64,000 nucleotides of DNA from Prauserella alba (GTDB taxonomy: Bacteria; Actinomycetota; Actinomycetes; Mycobacteriales; Pseudonocardiaceae), in NCBI RefSeq assembly GCF_024171735.1, contig NZ_JAMTCH010000003.1, forward strand, positions 1,538,841-1,602,840, in the 5' to 3' direction. Position 1 is the stretch's first letter; every line of letters starts with the position of its first letter. This document shows positions 1 through 64,000 of this stretch, piece after piece. Below the pieces are notes generated by a model. That model worked only from the letters and a program-made list of their open reading frames with translations, had not been told where the DNA came from and searched no databases. The position numbers and the translations under genes are program-made.

Positions 1-2
1 TT

Positions 3-1223
3 CCCGGCGGCTACACGCGTATCGCCGTCGGCGAACCCACGGGCGGCTGGTTGTCGTACGCCGACGCCTACTCGGCCGACGCCGCGTTCACCCCGGACGG
101 CACGACGCAGGCCACCGACCCACTGCTGCTGTACTTCACGTCGGGCACGACCGCCAAGCCGAAACTGGTGCAGCACACGCACGTGTCGTACCCGGTGGGG
201 CACCTGTCGACGATGTACTGGATCGGCCTCGAACCCGGCGACGTGCACCTGAACGTCGCGTCGCCCGGCTGGGCGAAACACGCCTGGAGCAACGTGTTCG
301 CGCCGTGGAACGCCGAGGCCACGGTCTTCCTGTACAACTACACGCGGTTCGACGCCGACGCCCTGCTGGCCCAGCTGGAGCGATGTGGAGTCACGAGTTT
401 CTGCGCCCCGCCGACGGTGTGGCGGATGCTGATCCAGGCGGACCTGAGTGCGCTGCCGACACCGCCCACCAAGGTCGTCGGCGCGGGCGAACCGCTGAAC
501 CCGGAGGTCATCGAACAGGTGCGGGCGGCGTGGGGCGTGCTCATCCGCGACGGGTTCGGCCAGACCGAGACCACGGTGCAGATCGCCAACACGCCGGGGC
601 AGCAGGTCAAACCGGGGTCGATGGGCCGGGCGGTGCCGGGCTTCGACGTCGTGCTGGTCGACCCGGCCAGCGGCGAGCCTGCCACGGAGGGCGAACTGTG
701 TCTCGACCTGTCGCGGCGGCCCACCGGTCTGATGGTCGGCTACGCGGGCGACGAGGAGCGCACGGCCACGGCGTTCGCGGATGGCTACTACCACACCGGT
801 GACGTCGGCTCGATCGACGAGGACGGCTACATCACCTACGTCGGCCGCACCGACGACGTGTTCAAGGCCTCGGACTACCGCATCTCACCGTTCGAACTGG
901 AGAGCGTGCTGCTGGAGCACGAGGCGGTCGCCGAGGCGGCCGTGGTGCCCGCTCCGGACCCGGTCCGCCTGGCCGTGCCGAAGGCGTACGTCGTGCTCGC
1001 CTCGGGGTACGCTCCCGACGGCGCGACCGCCGAGAGCATCCTCGCGTTCTGCCGGGAGCACCTGGCGCCGTACAAGCGGGTGCGCAGGCTCGAATTCGCC
1101 GAGTTGCCGAAGACGATCTCCGGCAAGATTCGCAGGGTCGAGCTGCGCGGCAAGGAGAACGACGCAGCGGAGCGCCCGGCAGGGGAGTTCCGCGACGAGG
1201 ATTTCCCCGGTGTGAAGGGCTGA
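3..1223 (+). CDS. AMP-binding acyl-CoA synthetase, 5' end outside window
   Basis: This is the C-terminal part (about 406 residues) of an ANL-superfamily adenylate-forming enzyme, which activates a carboxylic acid to acyl-AMP and then acyl-CoA. The reading frame is open to the left edge, so the real start lies outside; the TTG at 51 is only an internal codon. Visible motifs are the phosphate loop YFTSGTTAKPK, the GFGQTET motif, YHTGD, and the C-terminal catalytic-lysine region PKTISGKIRR. The stretch GWAKHAWSNVFAPW resembles medium-chain acyl-CoA synthetases, but the substrate cannot be read from sequence. It ends 140 nt before the next gene. Confidence 0.9.
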   Translation, partial: PGGYTRIAVGEPTGGWLSYADAYSADAAFTPDGTTQATDPLLLYFTSGTTAKPKLVQHTHVSYPVGHLSTMYWIGLEPGDVHLNVASPGWAKHAWSNVFAPWNAEATVFLYNYTRFDADALLAQLERCGVTSFCAPPTVWRMLIQADLSALPTPPTKVVGAGEPLNPEVIEQVRAAWGVLIRDGFGQTETTVQIANTPGQQVKPGSMGRAVPGFDVVLVDPASGEPATEGELCLDLSRRPTGLMVGYAGDEERTATAFADGYYHTGDVGSIDEDGYITYVGRTDDVFKASDYRISPFELESVLLEHEAVAEAAVVPAPDPVRLAVPKAYVVLASGYAPDGATAESILAFCREHLAPYKRVRRLEFAELPKTISGKIRRVELRGKENDAAERPAGEFRDEDFPGVKG

Positions 1224-1364
1224 CCGGCCGCACGGCGGAGCGGACGTCCCGGTCGCGTGCGCAGTCTGCTGTGGACTGTTCACGCGGACGGGCCCGCCGC
1301 GCGGACGGGTGAACCACACGGCGGCCGGTTAACGCCGCGTCCCGCGATGCCGATAACCAGGGTG

Positions 1365-1613
1365 ATGAACGACAGTGAGCAACGCACCGCCCGGAATCCC
1401 GGCGCGCAGCGTGACGCGAAGGCGTCCCGGCAGACCACGAGCGCGCCACCCACGACGCCTTGCACGGTCGTGTGGAGTCAGGGCAGGCCGTACGTGCTCG
1501 AGAACCCCACCGGCCGCCCTCGCTGGATGGGCATGGACCGGCACGGCCGGCCGCAGGCCCTCACCGGTGACGAGCTGTGCCGCCGCGGCTGGAGTTACCA
1601 CCGCGCCCGGTGA
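1365..1613 (+). CDS. Small conserved-looking hypothetical protein
   Basis: This encodes 82 residues with no family I recognise. The N-terminus is polar and probably disordered. The C-terminal half is compact and Trp/Gly/Arg-rich (CTVVWSQGRPYVLENP, then WMGMDRHGRP and CRRGWSYHR) and reads like a small folded domain with two Cys. The ATG at 1365 is preceded by a weak AGGG; an ATG at 1347 is also possible. It stands alone between an acyl-CoA synthetase and a phosphatidyltransferase gene, and no function can be inferred from the neighbours. Confidence 0.5.
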   Translation: MNDSEQRTARNPGAQRDAKASRQTTSAPPTTPCTVVWSQGRPYVLENPTGRPRWMGMDRHGRPQALTGDELCRRGWSYHRAR

Positions 1614-1823
1614 CCGGCACCGGTCGTCCGCACCGCCGTGTCGGCACCGCAGCGGGCCGCTGTTCGGTGAGCTGCCCGGTGAGGCCGGCCACGCCACCCG
1701 CGCCCGGTGGCTCGATACGGTGAACGGGTGAACGAGTCTGCGGGGTCGGGGGAGCGGACGGGCCGGGAAGCCCGCCGTCAGTGCTCGGGCGGGAACACGG
1801 GCCCAGCGGAAACAGGGGGCACG

Positions 1824-2492
1824 GTGGCTCACGAGGGCCCGGGTGACGAGGACCCGGGTGACTCGGCTGTGAGGGCCGGGTCCGCCGCTGCGGACGCGCC
1901 GTCGTTGCTGCGGCAGGCCGTCATGCCGCCGAACCTGCTGTCGATTCTGCGGCTGGCCGGTGTCCCGGTGTTCCTGTGGCTGCTGCTCGGCCCCCACGCC
2001 GACGGCTGGGCGCTGGCGATCCTCGTGTTCAGCGGGCTGACCGACTGGCTCGACGGCAAACTCGCCCGTTGGCTGAATCAGATGAGCAGGCTGGGACAGC
2101 TGCTCGACCCGGCGGCCGACCGGCTCTACATCGTCGCCACGCTCGTGGCGTTCCTGCTTCGCGACATCGTCCCCTGGTGGGCCGTCGGCGTGCTGCTGCT
2201 GCGCGAGGGCGTCGCGGGGATCTGCGTCCTGGTGCTGCGGTACAACCGGTTCGCGCCACCCGAGGTCACCTACGTCGGCAAGGGCGCCACGTTCGTCCTC
2301 ATGTACGCCTTCCCGCTGTTGCTGCTCGTCCAGGGGGATTCGACCGCGGCCACGATCGCGGCTCCGCTGGCCTACGCGTTCACGATCTGGGGCGGTGTGC
2401 TGTACGTGTGGTCCGGCGTGCTCTACGCGGCGCAGACCCTGCTGGCGGTGACGCGCGACCGCCGCAGCCGGAGGCGCAGGGCGGCCGGTTGA
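1824..2492 (+). CDS. CDP-alcohol phosphatidyltransferase family membrane protein
   Basis: An integral membrane enzyme of the phospholipid-headgroup family, which transfers a phosphatidyl group from CDP-diacylglycerol to an alcohol. The full signature is present: DWLDGKLAR, then eight residues, then GQLLDPAAD, giving the four Asp that bind the two metal ions. About six hydrophobic segments surround it. Gene order (next to gcvH, garA and the FtsR-type MerR gene) matches mycobacterial pgsA2, but whether the product is phosphatidylglycerophosphate or another lipid is unknown. GTG 1824 is preferred because AGGGGG lies just upstream; GTG 1728 in the same frame would add a disordered 32-residue tail. 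Confidence 0.85.
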   Translation: MAHEGPGDEDPGDSAVRAGSAAADAPSLLRQAVMPPNLLSILRLAGVPVFLWLLLGPHADGWALAILVFSGLTDWLDGKLARWLNQMSRLGQLLDPAADRLYIVATLVAFLLRDIVPWWAVGVLLLREGVAGICVLVLRYNRFAPPEVTYVGKGATFVLMYAFPLLLLVQGDSTAATIAAPLAYAFTIWGGVLYVWSGVLYAAQTLLAVTRDRRSRRRRAAG

Positions 2493-2609
2493 GCCGGTCG
2501 TGAACGCAGTCGCCGGGCGCGTGGGAACGACGTCGGCCTGACGTGATCGCGGCGCCGTGCGACGATTCCCCTCGTTCGTGGCCACGCAGGGAGTGAAAGG
2601 GGAACGACC

Positions 2610-3002
2610 TTGGCTGCACAGTCCACACCGGAGGAACTGCGCTACACCGAGGACCACGAATGGGTCGCCGAGCGCGACGAGGGCGTCGTGCGGGTGGGTA
2701 TCACCGAGTACGCCCAGGACCAGCTGGGCGACGTGGTGTTCGTCGATCTTCCGGAGGCCGGCGCCGAGGTGGCGGCCGGTGACACCGTCGGCGAGGTCGA
2801 GTCGACCAAGAGCGTGTCCGAGATCTACGCACCGTTGGACGGTGAGATCATCGCCGTCAACGACGCGGTCACGGCCACCCCGGAGCTGATCAACGGCGAC
2901 CCCTACGGTGAGGGCTGGCTCGTCGAGCTCCGCGTCGCCGATCCGGCGACCCTGGAGGGGTTGCTCGACGCCGAGGCATACCAGCGCCTGACCGGGAGTT
3001 GA
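2610..3002 (+). CDS. gcvH: Glycine cleavage system H protein
   Basis: The 130-residue lipoyl carrier of the glycine cleavage complex shuttles the aminomethyl intermediate between the P and T proteins and dihydrolipoamide dehydrogenase. The N-terminus RYTEDHEWV and the lipoylation loop VESTKSVSE (lipoyl Lys67) are typical, and the length is standard. The start is TTG, supported by AAAGGGGA seven bases upstream and by alignment of the N-terminus to the family. The P, T and L proteins are not in the window. It lies directly upstream of garA, as in mycobacteria. Confidence 0.97.
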   Translation: MAAQSTPEELRYTEDHEWVAERDEGVVRVGITEYAQDQLGDVVFVDLPEAGAEVAAGDTVGEVESTKSVSEIYAPLDGEIIAVNDAVTATPELINGDPYGEGWLVELRVADPATLEGLLDAEAYQRLTGS

Positions 3003-3140
3003 TCGGGGAGCCCGGGCATTGCGCGCGGCCGACCGCGCGGTACGTTGAGGCGCACCAGGTTTCATGGCCGCCTGCGGTTTCGCGACCACGGGCGGTGAGA
3101 AGACCAAGCGACACACTGTCAGTGCGTAAGGAGAGCTCAG

Positions 3141-3593
3141 GTGAGCACGAACGACGGGCCCGAGATTCCCCCGGAGGGAGCTCCGGAGAAGACCTCCGTG
3201 TTCCGGGCGGACTTCCTGTCGGAAGGGGAAGGGCAGGAGGCGCCGGCGGTCGAGCCGCAGGAGGCCGGCGTTGACGCGCTGCCCGCGGGTTCGGCGTTGC
3301 TGGTGGTCAAGCGGGGCCCGAACGCGGGTTCGCGATTCCTGCTCGACCGCGACACGACGAGCGCGGGTCGGCACCCCGACAGCGACATCTTCCTCGACGA
3401 CGTCACCGTCTCGCGGCGGCACGCGGAGTTCCGCCGCGAAGGCGGGTCCTTCGTCGTGATCGACGTCGGCAGCCTCAACGGCACGTACGTCAACCGTGAG
3501 CCGGTCGATCAGGCCGTCCTGGCGGGCGGCGACGAAGTGCAGATCGGCAAATTCCGTCTGGTGTTCCTGACCGGAGGCCAGGGGGCGCAGTGA
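3141..3593 (+). CDS. garA: FHA-domain metabolic regulator GarA/OdhI
   Basis: A 150-residue forkhead-associated protein. In actinobacteria the unphosphorylated form binds and inhibits 2-oxoglutarate dehydrogenase and glutamate dehydrogenase; phosphorylation of an N-terminal Thr makes the FHA domain bind its own tail and switch off. The FHA core is very well conserved (SAGRHPDSDIFLDDVTVSRR, then GSLNGTYVNREPV). The regulatory segment reads PEKTSVFRADFL: the usual ETTSVF has become EKTSVF, so the second Thr (T18) remains but the first, the PknG target in mycobacteria, is Lys17. AAGGAG precedes the GTG start. The last bases overlap the MerR gene, implying translational coupling. Confidence 0.95.
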   Translation: MSTNDGPEIPPEGAPEKTSVFRADFLSEGEGQEAPAVEPQEAGVDALPAGSALLVVKRGPNAGSRFLLDRDTTSAGRHPDSDIFLDDVTVSRRHAEFRREGGSFVVIDVGSLNGTYVNREPVDQAVLAGGDEVQIGKFRLVFLTGGQGAQ

Positions 3594-4357
3594 CGGCTGC
3601 CGGACGGCAACCACGCGAGGGTTTGAGCATCGGGGCCGTGCTGGCGCAACTGCGCAACGATTTCCCCGGGGTGACGATCTCGAAGATCAGGTTTCTCGAA
3701 TCCGAGGGTCTGGTCCGGCCTGCTCGTACGCCGTCCGGCTACCGTCAGTTCACGACCGCCGACGTGGAGCGGCTCCGGTTCGTCCTGACGGCGCAACGTG
3801 ATCACTATCTGCCGCTGAAGGTCATCAAGGAGCAGCTCGACGCGATGGATCGTGGTGCGGCTCCGGGGCACGAACGCGAGTCCGACCCCGAGCTGCGCCC
3901 CGCGCGGCGGCTGGTTCCCCTCGACGCTCGTGACACCGGGGTCGGGGTGCCCGCGCCGACGGCGGACGACTTCGCCGGCGAGACCTCGGCACGGTTGTCG
4001 GTGGAGCAGTTGCTGGCCGAAGCGGAGATCGACGAGGCGCAGCTGGCCGAACTCGTCCAGTACGGCCTGATCCGGCCCGGTGCCGGTGGATTCTACGACG
4101 CCGACGCGGTGACGATCGCGAAGACGGTCACCGCGATGGGGGCGTTCGGCATCGAACCGCGGCACCTGCGGGCGTTGCGGGTCTCGGCCGACCGCGAGGT
4201 CGGACTGCTCGAGCAGGTCGTGGCGCCGGTGTACCGGCACCGCGACGAGGGCGCGAGGGAACGCGGCGACGAGCTCGTCCGCGAACTGGCGGCGCTGTCG
4301 GTCACGCTGCACACCCTGTTGGTGAAGACGGGCATCCGGGGGCTGACCCACGGGTGA
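3590..4357 (+). CDS. ftsR: MerR-family transcription regulator, FtsR/Rv1828 type
   Basis: A 255-residue regulator with an N-terminal MerR winged helix (LSIGAVLAQLRNDFPGVTIS, then IRFLESEGLVRP and SGYRQF) and a second helical domain (LSVEQLLAEAEID onward) typical of the Rv1828/FtsR group. In Corynebacterium FtsR activates ftsZ. There are no metal-binding Cys of the metal-sensing MerR type. The GTG start overlaps the garA stop (GTGA), so the two are co-translated, and the block gcvH-garA-ftsR-BFN-MerR follows mycobacterial order. A hairpin follows at 4372. Confidence 0.88.
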   Translation: MTAAGRQPREGLSIGAVLAQLRNDFPGVTISKIRFLESEGLVRPARTPSGYRQFTTADVERLRFVLTAQRDHYLPLKVIKEQLDAMDRGAAPGHERESDPELRPARRLVPLDARDTGVGVPAPTADDFAGETSARLSVEQLLAEAEIDEAQLAELVQYGLIRPGAGGFYDADAVTIAKTVTAMGAFGIEPRHLRALRVSADREVGLLEQVVAPVYRHRDEGARERGDELVRELAALSVTLHTLLVKTGIRGLTHG

Positions 4358-4371
4358 GGCGCACGGCCGCT

Positions 4372-4399
4372 CCGCCCGCCGGCATTCGGCGGCGGGCGG
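4372..4399 (+). terminator. GC-rich hairpin after the MerR gene
   Basis: A perfect 10-bp stem, CCGCCCGCCG pairing with CGGCGGGCGG around an 8-nt loop, begins 14 nt after the stop codon. There is no U-tract, as is common in high-GC actinobacteria. It probably ends the garA-ftsR transcript before the next gene, which has its own leader. Confidence 0.55.
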
Positions 4400-4650
4400 T
4401 GGCGCTCGGACGGAGCACTGCGGCGGTCACGGCCGCAGCAGCCGGGTGGCGAAACTTCGGTGTAGCGCCCGGGATGACGTACGGTTGAAGGCGGGCTCGA
4501 AGAGACCGGGCCGGCGAGAGTGAGAAGCGAGCACAGCGCACCGATGGCGGGTAGCGTCGGCGGTGTCCGCGTGGAATCCGCGTGGGCCGGCCGAACGGCT
4601 GATCCACCGCTAGCGCTGCAGCCCGCGCGCAGAGAGGGAGGCGAAGCCCG

Positions 4651-5124
4651 ATGAGCGAGATGCGCGTCGTCGGCGTCCGGGTCGAGCTGCCCGCGAACCA
4701 GCCGATCTTGTTGCTGCGGGAGACGGACGGCGAGCGGTACCTGCCGATCTGGATCGGCTCGGTGGAGGCGACTGCGATCGCCTTGGAACAGCAAGGCGTG
4801 CGGCCCGCCCGTCCGCTGACTCACGATCTGCTCAAGGACGTCATCGGCGGCCTCGGCCGCGACCTGGAACAGGTGATCATCACCGACCTGCAGGAGAGCA
4901 CCTTCTTCGCCGAACTCGTGTTCGACGGCGACGTGCGGGTGTCCGCACGGCCCAGTGACTCCGTCGCGCTCGCCCTCCGCATGGGCGTGCCGATTCATGC
5001 GGAGGAGGGCGTGCTCGACGAAGCCGGCCTGATCATCCCGGACGAGCAGGAGGACGAGGTCGAGAAGTTCCGCGAGTTCCTCGACTCCGTCTCGCCGGAG
5101 GACTTCCGCGGCGCCGACACGTAG
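4651..5124 (+). CDS. Bifunctional nuclease (BFN) domain protein
   Basis: A 157-residue single-domain protein of the DUF151/BFN family (mycobacterial Rv1829 type). Characteristic segments are LRETDGERYLPIWIGSVEA, then ATAIALEQQG, RPLTHDLLKD and ARPSDSVALALR. Plant members show DNase and RNase activity; the bacterial role is not settled. An acidic C-terminal tail follows the domain. The ATG has a strong GAGAGGGAGG site. A 293-nt gap before it holds a terminator hairpin and presumably its promoter. The convergent TetR gene ends six bases later. Confidence 0.85.
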   Translation: MSEMRVVGVRVELPANQPILLLRETDGERYLPIWIGSVEATAIALEQQGVRPARPLTHDLLKDVIGGLGRDLEQVIITDLQESTFFAELVFDGDVRVSARPSDSVALALRMGVPIHAEEGVLDEAGLIIPDEQEDEVEKFREFLDSVSPEDFRGADT

Positions 5125-5130
5125 TCATCG

Positions 5131-5838
5131 TCAGTCCGCGCGGACGGCCCGGTCGAACAGGTCGGTCAGTTCGCGTCCGCAGGCGTCCGGATCGAGGTCG
5201 GGTTCCCGGCGGAGGCGGAGGATCACGCCGTCGACGGCCTGGCGCATGACGAGTGCCATGACCTTCGGGTCGAGCTCGCGGAACACCCCGTGCCGTATGC
5301 CCTGGGCGAGTTGCCGTTCGAGCCTGCCGAACCGGATCGCATACACGACCTGAGCCGAGACGTCCGCATCGTCGGCGGTGGCCGCGTGGGTGCCGATCTC
5401 GACGAGCGCGGCCGATTCCCGCGGATGGGCGGCGAGGAAGGCGACCTCGCCGGTCAGCTGGCCGAGCAGCAGGCGGCCGAGGTCCCGCTCCTCGCCGAGT
5501 CGCTGCGCGACGAACGTGTCCTGCCGGTCGACGACGGTTCCCAGGGTCGCCTGGACGAGATCGGCCTTGCCGGCGAAGTGGTAGGAAACCATCCGGGTGC
5601 TCGACAGGTCCGCCCGTTCGACGATCCTGGCGAACGAGGTCTTCGCGTAGCCCAGGTCCGCGATGGTGGCGATCGTGGCGTCGATGATCTGCCTGCGGCG
5701 GACGTCTTCGGTCACCGTCAGCCCGGCGCCCGCACCGAAATCGCTGAGGTCGGCGTCGCCGACAGGGGAGGCGTCCGAGGCCCCAGGGTGTGAAGTTGCA
5801 GTGTCTGAGGTCGTGGTGGACGGCCGATTTACCTGCAT
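5131..5838 (-). CDS. TetR-family transcriptional regulator
   Basis: A 235-residue repressor-type protein. After a polar ~45-residue extension comes a TetR HTH (RRRQIIDATIATIADLGYAK, then FARIVERADLSSTRMVSYHF). The C-terminal ligand-binding half is not conserved enough to predict an inducer. ATG 5838 is chosen because a well-formed promoter (TTGCCA, 17-nt spacer, TAATTT) ends exactly seven bases before it, which implies a leaderless transcript. An inverted repeat covers that -10 box, so autoregulation is likely. It interrupts the otherwise mycobacterial-like order between the BFN and MerR genes. Confidence 0.88.
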   Translation of the reverse strand: MQVNRPSTTTSDTATSHPGASDASPVGDADLSDFGAGAGLTVTEDVRRRQIIDATIATIADLGYAKTSFARIVERADLSSTRMVSYHFAGKADLVQATLGTVVDRQDTFVAQRLGEERDLGRLLLGQLTGEVAFLAAHPRESAALVEIGTHAATADDADVSAQVVYAIRFGRLERQLAQGIRHGVFRELDPKVMALVMRQAVDGVILRLRREPDLDPDACGRELTDLFDRAVRAD

Positions 5839-5874
5839 GAGTAACAAATTACTCGACCAAGTAAAACATGGCAA
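5839..5874 (-). promoter_or_regulatory. Leaderless promoter and operator of the 5131-5838 TetR gene
   Basis: Reading on the minus strand, TTGCCA (5874-5869) and TAATTT (5851-5846) are separated by 17 nt, and the ATG follows after 7 nt. The arms GAGTAA (5839-5844) and TTACTC (5849-5854) form a perfect inverted repeat with a 4-nt spacer, placed over the -10 box and the predicted start point. This fits binding of a TetR dimer that blocks its own transcription. Confidence 0.65.
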
Positions 5875-6073
5875 ACGGGTAATCGGGTCGAGATGTCGTC
5901 ACGGTGCCCGCGCGTCGCGTTGACCGCCCCGTGGGGCAGGCATACCGTTCGAAGAGCGACGAAACGCGCCGTGGCCGGCGACCGGGCCCCACGGGCGTGG
6001 GTCGTACCGGTCGACCCGTCCGGGTCGGCGGTCTTGTTTCGTCGGCCGCGCGGCCGGGCGAGAGGAGGCATGC

Positions 6074-6643
6074 GTGGTCGACGACAGTCCGATCAGGGGC
6101 ATCGACGGTGGCGAGCAGGAAGCGTTGTTTCCCGACGACTCGCTGCCGGACGAGCTGGTTGGCTACCGTGGCCCAGCGGCCTGTCAAATCGCCGGAATCA
6201 CCTACCGTCAGCTGGATTACTGGGCGCGTACCAAGCTGATCGCGCCGAGTATCCGCACGGCGCACGGTTCGGGATCGCAGCGGCTGTACTCGTTCAAGGA
6301 CCTGCTGGTCCTGAAGATCATCAAGCGGCTCCTCGATACGGGGATCTCCCTGCAGAACATCCGGGTCGCGGTCGACCACCTGCGCGGCAGGGGAGTGCGC
6401 GACCTGGCGCGGGTGACCCTGTTCTCCGACGGGACGACCGTCTACGAATGCACGTCACCGGAGGAGATCGTCGATCTGCTCCAGGGTGGGCAGGGCGTGT
6501 TCGGTATCGCCGTCAGTGGTGCGATGCAGGAGATCAGCGGTTCGCTGCACGAGTTTCCCGCGGAGCGTGCCGATGGTGGAGAGCTCGACACCCCGATGGC
6601 CGACGAGCTGTCGCAGCGGCGCAACGCCCGCCGCACCGGCTGA
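6074..6643 (+). CDS. MerR-family transcriptional regulator (Rv1830 type)
   Basis: A 189-residue MerR-like regulator: YRGPAACQIAGITYRQLDYW is the helix-turn-helix, followed by the wing (IAPSIRTAHGSGSQRLYSF) and an effector half starting LLDTGISLQNIRVAVDHL. It matches the second MerR gene that follows the BFN gene in mycobacterial genomes. No metal-binding Cys pair is present. The GTG start at 6074 has GAGAGGAGG six bases upstream. A hairpin at 6707 and one copy of the GTATAACG palindrome (6763) lie downstream. Confidence 0.88.
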   Translation: MVDDSPIRGIDGGEQEALFPDDSLPDELVGYRGPAACQIAGITYRQLDYWARTKLIAPSIRTAHGSGSQRLYSFKDLLVLKIIKRLLDTGISLQNIRVAVDHLRGRGVRDLARVTLFSDGTTVYECTSPEEIVDLLQGGQGVFGIAVSGAMQEISGSLHEFPAERADGGELDTPMADELSQRRNARRTG

Positions 6644-6706
6644 ACCACGCCTCGTTCGGCGCGACCATCGCCGCACCGAACGACCACAGTTTCCGAACGG
6701 CTACAG

Positions 6707-6734
6707 CGCCCGAACGCTCGCGAGTGTTCGGGCG
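6707..6734 (+). terminator. Hairpin terminator between convergent genes
   Basis: The self-complementary run CGCCCGAACGCTCG / CGAGTGTTCGGGCG forms a near-perfect stem with one G-T pair. It lies 64 nt after the MerR gene and before the convergent gene ending at 6893. It probably serves the MerR transcript. Confidence 0.55.
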
Positions 6735-6762
6735 TCATTGTGTGCACCGGCCGACCCGTTCT

Positions 6763-6778
6763 GTATAACGTTCTATAC
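6763..6778. repeat. GTATAACG-NN-CTATAC palindromic motif, copy 1
   Basis: GTATAACGTTCTATAC, with arms GTATA and TATAC around a 6-nt centre, in a gap between convergent genes. It is flanked by CT on the left and GGC on the right. Three other copies lie at 36605, 57131 and 57541; the 16-bp cores differ only at positions 9 and 10. Confidence 0.8.
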
Positions 6779-6892
6779 GGCACGTCGCTGGTGGGTCGGC
6801 TTCCTCCTCTCCTTCCTGCCGTCGACGGGTCGAGAACCGCCCGGAAGGGAGGGAGCCGGACCGCGAACGCAGCGCGCGGTCCGGCGACTCGG

Positions 6893-8296
6893 TCAGCCCG
6901 TGAACCCGGCCTTGGCGAATCGTTTCTGCTGCTCCGGCGAAGTCAGGTGCGCACGGAACGACTGCGCGGCCCGCTGTTGCACCGTGTCGACGCCGTTGCC
7001 GGCGAGGCTGACGTAGGTGAACGTGCCGTCCGGTCCGGACGTGAGCTTCTCGGGGGAGGCGCCGATCCGGTCGGGTTGTTTCGAGGCGAGGCGGTCGGAC
7101 CACGCCGTGTCGCCGGTGATCCATGCGGCGGGGGTGCCGCGGGTGCGATCGCCCGTCAGGTCGGTGAAGACCTCCGAGGGCGTGCCCGGCTGCACCTTCA
7201 CGGTGATGCAATGCCCGTGGACCACGGTGTCGTCGTCGTTCCAAGCCTTGGCCGCCTCCTGGACGGGTTCGGCCACGGCCGGGGCGGTGGCCACCCGCAG
7301 CGTGGAGCGGCCTTCCTGGCACGCCGCCGCCTGGGCCTCGGCCCGGTTCGACAGCACGCCGTCGGCCCAGTTCCAGCCGAAGATCCCCACCACGATGAGC
7401 ACCACGAGCACACCGCACGCCACGGGCCATGCCGCGATTCTCCGCTTGGGCTTCTTGTCCACCGCGCGATGACTGCCCGTCGAGGTGACCGTGCCGTGCC
7501 TGCCCGTCGACGTCACGGCCCGGCGGCCACCGGTAGCGCTGACCGCGCTGCGTTCACCGGTAGCGCTAACCGCGCTGCGTTCACCTGTCGCGCTAACCGC
7601 GCTGTGGCGGCCGCTGGCGGTGACACGCCGGCGCCCGCCGGTCGATGTCACCGCGTCGCGGTCGCCGGCCGTGCCGGACGAGCCCGTGCCGGACCGAGTC
7701 GCACCCGGGGCGGCATCGGGGGGCGGAGTGGCGCCTGCGGACCGAGCGGCACCGGATGCGTTCGCGGCCTCCGGCACGGACGCGGCGGCGTTGCCGGGAC
7801 GCCCGGCCGCAGCAGCAGGGGGCGCCGCGGCGGAGCCGGATGTCTCGGCGGAGCCGGATGTCACAGCGGAGCCGGATGTCTCGGCGGAGCCGTACGTCGC
7901 GGCAGCGCCGGACGTCACCGGGTGGCCGGCGTCGTGGTGGCGTGGCCGTTCGGGACGTGGCCGCGGGCGAGGGGGCCTGGCCGCGGCCGCCGCGTCCTGG
8001 CCGCGGCCGTCGCCGTCGGCCGGAACGGGTTCGATGCGCGTGGTCAGTTCGGCCGCGCTCTCGTCCGCGTCGGGGGCCGGTGCGACGGGGTGCATCGCGG
8101 GCGAGGTGGACACGACGTCGTTCGGTGCCGGTGCGTAGCCCGGAGTGCTGCGGTACGACGCCGGCGGCGTCGTGGTGTCGCGGAACCAGTCCTCCGGCGA
8201 GCCGCCCGTACGTGCGCCGCCGATCGCCTGTCTGGCCTTACGCAGCGGATCAGGCTGCCCGGGAGCCGGGTCCTCGGCTCGGTAGTGCCGCCCCAT
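6893..8296 (-). CDS. Membrane-anchored protein with repeat-rich cytoplasmic part and shortened substrate-binding domain
   Basis: 467 residues. Roughly the first 285 are low-complexity and rich in Ala, Pro, Ser, Thr and Arg. Two repeat zones stand out: GSAETSGSAVTSGSAETSGS and a decapeptide-like repeat SAVSATGER repeated three times and then degenerating. One membrane helix follows (WPVACGVLVVLIVVGIFGW, about 290-310), preceded by basic residues, so the C-terminal ~150 residues are outside. That part begins like an extracellular solute-binding domain (STLRVATAPAVAEPVQEAAK) and ends like one (LTSPEQQKRFAKAGF), but the middle of the domain is missing. Function unknown. It is the last gene of a minus-strand run. 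Confidence 0.7.
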   Translation of the reverse strand: MGRHYRAEDPAPGQPDPLRKARQAIGGARTGGSPEDWFRDTTTPPASYRSTPGYAPAPNDVVSTSPAMHPVAPAPDADESAAELTTRIEPVPADGDGRGQDAAAAARPPRPRPRPERPRHHDAGHPVTSGAAATYGSAETSGSAVTSGSAETSGSAAAPPAAAAGRPGNAAASVPEAANASGAARSAGATPPPDAAPGATRSGTGSSGTAGDRDAVTSTGGRRRVTASGRHSAVSATGERSAVSATGERSAVSATGGRRAVTSTGRHGTVTSTGSHRAVDKKPKRRIAAWPVACGVLVVLIVVGIFGWNWADGVLSNRAEAQAAACQEGRSTLRVATAPAVAEPVQEAAKAWNDDDTVVHGHCITVKVQPGTPSEVFTDLTGDRTRGTPAAWITGDTAWSDRLASKQPDRIGASPEKLTSGPDGTFTYVSLAGNGVDTVQQRAAQSFRAHLTSPEQQKRFAKAGFTG

Positions 8297-8382
8297 TCGC
8301 GTCCTCTCACCTGCACGGAGTGCTGATCACACTCTGTCGACGTGACAAAAACGTAACCACCCTAACAGCCCAGCCCGCTGGG

Positions 8383-9279
8383 TCACTGTGATTCGGATCC
8401 GACTTCCGTCGCCGAAAGCAACCCGCGGTAGAGGGTGATCAGCCGTTCGCGTAGCGGAGCCGCGCGCCGGGCGAACGCTGCCTGCTGCCGCGCGTACTCG
8501 GCCCGCCCCGCCGGGGTCTCGATGCGCACGGGGGAGTATCCGAGCGCCGAGAGATCGTAGGGACTGGCGCGCATGTCGAGTACGCGGATGTCGGCCGCCA
8601 GCTCGAAGCAGTCGCCCAGCAGCTCCGACGGTACGAGCGGGCCGAGCTTGTAGGCCCATTTGTACAGGTCCATACCGACGTGCAGGCAACCGGGCTGGTC
8701 GAGGTCGCGCTGCGTCTCGCGGGTCGGCTGCACCGTGTTCAGTGGCCGCGCCTGCTCGGTGAAGAACCGGAAGGCGTCGAAGTGGCCGCAGCGGATGTCG
8801 AGGTTCTCGACGACCTCGTCGGTGCCCGCGGATCCCAGGCGCAGCGGTAACTGAGCGTGTCGGACCTCCTCGGCGGGGTGGCGATACACCATGGCCCATT
8901 CGTGGAGGCCGAAGCAGTTCAGCCGCGGTGGCCGTGCCCCCGTCGCCTCCAGCAGGGAGACCACGTAGCGCGCCATGCGGGCGCGTTTGGGCGGCAGCAC
9001 CGGATCGGCACGGACGCCGCCGGTGGTGGCCACGTACCCGGTGCGGTCGAGGAACCGGGCGGCGCCGCCCCCGGTGAGCAGCACCTCCGGCCCCGGCTGC
9101 CAGCGTTCCAGCTGCGAGGGCGGCAGCGAGTAGTACGTGAACAGGAAGTCCAGTACGGGATGCTTCTCGCCGCGCGACCGTCGCGCCTGGTGTGGACCGG
9201 TCCACGGCCGCATGCGCGCGGTGTGGGCCTCCTCGCGGGCACGCCACTCCGGCTCGGTGAGCACCGTGTCAGGTGACAT
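8383..9279 (-). CDS. Conserved actinobacterial protein, possibly 3-methyladenine DNA glycosylase
   Basis: 298 residues, rich in aromatic and charged residues. Conserved-looking blocks are WTGPHQARRSRGEKHPVLDF, YYSLPPSQLERWQPG, RLNCFGLHEWAMVY and CLHVGMDLYKWAYKLGP. From memory, homologues are often labelled 3-methyladenine DNA glycosylase in actinobacterial genomes, but I see no HhH-GPD motif or other catalytic signature that proves it. Its start overlaps the end of the upstream CBS-domain gene by 11 nt, so it belongs to the same minus-strand operon. Confidence 0.55.
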   Translation of the reverse strand: MSPDTVLTEPEWRAREEAHTARMRPWTGPHQARRSRGEKHPVLDFLFTYYSLPPSQLERWQPGPEVLLTGGGAARFLDRTGYVATTGGVRADPVLPPKRARMARYVVSLLEATGARPPRLNCFGLHEWAMVYRHPAEEVRHAQLPLRLGSAGTDEVVENLDIRCGHFDAFRFFTEQARPLNTVQPTRETQRDLDQPGCLHVGMDLYKWAYKLGPLVPSELLGDCFELAADIRVLDMRASPYDLSALGYSPVRIETPAGRAEYARQQAAFARRAAPLRERLITLYRGLLSATEVGSESQ

Positions 9280-10315
9280 GCGTGCCGTCCCGCACCGTGC
9301 CGACGTACTCCTCGACCAGATCCTCCAACGCCGCCACGCCGATCACCGCGCCGGTGTCGTCGGTGGCCGTGGCCAGGTGGCTGCCTTCCCGGCGCATCGC
9401 CGACAGGGCGGTGTCGAGGCGCGCGTGCACCGGTAGCTCGGTCAACCGGCGGATCTTGCTCGCAGGGACCTGTGCGCCCGGATCGTCGCCGAGGTGGGCG
9501 AGGACGTCCTTGACGTGCAGGTACCCGACGAGCCGGCCGTCGCCTGCGCGCAGCGGATAGCGGGAGAACCCCGTCGCGGACACGGCGGCCTCGACGTCGC
9601 CGAGCGTCGGATGATCCGGCACGGTGCGGAGATCTGCCATCGGCACGACGATGTCGGCGACCGTCTTGTCGGCCGACGAGAGGGTCTGCGACAGGCGCCG
9701 GTGCTCGGCGTGCTCGATGAGTCCCTCGCGGCGCGACTCGCTGAGCAGCGCGGCCAGTTCGTCGGAGGTGTAACCGGTGTCGACCTCGTCCTTCGGCTCC
9801 ACCCGCATCAGCCGGAGAACCCCGTTGGCGATGCCGTTGAGCAACCAGAGGAACGGGTGCACCAGGCGGACCCACGCCACATGCACGGGCACGAGCCACA
9901 GCGCCATCCGCTCGGGTTCGGCGATCGCGATGTTCTTCGGCACCATCTCACCGACCAGCACGTGAAGCAGGGTGATGGCCACGAGCGTGACGACGAAGGC
10001 GACGGGGTGGATCACGTACTCGGGAATCGGCACGCCGAGAGCGTGGACGGCGGCCTCGAGCTGGTGCGCCACCGCCGGTTCGCCGAACTGGAGCAGCAGC
10101 AGCGAGCACACCGTGATGCCCAGCTGCGCCCCGGCGAGCATCAGCGACACGTTCTGGCCCGCCTTGATGACGATCTTGGCGCGGCTCGTGCCCGCGGCCA
10201 GCAGCGCTTCGAGGCGGTCGCGCCGGGAGGAGATGAGCGCGAACTCGGCGCCGACGAAGAACGCGTTGAACGCCAGTAGGACGGCGATGAGGGAGATGGC
10301 GACCCAGTCGTTCAC
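9269..10315 (-). CDS. DUF21/CBS-domain membrane protein (CNNM/HlyC-like)
   Basis: 348 residues. An N-terminal DUF21 (CNNM) membrane domain has about four hydrophobic segments (WVAISLIAVLLAFNAFFVG; GITVCSLLLLQFG; VAFVVTLVAITLLHVLVG) with the family motif GEMVPKNIA. A CBS pair follows (VPMADLRTVPDHPTLGDVEA; YLHVKDVLAHL). It ends after the CBS pair and lacks the C-terminal CorC/HlyC domain that its upstream partner has. The family has been linked to divalent cation transport; the old name haemolysin is misleading. It overlaps the upstream gene by four bases (ATGA). Confidence 0.88.
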   Translation of the reverse strand: MNDWVAISLIAVLLAFNAFFVGAEFALISSRRDRLEALLAAGTSRAKIVIKAGQNVSLMLAGAQLGITVCSLLLLQFGEPAVAHQLEAAVHALGVPIPEYVIHPVAFVVTLVAITLLHVLVGEMVPKNIAIAEPERMALWLVPVHVAWVRLVHPFLWLLNGIANGVLRLMRVEPKDEVDTGYTSDELAALLSESRREGLIEHAEHRRLSQTLSSADKTVADIVVPMADLRTVPDHPTLGDVEAAVSATGFSRYPLRAGDGRLVGYLHVKDVLAHLGDDPGAQVPASKIRRLTELPVHARLDTALSAMRREGSHLATATDDTGAVIGVAALEDLVEEYVGTVRDGTHVT

Positions 10316-11628
10316 GCGGCCACCTCCCGTCGCTCGACGCGGACCTCGGCGATGCGGTGCCGGTCCATCTCGGTGACGGTGAGCCGCCAGCCGTCGATGT
10401 CGACCGCGTCGTCGACGTCGGGGATGCGGCCCAGCCGTTCGAGGATCAGGCCGGCGATCGTCTCGTAGTCCCCGTCGGGCATCGCGAACCCGGTGATGTC
10501 GGCGACCTCGTCACCGCGCAGCTGCCCCGAGACGGCCCAGCTGGCTGCGTCGATCTGCTGCGAGGACGGTTCCTCGCGGTCGTCGTGCTCGTCCCGGACG
10601 TCGCCGATGATCTCCTCGACGACGTCTTCGAGGGTGACGAGTCCGGCACTGCCGCCGTACTCGTCGACCACGATCGCGAGCTGGAACCGGGACGCGCGGA
10701 GCCGGTCGAGCAGTGCGTCCCCCGGCAGCGACTCGGGCACGGTCGGGACGGGTCGCATCACCGAGCCGATCGGCACCGTGCGGCGCTGATCGGCGCGGAC
10801 GGTGAACGCCTGCTTGACGTGCGCGGCGCCCTGGACGTCGTCGAGGTCCTCGCGGTACACGGGGAAGCGCGACAGGCCGGTGCTGCGGGACAGGTCGACG
10901 AGATCGGCGACCGTGTCGTCCACGTGCAGCGACGCGACCCGTACGCGCGGGGTCATCAGTTCCGCGGCGGTGCGCTCGCCGAACCGCAACGAGCGGTCGA
11001 GCAGCTGGGCCGTCGCGACGTCGAGGGTGCCGCTGGCGGCACTCGTGCGCACGATCGAGCCCAGTTCCTGGGGCGAACGCGCCGAGCGCAGCTCCTCCTG
11101 CGGCTCGACGCCGAGCTTGCGGACGACGACGTTGGCGCTGTTGTTCATGAGCGTGATCAGCCAGCGGAACAGCGCGGAGAACCGGGAGTGGTATCCGGCG
11201 ACCGCCCGCGCCGTCTTCAGCGGCAGCGAGACGGCGAGGTTCTTCGGCACCATCTCGCCGATGACCATGGACAGTGCGGTGGCCAACAGCATCGACAGCA
11301 CCAGGGACGCCCCGCGCGCGCCGCTGTCGGGCAGGCCGAGTCCGGTCAGGGCCGGGCGGATGACCTTCCCGAGGAGCGGTTCGGCGACGTAGCCCGTCAG
11401 CAGGGTCGTGAGCGTGATCGCGACCTGGGCGCCCGACAGCTGGAACGACAGCGTCCGGTGCGCCTTGAGCACGGTCTTCGATCGGCGGTCGCCGACCTGG
11501 CGGACGTTGGCCTCGATGGTGCTGCGTTCGAGTGTGGTGAGGGAGAATTCGGCGGCCACCGCGAGCCCGGTGCCGACGGTCAGCAGCACGACGACCAGCA
11601 GGCCCCCGACGGTGAGCAGGACGTCCAT
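10312..11628 (-). CDS. DUF21/CBS/CorC-domain membrane protein
   Basis: 438 residues with the full CNNM/CorC layout: membrane domain with GEMVPKNLAVSLP, CBS pair (MTPRVRVASLHVDDTVADLV; RFPVYREDLDD), then a C-terminal CorC_HlyC domain (VVDEYGGSAGLVTLEDVVEE onward). Likely a membrane protein for Mg/Co or other cation homeostasis, working with its paralogue downstream; the two form a tandem pair as in mycobacteria (Rv1842c-Rv1841c order). The start is ATG 11628, and the 241-nt gap upstream would hold the operon promoter. Confidence 0.9.
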   Translation of the reverse strand: MDVLLTVGGLLVVVLLTVGTGLAVAAEFSLTTLERSTIEANVRQVGDRRSKTVLKAHRTLSFQLSGAQVAITLTTLLTGYVAEPLLGKVIRPALTGLGLPDSGARGASLVLSMLLATALSMVIGEMVPKNLAVSLPLKTARAVAGYHSRFSALFRWLITLMNNSANVVVRKLGVEPQEELRSARSPQELGSIVRTSAASGTLDVATAQLLDRSLRFGERTAAELMTPRVRVASLHVDDTVADLVDLSRSTGLSRFPVYREDLDDVQGAAHVKQAFTVRADQRRTVPIGSVMRPVPTVPESLPGDALLDRLRASRFQLAIVVDEYGGSAGLVTLEDVVEEIIGDVRDEHDDREEPSSQQIDAASWAVSGQLRGDEVADITGFAMPDGDYETIAGLILERLGRIPDVDDAVDIDGWRLTVTEMDRHRIAEVRVERREVAA

Positions 11629-11869
11629 CAGGCTGCGCCGCCCTGGCCGGGACGGACGGGGCGGACAAGGGGAGACATCAGCGAGCCGGGTCTGTCACCC
11701 GGCCGAATACTGTCTCCCGGTGACTGCGCATCGCGCACGAACGACGTCAACTCCTCGGAGAACACGGACCGACAGGGAACAGGGGTATCTTAACCAGGAC
11801 AAACGGTGGCGACGGCGGCGGAGTTCCCGAATCCGGCCCGGCCGCGCCCCGGGCTGCGGGTGAGCGGGC

Positions 11870-12448
11870 TCAGTCGCCGCGGTGGCGGCGGACGCTGTCC
11901 TCGACGACGTCCAGGACGGGTTCCAGATCGTCCGCGGGCAGGCCCATGGCGAGGTGGGAGACCAGGCCTTCGAGGACGAGCTGCAGATACTCGGCGAGGA
12001 CGCCGACACCGATGTCGTCGCGCAGGTTCCCGGACCGGCGCTGCCATTCGAGCCGGTTGCGCGTGGCGACGGTGAGCTGCTGCGAGTGCTCGGCCCACCG
12101 GCCGCGGAACTCCGGGTCGGTGCGCAGCCTGCGGGAGACCTCGAGGCGGGTGCCGAGCCAGTCGGCCGGGTGTTCGGAGTCACCGGCCAGCAGGTCCCGC
12201 ATCACCTGGACCAGTCCCTGTTCGGCGACGACGTCGGCCATGCGGGCGGCGTCGTCCTCGGCGAGCGCGAGGAACAGCGACTCCTTGTCGCGGAAGTGGT
12301 GGAAGATGGCACCGCGTGACAGGCCGGTCGCCTCCTCGAGCCGGCGGACGGTGGCACCCTCGTAGCCGAACCGCCCGAAACACAGGCGTGCACCGTCGAG
12401 GATCTGGCGCCGACGCGCCTCGAGGTGGTCCTGGCTGACCCGTGGCAT
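11870..12448 (-). CDS. acnR: TetR-family repressor of aconitase, AcnR
   Basis: 192 residues. The HTH region ATVRRLEEATGLSRGAIFHH and the following FLALAEDDAARMADVV match the AcnR family closely; in Corynebacterium AcnR represses acn. The site CCGTACGTACGTACTG, which fits the published AcnR motif CAGNACnnncGTACTG with one mismatch, lies 38-53 nt upstream of the ATG. A second site sits in the acn promoter at 24151. In related genomes acnR directly follows acn; here about 8.8 kb separates them, so regulation would be in trans. It is divergent from egtA. Confidence 0.88.
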   Translation of the reverse strand: MPRVSQDHLEARRRQILDGARLCFGRFGYEGATVRRLEEATGLSRGAIFHHFRDKESLFLALAEDDAARMADVVAEQGLVQVMRDLLAGDSEHPADWLGTRLEVSRRLRTDPEFRGRWAEHSQQLTVATRNRLEWQRRSGNLRDDIGVGVLAEYLQLVLEGLVSHLAMGLPADDLEPVLDVVEDSVRRHRGD

Positions 12449-12485
12449 TCATCGATCTTGACACCGGCCGGGGAGAGGACGCAAA

Positions 12486-12501
12486 CCGTACGTACGTACT
12501 G
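12486..12501 (-). promoter_or_regulatory. Putative AcnR operator upstream of acnR
   Basis: CCGTACGTACGTACTG matches the Corynebacterium AcnR motif CAGNACnnncGTACTG at all defined positions but one. It would allow AcnR to control its own gene, and possibly the divergent egtA. Confidence 0.6.
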
Positions 12502-12683
12502 GGAGGTGAGGTCGGCTCGGCGGGATCCGTGCGGGCAGTGCGTTGCGGGCAGAGCGTTGGGGACATCGCGTTGGAGGCAATGCGTTGGGGCGTTGCGTGC
12601 GGGTGCCCGTGCAGAGGCTGCGATTGTCGGTGGGCGCCGGTAGCGTCCGACATCGACGGTCCCCGAGCGGATGCGGTGGTCGC

Positions 12684-14183
12684 ATGACGGCGATGCACGG
12701 TTCTGTCACTCCAACCCCGGACACCCCCACTCCCGGTACTCCACGCCGGGACACCTCACCCTCGGACGCCTCGATGTCCGGGGTCGCCACGTCCGGCAAT
12801 CCCACGACGGGTGATCCCACGAGGGGTGATCCCACAACCGGGAACCCGGCTCCCGGAGATCCGGCGCCGGGCGACTCGGCGGGCGCCGGATCCGGCCCGG
12901 CCGGCGCTGACGGCCCTGCTGGTGCTGCGGTGTCCGCGGGCGCCAGGGAGGCGGCCGCGGAGGTCGCGGCGTGTGCGGTCGCCGATCGCGCCGAAGGGGA
13001 GGCCTACGTCGCCTCGGTCTGTTTCAAACACGGTCCGCCGCGGCTGACCGGTGCCGAGCTCGAGTTCCTCGTCCACGACGCCGTCGACCCGCGCCGCGCT
13101 CCGGACCCCGATCGGCTGCGCCGCGCGCTCGGTGGGCACGCGCCGGCCACCCTGGTGCCCGGGGGTCGCGCCGCGCCGCTGCCTTCCGGGTCGGCCCTCA
13201 CCCTCGAACCCGGCGGCCAGGTGGAGATCTCCACGCGGCCGCACACGTCGCTGCGGGGCCTGATGACCGACGCGGAGGCCGATCTGGCCCACGTCACCGA
13301 CCTACTCGCCGGGGAGGGGCTGGTGCTGGGGGAACGGGCGATCGACCCGCTGCGTCCACCCGTGCGCATCCTCGACACCGAGCGGTACGCGGCGATGCAG
13401 CGCCGCTTCGCGGCGTTCGGCCCGGGCGGGGAGACGATGATGTGCAGCACCGCGGCGGTACAGGTGTGCGTCGACGCCGGTGAGGCCGTCGCGGTTCCGG
13501 CCCGGTGGGCGGCGGTGCACGCCCTCGGTCCGGTCCTGCTCGCGTTGTTCGCCAACTCGCGCACGCACACCGGCCGTGACACGGGGTACGCCTCGGCGCG
13601 CTGGCGGGCCGTGATGGACACCGAACCGGCGCGGACCGACCCCGCGGCAGCCGGCGACGCCGTCGCGGACCCGCCCGCCCGCTGGGCATCCCGCGTGCTG
13701 GACACACCCCTGATGGTGCGCAGGCGGACGGCCGGATCGTGGGACGCGCCGTCCCGGCTGACGTTCGCCGATTGGATCGCCCGCCGCGGCGCCGCGCGGC
13801 ACTGGGCACCACCGACGTTCGCGGACCTGGACTACCACCTGACCACGCTGTTCACGCCGGTGCGCCCGCGTGGGCACCTCGAGGTGCGCTACATCGACGC
13901 CCAGCCGCCCGGTCGCTGGGTCGATCCCGTCGCACTGCTGGTTGCGCTGGTGCGCACGCCCGCGGTCGTCGATCGTGTCCGGGAGGTCTGCGCGCCCACC
14001 GAGGGCCGCTGGGCCGATGCCGCCCGGCTGGGCCTCGCCGATCCGGCATTGCACCGCGGCGCACGTGCGGTCGCCGAGCTCGGCTGCGACGGGCTGGCCG
14101 ATCTCGACCTGCCGCCGGTGCTGACCGACGAGATCGTCACGGCCGTCGCAGCGCGGTTGGACGGCCGCCCGCGCACCGGGTGA
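12684..14183 (+). CDS. egtA: Ergothioneine biosynthesis glutamate-cysteine ligase EgtA
   Basis: 499 residues. EgtA makes gamma-glutamylcysteine, the sulfur donor for EgtB. The catalytic region is recognisable: GAELEFLVHD, then LTLEPGGQVEISTRPH, MMCSTAAVQVCVDAG, YHLTTLFTPVRPRGHLEVRY. The first ~100 residues are an unusual low-complexity tail with runs such as GDPTTGNPAPGDPAPGD, encoded by a degenerate tandem DNA repeat; the enzyme domain begins near residue 120. ATG 12684 is the first plausible start but has no strong ribosome site, so a later start within the tail is possible. First gene of egtABCD. Confidence 0.9.
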   Translation: MTAMHGSVTPTPDTPTPGTPRRDTSPSDASMSGVATSGNPTTGDPTRGDPTTGNPAPGDPAPGDSAGAGSGPAGADGPAGAAVSAGAREAAAEVAACAVADRAEGEAYVASVCFKHGPPRLTGAELEFLVHDAVDPRRAPDPDRLRRALGGHAPATLVPGGRAAPLPSGSALTLEPGGQVEISTRPHTSLRGLMTDAEADLAHVTDLLAGEGLVLGERAIDPLRPPVRILDTERYAAMQRRFAAFGPGGETMMCSTAAVQVCVDAGEAVAVPARWAAVHALGPVLLALFANSRTHTGRDTGYASARWRAVMDTEPARTDPAAAGDAVADPPARWASRVLDTPLMVRRRTAGSWDAPSRLTFADWIARRGAARHWAPPTFADLDYHLTTLFTPVRPRGHLEVRYIDAQPPGRWVDPVALLVALVRTPAVVDRVREVCAPTEGRWADAARLGLADPALHRGARAVAELGCDGLADLDLPPVLTDEIVTAVAARLDGRPRTG

Positions 14184-14287
14184 CGCCGAAACCGGTCCCG
14201 CCGGCCGGTGTGCGAGAGCCCCTGCGCGTCGACCCGTTGACCGTCGCCGTTCCCGTTGTCGTTTCCGTTGTTGTTCGAGGAGGAAGC

Positions 14288-15742
14288 ATGGCCACGTCCG
14301 ATCCTGCCCCGGCTCCCACTCCTTCACCCAGCCCCACTCTTCCACCAGCGCCGACCGCTTCACCCGGTCCTACGGCCTCACCCGGTCCCACGGCCTCACC
14401 CGGTACCGCGCCGGAAGGGCCGGATCGGGCCGGCTCCGCCGAGGAGTTGCGTGCCCGGGCGGCCGCCGCGCTGGACCGGGCACGCCGGCGCACCGCGGCG
14501 CTGACCGACATCGACGACGCGGAGCTCACCCGGCAGCATTCGAAGCTCATGTCGCCGCTGGTGTGGGATCTCGCGCACGTCGGCAGTCAGGAGGAGATCT
14601 GGCTCGTGCGGGACGTCGGCGGGCGTGAACCGCTGCGCCCCGACATCGATGATCTCTACGACGCGTTCCAGCATCCGCGTTCCGACCGGCCGGCACTGCC
14701 GCTGCTCGGGCCGGACGAAGCGCGCGCCTACGTGGGGCAGGTCCGGGAGAAGGCACTCGACGCCCTCGACCGCGTGCCGCTGGAGGGCAGCGGGCTGACC
14801 GCGTCGGCGTTCGCGTTCGGCATGATCGCCCAGCACGAGCAGCAGCACGACGAGACGATGCTCGCGACCCACCAGCTGCGGCGAGGCGACCCGCTGCTCG
14901 ACGCGCCCGCACCGCCCGGCCGGCGTGCCGGACCGCTGCCGGAGGAGGTCGTCGTGCCCGCGGGGTCGTTCGTCATGGGGACGTCGGTCGAGCCGTGGGC
15001 ACTCGACAACGAACGGCCGGCGCACGAGGTCCACGTCGACGCGTTCGCGCTCGACACGGTCCCCGTCACGAGTGGGCGGTACGCCGCGTTCGTCGACGCC
15101 GGCGGATACACCGATCCGCGGTGGTGGAGCGAGGCGGGCTGGGCGTACGTGACCGGCAACGGCATCGGCGCGCCGCGATTCTGGTATCGCGACGGCGGCC
15201 GCTGGCGGCGCAGGCGGTTCGGCGTCGACGAACCGGTCCCGGCCGACGAGCCGGTGTTGCACGTGTCGTTCCACGAGGCGGAGGCCTACGCCGCGTGGGC
15301 CGGCAAACGGCTGCCCACGGAGGCGGAATGGGAGAAGGCGGCCCGGCACGATCCGTCGACCGGCCGTTCGCTGCGCTACCCGTGGGGCGACGAGGAACCC
15401 ACGGCCGAGCGCGCCAACCTCGGCCAGCGGCACCTCCGGCCCGCCCCGGTCGGCGCCTATCCGGACGGCGTGTCGCCGGTCGGGGCACACCAGTTGATCG
15501 GCGACGTCTGGGAGTGGACCGCCACGGACTTCGCGGGCTACCCGGGCTTCGCGGCGTTCCCGTACCGGGAGTACTCCGAGGTGTTCTTCGGCAGTGACCA
15601 CAAGGTGCTTCGCGGCGGTTCGTTCGGCACGGACCCGGTGGCGATCCGCGGCACGTTCCGCAACTGGGACTTCCCGATCCGGCGGCAGATCTTCACGGGT
15701 TTCCGTTGTGCGCGCGATCTGTCCCGGGACGAGGTGGTGTGA
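14288..15742 (+). CDS. egtB: Ergothioneine sulfoxide synthase EgtB
   Basis: 484 residues. This non-haem iron enzyme joins the sulfur of gamma-glutamylcysteine to trimethylhistidine using O2. The N-terminal DinB-like half holds the iron-binding His residues (LVWDLAHVGSQEE and AQHEQQHDETM). The C-terminal FGE-sulfatase half shows GDVWEWTATDF, VLRGGSFGTDP and TGFRCARD. The start is ATG 14288 because GAGGAGGAAGC lies just before it. The first ~50 residues are Pro/Ser/Thr-rich, with PTASPG repeated three times. The gap after egtA is 104 nt; egtC starts three bases after the stop. Confidence 0.95.
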   Translation: MATSDPAPAPTPSPSPTLPPAPTASPGPTASPGPTASPGTAPEGPDRAGSAEELRARAAAALDRARRRTAALTDIDDAELTRQHSKLMSPLVWDLAHVGSQEEIWLVRDVGGREPLRPDIDDLYDAFQHPRSDRPALPLLGPDEARAYVGQVREKALDALDRVPLEGSGLTASAFAFGMIAQHEQQHDETMLATHQLRRGDPLLDAPAPPGRRAGPLPEEVVVPAGSFVMGTSVEPWALDNERPAHEVHVDAFALDTVPVTSGRYAAFVDAGGYTDPRWWSEAGWAYVTGNGIGAPRFWYRDGGRWRRRRFGVDEPVPADEPVLHVSFHEAEAYAAWAGKRLPTEAEWEKAARHDPSTGRSLRYPWGDEEPTAERANLGQRHLRPAPVGAYPDGVSPVGAHQLIGDVWEWTATDFAGYPGFAAFPYREYSEVFFGSDHKVLRGGSFGTDPVAIRGTFRNWDFPIRRQIFTGFRCARDLSRDEVV

Positions 15743-15745
15743 GCG

Positions 15746-16519
15746 GTGTGCCGGCATCTCGCATACCTCGGCACGCCGACCTCGCCCGCCGGTCCGCTGC
15801 TGAGCGCGCCGCACGCGCTGCTCGTGCAGTCCTACGCTCCCGCGGACATGCGCGGTGGGGGCACCGTCAACGCCGACGGATTCGGCCTCGCCTGGCTGGC
15901 CGACGACTCAGGACCGCCGGTGCAGTACCGCCGCGCGCGTCCGCTGTGGACCGACGATGCGCTGCCGCGGCTCGCCGAGACGCTGCGGTCGCCGGTGTTC
16001 GTCGGGGCGGTGCGGTCGGGCACCCCTGGCATGCCGGTCGAGGAGGCGGCGTGTGCTCCGCTGGTCGACGACCGGTGGATGTTCAGCCACAACGGCGTGG
16101 TCGCCGGCTGGCCGTCGTCGGTCGCGGGACTCGCGGAGAAGCTGCCGGTCGTCGACCTCCTGGGGCTGGAGTCACGCACGGATTCGGCGTTGCTGTGGGC
16201 GTTGTTGCGCCGCCGGCTGGCCGAGGGCGGTGAGCCCGTGACCGAAGTGGCCCGGTTGGTGTCCGATGTGGACCGGGCCGCGCCGGGGTCCAGGTTGAAC
16301 CTCGTGCTCGCAGGCCACGACCTGCTGGTCGCGACGGCGTGGCGCCACTCGCTGTCGGTCCGCGCAGCGGCCGACGGCGTGAGCGTTGCCTCCGAACCCC
16401 ACGACGGCGACCCGCGGTGGCGGCCCGTGCCGGACGGGCACGTCGTCGTCGCCCGCCGGGACACCACCGGCGAGGTCACCAGCACGACACTGCCCCTGGA
16501 CGAACGGAGCTCCGCGTGA
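15746..16519 (+). CDS. egtC: Ergothioneine biosynthesis glutamine amidotransferase-like hydrolase EgtC
   Basis: 257 residues. EgtC removes the gamma-glutamyl group from the EgtB product. It is a class II glutamine amidotransferase fold with the nucleophile Cys2 immediately after the initiator Met (MCRHLAYLG). NADGFGLAW and MFSHNGVVAGW complete the active site. The GTG start is fixed by the need for Cys2. It is tightly coupled to egtB and overlaps egtD by four bases (GTGA). Confidence 0.95.
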   Translation: MCRHLAYLGTPTSPAGPLLSAPHALLVQSYAPADMRGGGTVNADGFGLAWLADDSGPPVQYRRARPLWTDDALPRLAETLRSPVFVGAVRSGTPGMPVEEAACAPLVDDRWMFSHNGVVAGWPSSVAGLAEKLPVVDLLGLESRTDSALLWALLRRRLAEGGEPVTEVARLVSDVDRAAPGSRLNLVLAGHDLLVATAWRHSLSVRAAADGVSVASEPHDGDPRWRPVPDGHVVVARRDTTGEVTSTTLPLDERSSA

Positions 16520-17487
16520 ACGACGTGATCATCGAACGACACCGCACCGGTGAGGACCTGACCGCGGCGCTGCGGCGCGACGTCAGGGAAGGACTGTCCG
16601 CGCCGCAGAAGTGGTTGCCCGCCACCTGGTTCTACGACGCGCGGGGCAGCGAGCTGTTCGAACAGATCACCGCGCTGCCCGAGTACTACCCCACGCGCGC
16701 CGAACGGGAGGTGCTGCTGCGCGAGGCTCCCGCGATCGCGGCGGCCACCGGGGCGCGCACGCTCGTGGAACTCGGTGCCGGGTCGAGTGAGAAGACGCGT
16801 GCCCTGCTCGACGCCCTGCGGTCGGCGGGCACGTTGACGGGCTTCGTGCCCCAGGACGTGTCGGCCTCGGCGCTGACCGAGGCTGCCGAGGCGATCGCCG
16901 CCGACTACCCGGACCTGGCCGTGCACGGTGTCGTCGGGGACTTCACCGTGAACCTCGGCGAGCTGCCCGGGGCGCCGCCGCGAGTGGTGGCGTTCCTCGG
17001 CGGCACGATCGGCAACTTCCCGCCCGCCGAGCGCGCGGCGTTCCTGCGGTCGGTGCGCGCGGTGCTGAAGCCGGGGGAGTGGCTGCTGCTCGGGACCGAT
17101 CTCGTCAAGGATCCCGCCACGCTCGTGGCCGCCTACGACGACGCGCGCGGTGTGACGGCCGAGTTCAACCGCAACGTGCTCACGGTGCTGAACGCCCGAC
17201 TGGGCGCGGACGCCGACCCGGCCGACTTCGACCACGTGGCGGTGTGGGACGACGAGCACGAGTGGATCGAGATGCGGCTGCGGGCCCGTCGTGACCTCGT
17301 GGTGCACGTCCCGGGCGCCGGACTGGACGCCGAGTTCCGCGCGGGCGAGCACCTGCGGACGGAGGTCTCCGCCAAGTTCCGGCCCGACGGTGTGCGGGCC
17401 GAACTCGCCGACGCGGGTTTCGCCCGCGAACACTGGTGGACCGACGAGGCGAACCGGTTCGGCGTCTCCCTCGCCCGCGCCGTGTGA
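16516..17487 (+). CDS. egtD: L-histidine N-alpha-methyltransferase EgtD
   Basis: 323 residues. EgtD trimethylates histidine with S-adenosylmethionine to make hercynine, the substrate of EgtB. The SAM-binding motif LVELGAGSSEKT and the segments LPEYYPTRAE, FLGGTIGNFPP and LLLGTDLVKD are typical of the family. The GTG start overlaps the egtC stop. No egtE (the PLP lyase of the last step) follows, so that step must be carried out by another enzyme outside the window or by a general beta-lyase. Confidence 0.95.
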   Translation: MNDVIIERHRTGEDLTAALRRDVREGLSAPQKWLPATWFYDARGSELFEQITALPEYYPTRAEREVLLREAPAIAAATGARTLVELGAGSSEKTRALLDALRSAGTLTGFVPQDVSASALTEAAEAIAADYPDLAVHGVVGDFTVNLGELPGAPPRVVAFLGGTIGNFPPAERAAFLRSVRAVLKPGEWLLLGTDLVKDPATLVAAYDDARGVTAEFNRNVLTVLNARLGADADPADFDHVAVWDDEHEWIEMRLRARRDLVVHVPGAGLDAEFRAGEHLRTEVSAKFRPDGVRAELADAGFAREHWWTDEANRFGVSLARAV

Positions 17488-17492
17488 CCCGC

Positions 17493-17528
17493 GTGTCCTG
17501 CGCTCACCACCGCGTGTTCTGCGGCCGG
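17493..17528. repeat. Degenerate 21-bp direct repeat after egtD
   Basis: Two units beginning GTGTCCTGC (17493) and GTGTTCTGC (17514), 21 nt apart. The first unit matches 16 of 21 bases of the reverse complement of the repeat at 40971. Both loci lie just 3' of a gene. Confidence 0.45.
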
Positions 17529-17630
17529 TGCGCCGGCACGGCGGATCGACCCTCGTGGCGGCGGAGCGGCTCGGTGGTCCACGCCGTGTGCCGCCGCCGT
17601 AGTTCCGCCGTGAGGCCGGCGCGCGGGGAT

Positions 17631-17644
17631 CGGTTGCACAACCG
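17631..17644. promoter_or_regulatory. Perfect inverted repeat upstream of the F420-type oxidoreductase gene
   Basis: CGGTTG-CA-CAACCG lies 42 nt before the start at 17686. It could be an operator; no regulator gene adjoins it. Confidence 0.3.
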
Positions 17645-17685
17645 GCGGGAAACCGGCGTGCGGCAGGTGCCTCGGGAATGATCGA

Positions 17686-18240
17686 ATGTCCGGTATGCGG
17701 AACCCTCTGCCCGCCGTCGCCCGGGTGCTGGGCCGACGACGGTCGTTGATGAAGCTCGCCGAGGGCATCGTGTGGGCCGATACCCGCCTGCACCGAGCCT
17801 CGCGGGGACGGGCCAGTCTCGTCGGCATCGCCGGCTTGCCGTCGCTGCGGCTGACCACGACGGGGCGGCGTACCGGACAGGCGCGGGAGAACAATCTGCT
17901 CTACATGCCCGATCGTCAGGCCCCGGCTGACGAAGCCCGAGGCGACGAACCCGCCGGCACCGAGGCAGGCGGGGGCGAGGTCTTCGTCGTCACGGGGTCG
18001 AACTGGGGCCGCGCCCACGACCCGGCCTGGGCGCTCAACCTGCGCGCCTGCCCGGACGCGCGGGTGCTGGTACACGGTCGTGACATCCCGGTGCGGGCCC
18101 GTGAACTCACCGGTCTGGACCGCGACGCCATGTGGCGTCGGCTGTTGGCGTTCTGGCCCGGCTACGGCATGGAACGGGAGCAGGCGGGCCGTGCGTTTCC
18201 GATCTTCGTGCTCACGCCGGTCGTGGATCGCTCGCGATGA
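17686..18240 (+). CDS. Nitroreductase/deazaflavin-dependent oxidoreductase (DDN-like)
   Basis: 184 residues of the split-barrel family that includes mycobacterial Ddn and often binds F420. Conserved features are LTTTGRRTGQARENNLLYM, VVTGSNWGRAHDPAWALNLR and the C-terminal FVLTPV. A polar loop of about 25 residues (APADEARGDEPAGTEAGGG) is inserted before the second block. The substrate is unknown, and cofactor use is inferred from the family. Its last 29 bases overlap the end of the convergent GNAT gene. Confidence 0.8.
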   Translation: MSGMRNPLPAVARVLGRRRSLMKLAEGIVWADTRLHRASRGRASLVGIAGLPSLRLTTTGRRTGQARENNLLYMPDRQAPADEARGDEPAGTEAGGGEVFVVTGSNWGRAHDPAWALNLRACPDARVLVHGRDIPVRARELTGLDRDAMWRRLLAFWPGYGMEREQAGRAFPIFVLTPVVDRSR

Positions 18241-18772
18241 TCCCCATCACGATCACGTCGTGCCAGATGCCGTCCCAGTGCAGCGCGCTGCGATGGATGC
18301 CTTCCCGGACGAATCCGCACTTCTCGTAGACCCGCTGGGCGCGGACGTTGAAATCGAACACCTCGAGGCCCACGCGGTGCAGACCGGCGACGTCGAACGC
18401 GTAGTTCAGCACCATCCGCGTCGCCGCGGTGCCGTACCCGCGGCTGAAGACCTCGGGGCCGAGCAGCGAGATGCGGTAACCCGCGGTGGCGTTCGGCGCG
18501 TCCAGTTCGTGCAACACCGCCTCGCCGACGAAGGCGCCCGTGTCCGCGTCCGTGATGGCCCAGTCCGCGCGGTCGTGGTGGTCGGCCCGGGTGGCGAGGT
18601 GCCGCCTCACCTCCTCGTCGGTGAACGTGTGGTGCGTCCCGGTCAACCGGCGGCCGACCGGGTCGTCGAGCATCCTCCGCACGCCGTCGAAATGCTCCTC
18701 GGCGAGGGGGACCAGACGCAGCCGGTCGTCGGTCAGGTTCGGCAGGTCGCGAAAGACGTCGGAGGGGATCAC
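18212..18772 (-). CDS. GNAT-family N-acetyltransferase (RimJ/RimL type)
   Basis: 186 residues. An acetyl-CoA-dependent acetyltransferase with the RimJ/RimL-like order: LRLVPLAEEHFDGV at the N-terminus, AGYRISLLGPEVFSRGYGTA as the acetyl-CoA binding region, then HRVGLEVFDFNVRAQRVYEK and GFVREG. The acceptor is unknown. The start is GTG 18772. It is convergent with the F420-type oxidoreductase gene, with overlapping 3' ends. Confidence 0.85.
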   Translation of the reverse strand: MIPSDVFRDLPNLTDDRLRLVPLAEEHFDGVRRMLDDPVGRRLTGTHHTFTDEEVRRHLATRADHHDRADWAITDADTGAFVGEAVLHELDAPNATAGYRISLLGPEVFSRGYGTAATRMVLNYAFDVAGLHRVGLEVFDFNVRAQRVYEKCGFVREGIHRSALHWDGIWHDVIVMGIIASDPRPA

Positions 18773-19090
18773 TCCGACACGGAACCATCACCACCGCCGG
18801 CGCGCGACCGATTAACGCCTCCGGCGGGCGCGTCGCACGACAGGTCCCGACCACGCGATCGCACCGGCCGCCGGCCGCGAACGGCGCCGGGAGCCGGAAG
18901 GCTCACGCCGTGTGTCGCGTGGAACAGGGCTTGGCCGGGAGGTTCCGCAGCACGTACTGCGGGATGCCGCCGTTGCGGTAGTGGTTCGTGCTTGCCCGGA
19001 TACCGATGGCCCGCGTACGTGACCTGCAGCGGCGCTGCGCAGCGGACCCGTGGCCCAAGCAGCCGCCGTCTTCCTCGGACACCGGCCGGG
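18773..19090. other. 318-nt gap holding only an aconitase 3'-end fragment
   Basis: No convincing gene lies here. The one recognisable item is the fragment at 18940-18987, listed separately. The promoter of the GNAT gene should also lie at the left end. Confidence 0.6.
18940..18987 (-). pseudogene. Remnant duplicating the 3' end of acn
   Basis: This 48-nt stretch matches the 3' end of the intact acn gene (21237-21284) at 45 of 48 positions. Read on the minus strand it encodes NHYRNGGIPQYVLRNL against [16 protein letters not shown] in aconitase, then runs on into unrelated codons (PAKPCSTRHTA, stop). Upstream similarity fades within about 20 nt. The copies are in the same orientation and 2.3 kb apart, bracketing the reductase, TetR and membrane-protein genes. 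It looks like a scar of duplication or insertion at the end of acn. Confidence 0.75.
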
Positions 19091-19768
19091 TCAGAGCGAT
19101 GACAGCATCCCCTGCCGAGCGGCCAGGTGGTCGGCCTTCGCCGTCCGCGCCACCCGGTCCGGCGCGAGGAATGCCTCGGCGATGCCACGCGCCTGAGTCA
19201 GCCCGGCCTCGCGCTGGGGTGCGTTGTGATCACCTTCGACGTCGTAGATGAGGTGACTCTCGACGTCGTCGATACCGCAATAGGCGAAGATGCCGACAGC
19301 GATCTGGGTGCGCATCGCCTCGTGGTAGCCGTATCTGTCGTAGGTGCGCTGCTTCGAACCGCCCACGCCGATGAGCACGGTGGGGATGCTCGGCAGCAGC
19401 GCGTGGAGAGGCTGCTTGCCGCGGTCGTTGACACCGGCGCCGTACTGGTACGCCCAGCCGCCGGTGAAGACACGCTCGATCCATCCCTTCATCATCGCGG
19501 GCATCCCCCACCAGTAGACGGGGTAGACGAAGGCGAGCCTGTCCGCGGCCTCGACCCGCCGGTGCATCTCGGCGATCCCGTCCGGGACCGGACCGCCCCA
19601 GAAATGCGCGTGGTCGGCGTCGGTGAAACGGGGATCGAAGCCCTCCCGGTGCAGGTCGAGGACGTCGATGGTGTGCCCTGCCCGTTCGAACGCCTCGTGG
19701 AAGGCCTCCATCACGGCGGCCGGGTAGCGATCGGTGAAGGGGTGGGAGAAGAGGGTCAGCAGATGCAT
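19091..19768 (-). CDS. NAD(P)H quinone oxidoreductase, flavodoxin-like fold
   Basis: 225 residues. An FMN- or FAD-dependent quinone reductase of the KefF/MdaB/NQO group. Typical pieces are the N-terminal strand-loop MHLLTLFSHPFTDRYPAAVM, FVYPVYWWGMPAMMKGWIER, and VLIGVGGSKQ with RYGYHEAM. It probably reduces quinones or electrophiles by two electrons. It lies 47 nt downstream of a TetR gene on the same strand, the usual arrangement for a regulator controlling a detoxification reductase. Confidence 0.88.
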   Translation of the reverse strand: MHLLTLFSHPFTDRYPAAVMEAFHEAFERAGHTIDVLDLHREGFDPRFTDADHAHFWGGPVPDGIAEMHRRVEAADRLAFVYPVYWWGMPAMMKGWIERVFTGGWAYQYGAGVNDRGKQPLHALLPSIPTVLIGVGGSKQRTYDRYGYHEAMRTQIAVGIFAYCGIDDVESHLIYDVEGDHNAPQREAGLTQARGIAEAFLAPDRVARTAKADHLAARQGMLSSL

Positions 19769-19815
19769 GCGGACTCCGTTCGTCGGGACGGTGGCCTGAC
19801 TCGGTTCGGCGTGAC

Positions 19816-20355
19816 TCAGGAAGGCGTGGCTCCCATGAGCCCGCCGATGAGGGACTTCGCTGCGGCGTGTGCGGCGTCGATGGCCTGACGTCCGCGGTAG
19901 GACATCGCGGCCGTCGCTCCCTCGAACAGCACGAGCAGTTGTTCGGCCAGGACTGCGTCCGTCCGGCCGGTTTCGTGCTCGACGATGCGTGCCATGGCGC
20001 GCTGCAACAGGTCGCGGTAATCCGACACCGCGCGATCCACTTCCGGCGCGCTGCGCCCGTCCTCGCCCAGGGCTCGGAGGAACAGGCAGCCGCGCGCCCC
20101 CTCGGTGTCGGCCCAGGACGCCAGTGTCGCGAAGAGGTCCTCGATAGTCAGGACGTCGAAGGCCTGGTCGAAGCGTTCCCGGCGAGCATCCAGTACCGCG
20201 GCGATGAGACCGGTCTTGCTTCCCATGTGCTTGTACAGCGTGCGGGAGGAGACCCCGGATGCCTCGGTGAGCCGGTCCATGCCGACGCCGGCGAATCCGT
20301 GCTCGTCGAACACGGCCTCGGTGCCGGCGATGATGCGTTCACGAGTGGTCGTCAC
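19816..20355 (-). CDS. TetR-family repressor of the adjacent quinone reductase
   Basis: 179 residues: HTH RERIIAGTEAVFDEHGFAGV with MDRLTEASGVSSRTLYKHMG, then a variable ligand-binding half. The GTG start at 20355 sits six bases after a TACCTT box, so the mRNA is probably leaderless. A 24-nt palindrome covers that box. Control of itself and of the downstream reductase is inferred from the arrangement. Confidence 0.88.
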   Translation of the reverse strand: MTTTRERIIAGTEAVFDEHGFAGVGMDRLTEASGVSSRTLYKHMGSKTGLIAAVLDARRERFDQAFDVLTIEDLFATLASWADTEGARGCLFLRALGEDGRSAPEVDRAVSDYRDLLQRAMARIVEHETGRTDAVLAEQLLVLFEGATAAMSYRGRQAIDAAHAAAKSLIGGLMGATPS

Positions 20356-20361
20356 ACCACC

Positions 20362-20385
20362 AAGGTATCACGATCGTTTTACCTT
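20362..20385 (-). promoter_or_regulatory. Palindromic operator over the TetR promoter
   Basis: Outer arms AAGGTA (20362-20367) and TACCTT (20380-20385) flank a perfect 8-bp core ACGATCGT (20370-20377); 20 of 24 positions are symmetrical. On the minus strand the left arm reads TACCTT, the likely -10 box, six bases before the GTG start. Confidence 0.65.
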
Positions 20386-20449
20386 CGGCGCGAGAACGAA
20401 CTGACGCACCGGATTGTCCGCGCACGTGCCAGTGGCGAGGATGCAACAC

Positions 20450-21046
20450 ATGGAGACCGACCCGCCGGCCGCGCGCTATTTTCCGTACGCCACCGAATCG
20501 ATGGTCCGCGCCGCGTCGGACGCCGACAGGCCGGCTCAGGCCAGAGCCGTCCGCGATGCGCGCGCCAACGACATTGCCCGGAAGGTCGCTTGGCCGTTCT
20601 GGTATGCACCGGTGGTCAACGCGTTCACCCTGGCCACGCCACGGTGGCCCGTGGGCGTGATCGTGACCGTCGTCGGGATAGCAGTCGTCGCTGGGTCGTA
20701 CGTCATTCGGGGACGTCGTCGCGACTCCGTGCGACGAGCCAATCGAACTATCGGCATTCCACTGCCCGACGACATGGTCGTCGAGCTCACAGAAGCAGGC
20801 CAGGCCGTGCATGCGATCGACGGGCTCTTCGACCTCGCAGAGCAGAACCCCGTCGTGTACGGCCGTGTCCGACGTGGTCAGCGGCAACTCACGGATCTCG
20901 AGGATGCCTACATCCGGCACCTTCTCGATGCGCGTCGACACTGGGTCGAGTCGAACTTCCCGGCTTGGCGTGATGCCGCCTCGGAAGCCACTGCCGCCGC
21001 TGACCGCCTTGGTGCGGAGATCCAGACGCTCCACGAAGGGGAGTGA
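20450..21046 (+). CDS. Hypothetical membrane protein
   Basis: 198 residues, no family recognised. A hydrophobic hairpin or single helix (WPVGVIVTVVGIAVVAGSYVI, about 63-83) is followed by a basic stop-transfer run RGRRRDSVRRANR and then a charged helical domain of about 100 residues. Codon choice is less GC-biased than neighbours (ATA, GCA, ATT, TCG and CGA appear often), which suggests acquisition. ATG 20450 has GAGG nine bases upstream. It lies within the segment bracketed by the two acn 3'-end copies, divergent from the TetR gene. Confidence 0.6.
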   Translation: METDPPAARYFPYATESMVRAASDADRPAQARAVRDARANDIARKVAWPFWYAPVVNAFTLATPRWPVGVIVTVVGIAVVAGSYVIRGRRRDSVRRANRTIGIPLPDDMVVELTEAGQAVHAIDGLFDLAEQNPVVYGRVRRGQRQLTDLEDAYIRHLLDARRHWVESNFPAWRDAASEATAAADRLGAEIQTLHEGE

Positions 21047-21132
21047 CTCGCGTTGGGGTAGCGCCCGGGATGCTGCCGTTCCCCTGATCCGAGGTATCGA
21101 AGGACGCCGCCTTCGACTCCTCGAAACCCGAC

Positions 21133-21173
21133 GACCCCCGCAACGCCGTGACATTCAGGGCGTTGCGGGGGTC
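21133..21173. terminator. Bidirectional terminator between the hypothetical gene and acn
   Basis: A perfect 15-bp stem, GACCCCCGCAACGCC pairing with GGCGTTGCGGGGGTC around an 11-nt loop. It lies between two convergent genes and can serve both. Confidence 0.8.
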
Positions 21174-21223
21174 GCTGGGCTCCGCGGTCTTCGCCTGGCA
21201 GGGCGCCTGCGGCGGATACGGAA

Positions 21224-24052
<2,829 letters not shown>

Positions 24053-24149
24053 TCACTCCATGCGGCGGTTAGTTCGGGTACCCAGGGCCGAGTCTTGCGC
24101 ACCCCCGTCGCGCCCGCAGAGGTGGGCTCGGACAATCCCTGCGCCATAA

Positions 24150-24178
24150 ACAGTACGCTTGTCCTTTTTTTGGTTCAA
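24150..24178 (-). promoter_or_regulatory. acn promoter with AcnR-type operator
   Basis: On the minus strand TTGAAC (24178-24173) and TACTGT (24155-24150) are separated by exactly 17 nt. The sequence AAGGACAAGCGTACTG (24166-24151) fits the AcnR motif CAGNACnnncGTACTG at every defined position except the first, and overlaps the -10 box, a repressing position. The predicted leader to the GTG start is about 95 nt. Confidence 0.7.
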
Positions 24179-24347
24179 GCAAGGGTGCGGCCCGATCTCG
24201 CCGGAAACGTGTGATATCCGCCGCCGTTCCGGTTCGCCTCGTGCGCAGCGACGCCGGAGCTGATCACCGATCCCCGTAGGCTGCCTGCGGCCGGGCGGTG
24301 GGCAGCCGGCCCGTGCCGCGACCACCGACGACTGGGAGGAACCGACC

Positions 24348-25014
24348 ATGACCGACGGCGCGACCGCCGACCCCGGATCCCGCGACGAGGTGCCGAGTGC
24401 ACTCGACGTGCTGCATTCGACGCCGGCCCGCCGCTACCTCTCGCCGGACCCGATTCCGGACGAGGTGCTGTGGGAGATCCTGGATGCCGCCGTCCGAGGC
24501 CCCTCCGGTGGGAACCGGCAGGAGTGGGGCTGGGTCGTGGTCACCGATCCGGAGGTGAAACGCCGGATCGCGCCCTGGTACCGCGACAACTGGGAGCGCG
24601 CCTACGGACACCGCCGGGACGAGTTCCTCGCGGGCACGGCCGAGGGGTTGAGCCCGGCCGGTTTCCGGGGCGCCGAGCACCTGGCGCCACCTCGAAGACG
24701 CACCGGTGTGGGTGTTCCCGGTGCTGCGGGGAGCGGCGGCGGCCGCCGACCCCCGCACGGGCGCCTCGATCTACGGCGCTGTGCAGAACCTGTGCCTGGC
24801 TGCGCGGGTTCACGGCGTCGGCACGTCGCTGACCACGCTCTACGCGGGCCACGAGGACGAGCTGCGCGCGCTGCTCGGACTGCCCGAGGACGCGTTGACG
24901 ATGGCGCTGGTCCCGATGGGCTACCCGGAGCGCGGCCGGTGGGCCCGGCCGAAGCGGGCCCCGGTCGAGGACGTCGTGCACTGGGGCACGTGGGGTGTCC
25001 ACGCCCGGCGCTGA
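24348..25014 (+). pseudogene. Nitroreductase-family gene with a frameshift
   Basis: Two frames together make one nitroreductase of about 220 residues. The first frame gives the FMN-binding start (STPARRYLSPDPIPDEVLWE, AVRGPSGGNRQEW) to about 24688. The second continues from about 24690 (HLEDAPVWVFPVLRG, then GASIYGAVQNLCLAAR and LVPMGYPERGRW) to the stop at 25014. The break is at CTGGCGCCACCTC, where CTGGCGCGCCACCTC would restore the frame with LARHLED; loss of one GC pair from a GCGCGC run explains it. It could be a true pseudogene or a sequencing error. GGAGGAA precedes the ATG. Confidence 0.8.
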
Positions 25015-25038
25015 CACCCGGTCGCCTTACCCGCGAGA

Positions 25039-25076
25039 ACGGGCCCCGGCACCCGTGAAGTGGTGCCGGGGCCCGT
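25039..25076. terminator. Bidirectional terminator
   Basis: A perfect 15-bp stem, ACGGGCCCCGGCACC with GGTGCCGGGGCCCGT around an 8-nt loop, between the convergent nitroreductase gene and the 25126-26619 gene. Confidence 0.85.
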
Positions 25077-25125
25077 CGTCCTCGGTCCTGAGGTAGTCAG
25101 TCCTGAGTTCGTCCGTCCGCCGGGC

Positions 25126-26619
25126 TCAGTAGCCGCTCTCGAGCATGGCCTTGAAGTCCTCCGGCTGCATGCTCCGGACGACCGTCATGCCCAGCTCGTT
25201 CAGCGTGCGTACGGGACTGACGTAGTGCTTGCCGTCGACCTCCGTGGTCACCACGCCGACGCCCTGCTTCATGACCCCGTCGGCGAGGTTCGAGATCATC
25301 TGCGCGGCGGCAGGCGGCATGTCGCCGGCGTCGGCCGCAGCCTGCCGGGCGATGTCGTCGGCACACATCCGCTGGCTCCTGCCCTGGGCCTGCATCTCGT
25401 AGCAGTCGCCGGACTTGGCGACCGTGACGGTGCTGCCCTGGACCGAGACGGTCACCGACGTGATCGTGGCGCGCGTGCCGCCCGTGATCTCGGCGGTCTC
25501 CGTCTGCAGGTCGGTGACCTCCGCGTCGGGCGGGCCTTCGAAGTCGCCCGCCGCGTCGACCAGCAGCGGGCCCACGTCGTGCAGCACCGCCATCTCGTCC
25601 GGCGGAAGCAGCTTGATGACGCCTTCGAGATCGCCGTCGAGCGCCGCGTTGACGACACCCTTGACGGCGTCATCGGGGGAACCGGCGCCTTCCGCGGGGA
25701 TCGACTGCGACGGCCACTCGAGGCCTTCTTCCTGCAGGACGTTGTCGGCGATCGTGTAGAAGAGGCTCGGATACCACTCGCCGTTCTCCTCGACGGCGGC
25801 GACGCGGATCGGTTCGTCCACGTCCTCGGCGATGTCGATGGTCGTGGTCTCCTCGTCGACAGGTGCGTCCGCGAGCAGCTGTTCCTTGACCTCGGGCGTC
25901 AGTGGCAGCTCGGCGGCGTTGCCCTTGATGGTGATCGTGCCGCCCGTGAGCTTGGTGATCGTGACGCGGTCGTTGACCTGCTCCTCGCCCTGTTCGTCGA
26001 AGCGCAGATTCTTGGTGGTGATGCTCAGGCCGCTGAGCTGTTCGGGGTCGGCGTCCTCGGTGAGCACGCCGAGGCGCTTGTACTCCGCGACCGCTTCGTC
26101 GAGCGAGTCGGTCAGCAGCCGCGACTCGGACGGGGCGAAGGTCGTCAGGGTCCCCGCGAGGTCACCGCCCTCGAACGACGTCGCGAGCTTGCGCACGGCG
26201 TCGGTCGGGGAGGAGGCACCCGCGGCTACGGAGCTCTGCTGGAAGAACGCGAAATAACTGCCGACGGCACCGGCGGCGACCACGAGTGCCACGACGAGCC
26301 CGATGATCAGCCCGCGCTTGCGTCCCTTACCCGGGGGCTGCGGTGCGGAAGCGTAGCCGCCCTGCTGGTCGCCCGCGTACTGGCCGGGCTGGCCGTAGGG
26401 CTGCTGCGGATATCCCTGCTGCCCGTATCCCTGCGGGGGTTGTCCGTACGGCGGCTGGCCGCCCTGTGGCTGGCCGCCGTACGGGTAGCCGCCCTGCTGT
26501 GGCTGGCCGTACTGGGGCTGGCCGTACTGGGGACCCTGCTGTCCGTACGGTCCCTGCTGGCCCGGGTAGCCGCCGGGCTGGTTCGCCCACGGGTCCCCGG
26601 GGCCTTGTGGAGTGGTCAC
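25126..26619 (-). CDS. Membrane-anchored protein with PYGQ-rich cytoplasmic tail
   Basis: 497 residues. The first ~115 residues are a Gly/Pro/Gln/Tyr-rich repeat region (units such as PYGQ, QYGQPQYGQP). Then come basic residues and one membrane helix (LIIGLVVALVVAAGAVGSYF), so about 340 residues face outside. The external part looks like two related modules: SPTDAVRKLATSFEGGDLAG and SPDDAVKGVVNAALDGDLEG each begin one, resembling lumazine-binding-like or SnoaL-like folds of actinobacterial anchored proteins. Function unknown. The start GTG 26619 (VTTPQGPGDPWA) is chosen because the usual WANQPGGYPG tail begins there. Confidence 0.75.
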   Translation of the reverse strand: MTTPQGPGDPWANQPGGYPGQQGPYGQQGPQYGQPQYGQPQQGGYPYGGQPQGGQPPYGQPPQGYGQQGYPQQPYGQPGQYAGDQQGGYASAPQPPGKGRKRGLIIGLVVALVVAAGAVGSYFAFFQQSSVAAGASSPTDAVRKLATSFEGGDLAGTLTTFAPSESRLLTDSLDEAVAEYKRLGVLTEDADPEQLSGLSITTKNLRFDEQGEEQVNDRVTITKLTGGTITIKGNAAELPLTPEVKEQLLADAPVDEETTTIDIAEDVDEPIRVAAVEENGEWYPSLFYTIADNVLQEEGLEWPSQSIPAEGAGSPDDAVKGVVNAALDGDLEGVIKLLPPDEMAVLHDVGPLLVDAAGDFEGPPDAEVTDLQTETAEITGGTRATITSVTVSVQGSTVTVAKSGDCYEMQAQGRSQRMCADDIARQAAADAGDMPPAAAQMISNLADGVMKQGVGVVTTEVDGKHYVSPVRTLNELGMTVVRSMQPEDFKAMLESGY

Positions 26620-26634
26620 GATTCCCGCCTGTCT

Positions 26635-26698
26635 GTCTTGATCTCTGTCTGCGTCGATCCCTGCTTGCGTTGATACCTGCGTGTGTCGATCCCTGTCG
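26635..26698. repeat. Four 16-bp tandem direct repeats
   Basis: Units start at 26635, 26651, 26667 and 26683 and share the core TYGATNYCTG; for example GCGTCGATCCCTGCTT and GTGTCGATCCCTGTCG. They lie 16-79 nt upstream of the GTG start of the minus-strand gene 25126-26619, so they fall in its promoter or leader. Pyrimidine-rich TGTCTGTCC and CTGTGTGTCC runs follow to about 26730. Confidence 0.65.
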
Positions 26699-26902
26699 GT
26701 GTCTGTCCTGTGTGTCCTGTGTGTGTCGAACCCGGTGCGTGCACTGTTCCGGTGCGTGTTCTGTTCCGTTGTCCGGCGGCCGCCCGCGACGCGTGCACGA
26801 GGTGTGCTCGCCGGGCTCCCGTCACCGGGAATCCGAACGGTCGGTGACGCCCCCTCCGCGTGTCGTGCTCTGCATGTCGTCGCCGGTGGTGCCGCCGGTG
26901 TT

Positions 26903-27415
26903 TCAGCCGCGTCGTGGGCCGCCGGCCGCGGCCCACTGCGCCCCGCCGCTCCCACCGGCTCCGCGTGCTCGTCCGGCCACGGCCACGGTGCCGATAGCGG
27001 CGACGGCCGCCAGGCCCGCGCCGATCGCGGTGACGACGGGACCGGTCGGGGCGATCCCGATCGGCCCCTGATCACGTTCGCCGGCTTGGACGGCGACGAG
27101 CACCGCGACGGTTCCCATTGCGAGCGACAGAATCAGGCACAGCAGGGCGGCGGTGCGGACGAACCGCGTCACGAGGAGGGCGGCGCACACCGCCGCGGCC
27201 AGCGGAACGGCCGCCCACCCGGCCAGTGCCTGCTCGGCCCCGCCCGCCAGCCGGAAGTGCTCGATCAGCCCGGCCGTCTCGTAGCTGCTCCGCGCCACGT
27301 CGCCGGACTGGAACCACGGCAGGAACGTGCCCACCACGGCGACGACGATGCCGACGCCGGTCAGTGCGGTCGCGGCGACGCGGGTCACGACGGCGTTCGG
27401 GCGCGTGGCGGACAT
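26903..27415 (-). CDS. Hypothetical four-helix membrane protein
   Basis: 170 residues with four predicted membrane segments: VAATALTGVGIVVAVVGTFL, WAAVPLAAAVCAALLVTRFV, TAALLCLILSLAMGTVAVLV and GPVVTAIGAGLAAVAAIGTV. The external loop holds WFQSGDVARSSYETAGLIEH. It takes the position between acn and ripA where mycobacteria have a small membrane protein (Rv1476), but on the other strand, and homology is not certain. ATG 27415 has GAGGGAC just upstream; ATG 27424 is the alternative. Confidence 0.7.
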   Translation of the reverse strand: MSATRPNAVVTRVAATALTGVGIVVAVVGTFLPWFQSGDVARSSYETAGLIEHFRLAGGAEQALAGWAAVPLAAAVCAALLVTRFVRTAALLCLILSLAMGTVAVLVAVQAGERDQGPIGIAPTGPVVTAIGAGLAAVAAIGTVAVAGRARGAGGSGGAQWAAAGGPRRG

Positions 27416-27570
27416 GTCCCTCATCTTGCCGGGTTTGCCGGACATTCCGGACGTGGGTCCCCCACTACGGGGAAATGTGACGAGCGAGACCGATGTTTCG
27501 TCTGTGGCGAATGGTGATGCAGTGGTGGTGATGGCACAGTTCTGCTCGGAGTAGCAGGAGGTGGGATCGG

Positions 27571-28950
27571 ATGCGGACGAGCGTGGGCCGGACGGTGCAG
27601 TCGTCGGCGTCGCAGTCGACGGCGCGGCCGGGCGGGACGAGGTCCCGGCGCAGCTTGGCGGCGGGAGCGTTCGTGCTCGCCGTGCTGGTGGGCGCGCCGG
27701 GTACGGCCGTCGCGGTGCCACCGCCCCCGCCCAACCCGAGCGACGCGGAGCTCGAAGCGGGCCGGGCGGAAGCCTCCGAGAAGGCGGGTCAGGTCGGACG
27801 GCTCACCAGTCGGCTCGCCGACGCCGACGCCAAGCTGACCACGCTGCGGAACCGAGTGGAACGGAAGCTGGAACAAGCAAACAAGGCCAGGGTCGATCTG
27901 CAGCGCGCGCGGGCGGCCGCCGATACCGCCGCGTCCCGCGCCGAGTCGGCGAGGGCCGAGGTCCGGACCGCCTCGGGGGCCATCCGGAACGCGCGCCAGT
28001 CCCTGGACCGCTTCGTGTCGGCGAGTCACCGGCAGGGCACCACGATCGGTTCGTTGAGCGCCTACCTGGGCGCCGACTCGCCGAAGGATCTGCTCGCGCG
28101 CGAGCAGCTGCTGGGCGCCGTCGGCGACAGCGAACTCGACGCGCTCGGCAGCATGAAACGTGCCCAGGTGCGCAAGTCGAACAAGGAGGCCGCGGCCAGG
28201 CAGGCACTCGAGAAGGCGCGCAGGAAGCGCGCCGAGGCCGCAGAGGCCAAGACCGCGGCGGAACAGGCCCAGCAGGCGGCCGTCACGGCGCGTAGCAGGC
28301 AGGCCGCCAAGGCGGAGGAACTGCAGGCCGAGAAGGCGGCCGTCGAGCAACAGCTCAGCGAGGCTCGCGCGCACGTCGGCGGGCTCGAAGGGCAGCGCGA
28401 ACGCTACCGGGAATGGCTCGCCGAGAAAGAGGCCGAGGAGGAGGCGCAGGCGCAGGCCGCCGCCGCAGCGGCGGCAGGAGGGGGCGGTTCCGCCCCGGCC
28501 CCGCAGGCCCAGCCCGCCTCGGCACCGGCGGGCGCGAGCGTCGAGGCCGCGGTGCAGCGCGCGATGTCGCAACTCGGCGTGCAGTACGCCTGGGGCGGCG
28601 GCAACGCGCACGGCCCGACGTACGGCATCCGTGACGGCGGCGTCGCCGACGCCCACGGCGACTACGCCAAGATCGGCTTCGACTGTTCGGGCCTGATGAT
28701 CTACGCGTTCGCCGGGGTGCAGGCGTTGCCGCACTACAGCGGCTACCAGTACGACTCGGGGCGCAAGGTGCCGCTGTCGCAGATGCGTCGCGGCGACATG
28801 CTGTTCTGGGGCAACGGCGGCATCCACCACGTCGCCATGTACCTGGGCAACGGGCAGATGATCGAGGCACCGTACTCCGGCGGCCACGTCCGCGTGGTTC
28901 CGGTGCGGTACGGCGACATCCTCCCGTACGCCACGCGTCTCATCGGGTGA
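27571..28950 (+). CDS. RipA-like peptidoglycan endopeptidase, NlpC/P60
   Basis: 459 residues, secreted. A signal peptide (RRSLAAGAFVLAVLVGAPGTAVA) is followed by a long coiled-coil region (about 55-290) rich in Ala, Glu, Arg and Lys, a short Ala/Pro linker, and a C-terminal NlpC/P60 domain. The catalytic Cys is C372 in FDCSGLMIY, with His in GGIHHVAMYLG. This is the layout of mycobacterial RipA, which cuts peptidoglycan stems during cell separation; the coiled coil covers the active site in the zymogen. AGGAGGT lies eight bases before the ATG. It is followed by an overlapping mobA-like gene and the moxR operon. Confidence 0.92.
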   Translation: MRTSVGRTVQSSASQSTARPGGTRSRRSLAAGAFVLAVLVGAPGTAVAVPPPPPNPSDAELEAGRAEASEKAGQVGRLTSRLADADAKLTTLRNRVERKLEQANKARVDLQRARAAADTAASRAESARAEVRTASGAIRNARQSLDRFVSASHRQGTTIGSLSAYLGADSPKDLLAREQLLGAVGDSELDALGSMKRAQVRKSNKEAAARQALEKARRKRAEAAEAKTAAEQAQQAAVTARSRQAAKAEELQAEKAAVEQQLSEARAHVGGLEGQRERYREWLAEKEAEEEAQAQAAAAAAAGGGGSAPAPQAQPASAPAGASVEAAVQRAMSQLGVQYAWGGGNAHGPTYGIRDGGVADAHGDYAKIGFDCSGLMIYAFAGVQALPHYSGYQYDSGRKVPLSQMRRGDMLFWGNGGIHHVAMYLGNGQMIEAPYSGGHVRVVPVRYGDILPYATRLIG

Positions 28951-29681
28951 CGACGCCGGCCGGGGCCGCGACGCGGCGTTCGCCCGGTGCTCCGGAGCCC
29001 TACGCGGGCCTCGTCGTCGCGGGCGGCGAGGCCCGCCGGCTCGGCGGGGTGGACAAGCCGATGCTCGAGATCGGCGGTCGCACCCTGCTCGCACGCTCCC
29101 TCGACGCGCTCTCCGGCGCCGACCCGGTCGTGGTGGTCGGGCCGCGGCGCGCAGGCGTGAGCGGTGCCGGGATCCGGGTGCGGTGGACGCGGGAGGACCC
29201 TCCCGGCGGTGGTCCGGTCGCGGCCCTGGCCGCAGGCCTGGCCCTCGTCGACCGGTCGCGCGTCGTGGTGCTGGCCGCCGATCTGCGCGGCATCACGGCC
29301 ACGGCGGTGGAACGCCTGCTGGGCGCACTCGACCGCGACCAGGGTGGTGACCCCGAGGGCTCCGGTGCGCCGCAGGGCGGCGGAACCCTCGACGACACGG
29401 TCCCGGCCGACCCGGCCGACCCGGCTGCACCCGGCACGACCACACCCGGCGAGGCGGGCGGGCACCGCACCGGCGCGGTGGACGGCGCCGTGCTGGTCGA
29501 CGCCGGTGGTCACCGGCAGTGGCTGGCCGGCGCGTGGCGGACGGCCTCGCTGCGTGCGGCGCTTCCCGACCGGCCGGCCGGGCTCGCGTTGCGCCGGGTG
29601 CTGGGCGGTCTGACGATCGTCGACGTGCCCGCCCTCGGCGACGAGGCTGCGGACGTCGACACGCCCGGCGACCTGCCGTGA
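28947..29681 (+). CDS. MobA-like nucleotidyltransferase (molybdenum cofactor guanylyltransferase)
   Basis: 244 residues. An NTP-transferase domain of the MobA type, which would attach GMP to molybdopterin. Visible: LVVAGGEARRLGGVDKPMLE (the GG..R....K loop), PGGGPVAALAAGL and VVVLAADLRG. The middle is interrupted by about 50 Gly/Pro/Thr-rich residues (PEGSGAPQGGGTLDD and following) not seen in standard MobA. The GTG start overlaps the ripA-like stop by four bases. Other nucleotidyltransferase roles are possible; no other molybdenum genes are near. Confidence 0.75.
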   Translation: MTTPAGAATRRSPGAPEPYAGLVVAGGEARRLGGVDKPMLEIGGRTLLARSLDALSGADPVVVVGPRRAGVSGAGIRVRWTREDPPGGGPVAALAAGLALVDRSRVVVLAADLRGITATAVERLLGALDRDQGGDPEGSGAPQGGGTLDDTVPADPADPAAPGTTTPGEAGGHRTGAVDGAVLVDAGGHRQWLAGAWRTASLRAALPDRPAGLALRRVLGGLTIVDVPALGDEAADVDTPGDLP

Positions 29682-29811
29682 GGCCGGAGCGGTTCACAGT
29701 CGTCATACCGCGTGTCGGGTTCCATGGGACCCTCCACCTCACCCAACGGGCACGCGCCTGCGAGCGGTACGGTCCCGGCGAGAGGGAAGATCACCGGCAA
29801 GGAGGTTAGGT

Positions 29812-30885
29812 GTGACCGAGCCCGGCACCCCCGACAACGCGAACGGGGCGGAACCCGGCGCACCGGCACGCGACGCCCAGCTGCTCGAACGGACCGTGTT
29901 CGAGGTCAAGCGGGTCATCGTCGGCCAGGACCGGTTGGTCGAGCGCATGCTGGTGGGGTTGCTCGCGAAAGGTCACCTCCTGCTGGAAGGTGTGCCCGGT
30001 GTCGCGAAGACCCTCGCCGTCGAGACGTTCGCGAAGGTCGTCGGCGGGTCGTTCTCGCGCGTGCAGTTCACGCCCGACCTCGTGCCGGCCGACATCCTCG
30101 GCACCCGGATCTACCGCCAGGGCAGCGAGAAGTTCGACGTGGAGCTCGGCCCGGTGGTCGCGAACTTCGTACTGGCCGACGAGATCAACCGTGCGCCCGC
30201 GAAGGTGCAGTCGGCGATGCTCGAGGTGATGGCCGAACGGCACGTCTCCCTCGGCGGGGAGACCTTCCCGATGCCGGACCCGTTCCTCGTGCTCGCCACG
30301 CAGAACCCGATCGAGAACGAAGGCGTGTACCCGCTCCCGGAAGCGCAGCGCGACCGGTTCCTCTTCAAGATCATCGTCGAGTACCCGACGGCCGAGGAGG
30401 AGCGCGAGATCGTCTACCGGATGGGTGTGGCCGCGCCCGAGCCGCAGACGGTGCTCACCCCCGACGAACTGGTCCGGCTGCAGGGCGCGGCGTCGCAGGT
30501 GTTCGTCCACCACGCGCTCGTGGACTACGTGGTCCGCCTCGTCCTCGCCACCCGGACCCCGAACGACCACGGCCTGTCCGACGTCGCCGGCTGGGTGTCC
30601 TACGGCGCCTCACCGCGCGCCAGCCTCGGCATCATCGCCGCGGCCCGCGCGCTCGCACTCGTGCGCGGGCGTGACTACGTGCTGCCGCAGGACATCGTCG
30701 ACGTCGCCGGGGACGTGCTGCGCCACCGGCTGGTGCTGTCCTACGACGCGCTCGCCGACGGAGTGCCCCTCGACCACATCGTGAGCCGCATCCTGCAGAC
30801 CGTGCCGTTGCCCCAGGTCACCGCGAGGCCGCAGGGTCCGCAGGGCGGCCAGCCGCCCGTCGCGGCCGGCGCACCGGGCAGGTAA
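29812..30885 (+). CDS. moxR: MoxR-family AAA+ ATPase
   Basis: 357 residues. Walker A is LLEGVPGVAKT, Walker B VLADEINRAP, and sensor region ATQNPIENEGVYPLPEAQRD; the lid domain follows. MoxR ATPases act as chaperones that load or activate partners together with VWA proteins. It is the first gene of moxR-DUF58-VWA, placed after the ripA-like gene as in mycobacteria. The GTG start follows AAGGAGGTTAGGT. A short Gln/Pro/Gly-rich tail ends the protein. Confidence 0.93.
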   Translation: MTEPGTPDNANGAEPGAPARDAQLLERTVFEVKRVIVGQDRLVERMLVGLLAKGHLLLEGVPGVAKTLAVETFAKVVGGSFSRVQFTPDLVPADILGTRIYRQGSEKFDVELGPVVANFVLADEINRAPAKVQSAMLEVMAERHVSLGGETFPMPDPFLVLATQNPIENEGVYPLPEAQRDRFLFKIIVEYPTAEEEREIVYRMGVAAPEPQTVLTPDELVRLQGAASQVFVHHALVDYVVRLVLATRTPNDHGLSDVAGWVSYGASPRASLGIIAAARALALVRGRDYVLPQDIVDVAGDVLRHRLVLSYDALADGVPLDHIVSRILQTVPLPQVTARPQGPQGGQPPVAAGAPGR

Positions 30886-30894
30886 CCGGTCGAC

Positions 30895-31880
30895 ATGGCG
30901 CGCACGAACGACCCCGTGGATCCGCCCGCTGCGGGCGGGAGCGGTGCCGGCAGCAGGGAAGGACGTCCGCCGTGGGCTCCGCCCGTGCTCCGGGGTGACC
31001 GGCTGGCGGCGGGGCTGCGGACGCTCGAACTCGAGGTCCGCGGCCGGCTCGACGGGCTGCTCCAGGGCAACCACCTCGGCCTGGTGCCGGGGCCAGGGTC
31101 GGAACCGGGGGAGGCGCGGCCGTACCAGCCCGGTGACGACGTGCGGCGGATGGACTGGGCCGTGACCGCCCGCACCACGACGCCGCACATCCGCGAGACG
31201 ATCGCCGACCGCGAGCTGGAGACGTGGATCGTCGCGGACGTCTCGGCGAGCCTCGACTTCGGCACGGCCGCGTGTGAGAAACGTGATCTCGTCGTCTGCG
31301 CCGCCGCGGCGATCACACATCTCACACTGGGCGGCGGGAACCGGGTGGGCGCGCTCATCTCGAACGGCGCGGAGACCGTGCGGGTGCCGGCCAGGGGAGG
31401 GCGGGCGCACGCCCGCAACCTGGTGCGCCGGATCGCCGAGATGCCCCGTGCCGTCGAGGGCACGCGCGGCGACCTGGCCGAACTCGTCGACCAGCTGCGC
31501 AGGCCGCCCCGTCGCCGTGGGCTCGCCGTGGTCGTCTCCGACTTCCTGGGCGACACGGCGTGGCAGCGGCCGTTGCGGGGACTGTCAGGGCGCCACGACC
31601 TGATCGGGGTCGAGGTGCTCGACCCGCGGGACGTCGACCTGCCCGAGGTCGGTGACATCGTGCTGGCCGACCCGGAGACCGGCAGGCAGCGCGAGGTGCA
31701 CGCATCGGCGCAGCTGCGCAAGGAGTTCGCCGCGGCAGCGCAGCAGCACCGCGGTGACGTGGCCCGTGCGCTGCGCCAGGCAGGGGCGGGGCATCTCGTG
31801 CTGCGTACCGACTCCGACTGGATCGCCGACACGGTGCGGTTCGTGGTCGCCCGCAAACGCGGCTGGTCGGGAGCGGCGTC

Positions 31881-31884
<4 letters not shown>
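30895..31884 (+). CDS. DUF58 domain protein of the MoxR operon
   Basis: 329 residues. The DUF58 signature is clear: GEARPYQPGDDVRRMDWAVT, then TTPHIRETIADRELETWIV and a degenerate VWA-like fold starting VADVSASLDFG. No membrane helix is seen. The product is expected to work with the MoxR ATPase; its substrate is unknown. It begins nine bases after moxR and overlaps the VWA gene by four bases (ATGA), so all three are one operon. Confidence 0.9.
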
Positions 31885-34408
<2,524 letters not shown>

Positions 34409-34573
34409 CCGCACGCGAGCCACTCGACCCCGCGCGAGACACTGGGCGCGCGTGCGCACCGCGGCTCGCGCACGGGATTGCGGCTGCACGCATCGGTCAT
34501 CCGAGCCGCGCCGCATTCCGCTCAATCGGCATCACCGCCGCCACCATCGGTACACAGCGAAGGGAAGAACTCC

Positions 34574-35341
34574 GTGTCGGGACTGCTCGAAGGTAAGCGC
34601 CTGCTGATCACCGGCGTGATCACGGACGCGTCGATCGCGTTCCACGCCGCGAAGACGGCGCAGGAACAGGGTGCGCAGGTGGTGCTGACCGGCTTCGGCC
34701 GGATGTCGTTGATCGAGCGCATCGCCAAACGACTGCCCGAGCCGGCGCCCGTGGTCGAACTGGACGTGCAGAACCCCGAACACCTCGACACGCTCGCCGA
34801 CCGCGTGGGCGAGCACGTCGACGGGCTCGACGGCGTGCTGCACTCGATCGCGTTCGCGCCGGAGAGCTGCCTGGGCTCGCCGTTCCTGGACGCGCCGTCG
34901 GAGGATGTCGGCAAGGCCGTCGACGTGTCCGCCTACTCGTACAAGGCGCTCGCGAAGGCGGTGCTGCCGTTGCTGAGTTCCGGTTCGGCGCTCGTCGGCA
35001 TGGACTTCGACGCCCGCGTCGCCTGGCCTGCCTACAACTGGATGGGAGTCGCGAAGGCGGCACTGGAGTCGGTCAACCGCTACCTCGCGCGTGACCTCGG
35101 TCCCCACGGGGTGCGGGTGAACCTCGTGTCGGCGGGGCCGGTCAAGACCATGGCGGCCAAGTCGATCCCGGGATTCGGCGAACTCGAGGACGGCTGGGGC
35201 GACCGTGCGCCGCTGGGCTGGGACACCACCGACCCGACACCGGTGGCGAAGACGATCTGTGCGGCGCTCTCGGACTGGATGCCCGCCACGACCGGCTCGA
35301 TGATCATGGTTGACGGCGGGGTGCACGCCACCGGTCAGTAG
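34574..35341 (+). CDS. inhA: Enoyl-ACP reductase InhA
   Basis: 255 residues. NADH-dependent enoyl-ACP reductase, the last step of each fatty acid elongation round. It has [20 protein letters not shown] at the cofactor site, VLHSIAFAP (the Ser equivalent to mycobacterial S94), and the catalytic Tyr-Lys pair in [11 protein letters not shown], preceded by [11 protein letters not shown]. The GTG start has AGGGAAGA upstream; a 165-nt gap separates it from fabG. Isoniazid-class binding residues look conserved, but drug response is not predicted here. Confidence 0.95.
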
Positions 35342-35489
35342 CCGCGGGCCGCGGGCCGCGGCGGCGCCGGGGCGGTGCACGATGCGCGGGCGACGGGTTC
35401 GTCCGAATCGGCCCCGGCGCGGGCGACGGTCGGCCTCGCCGCACCACAGGGCCGACCCGGTGCCGCGTGCGGTGGGCCACAGCGGAAAG

Positions 35490-36545
35490 ATGGGCACCGT
35501 GAGTTACGACGCGCTGCTGTGGTTGTCGTTCGGCGGACCGGAGGGCCCGGACGACGTGATGCCGTTCCTGGAGAACGTGACGCGGGGCAGGGGAGTGCCG
35601 CGCGAACGGCTCGAGGAAGTGGCCGAGCACTACCGGCACTTCGGCGGGGTCTCGCCCATCAACCGCCTCAACCGGGAGGCGATGGCGGCGGTGGAGGAGG
35701 AACTGGCCGCGCGCGGTGTCGAACTGCCCGTCTACTTCGGCAACCGCAACTGGCATCCGCTGGTGGAGGACACCCTCGAACGGATGCGCGCCGACGGTGT
35801 GCAGCGGGCGCTGGTCTTCCCGACGAGCGCCTACGGCGGCTACTCGGCGTGCCGCCAGTACGACGAGGACATCGAGCGCGCCCGCGCCGCCGTCGGTGAC
35901 GGTGCACCGGAACTGCTGAAGCTGCGCCAGTTCTTCGATCACCCGCTGTTCGTGTCCGCGAACGCCGACGCCGTCCGGGCCGCCCACGCGGAGCTCGACG
36001 GGCGTCCGGCGCGCACGGTTTTCACCGCGCATTCCATCCCGACGGCCGCGGATGCCGCGGCTGGACCGCCGGAGACGGGCGGGCAGCGGTACTCGAAGCA
36101 GGTGTTCGAGGCCGCACGGCTCGTGGCGGCACAGTCGGGTGTCGAGGAGCACGACGTCGTGTGGCAGTCCCGGTCGGGGCCGCCGCACGTTCCGTGGCTC
36201 GAGCCGGACATCGTCGACCACATCGACGCGTTGCACGAGCAGGGCGTGCGGGACGTCGTGGTGAGTCCGATCGGCTTCGTCTCGGACCATCTCGAGGTCG
36301 TGTGGGATCTCGACAACGAGGCGGCCGACCGGGCGGCCGAGCTCGGGATGGGCTTCGCCCGTGCGGCCACTCCGAACGGGGACCCGCGGTTCGCCGAACT
36401 CGTCGTCGAACTCGCGCAGGAGCACCTCACCGGTGGGGGAGCGCGCAAGCTGTCGGAGGCCTTCCCGGTGGCAGGGTGCACGCTGAACGGTGCGCCGTGC
36501 GCGGAGGGATGCTGTGCGCCGGTGAGGCGCCCGGCGACGAGCTGA
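35490..36545 (+). CDS. hemH: Ferrochelatase, actinobacterial Fe-S type (coproporphyrin ferrochelatase)
   Basis: 351 residues. It inserts Fe2+ into a porphyrin; in actinobacteria the substrate is coproporphyrin III. Catalytic His and Glu lie in FTAHSIPTA and [14 protein letters not shown]. Four Cys positions expected for the actinobacterial [2Fe-2S] cluster are present: one in [12 protein letters not shown] and three or four in the C-terminal [16 protein letters not shown]. The order fabG-inhA-hemH is conserved in mycobacteria. ATG 35490 or GTG 35499 may be used; the latter has better GGAAAG spacing. Confidence 0.93.
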
Positions 36546-36604
36546 GCGTTCCGCGCGTCCGGCCGGTGGGTGGACACCTGACGCGGTCCACCCACCACCG
36601 GCAT

Positions 36605-36620
36605 GTATAACGGCCTATAC
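36605..36620. repeat. GTATAACG-NN-CTATAC palindromic motif, copy 2
   Basis: GTATAACGGCCTATAC followed by GGCG, in the 92-nt gap between convergent genes. Core identical to copy 4 at 57541. Confidence 0.8.
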
Positions 36621-36637
36621 GGCGCGGCGTTCGAACG

Positions 36638-37453
36638 TCACCGTCGGTTCGTCTGTTCGACGAACACCCGCACCGCCTCGTTGACCGCCGCGCACCTCGC
36701 GGTGCGCACCGCCTCGGAGAGGGGACGCAGCGCGTCCGCGCGCCGCTCGGCCGCCGACGCCGACAGGGCACCGCCCGGTTCCTCGGCCGCGGCGACCTCG
36801 AGGATCGCGCCGATCTCCTCGGCGCGCTGCAGCACCCGCAAGGCCCGCGCCGGCGTGCCCTCCGGCCAGTCGGGTGCGGGCCGCGCGCGCAGCTGGGCCG
36901 ACAGTTCGGCACGCACACTCGACCGTTCGCTGGCCACGTCGAGTGCCTGCAGGGCGCCAGCGCTGTCCCGGATGGCATCGGTCAGCCCGTGCTCGGCCTC
37001 GGCGAGACCCACGTGGTCCAGTCCCACGTCCTGTGGCGTGACGGAGCCCGCGGCGGCGAGTGGGTGGACGGTCCAACGGACGAGTCCTTCGGCGATGTGC
37101 CGCGGCACGATGCCGTAGCCGGCACCGGGCAGTACGACGGCCTCGCCCGCGGCCAGGGCGGCCTTCGGCAGTTCCCCGCCGCCGCCGAGGCCGCGGACGT
37201 CGCCCGGCACCGGCAGCACGAGGCGGGCGTCGGTCACGCCGAGTCTCCGCAACGTGCCCAGCAGGTGGGCGGGCTGGGCCGGGAAACTGCCCGTCACGGG
37301 CAGGTCGACGGCGGCGGCGGTGGTGTCGTCGGCGGCGACCACCTCGTGCGCTTCGCCCCACGATCGCAGGGCGTCGAGCACGTTGTCGGACGCGGCCGCG
37401 CCGTGGAGCCACGCCGAGGACCACACAGCCAGAGTCGCACTGGGACAACACAC
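36638..37453 (-). CDS. Conserved hypothetical protein (Rv1486c position)
   Basis: 271 residues, largely helical and Ala/Leu/Arg-rich. Blocks such as SWGEAHEVVAADDTT, TGSFPAQPAHLLGTL, DARLVLPVPGDVRGL and HPLAAAGSVTPQDVGLDHV give it a soluble, two-part appearance. I recognise no catalytic motif. It sits after ferrochelatase where mycobacteria have Rv1486c, also of unknown function. GTG 37453 (VCCPSATLAVWSS) is the assumed start, with no strong ribosome site. It is divergent from the AAA gene at 37533, 79 nt away. Confidence 0.7.
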   Translation of the reverse strand: MCCPSATLAVWSSAWLHGAAASDNVLDALRSWGEAHEVVAADDTTAAAVDLPVTGSFPAQPAHLLGTLRRLGVTDARLVLPVPGDVRGLGGGGELPKAALAAGEAVVLPGAGYGIVPRHIAEGLVRWTVHPLAAAGSVTPQDVGLDHVGLAEAEHGLTDAIRDSAGALQALDVASERSSVRAELSAQLRARPAPDWPEGTPARALRVLQRAEEIGAILEVAAAEEPGGALSASAAERRADALRPLSEAVRTARCAAVNEAVRVFVEQTNRR

Positions 37454-37532
37454 AGCGCCCGAGGGTACCGGCCGGGGCGGGCGGGGTCGCGGGTCGTGAC
37501 GCGACTGTCGCAGCGGCGATAGGCTGGCCGGG

Positions 37533-38960
37533 GTGAATGCCTCAGAGGAGACCGCGCCCGCAGACCTGCCACGCACCGTAGGTGAGCTGCGTGCCGCGGG
37601 CCACCCGCCGCGCGGCGTCAAGGACGAGATCGCAGCCAATCTGCTTACGGCGTTACGGGAAGGCCGCGAGCCGTGGCCGGGCATCGTCGGGTTCGGCGAC
37701 ACGGTCGTGCCGCAGCTGGAACGGGCGCTGCTGGCAGGACACGACGTCGCGTTGCTCGGCGAACGAGGGCAGGGCAAGACCCGGCTGCTGCGGACCCTCG
37801 GCGGGCTGCTCGACGAGTGGACCCCCGCCATCGACGGCTCCGAGCTGGCCGAACACCCGCTGGAACCCATCACACCCGCGTCACGCCGCCGTGCGGCCGA
37901 ACTCGGCGACGCCCTCCCGGTGCGCTGGCTGCATCGCAGTGCGCGATACACCGAGAAGCTCGCCACGCCGGACACCTCGGTGGGCGACCTCATCGGCGAC
38001 GTCGACCCGGTGAAGGTCGCCGAAGGCAGGACCCTCGGCGATCCGGAGACCATCCACTTCGGACTGGTCCCGCGGGCGCACCGCGGGATCGTGGCGGTCA
38101 ACGAGCTCCCCGACCTGGCCGAGCGTATCCAGGTGGCGTTGCTGAACGTGATGGAGGAGCGCGACATCCAGGTCCGCGGCTACACGCTGCGGCTGCCGCT
38201 CGACGTGCTGCTCGTCGCGACGTCGAATCCCGAGGACTACACGAATCGTGGCCGCATCATCACCCCGCTCAAGGACCGGTTCGGGGCGGAGATCCGTACG
38301 CACTACCCGCGCAGGCTGGATGCGGAGATCGGCCTCGTGCGGCAGGAGGCGGAGCTCGTCGCGGAGGTCGGCGACCCGTTGGTCGAGGTGCTGGCACGGT
38401 TCGTGCGCCTGCTGCGCGAGGCGACGATGATCGACCAGCGATCCGGGGTGTCGGCACGGTTCGCGGTGGCGGCCGCCGAGACGGTGGCCGCTGCGGCCCT
38501 GCGGCGCGGCGCGCTGACGGGTGAGGAGCCGGCGGTCGCGCGCCCGGTGGATCTCGAGTCGGTTCCCGAGGTGCTGCGCGGCAAGCTCGAATTCGAACCC
38601 GGCGAAGAGGGACGTGAGCTCGAACAGCTGGTGCACCTGCTGCGGGTGGCCGTGGCCGAGACAGCACGCGCCCGCTTCGCGGGACTGGATCTGACGCCGC
38701 TGGCGGAGGCGGTGACCGAGGGGCACCCGGTCGAGACGGGTGAGCGGGTCCGTGGCCGGGAGCTGCTCGCCGCGTTGCCGGAGCTGCCGGTGCTGCACGA
38801 CGTGGCGGAGCGGTGCGGTGCGGGTCCCGGCGACGCGCCGGCGCGGATCGCGGCGGCGGTCGAGCTGGCACTCGAATCGCTGTATCTCGGCAGGAAGGTC
38901 GCCAAGGACGTCCGCGAGCCGGGCGACGACGGCGGCCCGGCGACGGTCTACGGGGCGTGA
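37533..38960 (+). CDS. AAA+ ATPase, magnesium-chelatase/MoxR-like, paired with a VWA protein
   Basis: 475 residues. Walker A is LLGERGQGKTRLL. The Walker B region reads GIVAVNELPDLAERIQ, with Asn where Asp is usual, a form I recall for this subfamily. The sensor region is LLVATSNPEDYTNRG with PLKDRFGAEIRTHYP. Such ATPases act with a VWA partner as a remodelling pair; the partner is the next gene. Mycobacterial Rv0958-Rv0959 have the same pairing. GTG 37533 follows TAGGCT by seven bases, so the transcript is likely leaderless. Confidence 0.88.
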   Translation: MNASEETAPADLPRTVGELRAAGHPPRGVKDEIAANLLTALREGREPWPGIVGFGDTVVPQLERALLAGHDVALLGERGQGKTRLLRTLGGLLDEWTPAIDGSELAEHPLEPITPASRRRAAELGDALPVRWLHRSARYTEKLATPDTSVGDLIGDVDPVKVAEGRTLGDPETIHFGLVPRAHRGIVAVNELPDLAERIQVALLNVMEERDIQVRGYTLRLPLDVLLVATSNPEDYTNRGRIITPLKDRFGAEIRTHYPRRLDAEIGLVRQEAELVAEVGDPLVEVLARFVRLLREATMIDQRSGVSARFAVAAAETVAAAALRRGALTGEEPAVARPVDLESVPEVLRGKLEFEPGEEGRELEQLVHLLRVAVAETARARFAGLDLTPLAEAVTEGHPVETGERVRGRELLAALPELPVLHDVAERCGAGPGDAPARIAAAVELALESLYLGRKVAKDVREPGDDGGPATVYGA

Positions 38961-39000
38961 GCACGACCCCGACGGCCCACAGAGTCCCGTGGAGGCGGTC

Positions 39001-40953
39001 ATGAATCCCGACGGATACCGGTACGGGCCGTATCACGACGGTCCCGATCCGCTGGCGCCGCCGGTGGACCTGCGGGAGGCGGTCGACGAGATCGGCCGCG
39101 ACGTCATGGAGGGCGCGTCGCCGCGCTCGGCGATGGGCGAACTGCTGCGCCGGGGTACGAGGGCGACGGCCGGGCTGGACGAACTCACCCGCAGGGTGTG
39201 GCAGCGACGGTCGGAGATCCAGCGCCGCCACCGGCTGGACGGCACCTTGCAGAAGGTGCAGCGGCTGCTCGACGAGGCGCTCGCGGCGGAGCGGCAGAGC
39301 CTGGCGGCCGACCCGTCCGACGACGCCCGCTTCGAGGAGATGCAGCTGGACGCGTTGCCGCCGGGAACGGCGGGCGCGGTGTCGGAGCTCGCCGACCGCG
39401 AGTGGCGGTCGGAGACGGGCAGGGACAACTACGAGCGGATCCGGCGGCTGCTGGGAGAGCAACTGCTGGCGTCGCGATTCGAAGGCATGAAGGAGGCGCT
39501 GCAACAGGCGACGGCCGAGGACGCCGATCGGGTCGGTGCGATGCTGGCCGACCTGAACGACCTGCTCGCCGCGCACGCCCGCGGGGATGCCGACGTCGAG
39601 GAGCGGTTCACCGAGTTCATGCGGCGGCACGGCGAGTTCTTCCCGGAGAACCCGTCGACGGTGGACGAGCTGATCGACGCGCTGGCCGCACGCTCGGCGG
39701 CGGCGCAGCGGGCGCTGAACTCGATGACCCCGGAGCAGCAGCAGGAGCTCGCGGAGCTGTCCCGGCAGGCGTTCGGGGACCCGCGGATCGCCGAGCAGCT
39801 GTCGCGGTTGGACGAACAGCTGCGGGCCGCGAGGCCGGGGGAGGACCGGTCCTCGTCCGGCCGGTTCCGCGGGGACGATCCGCTCGGACTGGCCGAGGGC
39901 GCCAGGGCGATGACGGACCTGTCCGAACTGGACGCGCTCGCCGAGCAGCTGGCGCAGAGCTATCCCGGCGCCCGCCTCGAGGACATCGACGTCGAGTCGC
40001 TGGAACGCCAGCTCGGCGGCGACGCCGCCGTGGATGCGCGCAGGCTCGCCGAACTGGAACGGGAGCTGAGCAGGCAGGGCGTGGTCGAACGCACGCCGGA
40101 CGGTTCGCTGCGGCTGTCGCCGAAGGCGCTGCGGAGGCTGGGGGAGACGGCACTGTCCGATGTGGTCCGCGCGTTGCGGGCCGGGCGTGGGGAGCGTGAC
40201 ACCACGGCGGCGGGCTCCGCGGGTGAGGTCACGGGGTCGACCCGGCCGTGGCAGTTCGGGGACACCCAGCCGTGGGCGGTGTCGAGGACGGTGCAGAACG
40301 CGGTGCTGCGCACCGCGTCGGCAGGCCGTCCTGCGGTGTGGCTCGACGTGTCCGATGTGGAGGTGGCCGAGACCGAACACCGTTCGCGGGCCGCGGTGGC
40401 GCTGTGCGTCGACACCTCCTGGTCGATGGTCGCCGAGAACCGGTGGCTGCCGATGAAGCGCACCGCGCTGGCCTTGCATCAACTGATCTCGACCCGCTTC
40501 CGTGCGGATGCACTCCAGATCATCACGTTCGGGCGCTACGCCCGGCAGGTCGAGCTGCCCGAACTGGTGGCGCTCGACGGCACGTGGGAACAGGGGACGA
40601 ACGCCCACCACGCGCTGCTGCTCGCCGGGCGGCACCTGCGGCGGCACCCGGGCGCGCAACCCGTGGTGCTGATGGTCACCGACGGCGAACCCACCGCCCA
40701 TCTCGAACCGGACGGCGAGGCGATGTTCGACTACCCGCCGAGCCCCGTGACGCTCACCAAGACGCTGTCCGCAGTGGACCGGCTCGCCGCGTCGGGTGCG
40801 GCGCTCTCGGTCTTCCGGCTCGGTGACGATCCGCGGCTGGAGGCGTTCGTGGACCTGCTCGCGCGCCGCGCGGGCGGGCGCGTGCTCGCACCCGACGTCG
40901 ACGGCCTGGGCGCCGCCGTGGTGGGCGATTACCTGCGCAGCCGACGCGACTGA
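39001..40953 (+). CDS. VWA-domain protein partner of the AAA+ ATPase
   Basis: 650 residues, soluble. A long helical N-terminal part (about 1-400; many Leu, Glu, Arg) is followed by a C-terminal von Willebrand A domain with MIDAS LCVDTSWSMVAEN and downstream QPVVLMVTDGEPTAH. The layout resembles the chelatase D-type subunit. GGAGG lies before ATG 39001, and the gene is 40 nt after the ATPase gene, so they form an operon. Client protein unknown. Confidence 0.88.
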   Translation: MNPDGYRYGPYHDGPDPLAPPVDLREAVDEIGRDVMEGASPRSAMGELLRRGTRATAGLDELTRRVWQRRSEIQRRHRLDGTLQKVQRLLDEALAAERQSLAADPSDDARFEEMQLDALPPGTAGAVSELADREWRSETGRDNYERIRRLLGEQLLASRFEGMKEALQQATAEDADRVGAMLADLNDLLAAHARGDADVEERFTEFMRRHGEFFPENPSTVDELIDALAARSAAAQRALNSMTPEQQQELAELSRQAFGDPRIAEQLSRLDEQLRAARPGEDRSSSGRFRGDDPLGLAEGARAMTDLSELDALAEQLAQSYPGARLEDIDVESLERQLGGDAAVDARRLAELERELSRQGVVERTPDGSLRLSPKALRRLGETALSDVVRALRAGRGERDTTAAGSAGEVTGSTRPWQFGDTQPWAVSRTVQNAVLRTASAGRPAVWLDVSDVEVAETEHRSRAAVALCVDTSWSMVAENRWLPMKRTALALHQLISTRFRADALQIITFGRYARQVELPELVALDGTWEQGTNAHHALLLAGRHLRRHPGAQPVVLMVTDGEPTAHLEPDGEAMFDYPPSPVTLTKTLSAVDRLAASGAALSVFRLGDDPRLEAFVDLLARRAGGRVLAPDVDGLGAAVVGDYLRSRRD

Positions 40954-40970
40954 GCATCGCAGGGCCGGCC

Positions 40971-41019
40971 GCGTGTCTGAGTGCAGGACACGCGTGCCTG
41001 GGTGCAGGACATGCGGGTC
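40971..41019. repeat. 21-bp direct repeats after the VWA gene
   Basis: Units GCGTGTCTGAGTGCAGGACA(C) at 40971 and GCGTGCCTGGGTGCAGGACA(T) at 40992, then a partial unit GCGGGTCTGGGT at 41013. It fills the gap between the VWA gene and the convergent P450 gene. A related, reverse-complement pair lies at 17493. Confidence 0.65.
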
Positions 41020-41023
41020 TGGG

Positions 41024-42379
41024 TCAGCGTGGGGTGACGACGAGGCGTGCGCCGCGGCTCGGAACCATCGTGATGTTGCGGGCCTTGGCGCGTTCGGGGC
41101 GGGCCCGGTCGGGGGCGACGTGGTGGCGTCGCAGCACCTCGCCGAGCACGACGGCGGCTTCGAGCAGCGAGAAGCCCGCACCCAGGCAGCGGCGCACCCC
41201 GCCGCCGAACGGGAACCACGTGCCGGTGGCGGGCCCGGAATCGGTGAACCGTTCCGGCCGGAACGCGTGGGGATCGTCGTGGTGCTCCGGGTCGTGCTGC
41301 ACCATCGTGATCGACGGCATGACGGTGTGGCCCGCGGGAATCCGGTAGCCGCCGATCTCGATGTCGCGCGTGACGACACGGGCGACCTCCGAGATGACCG
41401 GGTGCAGCCGCATCGCTTCCTTCACGACCGCTTCCAGGTACTTCTCGTCGTGGGCGTCGGCGGCGCGGACCGCGTCGGCGAGTCTGCCCGGGTCGCGGGC
41501 GAGTTCGTGCAGTGACCACGCCAGGGCGGTCGCCGTGGTTTCGTGTCCGGCGAGCAGCAGGGTGACGAGCTGATCGCGCAGTTCGGCGTCGGTGAGCCCG
41601 TCGGTGTCCGCGCCGTCGCCGACGGCCAGCAGTCGCGACAGCACGTCCTGGCGCTCGGTGAGGTCTCCGGCGTTCCTGCGGTCGGCGATCTCGGCGTAGA
41701 TCAGTTCGTCGGCCGCCCTGCGTACCTCGGCGTCGCGTTTCCACACCCCGAAGCGCTGCAGTTTCGGTTGATGCCAGCCGAGGATGTCGATCGGGCCGAT
41801 GTCGACGATGCGCCGGAGCAGTGCGCGCAGCCGGTCGAGGCGCGGTCCTTCGGCGACCCCGAACACGACGCGCAGGATGATCTCGAGCGTGACGGCCTGC
41901 ATCCGCTCGTGCGAGCGCAGCGGGCCCGCTCGCCAGCCGTCGACCTCGGCCTCGGCGAGTTCGGTGACGAGGTCGCGGTAACCGCGCAGGGAAGCGCCGT
42001 TGAACGCGGGCATGAGCAGTTTGCGGGCCCGCAGGTGCACGTCCTCGTCGGTGAGCAGGACCGAGTGGCGGCCCATGGCTGGCTTGAGGATGACGTTCCC
42101 CTCGCCGGCGTGGAACACCTCGGCCGGACCGCCGAACACGGCACGGATGTGCTCGACGTTCGCCAGCTGCACGACGTCCCGCTCGGGGAAGATCCGCAGC
42201 CGGAACACGTCGCCGTGGCGGCGGCGTACCCGGGGCAGCCACCGATGCCGGTACGAGCCGTACAGCAGGGTCTGGATCGCCTCGTGCAGGCGCGGGCCCG
42301 GTGGCGGGGTCGTCGCGGAGACGTCGTCGGTGCGCACAGCCGTGCGCTGCCCGGCGGGCGAGGACTCGGTCGTCGTCAT
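41024..42379 (-). CDS. Cytochrome P450
   Basis: 451 residues. A haem monooxygenase: the I-helix oxygen-binding motif LLLAGHETTATAL, the K-helix EAMRLHP, and the haem-binding FPFGGGVRRCLGAGF are all intact. The N-terminus is soluble and the length fits bacterial CYP families. No ferredoxin gene is adjacent, and the substrate is unknown. ATG 42379 is chosen for its AAAGGAG site. It is divergent from a TetR gene, with a perfect palindrome in the shared gap. Confidence 0.93.
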   Translation of the reverse strand: MTTTESSPAGQRTAVRTDDVSATTPPPGPRLHEAIQTLLYGSYRHRWLPRVRRRHGDVFRLRIFPERDVVQLANVEHIRAVFGGPAEVFHAGEGNVILKPAMGRHSVLLTDEDVHLRARKLLMPAFNGASLRGYRDLVTELAEAEVDGWRAGPLRSHERMQAVTLEIILRVVFGVAEGPRLDRLRALLRRIVDIGPIDILGWHQPKLQRFGVWKRDAEVRRAADELIYAEIADRRNAGDLTERQDVLSRLLAVGDGADTDGLTDAELRDQLVTLLLAGHETTATALAWSLHELARDPGRLADAVRAADAHDEKYLEAVVKEAMRLHPVISEVARVVTRDIEIGGYRIPAGHTVMPSITMVQHDPEHHDDPHAFRPERFTDSGPATGTWFPFGGGVRRCLGAGFSLLEAAVVLGEVLRRHHVAPDRARPERAKARNITMVPSRGARLVVTPR

Positions 42380-42467
42380 GGGCGCGCTCCTTTGCGCGGA
42401 GGGTGGTCGCACCGGCGCCGGATACGGCACGGGTGGTCCGCGTCGTCGCTTGCTCCTTGAGGGGATT

Positions 42468-42481
42468 TATACGCCCGTATA
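42468..42481. promoter_or_regulatory. Perfect palindromic operator between P450 and TetR genes
   Basis: TATACG-CC-CGTATA, symmetrical at all 12 arm positions, lies 89 nt before the P450 start and 91 nt before the TetR start. It is the natural binding site for the TetR product. It differs from the GTATAACG motif family in arm order and spacing. Confidence 0.65.
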
Positions 42482-42571
42482 GATCTGCTGTCCACCGGCG
42501 ACCGCGGAGTCTGCGGGCCACGCCCGGCGGATTCCGATCCGCGGCGGGCGGCGCGCAGTACGCTGCTCGGC

Positions 42572-43183
42572 GTGAGCCACCGGGACGACCTGCTCGCCGC
42601 CGCGCGGACGCTGCTCGAGGACAAGGGCTACGCGCACATCACCGCGCGGGACCTCGTCGCGGCCTCCGGCACGAACCTGGCGTCCATCGGCTACCACTTC
42701 GGCTCCAAGGCCGGTCTGCTGAACGCGGCGATCGCGACCGTGTTCGAGGAGTGGACCGATCAGCTCGCCGAACTCGCCATGGCGGACCCGACGGCCTCGC
42801 CGATCGAGCGCGGCCACGTGACCTGGGCCGCGTGGCTGACGGGACTGGCGGGCAGGCGCAGGCTGCTCGTGTCGTACATCGAGGCGCTCGCCCAGGCTGA
42901 ACGTGCACCGGATCTGCGGCGGCAGCTGGCCGAGCTGTACCGCACCTGCCGGGTGCGGGTGGCACGCCTGGTGGCCGAGTCGCTCGACGACGGGACTCGC
43001 GGTGACGATCCCCGGTGCCGGGCCGTCGCGAGCTTCGTCGTGGCTGTCTGCGACGGCCTCGCCGTGCAGTCGCTGGTCGACCCGGACGGCGTGCCCACAC
43101 CCGACGACCTGCTCGCCGGACTGGCGACACTGTGGTCGGCGTCCTTCCCACCGGACGGGAACGACACGTCCGGGCGCACATAG
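42572..43183 (+). CDS. TetR-family regulator divergent from the P450 gene
   Basis: 203 residues. The HTH is RDDLLAAARTLLEDKGYAHI with ARDLVAASGTNLASIGYHFG; the ligand-binding half is helical with no recognisable signature. GTG 42572 sits seven bases after TACGCT, which suggests a leaderless mRNA. Control of the divergent P450 is inferred from the arrangement and the palindrome at 42468. It is followed after nine bases by mshC, whose own -10 box overlaps this stop codon. Confidence 0.88.
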   Translation: MSHRDDLLAAARTLLEDKGYAHITARDLVAASGTNLASIGYHFGSKAGLLNAAIATVFEEWTDQLAELAMADPTASPIERGHVTWAAWLTGLAGRRRLLVSYIEALAQAERAPDLRRQLAELYRTCRVRVARLVAESLDDGTRGDDPRCRAVASFVVAVCDGLAVQSLVDPDGVPTPDDLLAGLATLWSASFPPDGNDTSGRT

Positions 43184-43192
43184 GGTTGAGGC

Positions 43193-44443
43193 ATGCAGAC
43201 TTGGTCCTCGGTCGCCGTGCCCCGTGTCCCCGGAGAGTCCCGCCCGCTGCGGCTGTACGACACGGCATCCGGTGAGATCCGCCCCGTCTCACCCGGCCGC
43301 ACAGCACGGATGTACGTCTGCGGCATCACGCCGTACGACGCCACCCACCTGGGGCACGCCGCGACGTATCTCGCGTTCGATCTGGTGCACCGGCTGTGGC
43401 TCGATGCCGGGCACGAGGTGCACTACGTCCAGAACGTCACCGACATCGACGATCCGCTGCTCGAACGTGCCGAGCGGGACCAGGACGACTGGGTCGTGCT
43501 CGCGATGCGGGAGACGGCGCTGTTCCGCGAGGACATGGAGGCGCTCCGGGTGGTGCCGCCCCATGACTTCATCGGCGCCGTCGAGACCATTCCGCGCATC
43601 GTGGAGGTCATCGGGAAGCTGCTCGCCTCCGGCGCGGCCTACCGGGTCGACGATCCCGAGTACCCGGACGTCTACTTCGACCGCTCGTACACCGGCCGGT
43701 TCGGCTACGAGTCGGGTTACGACGCCGAGACGATGGACCGGTTCTTCGCCGAGCGGGGCGGCGACCCGCAGCGGCCCGGCAAACGGGACCCGCTCGACGC
43801 GCTGCTGTGGCGGGCGCAGCGGCCGAGGGAGCCGTACTGGGAGTCCGACCTCGGCCCCGGCAGGCCCGGCTGGCACATCGAGTGCAGCGTGATCGCCCTC
43901 GACCAGCTCGGGGTCGGTTTCGACGTGCAGGGTGGCGGTTCGGACCTGGCGTTCCCGCATCACGAGTACAGCGCCGCCCACGCCGAGGCACTCGCGGGCG
44001 ACCATCCGTTCGCGCGGCACTACGTGCACGCCGGGATGATCGGTCTCGACGGCGAGAAGATGTCCAAGTCGAAGGGCAACCTGGTGTTCGTGTCGCGGCT
44101 GCGGGCCGCGGACGTCGAACCGGCGGCCATCCGCCTGGGACTGTTCGCCGGCCACTACCGCGACGACCGGGCGTGGACCGACGAGGTGCTCGCGACGGCC
44201 CAGCAGCGACTCGCCCGGTGGCGGGAGGCCGCGCGGCTGCCCGCGGGGCCCGCCGCCGGCGACACGATCGCCCGGGTCCGCGAACACCTGGCCGACGACC
44301 TCGACACCCCGCGGGCACTCGCGGCGCTGGACGCGTGGGCGGACGAGGCGCTGCGCGGCGGGCAGCACGGCTCCGGTGGGGACGAGGACGCTCCGGCGGC
44401 GATCCGTGCGGCGGCCGACGCGCTGCTCGGTGTCGCTCTGTAG
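43193..44443 (+). CDS. mshC: Mycothiol ligase MshC
   Basis: 416 residues. MshC joins cysteine to glucosaminyl-inositol with ATP, the third step of mycothiol synthesis. It is a cysteinyl-tRNA synthetase relative without the anticodon domain. The HIGH-like region is [20 protein letters not shown], with Cys43 as a zinc ligand; WHIECS carries further zinc ligands, and KMSKSKGN is the second signature. ATG 43193 is six bases after TAGGGT (43181-43186), which includes the TetR stop codon, so a leaderless transcript is likely. The other msh genes are not in the window. Confidence 0.96.
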
Positions 44444-44465
44444 CAGGGGCGATACCGTGGGCCGC

Positions 44466-45299
44466 GTGCCAACTCTCTACGCCACGAGCGACCTGCACGT
44501 CACCCACACCGGCAACGAGGCGCACGCCGACGTGATCCGGCCGGACACGCCGGAGGACTGGTTGCTGGTGGCCGGTGACGTCGGTGAGCGGCTGGGCACG
44601 GTCGTCGACACCCTGGAGCAGCTGCGCGAGCGGTTCGCCACGGTCGTGTGGGTTCCGGGCAACCACGAGCTGTGGACCACGGCGAAGGACCCCGACCAGG
44701 TGTCCGGCAGGGCACGCTACGACGAGCTGGTCCGCCGCTGCCGGGAGATCGGGGTGCTCACCCCCGAGGACGAGTTCCCCGTGTGGCCGTACGCCGATCG
44801 CCCGCTGACGATCGCGCCGTTGTTCGTGCTGTACGACTACAGTTGGCGGACGCCGTCGGCGCAGGGCACCCCGCTGGACGAGGCGCTGCGGCAGGCCAGG
44901 GAGGCCGGCGTGGTCTGCACCGACGAATACCTGATGGGCCACGAGCCGTACGCGGGCCGTGCGGAGTGGTGCGAGGACCGGCTGACGCTGAGCGAGAAGC
45001 GCCTGGCCGAGATTCCCGCCGACCACGAGACGGTGCTGCTGTCGCACTGGCCGTTGCACCGGCATCCCACCGCCCCGCTCCGCTATCCGGAGTTCGCCAT
45101 GTGGTGCGGGACGACGCGGACCGAGGACTGGCACCTCCGGTTCCGTGCCCGGCTTGCCGTGTACGGGCACCTGCACATCCCTCGCACCACGTATGCCGAC
45201 GGGGTGCGCTTCGAGGAGGTGTCGCTGGGCTATCCACGCGAGTGGCGCTCGCGTGCCCGCGGGCCGGTGGCGTACCGCCAGGTGCTGACGTCCGACTGA
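44466..45299 (+). CDS. Metallophosphoesterase
   Basis: 277 residues of the calcineurin-like fold. Metal-binding motifs appear in order: ATSDLHV, LLVAGDVGE, VVWVPGNHE, LLSHWPLH and VYGHLHIP. Substrate unknown. GTG 44466 is preferred because TACCGT (44453-44458) lies seven bases upstream and the protein then begins with the first strand (PTLYATSDLH); GTG 44457 would place the start inside that box. It starts 22 nt after mshC and is probably an independent leaderless gene. Confidence 0.88.
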   Translation: MPTLYATSDLHVTHTGNEAHADVIRPDTPEDWLLVAGDVGERLGTVVDTLEQLRERFATVVWVPGNHELWTTAKDPDQVSGRARYDELVRRCREIGVLTPEDEFPVWPYADRPLTIAPLFVLYDYSWRTPSAQGTPLDEALRQAREAGVVCTDEYLMGHEPYAGRAEWCEDRLTLSEKRLAEIPADHETVLLSHWPLHRHPTAPLRYPEFAMWCGTTRTEDWHLRFRARLAVYGHLHIPRTTYADGVRFEEVSLGYPREWRSRARGPVAYRQVLTSD

Positions 45300-45334
45300 C
45301 CTGCTGACCGCCGGCGGGCCGGCCCGTCTCGGGC

Positions 45335-46471
45335 TCAGCCGCGGGCCCTGGCCAGGCTCACGGTGAGCGGGGCGGCGGCGAGCAGCACCGCCGCGGGCAG
45401 TGCGAAGCCCAGCAGTGCGTCGGCGTGGTACGGCGCCGTGAACACCGCCGGCGCCGCCGCCATCCCGAGGAACCGCATCGCCTGCACCACCGAGATCGCG
45501 CCGCTGCGCCCTGGCCGTTCGTCCGAGAGCACAGTCGTGTTCACGGCGACGAGTACCAGCTGGCCGCACACGCCCGCCGCCGCCCACGCGGCCACGGCGA
45601 CGGGTGCCACGCCGGTTGCGCCGATGACCAGTACCAGCGCGGCGCCGGTGAGCAGCCCGGTGAGTGCCGTCAGGCGGCCGCCGAAACGGTCCGCGGCGGT
45701 GCCGGCGAACCGGGCGGCGAGGAAGCCGGCGGCGCCGAAACCCGTGAGCAACAGGCCACGCAGCCCGGCGCCGAAGCCGAACGCGTCCTCCATGCGCAGC
45801 GCCACGAGGAACGACAGCCCTCCCAAGCATCCCCACGCCGCCAACGCGGCCAGCCCCGGAAGCAGCACGGACGCGCGCCACGGGTCGCGGAGGCCGCCGG
45901 CGGTGTCCCGGCCGGCCTCGTCGTCGGCGGGCAGCGGCCAGGCGGCCAGCACGGCGCCGACCAGCGCGATGCCGGCGAACGCCCACCGCCACGACGCCTC
46001 GGCCGCGAGTCCCCCGACCAGTGGCGCGGAGGTCTGGCCCACGGCCTGCATCGCCCCGAACACCCCGAGTGCTCTGCCGAGCCGGTCCGGTGGGGTCATT
46101 GCCGCGAGCCGCGCCATCAGCAACGGGGTCGTGAACGCGTTGGCACATCCCTGCAGTCCGCGGCTGAGCTGGAACAGCCAGAACCACGGCGCCACGGCCG
46201 CCACGAGCGTGACCACCGCGTACGCGACGTAGGCGAGCCGGATGGTGCGGGCAGGTCCCCACCGCTGCCCGAGGGTGCCCGACACCAGCATCAGCGCCGC
46301 GAACGGCAGCAGGTACACGGTCAGTGACGAGGCCGCCGTCTGCGCGGGCACCCCGAAGCTCGACCCGATCTCGGGCAGGATGGCCGCGACGACCCCGCCT
46401 CCGAACGGGCCGAGCAGCGCGCCCAGCTGCAGCCCTGCTCGCGCCGCGGGTGCATCGCCCGCGGCGGTCAC
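45335..46471 (-). CDS. MFS transporter
   Basis: 378 residues and about twelve hydrophobic segments. The MFS motif after helix 2 appears as GTLGQRWGPARTIR, and a second DRFGGR in the middle loop. It is of the small drug/metabolite exporter type; cargo unknown. The GTG start at 46471 overlaps the stop of the upstream PAC2 gene by four bases, so the two are co-translated. It is convergent with the metallophosphoesterase gene. Confidence 0.85.
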   Translation of the reverse strand: MTAAGDAPAARAGLQLGALLGPFGGGVVAAILPEIGSSFGVPAQTAASSLTVYLLPFAALMLVSGTLGQRWGPARTIRLAYVAYAVVTLVAAVAPWFWLFQLSRGLQGCANAFTTPLLMARLAAMTPPDRLGRALGVFGAMQAVGQTSAPLVGGLAAEASWRWAFAGIALVGAVLAAWPLPADDEAGRDTAGGLRDPWRASVLLPGLAALAAWGCLGGLSFLVALRMEDAFGFGAGLRGLLLTGFGAAGFLAARFAGTAADRFGGRLTALTGLLTGAALVLVIGATGVAPVAVAAWAAAGVCGQLVLVAVNTTVLSDERPGRSGAISVVQAMRFLGMAAAPAVFTAPYHADALLGFALPAAVLLAAAPLTVSLARARG

Positions 46472-47370
46472 CGGCCTGCGGTGCCCGGTCCGTCGTTCCT
46501 GCGCCGCCGCAGATAGCGTTCGAACTCGGCGGCGATCATGTCGCCGCTCGCTCCTTCGAGGTCGACCTCCGCGTCGCCCCGCTCTTCGAGTGAGCGCACG
46601 TACTCGGAGATCTCCTCGTCCTCGTCGGCCATCTCGCTGACGGTCTTCTGCCAGTCCTCGGCCTGTTCCGGCAGCGCACCCAGCGGGATGCCCACGTCGA
46701 GGATGTCCTCGAGCTTGTTCAGCAGCGCGATCGTGGCCTTCGGGGACGGCGGGTGCGACACGTAGTGCGGCACGACCGCCCACAGCGACACCGCGGGCAC
46801 GCCCTCCTGCACGCACAGATCCTGGAACACGCCGACGATCCCGGTCGGGCCCTGGTACCGCTCGCGTTCGAGCCCGAACCGTTTCGCGGCGTCCGCGTCG
46901 TAGGCGGTGCCGGTCACCGGGATCGGCCGGGTGTGAGCAGTGTCACCAACCAGTGCGCCGATCGTGATCACGGTCTGCACCCCGAGTTGCTCGACGTGCT
47001 CGAGCAACTCGGCGCAGAACGCCCGCCACCGCATGTTCGGCTCGGGGCCCTGGACCAGCACGACGTCCTGATCGGCGCCCGCGGGACGGCACACCGACAG
47101 CCGCGTCGTCGGCCACTCGACCCTGCGGGTCACCCCGTCCACCATCCGCACCGTCGGCCTGGCGACCTGGAAGTCGTAGTAGTCGTCCGGTTCGAGCTCG
47201 GCCAACGGTGTCGCGTCCCAGTTCAGCGCGAGATGCTCGAGGGCGGTGCTGGCGGCGTCGCCGGCGTCGTTGAAGCCGTCGAAACAGGCGATCATGACCG
47301 GGCCGCGGCGCTGCCGGGGCTCGTCGCCGCCGGTGTCGCCACCGGTGAAGTCGTTGAAGGGCGTGCTCAC
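46468..47370 (-). CDS. PAC2-family protein
   Basis: 300 residues. PAC2 is the family of eukaryotic proteasome assembly chaperone 2; actinobacterial members are common and their role is unclear. Recognisable pieces are MIACFDGFNDAGDAASTALE, YYDFQVARPTVR, TVITIGALVGDTAHTRPIPV and LWAVVPHYVSHPPSPKA. An acidic helical tail and an Arg-rich end follow. GTG 47370 is the start. It overlaps the MFS gene downstream. The window's proteasome genes are about 8 kb away and not linked by operon. Confidence 0.9.
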   Translation of the reverse strand: MSTPFNDFTGGDTGGDEPRQRRGPVMIACFDGFNDAGDAASTALEHLALNWDATPLAELEPDDYYDFQVARPTVRMVDGVTRRVEWPTTRLSVCRPAGADQDVVLVQGPEPNMRWRAFCAELLEHVEQLGVQTVITIGALVGDTAHTRPIPVTGTAYDADAAKRFGLERERYQGPTGIVGVFQDLCVQEGVPAVSLWAVVPHYVSHPPSPKATIALLNKLEDILDVGIPLGALPEQAEDWQKTVSEMADEDEEISEYVRSLEERGDAEVDLEGASGDMIAAEFERYLRRRRNDGPGTAGR

Positions 47371-47467
47371 CCGCCCAGCGTACGTCCCGGCATCGGTACG
47401 CCCCGCCGCCGTAGGCTGGACGGGCCGCCGCGGCCCGCGGTGTGTTCGCCGACCCGAGGAGATGCCC

Positions 47468-48163
47468 GTGATCGATCCGTCCCCCGGCCCCGGTGCGGGT
47501 GGTCCGGCCGCCGTGTTGTGGGACATGGACGGCACCCTGGTCGACTCCGAGAAGCTCTGGGACGTGGTGCTGGCCGAGGGAGCGCAGCGCCTGGGCGGGG
47601 AGCTGACCGCCGCGGAGCGAACGGCGCTCGTCGGGTCGAACATGGCCGCGACGTCCCGCCGGCTGTTGGAGCTCGCGGGGCTTGCGGTGACCGACGAGGC
47701 CGCCGACGAGGTCGCGGACTGGATGCGCGGCCGCACGGCGGAGCTGTTCTCCGGCGCGCTGCCGTGGCGGCCGGGCGCACGGGAGGCGCTCGAGACGCTG
47801 CGCGCCGCGGGCGTGCCGTGTGCGCTGGTGACGTCGACCGAGCGCGGCCTGACCGAACTCGCGCTCAACACGATCGGGCGAGAGTTCTTCGCCGCCACCG
47901 TGTGCGGCGACGAGGTCGACGGGAAGAACAAGCCCCACCCCGAGCCGTACCTGCGGGCCGCGCGGCTGCTCGGCGTTGACCCGGTTGCGTGCGTGGCCGT
48001 CGAGGATTCGCCGGTGGGCGCGACGTCGGCTGAGGAGGCGGGCTGCGCCGTGCTGGTCGTCGAGGCGGACGTGCCCGTGGAGCGCAGTCCCGGCCGGACG
48101 TTCCGCCCCTCGCTGGTAGGGGTCGACACCGGTGCGCTGTCCCGACTGATCCGGAGCCGGTGA
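47468..48163 (+). CDS. HAD-superfamily phosphatase (beta-phosphoglucomutase-like)
   Basis: 231 residues. The HAD motifs are all present: LWDMDGTLVDSE (nucleophile Asp and acid Asp), VTSTERGLTEL, a Lys in KNKPHPEPY, and VAVEDSPVGATSA. A helical cap lies between motifs I and II, as in sugar-phosphate phosphatases. Substrate unknown. GTG 47468 has GAGGAG seven bases upstream; ATG 47462 is too close to it. It lies 63 nt before hisE, so co-transcription with hisEG is possible. Confidence 0.88.
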   Translation: MIDPSPGPGAGGPAAVLWDMDGTLVDSEKLWDVVLAEGAQRLGGELTAAERTALVGSNMAATSRRLLELAGLAVTDEAADEVADWMRGRTAELFSGALPWRPGAREALETLRAAGVPCALVTSTERGLTELALNTIGREFFAATVCGDEVDGKNKPHPEPYLRAARLLGVDPVACVAVEDSPVGATSAEEAGCAVLVVEADVPVERSPGRTFRPSLVGVDTGALSRLIRSR

Positions 48164-48226
48164 CCTGCGGCATTACGCGCCAGGCCGCTCGAAGGCCGCT
48201 GCGGCGCGGATGACAGGATTCCCCGC

Positions 48227-48490
48227 GTGAAGACCTTCGACGAGCTGTACGCCGAGCTGACCGAGCGCGCCCGCACCCGTCCCGCGGATTCGGGCACCGT
48301 CACTGCGCTGGACGCCGGCGTGCATGCGCAGGGCAAGAAGGTGCTGGAAGAGGCGGGCGAGGTGTGGATCGCCGCCGAGCACGAATCCGACGAGCGGCTG
48401 GCCGAAGAGGTCTCGCAGCTGCTGTACCGGGTTCAGGTGCTGATGATCGGCCGGGGCGTCTCGATGGACGACGTCTACCGGTACCTGTGA
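48227..48490 (+). CDS. hisE: Phosphoribosyl-ATP diphosphatase
   Basis: 87 residues. HisE removes pyrophosphate from phosphoribosyl-ATP, the second step of histidine synthesis. The all-alpha NTP-pyrophosphatase motif is clear: [14 protein letters not shown] then [14 protein letters not shown]. The size is standard for a stand-alone HisE. The start is GTG. hisG follows after 17 nt; having the second-step gene before the first-step gene is the usual actinobacterial arrangement. Confidence 0.95.
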
Positions 48491-48507
48491 ACGAGAGAGG
48501 ACATCAG

Positions 48508-49353
48508 ATGCTGCGTGTCGCGGTGCCGAACAAGGGTGCGCTCGCCGGGCCCTCGTCGGAGATGCTCGGTGAAGCGGGCTACCGCAAGCGACATGAGCAG
48601 CGGGACCTGACGGTGCTCGACCCGGTCAACGACGTGGAGTTCTTCTTCCTGCGGCCGAAGGACATTCCGATCTACGTCGGCTCCGGCGAACTCGACCTGG
48701 GCATCACCGGCCGCGACCTCGCGCTCGATTCGGGCGCGGACGTGCAGGAGAAGCTCGCACTCGGGTTCGGCGGCTCGACGTTCCGCTACGCGGGCCCGGC
48801 CGACCGCGACTGGACCGTCGCGGACCTGCAGGGCAAACGGCTCGCCACGTCGTACCCCCGGCTGGTCCGGGACGACCTGGCCCGCCAGGGTGTCGAGGCC
48901 GAGGTCATCCCCCTCGACGGGGCCGTCGAGATCTCGATCCAGCTCGGGGTCGCCGAGGCGATCGCCGACGTCGTGGGTTCCGGCCGGACGCTGCGGCAGC
49001 ACGACCTCGTGGCCTTCGGTGACCCGATCTGCGTCTCCGAGGCCGTCGTCATCACCGGCAGCGGCAACGGTGAGACCGCCGCGGTGGAGCAACTCACCGC
49101 GCGGTTGCAGGGCGTCGTGTTCGCCCAGCACTACATGATGCTCGACTACGACTGCCCGAGGTCGCTGCTGGAACAGGCGACGGCGATCACGCCGGGCCTG
49201 GAATCGCCCACCGTGGCGCCGCTCGCCGATCCGGAATGGGTGGCGGTGCGGGCGATGGTGTCGCGCAAGAAGGTCAACGCCGTGATGGACGAGCTCGCCG
49301 CCGTCGGCGCGAAGGCGATCCTCGCCTCGGACATCCGCTCCTGCCGCCTGTAG
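48508..49353 (+). CDS. hisG: ATP phosphoribosyltransferase, long form
   Basis: 281 residues. HisG condenses ATP and PRPP, the first and feedback-controlled step of histidine synthesis. It begins [20 protein letters not shown]; the catalytic part has [19 protein letters not shown] and the PRPP-binding [11 protein letters not shown]. The extra C-terminal ACT-like domain ([19 protein letters not shown] onward) marks the long form that binds histidine without HisZ. GAGAGAGG lies upstream of the ATG. A strong terminator follows. Confidence 0.97.
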
Positions 49354-49365
49354 CACGTCGGCAGG

Positions 49366-49416
49366 CCACAAGACCCGGCCCGGCAGCGCGCTGCGCTGCC
49401 GGGCCGGGTCTTGTGG
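49366..49416. terminator. Perfect 23-bp terminator after hisG
   Basis: The arms 49366-49388 and 49394-49416 pair perfectly over 23 bp around the loop CGCTG. They begin CCACAAGACCCGGCCC and end GGGCCGGGTCTTGTGG. It separates hisG from the convergent parA-like gene and can serve both. Confidence 0.9.
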
Positions 49417-49450
49417 CAGGTATGGGTGAGGATCCGCGGGGGCGCCAGCC

Positions 49451-50380
49451 CTAGTGGTCCTTGCTGCGTTTCGGCAGCAGGTCGTAGAGCTTCTTGCGAG
49501 CGCCGTTGTCGTTGGCGTTGCGGGTGTGGGCCACGTCGGTGATGAAGTCCTCGAAGTCGAAGTCCTGCTCCGGAGCGGCGGGCGCCTGCGGCGCGGTGCC
49601 CGGTGATTCGTCCAGCGCGCGGGCGACCTCGCGGAAGGCGGCGGCGTGTGTGGTCTCCGGGGCGAACGTCGTGACGGGCATGCCGCGTGCGGCGGCTTCG
49701 TTCATCACCACACCGAGCGGCACGTGCGGCAGCACCGGGATGCCGAACTGTTCCAGCTCCCGCAACGCGGTGACGGCGTAGCCGGAGATGGGACGCCGGT
49801 ACAGCCCCGGGACGAGGCCGTAGTAGTCGATCGGGGGACGTTCGACCATGGTTTCCAGGTGGCGGATCTGCTCCTGCATGAGCCGCAGCGCACGGATGCT
49901 GGTGCGGTCCGGCTGGACCGGGATGAGCAGTCCACTGGTGGCGACGAGCGCGTTGTTGGTGAGTACGTCGAGTGCGGGCGGACAGTCGATGACGACGTGG
50001 TCGTAGTTGGCGAACTGGATGACGCGTGCCAGCTGCCAGCCCGGCACCCGGAACTGGTCGAGCCTGCGGACCAGGTCGAACATGCCGGGCGAGGTGGGGA
50101 TGACGTCGAACGCTCCGCCCCGGCCGACGTTGCTGCGCGGATGCGGGACGACGAGCTCCTCGACCGGGCCACGCCACGTCTTGGTGAGTGCCTTGGCGAG
50201 GCTGGGCCGGTCGGCTGGAACCTCGGGCAGGCCGAGCATCTCCGTGGTGGCGTGCCCTTGCGGGTCCAGGTCGATGAGAAGAACGCGGCGGCCCCGCTCC
50301 GCGAGTGCGGCGGCGGCGCCGACACTCAGCGCGGTCTTGCCGACCCCGCCCTTCTGATTGACCACCGAGGTGATCTGCAC
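49451..50380 (-). CDS. ParA-family ATPase, without ParB partner
   Basis: 309 residues. The deviant Walker A VVNQKGGVGKTALSVGAAAA, LLIDLDPQGHATT and VVIDCPPALDVLTNNAL are typical of ParA/Soj. About 50 acidic and polar residues extend the C-terminus (EQDFDFEDFITDVAHTRNAN). No ParB gene or parS-like repeats are seen nearby, so this is an orphan ParA that may position another cargo or act in division. The GTG start has AGGAG nine bases upstream. It is convergent with hisG. Confidence 0.88.
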   Translation of the reverse strand: MQITSVVNQKGGVGKTALSVGAAAALAERGRRVLLIDLDPQGHATTEMLGLPEVPADRPSLAKALTKTWRGPVEELVVPHPRSNVGRGGAFDVIPTSPGMFDLVRRLDQFRVPGWQLARVIQFANYDHVVIDCPPALDVLTNNALVATSGLLIPVQPDRTSIRALRLMQEQIRHLETMVERPPIDYYGLVPGLYRRPISGYAVTALRELEQFGIPVLPHVPLGVVMNEAAARGMPVTTFAPETTHAAAFREVARALDESPGTAPQAPAAPEQDFDFEDFITDVAHTRNANDNGARKKLYDLLPKRSKDH

Positions 50381-50493
50381 TGTGCGCCGCTCCTGGATCT
50401 CGATTGCCGGGAACAGAGTAGTCGATCAGCACTCGCGTGCGGCGCTGATCGCGCCCGGCGTGCCGGTCGATCCTGTCACGGCTCTCGGCGAGG

Positions 50494-51456
50494 TCAATCC
50501 GCGCGGTCGGCCGCGGTCTCCTCCCCGTCGTCGGGTTCGGGCCAGCCGGGGTACTCCGGTGGCGTGCCGCCGAACGCAGGGCACAGTGACTGGTGGGCGC
50601 ACCAGTCACACAGTTTGCTCGGGCTGGGGCGGAAGTCGCCGGTCCTGCCCGCGGTGCGGATCGCCGACCAGATCGCCTCGAGGGTGCGCTCGAACCGTGC
50701 CAGTTCGTCCTCGTCGGGGGTGTAGGCCAGGTCCTGGCCGTCGCGCAGGTACATGAGTTTGAGCTGCCGGGGCACGACACCCCGGGTGCGCCACAGCACC
50801 ACCGCGTAGAACTTCATCTGGAACAGCGCCTTGGCCTCGCCGATCGCGCGGGGTGCGGCGCCCGTCTTGTAGTCGACGACCCGGATCTCCCCGGTCGGTG
50901 CGACGTCCAGCCGGTCGACGTAGCCGCGCAGTCGTACGCCGGACCCGAGCTGGGTCTCGACGTGCAGCTCGCACGCCTCCGGTTCGAGGCGGTCGGGGTC
51001 TTCGAGGTCGAAGTACGCGTCGAGCAGCTTGCCCGCACCGTCGAGCCACCCGGCCGCATGGCCGTCCGGGCCCGTTTCGTCCTCGGCGAACAGCTCCGCC
51101 CATTCGGGGCTCTCCCGCGAGAGCTCCTCCCACGTCGGGGCGAGCAGCGCGTGGGCCCGCTCCTGGCTGCGGTCGCCGCGGGGGAGTGCGAACAACCGCT
51201 CCAGCACCGAGTGCACCAGCGTGCCGCGGACCTGTGCCTTCGTGGGCGGCTCGGGAATCCGGTCGATCGCCCGGAACCGGTAGAGCAGCGGACACTGCTT
51301 GAAATCGCCCGCGCGGGACGGCGAGAGCGCGGGGCGCCGGCGCGGAGCCGGGTCACCGTCCGTCGCCGCCGCGGCGCCGGGCGACGACGTTCCGGCGGGC
51401 TCGGTTCCGGTGGTCACGGTTGCGGTGGGCTCGGCGGAGGCCGTCGTGTCAGTCAT
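50494..51456 (-). CDS. RecB-family PD-(D/E)XK nuclease with Fe-S cysteines
   Basis: 320 residues. After a ~40-residue Thr/Ala/Pro-rich tail comes SPSRAGDFKQCPLLYRFR, then the nuclease core (GTLVHSVLERLF; GYVDRLD; IRVVDYKTGAAP as the DxxK active site). The end has CDWCAHQSLCP. The four Cys (one N-terminal, three C-terminal) match the iron-staple of AddB/Cas4 nucleases. It is a single-domain nuclease of the Rv2119 type, next to trmI as in mycobacteria, so a DNA repair role is likelier than CRISPR; no cas genes are seen. Confidence 0.9.
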   Translation of the reverse strand: MTDTTASAEPTATVTTGTEPAGTSSPGAAAATDGDPAPRRRPALSPSRAGDFKQCPLLYRFRAIDRIPEPPTKAQVRGTLVHSVLERLFALPRGDRSQERAHALLAPTWEELSRESPEWAELFAEDETGPDGHAAGWLDGAGKLLDAYFDLEDPDRLEPEACELHVETQLGSGVRLRGYVDRLDVAPTGEIRVVDYKTGAAPRAIGEAKALFQMKFYAVVLWRTRGVVPRQLKLMYLRDGQDLAYTPDEDELARFERTLEAIWSAIRTAGRTGDFRPSPSKLCDWCAHQSLCPAFGGTPPEYPGWPEPDDGEETAADRAD

Positions 51457-51472
51457 GCGTGCCCTCGGTCAT
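51449..51472 (-). CDS. Possible 7-codon leaderless leader ORF before the RecB-type gene
   Basis: Reading on the minus strand, TAGGGT (51485-51480) is followed after 7 nt by ATG 51472, which opens the peptide MTEGTHD and stops at 51449. The nuclease ATG at 51456 lies inside this short frame, with GAGGG five bases upstream. A leaderless leader peptide that couples into the main gene would fit, but the frame may be chance. Confidence 0.35.
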   Translation of the reverse strand: MTEGTHD

Positions 51473-51601
51473 GCCCGGAACCCTAACGAGCGCTCCCGAC
51501 AGGAACGGATCACGGCCACCGGCGCGGCGCGGGTGTGGGAACGGCGCCGGCAGGGCGCGGCGGTAACGGGGCTCGTACACGGTGCGTTCTACCCTCGCCT
51601 G

Positions 51602-53642
<2,041 letters not shown>

Positions 53643-53744
53643 GCGGGCCGGCGCCGGGGAGGCACCGGCCCGGCGCCGGGCGTGCCGGTGGTGGTGTCTG
53701 CACCGGACCGCCGGTACCGCTCCGACGCTCGCTCGGACGTCGCG

Positions 53745-54548
53745 TCAGGACGTGACCTGGTCGCCGAGGTAGCACCAGGCGCCGCCCTCGTTCTTGAGCA
53801 CGATGAAGTAGTCGCGGTTCTGCGTGGCGTTCTTGGCGGGAACCTTCGCCGCGTCGCCACTGACCTGCGCGGAACCGGCGATCTCGATCTGCACGCCGTC
53901 GGGGATCGGCGGTACGTCCTGCGGCTTGCTCAGGCAGATCGTCTCGGAAACGGCCTGCCGGTCACCGGCGTTGAATCCGGCCACGATGACCTGCGCGGTC
54001 GCCTCGGGGGTGGTCTTGGCGCCGGGAGCGCGCTCACCGGACTGCGCGCTCTCGCTGGTCTCGGTCTCCGGAGAGGTCTCCGAGCCGGACGACGTCGGCT
54101 CACCCGACTGACTCGTCGCCGGCGAGGCGTTGTTGTTGCCGTCGGCCGACTGTTCCTCGTCGTCGAGGAGGAAACCGGGGGCGACCCATGCGGTGAACGC
54201 GAACACGCCCGCGAGGAGGACGACGGCTCCTGCCGAGATCCCGGCGATGAGGCCGGTCTTCTTCTTGGGCGGTTCACCACCGGGGCCGCCTGGACCGCCG
54301 GGGTGGGCGCCGTAGGGCTGCTGGCCGAACTGCTGGCCCCCGTACGGTTGCTGGCCGAACTGCTGTTGGCCGTAGGGGTCCTGTTGGCCGTAGGGACCGG
54401 GCTGGGGCGGCTGTTGCCCGTAGTGCTGCGGTCCGGGCTGCCCGTAGGGACCGGGTTGCTGCCCGTACGGATCGGGCTGCTGGCCGTAGGGGCCCGGCTG
54501 CTGGCCGTACGGATCCGGCTGACCGGGCTGCTGTGGCGGATAGGTCAT
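53745..54548 (-). CDS. Membrane-anchored protein with PYGQ-rich tail
   Basis: 267 residues. About 95 residues of PYGQQPGPYGQ-type repeats, a basic PPKKKTG, one membrane helix (LIAGISAGAVVLLAGVFAFT), a Ser/Thr/Glu-rich linker, and a small external domain with two Cys (ETICLSKPQDV; GGAWCYLGDQV) probably joined by a disulfide. It has the same architecture as the gene at 25126 but a different external domain. Function unknown. ATG 54548 has AAGGGGA upstream. It is convergent with trmI and divergent from arc. Confidence 0.78.
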   Translation of the reverse strand: MTYPPQQPGQPDPYGQQPGPYGQQPDPYGQQPGPYGQPGPQHYGQQPPQPGPYGQQDPYGQQQFGQQPYGGQQFGQQPYGAHPGGPGGPGGEPPKKKTGLIAGISAGAVVLLAGVFAFTAWVAPGFLLDDEEQSADGNNNASPATSQSGEPTSSGSETSPETETSESAQSGERAPGAKTTPEATAQVIVAGFNAGDRQAVSETICLSKPQDVPPIPDGVQIEIAGSAQVSGDAAKVPAKNATQNRDYFIVLKNEGGAWCYLGDQVTS

Positions 54549-55179
54549 GCGGGTCCCCTTACCATCGGCGCGAACTGTGGTCCCCTCGGTGGAACCAGAT
54601 CGTATCCGCGTGCGTTCCGGCCACTCATCCACCCGTGTACCACCGTCGGTCACGTCGGCGTCGGCGGTGACGTCGGCGGCACCGAGCAGGTCGGACATGA
54701 CCGTCGTGTTCCGCGGCGGTTGCGCGCGTCCCGCCGTGGCCGGTCGGGGGAGGCGACCGGTGCGGGCCGTGGGGGTTGTGACCCGTGGTGTCGCGGGCCG
54801 GGCGGGGCGGTGCGGCGGGGTGCTACGGGATGCCCGCGGCGCCGGTCCGGGGGCGCTGTGGCGGGTTCGTGCGTGCGGTGAGCTGCGGCGACGCGGGCCG
54901 CCCACGTCGCGGCGCATGTCGATCAGGGCGTGCGTGCCGGTGGCGGGTGGTCGAGTTGTCCGGTCCACATCGGCGGGTACCGCGGGATCGCGACGCGCGC
55001 GGGCGACCGCGGCCGTTCGGTGGAAAATGCGCAGTGCGGCGGAGTTCTGCATCCCTGCGCGGAGCTGTGGGTAGTCGGTCGTGCCCGCGCGACGCACCGA
55101 TTCCGTAACGTGCCGAAGGCTTTTCTTGTCGGTGATCGCCGGTACCGTGGAAGCAAATGCATTCCGAGGAGGTGCCGAA
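54549..55179. other. 631-nt divergent region before arc, no gene seen
   Basis: Both strands were read and no frame has a credible start, ribosome site and coding pattern together. The left end must hold the promoter of the 53745-54548 gene. The right end holds GAGGAGG of arc and less GC-rich DNA (around GCTTTTCTTGTCGGTGATCG) where its promoter probably lies. The middle is G-rich with no clear repeat or hairpin. Confidence 0.5.
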
Positions 55180-56994
55180 ATGCAACACGACCTTCCCGGT
55201 GGTCGGCACGAGGAGGCCGACTCTTCAGAACCGAACGGAGCGACCAGCGCGGGGTCTCCCGCGGAAACCCCGGCCGGCGACGAGGCCAGCCAGATCCGGC
55301 AGCTGGAGGAGGAAGTCGCCCTGCTGCGCCGGAAGCTGACCGACTCGCCGCGGCAGAATCGCGTCCTCGAACAACGACTCGCCGAGGCGACCGAGCGCGT
55401 CGATCAGCTCACCGAGCGGAACGAGAAGCTCGTCGAGACGTTGCGTGAGGCCCGGAGCCAGCTGCTGACGCTCCGCGAGGAGGTCGACCGGCTCGCGCAG
55501 CCGCCGAGCGGGTACGGCGTCTTCGTCGAGGCCTACGAGGACAGCACGGTGGACGTGTTCACGTCCGGCAGGAAGATGCGCGTCGCCGTGTCGCCGAACG
55601 TCGAGGCCGAATCGTTGCAACGCGGGCAGACCCTGCGGTTGAACGAGGCACTGACGGTCGTCGAGAGCGGAGGTTTCGAGCGCACCGGTGAGGTGTGCAC
55701 GTTGCGTGAGGTGCTTTCCCCGGAGGCCGAGGGCGGCAGCGCCCGCGGCCTGATCGTCGGGCACGCCGACGAGGAACGTGTCGTGTGGCTCTCGGATCCG
55801 CTCGCGGCGGAGGAGTTGAAGTCCGGGGACTCGGTCCTGGTCGACTCCAAAGCCGGGTACGCCTACGAGCGGGTTCCCAAGGCCGAAGTCGAGGACCTGG
55901 TGCTGGAGGAGGTGCCGGACGTCGCGTACGAGGACATCGGCGGCCTCTTCGGGCAGATCGAGCAGATCCGGGACGCCGTCGAGCTCCCGTTCCTGCACGC
56001 CGATCTGTTCCGGCAGTACCAGCTGCAGCCACCGAAGGGTGTCCTGCTGTACGGCCCGCCCGGATGCGGTAAGACGCTGATCGCCAAGGCGGTGGCGAAC
56101 TCGCTGGCCAAGAAGGTGTCCGGCGACGCCGCCGACGCGAAGTCGTACTTCCTCAACGTCAAGGGCCCCGAGCTGCTGAACAAGTTCGTCGGCGAGACCG
56201 AGCGGCACATCCGGATGATCTTCCAGCGCGCTCGGGAGAAGGCGTCCGAGGGCACGCCCGTCATCGTGTTCTTCGACGAGATGGAGTCGATCTTCCGCAC
56301 CCGTGGCAGCGGGGTGTCGTCGGACGTCGAGACGACGATCGTGCCGCAGCTGCTGGCGGAGATCGACGGTGTCGAAGGGCTCGAGAACGTCATCGTCATC
56401 GGCGCCTCCAACCGCGAGGACATGATCGACCCGGCGATCCTGCGTCCGGGCAGGCTCGACGTGAAGATCAAGATCGAGCGGCCGGACGCCGAGGGTGCGA
56501 AGGACATCTTCTCGAAGTACCTGACGGCGGACCTGCCCATCCACTCCGACGATCTTCTCGAGTTCGCGGGAGACTCGCAGGCCACCTTGGATGCGATGAT
56601 CCAGCACACCGTCGAGCGGATGTACGAGGAGTCCGACGAGAACAGGTTCCTGGAGGTGACCTACGCCAACGGGGACAAGGAGGTGCTCTACTTCCGCGAC
56701 TTCAACTCGGGTGCCATGATCCAGAACATCGTGGACCGCGCGAAGAAGGCCGCGATCAAGTCGGTGCTGGAGACCGACCAGTCGGGTCTCCGGGTGCAGC
56801 ACCTGCTGGACGCGATCGTGGACGAGTTCGCGGAGAACGAGGACCTGCCGAACACGACCAACCCGGACGACTGGGCCCGGATCTCCGGCAAGAAGGGCGA
56901 GCGGATCGTCTACATCCGCACGCTCGTCACCGGCAAGAATCAGGACTCCGGCAGGGTGATCGACACGGCGACCAACACCGGCCAGTACCTGTGA
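55180..56994 (+). CDS. arc: Proteasomal ATPase Arc/Mpa
   Basis: 604 residues. The hexameric unfoldase recognises pupylated proteins and feeds them to the 20S proteasome. An N-terminal coiled coil (about 45-95; binds Pup), two OB-like domains, then the AAA module: Walker [16 protein letters not shown], Walker [11 protein letters not shown], and [20 protein letters not shown]. The protein ends GQYL, the Tyr-containing tail that docks into the proteasome alpha ring. ATG 55180 is chosen for GAGGAGG eight bases upstream. Here it is separated from dop by four unrelated genes. Confidence 0.96.
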
Positions 56995-57070
56995 CGACCT
57001 CGGTGCGGTGACAGTCACGGCGCCGAGCCGACTACAGCGCTGTGATGTCCACGGCGCTGGCACGGGCGAT

Positions 57071-57109
57071 CGAGTGGCCCGCCCCGGCGAGTTCGGGGCG
57101 GGCCACTCG
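57071..57109. terminator. Terminator after arc
   Basis: A perfect 15-bp stem, CGAGTGGCCCGCCCC with GGGGCGGGCCACTCG around a 9-nt loop, beginning 77 nt after the arc stop codon. It isolates the small gene that follows, which has its own promoter. Confidence 0.85.
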
Positions 57110-57130
57110 CGTGTCGCACGCCATGACGGC

Positions 57131-57146
57131 GTATAACGTCCTATAC
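57131..57146. promoter_or_regulatory. GTATAACG-NN-CTATAC motif, copy 3, over the promoter of the small HTH gene
   Basis: GTATAACGTCCTATAC overlaps a good -10 box, TACAAT (57144-57149). From that box the start point falls on the A of ATG 57157, a leaderless arrangement. A protein bound to this copy would block transcription of the 57157 gene. This is the only copy not followed by GGC. Confidence 0.65.
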
Positions 57147-57156
57147 AATGCGGCCC

Positions 57157-57546
57157 ATGAGTGATGACGTTTCTTCCAGCGAACAGTCGGACGCGTTGGC
57201 TGACGCAGGGGAGCGGCGTACCGCCGCGCCCGTCACGGCGGCGGCGGTACTCGCGTGGCTCGAGGAGACGGCGGAGGCGGTCGCAGTGGGGGAGTTGGAG
57301 GCCGAGGAATTGATCGCGCTGCTCGGGGAGTTGCGGCAGGCATCGACGGCGTGTGCGAACGCCTCCGACTGGACGTTGTTGGCTGCCCGTGAGGCGGGCG
57401 CCAGCCTGCGGCAGATAGCACCGGTGTTCGGCAAGGGGTATGTCCGCGCGCCTGCGGCGCGGCTCGAGAAGTTGCATCGCGAGGTGCTGTCGGCCGACCA
57501 GTTCCTCGAGCTGATGCGACGGCGCGCAACCGAGCCAACTGTATAA
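57157..57546 (+). CDS. Small HTH-like protein bracketed by palindromic motifs
   Basis: 129 residues, no family recognised. After ~25 polar residues comes a helical domain with TAAAVLAWLEETAEAVAVGE, LEAEELIALLGELRQASTAC, then LAAREAGASLRQIAPVFGKG and APAARLEKLHREVL. The part AREAGASLRQIAPVFG resembles the AR.AGASW.EIG..LG helix-turn-helix common in small actinobacterial DNA-binding proteins. ATG 57157 is chosen for the leaderless promoter ending seven bases before it; ATG 57148 overlaps the -10 box. Copies of the GTATAACG motif overlap both its promoter and its stop codon. Confidence 0.65.
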   Translation: MSDDVSSSEQSDALADAGERRTAAPVTAAAVLAWLEETAEAVAVGELEAEELIALLGELRQASTACANASDWTLLAAREAGASLRQIAPVFGKGYVRAPAARLEKLHREVLSADQFLELMRRRATEPTV

Positions 57547-57556
57547 CGGCCTATAC
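57541..57556. repeat. GTATAACG-NN-CTATAC motif, copy 4, overlapping a stop codon
   Basis: GTATAACGGCCTATAC followed by GGCG. The TAA stop of the small HTH gene (57544-57546) is part of the motif. It lies 50 nt before the aldo/keto reductase start. Confidence 0.8.
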
Positions 57557-57606
57557 GGCGGGGCATTAAGCGGCCACCCTGAGCCCGGCCAGCTACCGTG
57601 CCCATC

Positions 57607-58545
57607 ATGAACAACATCGCACGGACGGCGGTAGGTCTCGCTTCGCTGGGACGGCCCGCGTACATCAACCTCGGCCGCAGCTCCGAACTGCCCGCGGAAC
57701 GCACCGTCGAGGCGATGCGCGACGCGACGTTCGCCCTGCTCGACCGCGCATACGAGGCCGGAGTTCGCCGCGTGGACGTCGCGCGCTCGTACGGCAGGGC
57801 CGAGGAGTTCCTCGCCGCGTGGCTGGCCGCCAGGGGGTACGCCGACGTCACGGTGTCCAGTAAGTGGGGATACGCCTACGTCGGCGACTGGCGGACCGAC
57901 GCCGACGTGCACGAGGTCAAGGAACACTCACTCGCGCGGTTCCGGCAACAGTGGGCCGAGACGCGCGACACGCTGCCCGCCGCGCCCGCGCTGTACCAGG
58001 TGCATTCGCTGACGCCCGACAGTGCGCTGTTCGCCGATCAGGGACTGCAGGCGGCACTCGCCGAACTCGTCGACGCGGGCGTGCGGGTCGGGTTCTCGAC
58101 CTCCGGTCCCGCTCAGGCCGACACGATCCGACGGGCACTGGAGCTGACCGTGGACGGCAGGCGGCTGTTCACGGCCGTGCAGTCGACGTGGAACGTGCTC
58201 GAATCGTCGGCCGGGCTGGCGCTCGCCGAGGCGTACCGGGCGGGCGTGCTGGTGCAGCTGAAGGAGACGCTGGCCAACGGCGTGCTGGCCGTCGACCCGC
58301 CGGAGGTCGTCGCCGGCATCGCGCGGGCCCACGGAACCACCCCGGACGCGGTGGCGCTCGCAGCTGCGTACGCGGAGGAATGGGCCGACGTCGTGCTGGT
58401 CGGCCCGGCCGGCGTGGCGCAGCTCGACACGAACCTGGCGGCCGCCGATCTGCAGCTGACAGGCGATGACCTGGAGAACCTCGCCGAGCTGCGCGAGAAC
58501 CCGCACGAATACTGGGCCCGCCGGTCGCAGCTCGTGTGGGAGTGA
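57607..58545 (+). CDS. Aldo/keto reductase family protein
   Basis: 312 residues with a TIM-barrel layout. It has LLDRAYEAGVRRVDVARSYG (catalytic Asp and Tyr), VTVSSKWGYAYVGDW (catalytic Lys) and VGFSTSGPAQADTIRRALE; the catalytic His is probably in LYQVHSLTPDS. NADPH use is expected; substrate unknown. ATG 57607 is seven bases after TACCGT (57594-57599), again a leaderless form; GTG 57598 would overlap the box. It is one of four genes lying between arc and dop. Confidence 0.88.
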   Translation: MNNIARTAVGLASLGRPAYINLGRSSELPAERTVEAMRDATFALLDRAYEAGVRRVDVARSYGRAEEFLAAWLAARGYADVTVSSKWGYAYVGDWRTDADVHEVKEHSLARFRQQWAETRDTLPAAPALYQVHSLTPDSALFADQGLQAALAELVDAGVRVGFSTSGPAQADTIRRALELTVDGRRLFTAVQSTWNVLESSAGLALAEAYRAGVLVQLKETLANGVLAVDPPEVVAGIARAHGTTPDAVALAAAYAEEWADVVLVGPAGVAQLDTNLAAADLQLTGDDLENLAELRENPHEYWARRSQLVWE

Positions 58546-58593
58546 CTACTGTCGCGAGCGCCCAGTGAGCGAGTCGGAGAGGACGAGACACAG

Positions 58594-59268
58594 GTGCGAC
58601 GCGCACGAACGACCACCATGGCCGGTCTGCCCGTGGCGATCACGCTGCTGACGGTCGTGGCCGGTTGCGCCGACCGCGAGAACGACCTGGACACGTACTA
58701 CGACGACCGGCAGGCCACGGGTGAGCGCTCCGACGACGCCGCGGCGGCGCCGCCGTCCGACGGCGGCTCCCGAAGTGCGCCGTCGCAGCGGCGGGACGGG
58801 CCTGCGGGTACCGGGCCCGCGCAACCCGCAGGGCAGGGCGTTCTACTCACCGCCGAGGACGTCGCGGAGGAAGGCGTCGTGCCGATCGCGCCGTCGACCG
58901 CGGGTGCGGATCCCGCCGCGCCGACGTGTCTCGCGACGATCGCCCAGCAGTCCGGTGCCGCGGAGGTTCAGGAGCGTGCGTGGCGCTACCCGACGGGTTC
59001 GACGCTGCACCATCTCGTGACGCGCTACGAGGACCGATCCGCCGCCGACGTGCTTGCGGGGCAGGTCGCGTGCGGCGGCGAAGAGCTCCCTGTCAGCGGC
59101 GCACCCGAGGGTGTCGAGACGAACGCGTGGTGCCAGGTGGCGACCTGCACCGTCGTCATCGCGGCCGAGGACACGCTGTCGACGGTCGAGGTGCGGGCGG
59201 CCGACCAGGGCAGTGCGACGGAGGCCGTGCACCGCCTCGCGCCGCTCGCCGTCGGCAAGTACGCCTGA
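58594..59268 (+). CDS. Predicted lipoprotein
   Basis: 224 residues. A lipoprotein signal peptide with lipobox VVAG-C25 (GLPVAITLLTVVAGC) is followed by an acidic and low-complexity linker of about 50 residues, then a small domain with conserved-looking Cys (PTCLATIAQQSG; GQVACGGEELPV; WCQVATCTVVIAAED) that may form two disulfides. Function unknown. The start is GTG 58594 (ATG 58618 would shorten the n-region). It is convergent with the NUDIX gene eight bases later. Confidence 0.75.
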   Translation: MRRARTTTMAGLPVAITLLTVVAGCADRENDLDTYYDDRQATGERSDDAAAAPPSDGGSRSAPSQRRDGPAGTGPAQPAGQGVLLTAEDVAEEGVVPIAPSTAGADPAAPTCLATIAQQSGAAEVQERAWRYPTGSTLHHLVTRYEDRSAADVLAGQVACGGEELPVSGAPEGVETNAWCQVATCTVVIAAEDTLSTVEVRAADQGSATEAVHRLAPLAVGKYA

Positions 59269-59276
59269 GCGGCCCG

Positions 59277-59786
59277 TCAGGCGTAGCGGCGGAACCATTC
59301 GAGGGCGCCGAGGCGGCCGTCGGGCACGAACGTGCCGTCGTCGTCGGCGAGCCGCCGCCGCAGCAGCGGCAGCGGCGTCCACCAGCCGTCGGCCACCTCC
59401 TCGGGCTGGTGCACCACGGGGCCGTCCCAGTGCACCTCGTACGTGAAGTTGTGGCAGCGTACGGAGCCGGCGGTGAACGGCCACACGAACAGGGGGCGCG
59501 GCGTCACGCCGCGGATGCCGAGCTCCTCGGCGAGCTCGCGTGCCGCGCACTCGTCCGGCGATTCCCCCGCGGCGACGACACCGCCGGCCCAGCAGTCGAG
59601 TGCCGACGGGTAGACGTCCTTGGTCGCGGTCCGCCGGTGGACGTAGACGGACCCGCCGTCGCCTGAAAGGACCAGTACGACGGCGGCGGCGTGCCACAGC
59701 CCGCGACTGCGCATGTCGGCCCTGGTCGTCGCGCCGACGGCGCGTGCGTGTGCGTCGTAGATCGCAACGAGCTCGTCACCGCCCAT
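59277..59786 (-). CDS. NUDIX hydrolase
   Basis: 169 residues. The Nudix box is complete: GGVVAAGESPDECAARELAEELG fits Gx5Ex7REUxEExGU (residues split here as GGVVAAGE, then ARELAEELG). The surrounding fold is of the IPP-isomerase-like/YfcD type (YVHRRTATKDVYPSALDCW). The substrate is probably a nucleoside diphosphate derivative but is not known. It is divergent from dop, with only 38 nt between the starts. Confidence 0.9.
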   Translation of the reverse strand: MGGDELVAIYDAHARAVGATTRADMRSRGLWHAAAVVLVLSGDGGSVYVHRRTATKDVYPSALDCWAGGVVAAGESPDECAARELAEELGIRGVTPRPLFVWPFTAGSVRCHNFTYEVHWDGPVVHQPEEVADGWWTPLPLLRRRLADDDGTFVPDGRLGALEWFRRYA

Positions 59787-59824
59787 GAGGTGATCGTGGC
59801 ACGAGGCGCCCGTAGGGTGGTGGC

Positions 59825-61327
59825 ATGCGGCGGATCATGGGAACCGAGGTGGAATACGGGATCGCGGTCCCGGGCGATGCCACCGCCAACCCGGTGCTGA
59901 CTTCCACTCAGGTCGTGCTGGCCTATGCGGCGGCGGCCGACATTCCGCGTGCCCGGCGCGCGCGCTGGGACTACGAGGTCGAGTCACCGTTGCGGGATGC
60001 GCGGGGCTTCGATCTCACCGGCCCCAGCCAGCCCACGCAGGACAACGACGTCGAAGACCTCGGCGCGGCCAACGTGATCCTCACCAACGGCGCGCGGCTG
60101 TACGTCGACCACGCCCACCCGGAGTACTCGGCTCCGGAGGTGACCAATCCACGGGACGCCGTGGTGTGGGACAAGGCGGGCGAGCGGGTCATGGAGCAGG
60201 CGGCGATGCGTGCCGCCACCGTGCCCGGCCAGCCGCAACTGCAGCTGTACAAGAACAACGTGGACGGCAAGGGCGCCTCGTACGGCACGCACGAGAACTA
60301 CCTGATGGACAGGGCGACCCCGTTCACGTCCGTCATCACGGGGCTGACGCCGTTCTTCGTGTCGCGTCAGGTGGTCACCGGTTCCGGCCGGGTGGGTATC
60401 GGCCCGCAGGGTGAGGAGCCGGGGTTCCAGCTGTCCCAGCGTTCGGACTACGTCGAGGTCGAGGTCGGGCTGGAGACCACGCTCAAGCGCGGCATCATCA
60501 ACACGCGTGACGAACCGCATGCCGATGCGGACAAGTACCGCAGGCTGCACGTCATCATCGGCGACGCGAACCTGGCCGAGTACTCGACGTACCTGAAAGT
60601 GGGCACGACCGCGCTGGTGCTCGACATGATCGAGGCGGGGGTGCGGTTCGACGACCTCAAACTCGACGAGCCGGTGCGCGCGGTGCACGAGATCAGTCAC
60701 GATCCGTCACTGAAGACGACCGTGGACGTCGCGGGTGGTCGTAAGTACACCGGGCTCGACCTGCAGTTCGCCTACCACGAGCTGGCGTCGGCGCACGTCG
60801 AGCGGACCGGTGGGGACGAGCAGTCCAAGGAGGTGCTGCGGGTGTGGGGCGAGGTGCTCGACACGCTCGCGAACGACCCCATGGACGCGGCCGACCGGCT
60901 GGACTGGCCCGCCAAGCTGCGGCTGGTCGAGGCCTATCGCGAACGTGACCAGCTCGGCTGGGCTGCGCCGCGGTTGCACCTGGTCGACCTCCAGTACTCG
61001 GATGTGCGCCTCGACAAGGGCCTGTACAACCGTCTGGTGACGCGTGGGTCGATGAAGCGCATGGTCGGCGAGGACGAGGTGCAGCGGGCGGTCACGACGC
61101 CGCCTGAGGACACGCGGGCCTACTTCCGTGGTCGCACGCTGGAGAAGTACGCCAGTTCGATCGCGGCGGCGTCGTGGGACTCGGTCATCTTCGACGTGGG
61201 CAGGGATTCGCTGGTGCGGATTCCGACGCTGGAGCCGCTGCGGGGAACGAAGGCGCACGTCGGTGCCCTGCTGGACCGGGCGGAGACGGCGGAGGAACTG
61301 GTCGAGGCACTGACCGGATCGGAGTAG
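59825..61327 (+). CDS. dop: Deamidase/depupylase of Pup, Dop
   Basis: 500 residues, a carboxylate-amine ligase fold related to glutamine synthetase. Dop removes Pup from conjugates and, where Pup ends in Gln, deamidates it. Diagnostic parts: [19 protein letters not shown], then [47 protein letters not shown] and [23 protein letters not shown] 59825 lies six bases after TAGGGT (59813-59818), so it is probably leaderless. As the Pup here already ends in Glu, depupylation is likely its main job. Confidence 0.97.
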
Positions 61328-61422
61328 GAGAAGATCACCACTCCGACAACGATCGTCCCGAATCGCCCTTCCTCTGGGTAGGCTGGGCGCAGAAGGCTCA
61401 TCGGTCACACCGGGAGGCGGCA

Positions 61423-61617
61423 ATGGCTCAGGAGAAGGTCGAGAAGCACGGCGGCGGCGACTCCGAGGACGAGGCCGAAGGCGCAGCCCCGGCCGGTCAG
61501 GAACGTCGTGAACAGATGGGCGAGGACGTCGACACGATCCTCGACGAGATCGACGACGTCCTCGAGGAGAACGCCGAGGACTTCGTGCGGGCCTACGTGC
61601 AGAAGGGCGGCGAGTGA
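61423..61617 (+). CDS. pup: Prokaryotic ubiquitin-like protein Pup
   Basis: 64 residues, acidic and disordered, with the family core VDTILDEIDDVLEENAEDFV and the C-terminus YVQKGGE. The terminal residue is Glu, the ligatable form, so no deamidation is required before PafA attaches it to lysines. GGAGG lies just before the ATG. A -10 box TAGGCT at 61379 may give it its own promoter in addition to read-through from dop. pafA is not in the window. Confidence 0.97.
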   Translation: MAQEKVEKHGGGDSEDEAEGAAPAGQERREQMGEDVDTILDEIDDVLEENAEDFVRAYVQKGGE

Positions 61618-61696
61618 CGCAGGCGCTCGCGTGACCTAGGCTCGCTGATCAACATTTCGGTACTGTCCCTTTCGTCGATGGGAACTACGAGCACGC

Positions 61697-62557
61697 ATGG
61701 AACAGATTCCGCGCAACTCGGGCTTTGCGCTGCCCTCCGCCTACCTGTCGTCGACGACGTCGTCCTTCGCCGATTTCCTGCGCGCCGAGGCGCCGGATCT
61801 GCTGCCGAGCAAGCGGTCCGCGGGCATGGGCACCTCGGGCGGTGACCTCGACGCGCCGCACGGCACGACGATCGTGGCCTCGACGTTCAACGGCGGGGTG
61901 CTGATCGCGGGCGATCGGCGCGCGACGAGCGGCAACCTCATTGCGACCCGTGACATGGACAAGGTCTACGTCACCGATGCCTATTCGGCCGTGGGGATCG
62001 CGGGCACGGCGGGTATCGCTCTTGAGCTCGTCCGGCTGTACACGGTGGAGCTGGCGCACTACGAGAAGATCGAGGGTGTGTCGCTCTCGCTCGACGGCAA
62101 GTCGAACAAGCTGGCGACCATGGTGCGCGGCAATCTCGACGCCGCGATGGCGGGGCTCGCGGTGGTCCCGCTGTTCGTCGGTTACGACATCGAGGCGTCC
62201 GATCCCAAGCGGGCGGGGCGCATCGTGTCGTTCGATGTCACGGGCGGCCGGTACGAGGAGAACGCGGGTTTCCACGCGATCGGTTCCGGGTCGGTGTTCG
62301 CGAAGTCGGCGATGAAGAAGCTCTACGACCCCGACGCCGATCAGGACGGCGCGGTGCGGGCGGCGATCGAGTCGCTCTACGACGCCGCCGACGACGACAC
62401 GGCGACCGGTGGACCGGACATCGCGCGGAAGATCTATCCGAGCGTCGTCACGATCACCGCGGAGCACGGTGCCGTGCAGTTGCCCACGGAGGAGACCTCG
62501 GCCGTCGCGGAGGCCGTCGTCGCCGACCGCGCGGCCCAGCAGGACTGGCGCAGCTGA
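61697..62557 (+). CDS. prcB: Proteasome beta subunit
   Basis: 286 residues including a 56-residue propeptide. Processing before T57 in APHGTTIVA gives the N-terminal nucleophile Thr. [18 protein letters not shown] and [20 protein letters not shown] are typical of the catalytic beta fold. The mature subunits form the inner rings of the 20S particle. The start is ATG; the gap after pup is 79 nt. prcA follows after 99 nt. Confidence 0.97.
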
Positions 62558-62656
62558 TCCGTGTGCCGGGCCCGACGTGGCCCGGCACACGGCTCGGTCG
62601 CGCCCGGTTCGCCATCCGTCAGCTTCCCATCCCCGAACAGAGCGGAGCCAACGCAA

Positions 62657-63460
62657 GTGTCGATGCCGCTGTACGCCTCGCCCGAACAGTTGATGCGGGA
62701 GCGTTCCGAACTCGCGCGGAAGGGTATTGCCCGCGGTCGGAGCGTCGTGGTGCTCAAATACCGGGGCGGAGTCCTGTTCGTGGCGGAGAATCCGTCGCCG
62801 ACGCTGCACAAGGTGTCGGAGATCTACGACCGCATCGGGTTCGCCGCGGTTGGCCGCTACAGCGAGTTCGAGAGCCTGCGCCGGGGCGGTATCCGGCACG
62901 TGGATCTGCAGGGCTACCAGTACGACCGGCGTGACGTCAGTGCGCGGGCGCTGGCGAACGTCTACGCCCAGACGCTGAGCACGATCTTCACCGAGCAGCT
63001 CAAGCCGTACGAGGTGGAGATCTGTGTCGCCCAGGTCGGGGCGAACGCCGACGCGGACGAGCTGTACCGCTTGACCTACGACGGGTCGATCGTCGACGAG
63101 CCGCAGTTCGTGGTGATGGGCGGCCAGACGGATGCGATCAACACGAAGCTGAAGGAGACCTTCTCCGACGGGATGGAGCTGTCCGACGCGGTGCGGGTCG
63201 CGGCGGAGGCGTTCCGCCCGTCCGCCTCGTCCGGCAGCGGGACGAACGGCGGCAGCTCGTCGAGTTCGGCGCAGGAGGGCGAGCCGAGCAAGTTGGAGGT
63301 CGCGGTGCTGGAGCGGGAGCGGCCGGGGCGGAAGTTCCGCCGTATCACCGGCGCCGCGCTCGATGCGCTGTTGCCCGCTCGCACGGAGGCGGCCGACAGC
63401 AGCGATTCGGGTTCCGAAGGTGACGGGAACCCCGAAGGTGACGGGAAGTCCGACGGTTGA
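62657..63460 (+). CDS. prcA: Proteasome alpha subunit
   Basis: 267 residues. The outer-ring subunit starts [20 protein letters not shown], followed by [20 protein letters not shown] and [20 protein letters not shown]. The C-terminal ~65 residues are Ser/Gly- and Asp-rich (for example [14 protein letters not shown] and [13 protein letters not shown]) and probably disordered. GTG 62657 or ATG 62663 could be used. It is the last gene of the dop-pup-prcB-prcA run. Confidence 0.96.
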
Positions 63461-63524
63461 CCGGTTTCGCGGGTTCGGCGGTGGCACCGGGTCGCGCCGG
63501 TGCTGCCGGGCCCGTGGCCGCCGG

Positions 63525-63998
63525 TCATCGACGGTAGATCGTCAGCGCGCTGGGCCGCGATCGGAAGCGGAATTGGCGGCCGAGCGGGCCGATTTCGCCG
63601 TCGGTGGCGAGCCTGCGGTGGCCGTCGAGTAGTTCGACGTCGAGCGCCGGCAGGTCGCGCTGGCGGTAGACGTGGCTGGCGTGGAGTGTCTTCGTGACGG
63701 CCGAGAGCACGAAGCGCGCTCGCGAGTAGGGGACGTCGGCGCGCAGGTAGCGCACGTCGAGCAGTCCGGTGTCGAGTGCGGGCCTGCGGTTGGGCCAGAA
63801 TCCCTTGGGCGCGTAGGTGCCGTTGCCCACGAACACGAGCCACACGAGGGCCTGCTTGCCGTTCAGGCGCACCGGGAACGGTTTCGCGCGGCGGAGGACG
63901 CGGACCGTCGCGAGGACGGCGGACGGCCATTTGGGATGCCGCTGTTCGATTTTTTCGCGTAACCGCACCATTTCCGGGTAGCCGCCGAGGCCGGCGGT
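63525..63998 (-). CDS. Diacylglycerol-kinase-like protein, 5' end outside window
   Basis: About 158 C-terminal residues of a DAGK/YegS-type lipid kinase fold; the frame stays open to the right edge (TAGLGGYPEMVRLREKIEQ), so the ATG at 63971 is internal. Family-like blocks are LVFVGNGTYAPKGFWPN, DTGLLDVRYLRAD and the end LATDGEIGPLGRQFRFR. The catalytic ATP-binding half is not visible, so activity cannot be judged. It is convergent with prcA. Confidence 0.75.
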   Translation of the reverse strand, partial: TAGLGGYPEMVRLREKIEQRHPKWPSAVLATVRVLRRAKPFPVRLNGKQALVWLVFVGNGTYAPKGFWPNRRPALDTGLLDVRYLRADVPYSRARFVLSAVTKTLHASHVYRQRDLPALDVELLDGHRRLATDGEIGPLGRQFRFRSRPSALTIYRR

Positions 63999-64000
63999 GT

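Follow-up and report, generated by a model that had tools for sequence, protein, structure and literature searches.

A small helix-turn-helix-like protein and polar sites around dif: a probable replication fork trap in the Amycolatopsis/Prauserella/Saccharomonospora group

Results

The gene and its flanking motifs in Prauserella alba

The window, i.e. the whole stretch of 64,000 nucleotides of Prauserella alba DNA that was analyzed, carries on its + strand a gene of 129 codons plus stop (57157..57546) encoding a putative terminator protein, P0001. The motif GTATAACGNNCTATAC occurs in four exact copies, at 6763, 36605, 57131 and 57541, every one on the + strand, as indicated by a first-pass annotation of this DNA. 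Two of these copies frame the gene. The first (57131..57146, +; GTATAACGTCCTATAC) is an operator-type site without the full one-sided extension seen at other copies, and it lies over a putative -10 box, TACAAT (TANNNT; 57144..57149, +), located 7 nt before the ATG. The second is Ter-like (GTATAACGGCCTATAC with the extension GGCGGGGCATTAA; 57541..57569, +) and holds the stop codon TAA (57544-57546). Both overlaps had been reported in the first-pass annotation and were confirmed, as was the position of the two other copies between convergent genes, according to an ad hoc gene caller: GTATAACGTTCTATAC with the partial 3' extension GGCACGTCGCTGG (6763..6791, +) and GTATAACGGCCTATAC with the 3' extension GGCGCGGCGTTCG (36605..36633, +). 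Three of the four copies are followed by GGC and the one at 57131 by AAT. Shuffling the window 100 times did not generate a single match to GTATAACGNNCTATAC, even when up to two mismatches were tolerated.

The whole Prauserella alba genome (5.61 Mb, 11 contigs) contains eight copies, seven exact ones and one with a single mismatch, all located on a single contig of 1.97 Mb and within 593 kb. Five copies in + orientation were found left of dif (1.360, 1.546, 1.575, 1.596 and 1.596 Mb) and three in - orientation right of it (1.720, 1.836 and 1.952 Mb). The dimer-resolution site dif (1.650 Mb) is the sole match in this genome to an actinobacterial dif pattern, and it falls in the gap where the orientation of the motif flips; the copy at 57541 in the window is the innermost of the left side, 53.7 kb away from it. 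The dif proposed for Frankia alni contains the same pattern (PMC3025954).

Conservation of the locus and features of P0001

A scan of named genomes yielded 73 orthologue loci, belonging to Prauserella, Saccharomonospora, Amycolatopsis, Qaidamihabitans, Tamaricihabitans and two metagenome bins. An upstream site (up to two mismatches) was present at all 73, and the predicted start lies 8-10 nt past it at 69. A TANNNT box begins in the right arm of this site, or at most 4 nt after it, at every locus, a count of little weight alone because the TATAC of the site itself provides the TA in most cases. Of the two flanking copies pointed out by the first-pass annotation, the upstream one is thus a constant feature of the gene, whereas the downstream one, at or just past the stop codon, is present at 38 loci and absent from 35. 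The proteasomal ATPase gene ARC (55081-56994 in the window) neighbours the P0001 gene at 71 of the 73 loci, the two others (L104 and L110) being contigs that end less than 300 bases upstream, which indicates that in this group the proteasome locus remains close to the terminus. An aldo/keto reductase gene was found at 72 loci.

Alignment of 30 orthologues revealed strong conservation of the C-terminal half of the protein. The AlphaFold2 model of P0001 (pLDDT 84.8) is all-helical, with five helices including a long one (residues 49-79) and two HTH-like ones (84-91 and 97-109). Pfam gave no match to P0001 and NCBIfam just two sub-threshold ones (E about 0.04), while the 30 orthologues matched six Pfam families weakly, none of them convincingly (best E 0.046). 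A sequence search of the PDB returned four weak matches, the best one to an aspartate-semialdehyde dehydrogenase (E 0.007). Comparison of the model with the PDB by Foldseek produced no convincing match (best E 2.3) and no Tus- or RTP-like fold, and PHROGs did not match P0001 or its distant homologues P0002 and P0003.

Distribution of the gene and of the motif

A strong orthologue of P0001 (E ≤1.4e-40) was identified in 37 of 150 genomes of the family, Prauserella alba included, covering 10 genera; two further genomes, G126 and G005, encode weak homologues. The gene was matched once per genome. With up to one mismatch allowed, the motif was found in all 37 genomes, in 4 to 15 copies each and 361 in total. 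The 113 other genomes contain one copy altogether, in G052, where it is probably due to chance. A reversed control pattern searched at the same tolerance matched only seven times over the 150 genomes. The motif is therefore far above chance and, the single copy in G052 apart, missing where a strong orthologue is missing, both of which the first-pass annotation had linked to its interpretation.

A broad pattern, KTAYARCGNNCTRTAM, was found in 0 to 4 copies per genome, without any array, in 80 of the 113 genomes devoid of a strong orthologue. Its reversed control gave similarly low numbers in the same genomes, but 20 matches in G025, where a different palindromic repeat may exist. A search with the family profile in 396 genomes drawn across the phylum, in which at most 11 candidates were scored per genome, matched that of Prauserella alba alone, and tblastn with P0001 gave no match among plasmids and phages. 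The system has so far been found only in the Amycolatopsis/Prauserella/Saccharomonospora group.

Polarity about dif and position of the terminus

In 21 genomes, Prauserella alba included, all 186 motif copies on dif-bearing contigs, of which 151 are exact, point at dif, i.e. two opposed groups of sites converge on dif as in a fork trap. Of the 207 matches found in these genomes, the other 21 are on contigs or replicons without dif and were omitted. Outside this count, the one copy on the dif contig of G015 and the copies on that of G133 (at least three) agree in polarity. The dif pattern gave a single match in each of 22 relatives out of 22, as it did in Prauserella alba, and in all 11 chromosomes with both on one contig, dif is separated from dnaA by 0.485-0.513 of the circle. 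The first-pass annotation had proposed either an autoregulated DNA-binding protein with its binding sites or a small mobile unit, the motifs being its ends and empty sites; neither of these readings took in the central feature, the convergence of a polar array on the replication terminus.

In the 12 genomes whose length entered the calculation, G077 being only a contig, 62% of 124 sites are located within one tenth of the half-chromosome from dif and all of them within 44%. Over the 21 genomes the innermost sites are 28-222 kb from dif, so that a trap would be wide, which counts against it. In Prauserella alba, the GC skew calculated in 10-kb steps was +0.02 to +0.08 at 1.52-1.63 Mb, about 0 at 1.63-1.71 Mb and -0.035 to -0.084 beyond, and wider samples agreed. 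Since this switch falls between the innermost opposed sites (1.596 and 1.720 Mb), the replichores meet inside this pair. In G111 the skew switches near dif and the antipode, not at a site; skew does not separate trap from no trap there, and its position neither supports nor excludes one.

The flanks of 93 sampled site loci formed 49 groups in a blastn comparison and 48 with tblastx, with no similarity detected between groups, and the polarity is therefore not that of one inherited set. It seems that sites arose on many occasions, each time in the same sense, although shared sites of great age could go unnoticed in this flank comparison.

Anatomy and context of the sites

The core deduced from the 93 sites, YGTATAACGNYCTATAC, is a GTATA palindrome around an asymmetric centre, CGNNC. 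Beyond the core, conservation is clear on the 3' side alone, where it reads GGCNNGGCTTTGG and fades by about position 30, while the 5' side shows no more than a weak preference at -7 and -5. With a core so close to a palindrome, the site can owe its polarity only to the centre and to this extension, which faces dif wherever polarity was measured; together they make the site asymmetric, as a one-way fork block would have it. The extension scored on average 7.42 of 11 in 79 sites away from the gene (39 of them at 8 or more), 6.92 in 37 distinct sites downstream of the gene (17 at 8 or more) and 5.33 in 64 distinct upstream sites, none of which attained 8; the score of the latter is reduced yet above chance. 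The mirror side of the 79 sites scored 3.27, again with none at 8 or more, and random positions 3.26, with 0.2% at 8 or more. The consensus and the scores come from largely overlapping sets of sites, which biases the absolute scores upward; the informative part is how they differ from those of the mirror side and of the promoter sites.

According to the ad hoc gene caller, 81 of the 93 sites, among which 14 are gene-linked, are intergenic, vs 282 of 1860 control positions. Of the 12 sites placed inside a gene, at least three (L199, L207 and L211) are gene-linked ones, probably so classified because the caller picked too early a start. The genes surrounding the intergenic sites are in tandem in 43 cases, convergent in 20 and divergent in 16, two sites being at locus edges, and no bias towards promoters is apparent. 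Read in the orientation of the site, the left neighbour runs forwards in 49 cases and backwards in 30, so gene orientation cannot explain the uniform polarity.

Discussion

A probable fork trap

The sites converge on dif and are asymmetric, they occur in the genomes that carry the gene, and they extend over its promoter region. This layout equals that of Tus/Ter and RTP/Ter, from which we infer that the small HTH protein and its polar Ter sites probably constitute a replication fork trap around dif. The arrangement of gene and site points to a dedicated protein with a site in its own promoter, to which it would bind. P0001, probably as a dimer, would recognize the GTATA...TATAC core and, when bound at its own promoter, would repress transcription. 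The one-sided extension facing dif would make the P0001-Ter complex block replisomes leaving the terminus, while replisomes arriving from the origin would pass it. That P0001 may be an autoregulated DNA-binding protein with its own binding sites, the first of the two earlier readings, fits the joint presence of gene and motif (37 of 37 genomes) and the constant upstream site, and it is contained in this scheme.

Comparison with known systems

Tus/Ter of Enterobacterales likewise comprises about 10 polar sites, scattered over a wide region around dif, and its gene adjoins a site in its promoter. P0001 (129 aa) differs from Tus, whose profile covers 296 positions, the core described here is nearly palindromic, and the Tus family PF05472 was matched in none of 11 genomes, the E. 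coli control being positive. RTP of Bacillus subtilis folds as a winged-helix dimer. It resembles P0001 as a small DNA-binding protein (its profile has 113 positions), binding being presumed for P0001, but PF02334 was also matched in none of the 11 genomes, the B. subtilis control being positive. The sites are also unrelated, a 16-bp core with a 13-bp extension here vs two half-sites for RTP, each bound by a dimer.

The sites of both known systems point to dif and block forks leaving it (PMC6549158, PMC10331603, PMC13220808, PMC8707476), and the tus and rtp genes are both autoregulated via a promoter site (PMC10331603). Like the sites described here, RTP/Ter sites consist of a stronger and a weaker part, converge on dif and include one in the promoter (PMC10331603, PMC13220808). 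In so-called type I Tus/Ter traps, the sites beside the gene are those nearest the terminus on their side, as is the case in Prauserella alba (PMC8707476).

Alternative explanations

The main rival is a polar role in chromosome segregation without fork arrest, in which the protein would mark the replichores near dif and a translocase, a condensin or the decatenation machinery would act directionally. Polarity and position are accounted for equally well by such a terminus-organizing system, and MatP/matS and KOPS/FtsK provide examples of motifs confined to, or polarized about, the terminus. KOPS are short, very frequent octamers read by FtsK itself, and they point at dif, as do the sites described here. 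The matS sites are palindromic and symmetric, non-polar, and spread through the terminus domain; a MatP-like symmetric system was rejected for the present sites, which are polar and asymmetric. The 4 to 15 copies per genome, none of them within 28 kb of dif in the 21 genomes measured, are moreover few and lie far out for a system that steers a translocase to dif, and the operator overlap and the layout match those of terminator proteins. We regard this explanation as unlikely, though as one to be kept in mind. A zone where KOPS converge is mentioned in PMC3025954.

Other explanations can be based on the gene and its motif without reference to the terminus. An ordinary transcription regulator whose regulon happens to lie near the terminus could possess the HTH-like model of P0001 and, at all 73 named loci, the site at its own -10-like box. 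Yet the sites show no preference for promoters, all 186 are oriented by replichore, and the 48-49 groups of flanks leave no stable regulon; a transcription-factor regulon was rejected as the sites are not at the promoters of a gene set, and this explanation appears very improbable. The mobile unit of the first-pass annotation, with the motifs as its ends and empty target sites, is the least credible of all and can practically be dismissed. It could call on the two copies flanking the gene, in the window and at 38 of the 73 named loci, but neither multiple insertions nor a variable location of such a unit were observed: the gene is matched once per genome in a fixed neighbourhood (ARC at 71 loci), the downstream copy is absent from 35 loci, and the sites are polarized about dif.

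Significance of a further trap

Only two fork-trap systems, Tus and RTP, are named in the excerpts at hand of PMC6549158, PMC10331603 and PMC13220808, where they are said to be confined to a few clades and are judged convergent. None of the titles and abstracts shown among the papers listed, restricted to open-licence ones, described an actinobacterial fork trap, and the sole mention in PMC7398561 is the title of a reference. If the fork trap proposed here is real, a third one, in large GC-rich actinobacterial chromosomes, shows that selection for a trap recurs. As one family holds genera with and without it, a comparison is available by which the long-open question of the purpose of fork traps becomes testable. 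The site design also offers a new model for a one-way fork block by a nearly symmetric protein-DNA complex.

Distant relatives and possible origin

Two distant homologues of P0001 are informative as to its origin. P0002 (33% identity, G126) is directly preceded by two tandem TTACAGCGNNCTGTAA palindromes (L153 8683-8719), which share their spacing and CGNNC centre with the main motif. They are the only exact copies in this 12-Mb genome, and no array of this motif was found. At the start of the gene for P0003 (35% identity, G005) lies a related palindrome with a shorter spacer, TTTATAACTGCTATAAA (L154 8800-8816), searched for within its 18-kb locus. Changes in the protein thus appear to be accompanied by changes in its site, an argument in favour of binding, and these loci suggest that the ancestor was a plain autoregulator. 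On balance, and with less assurance than for the fork trap as such, we favour a third trap, independent of Tus and RTP and, according to our searches, the first in Actinobacteria, in which an HTH protein would bind the near-palindromic core and the GGCNNGGCTTTGG extension facing dif would give the blocking polarity; an autoregulator, like the distant relatives whose sites seemingly occur only at their own promoters, would have been recruited to the terminus.

GntR/UTRA and DUF2786 genes were observed near P0002, which perhaps sits on an integrative element, a guess based on these neighbours; that P0003 is on a mobile element is likewise a guess. Finally, a 25-kb contig (G090:C2) carries a one-mismatch copy of the main motif, GTATAACGAGCTATTC (L259 5249-5264), with a loosely similar 3' flank, and this contig is possibly a plasmid with its own Ter-like site.
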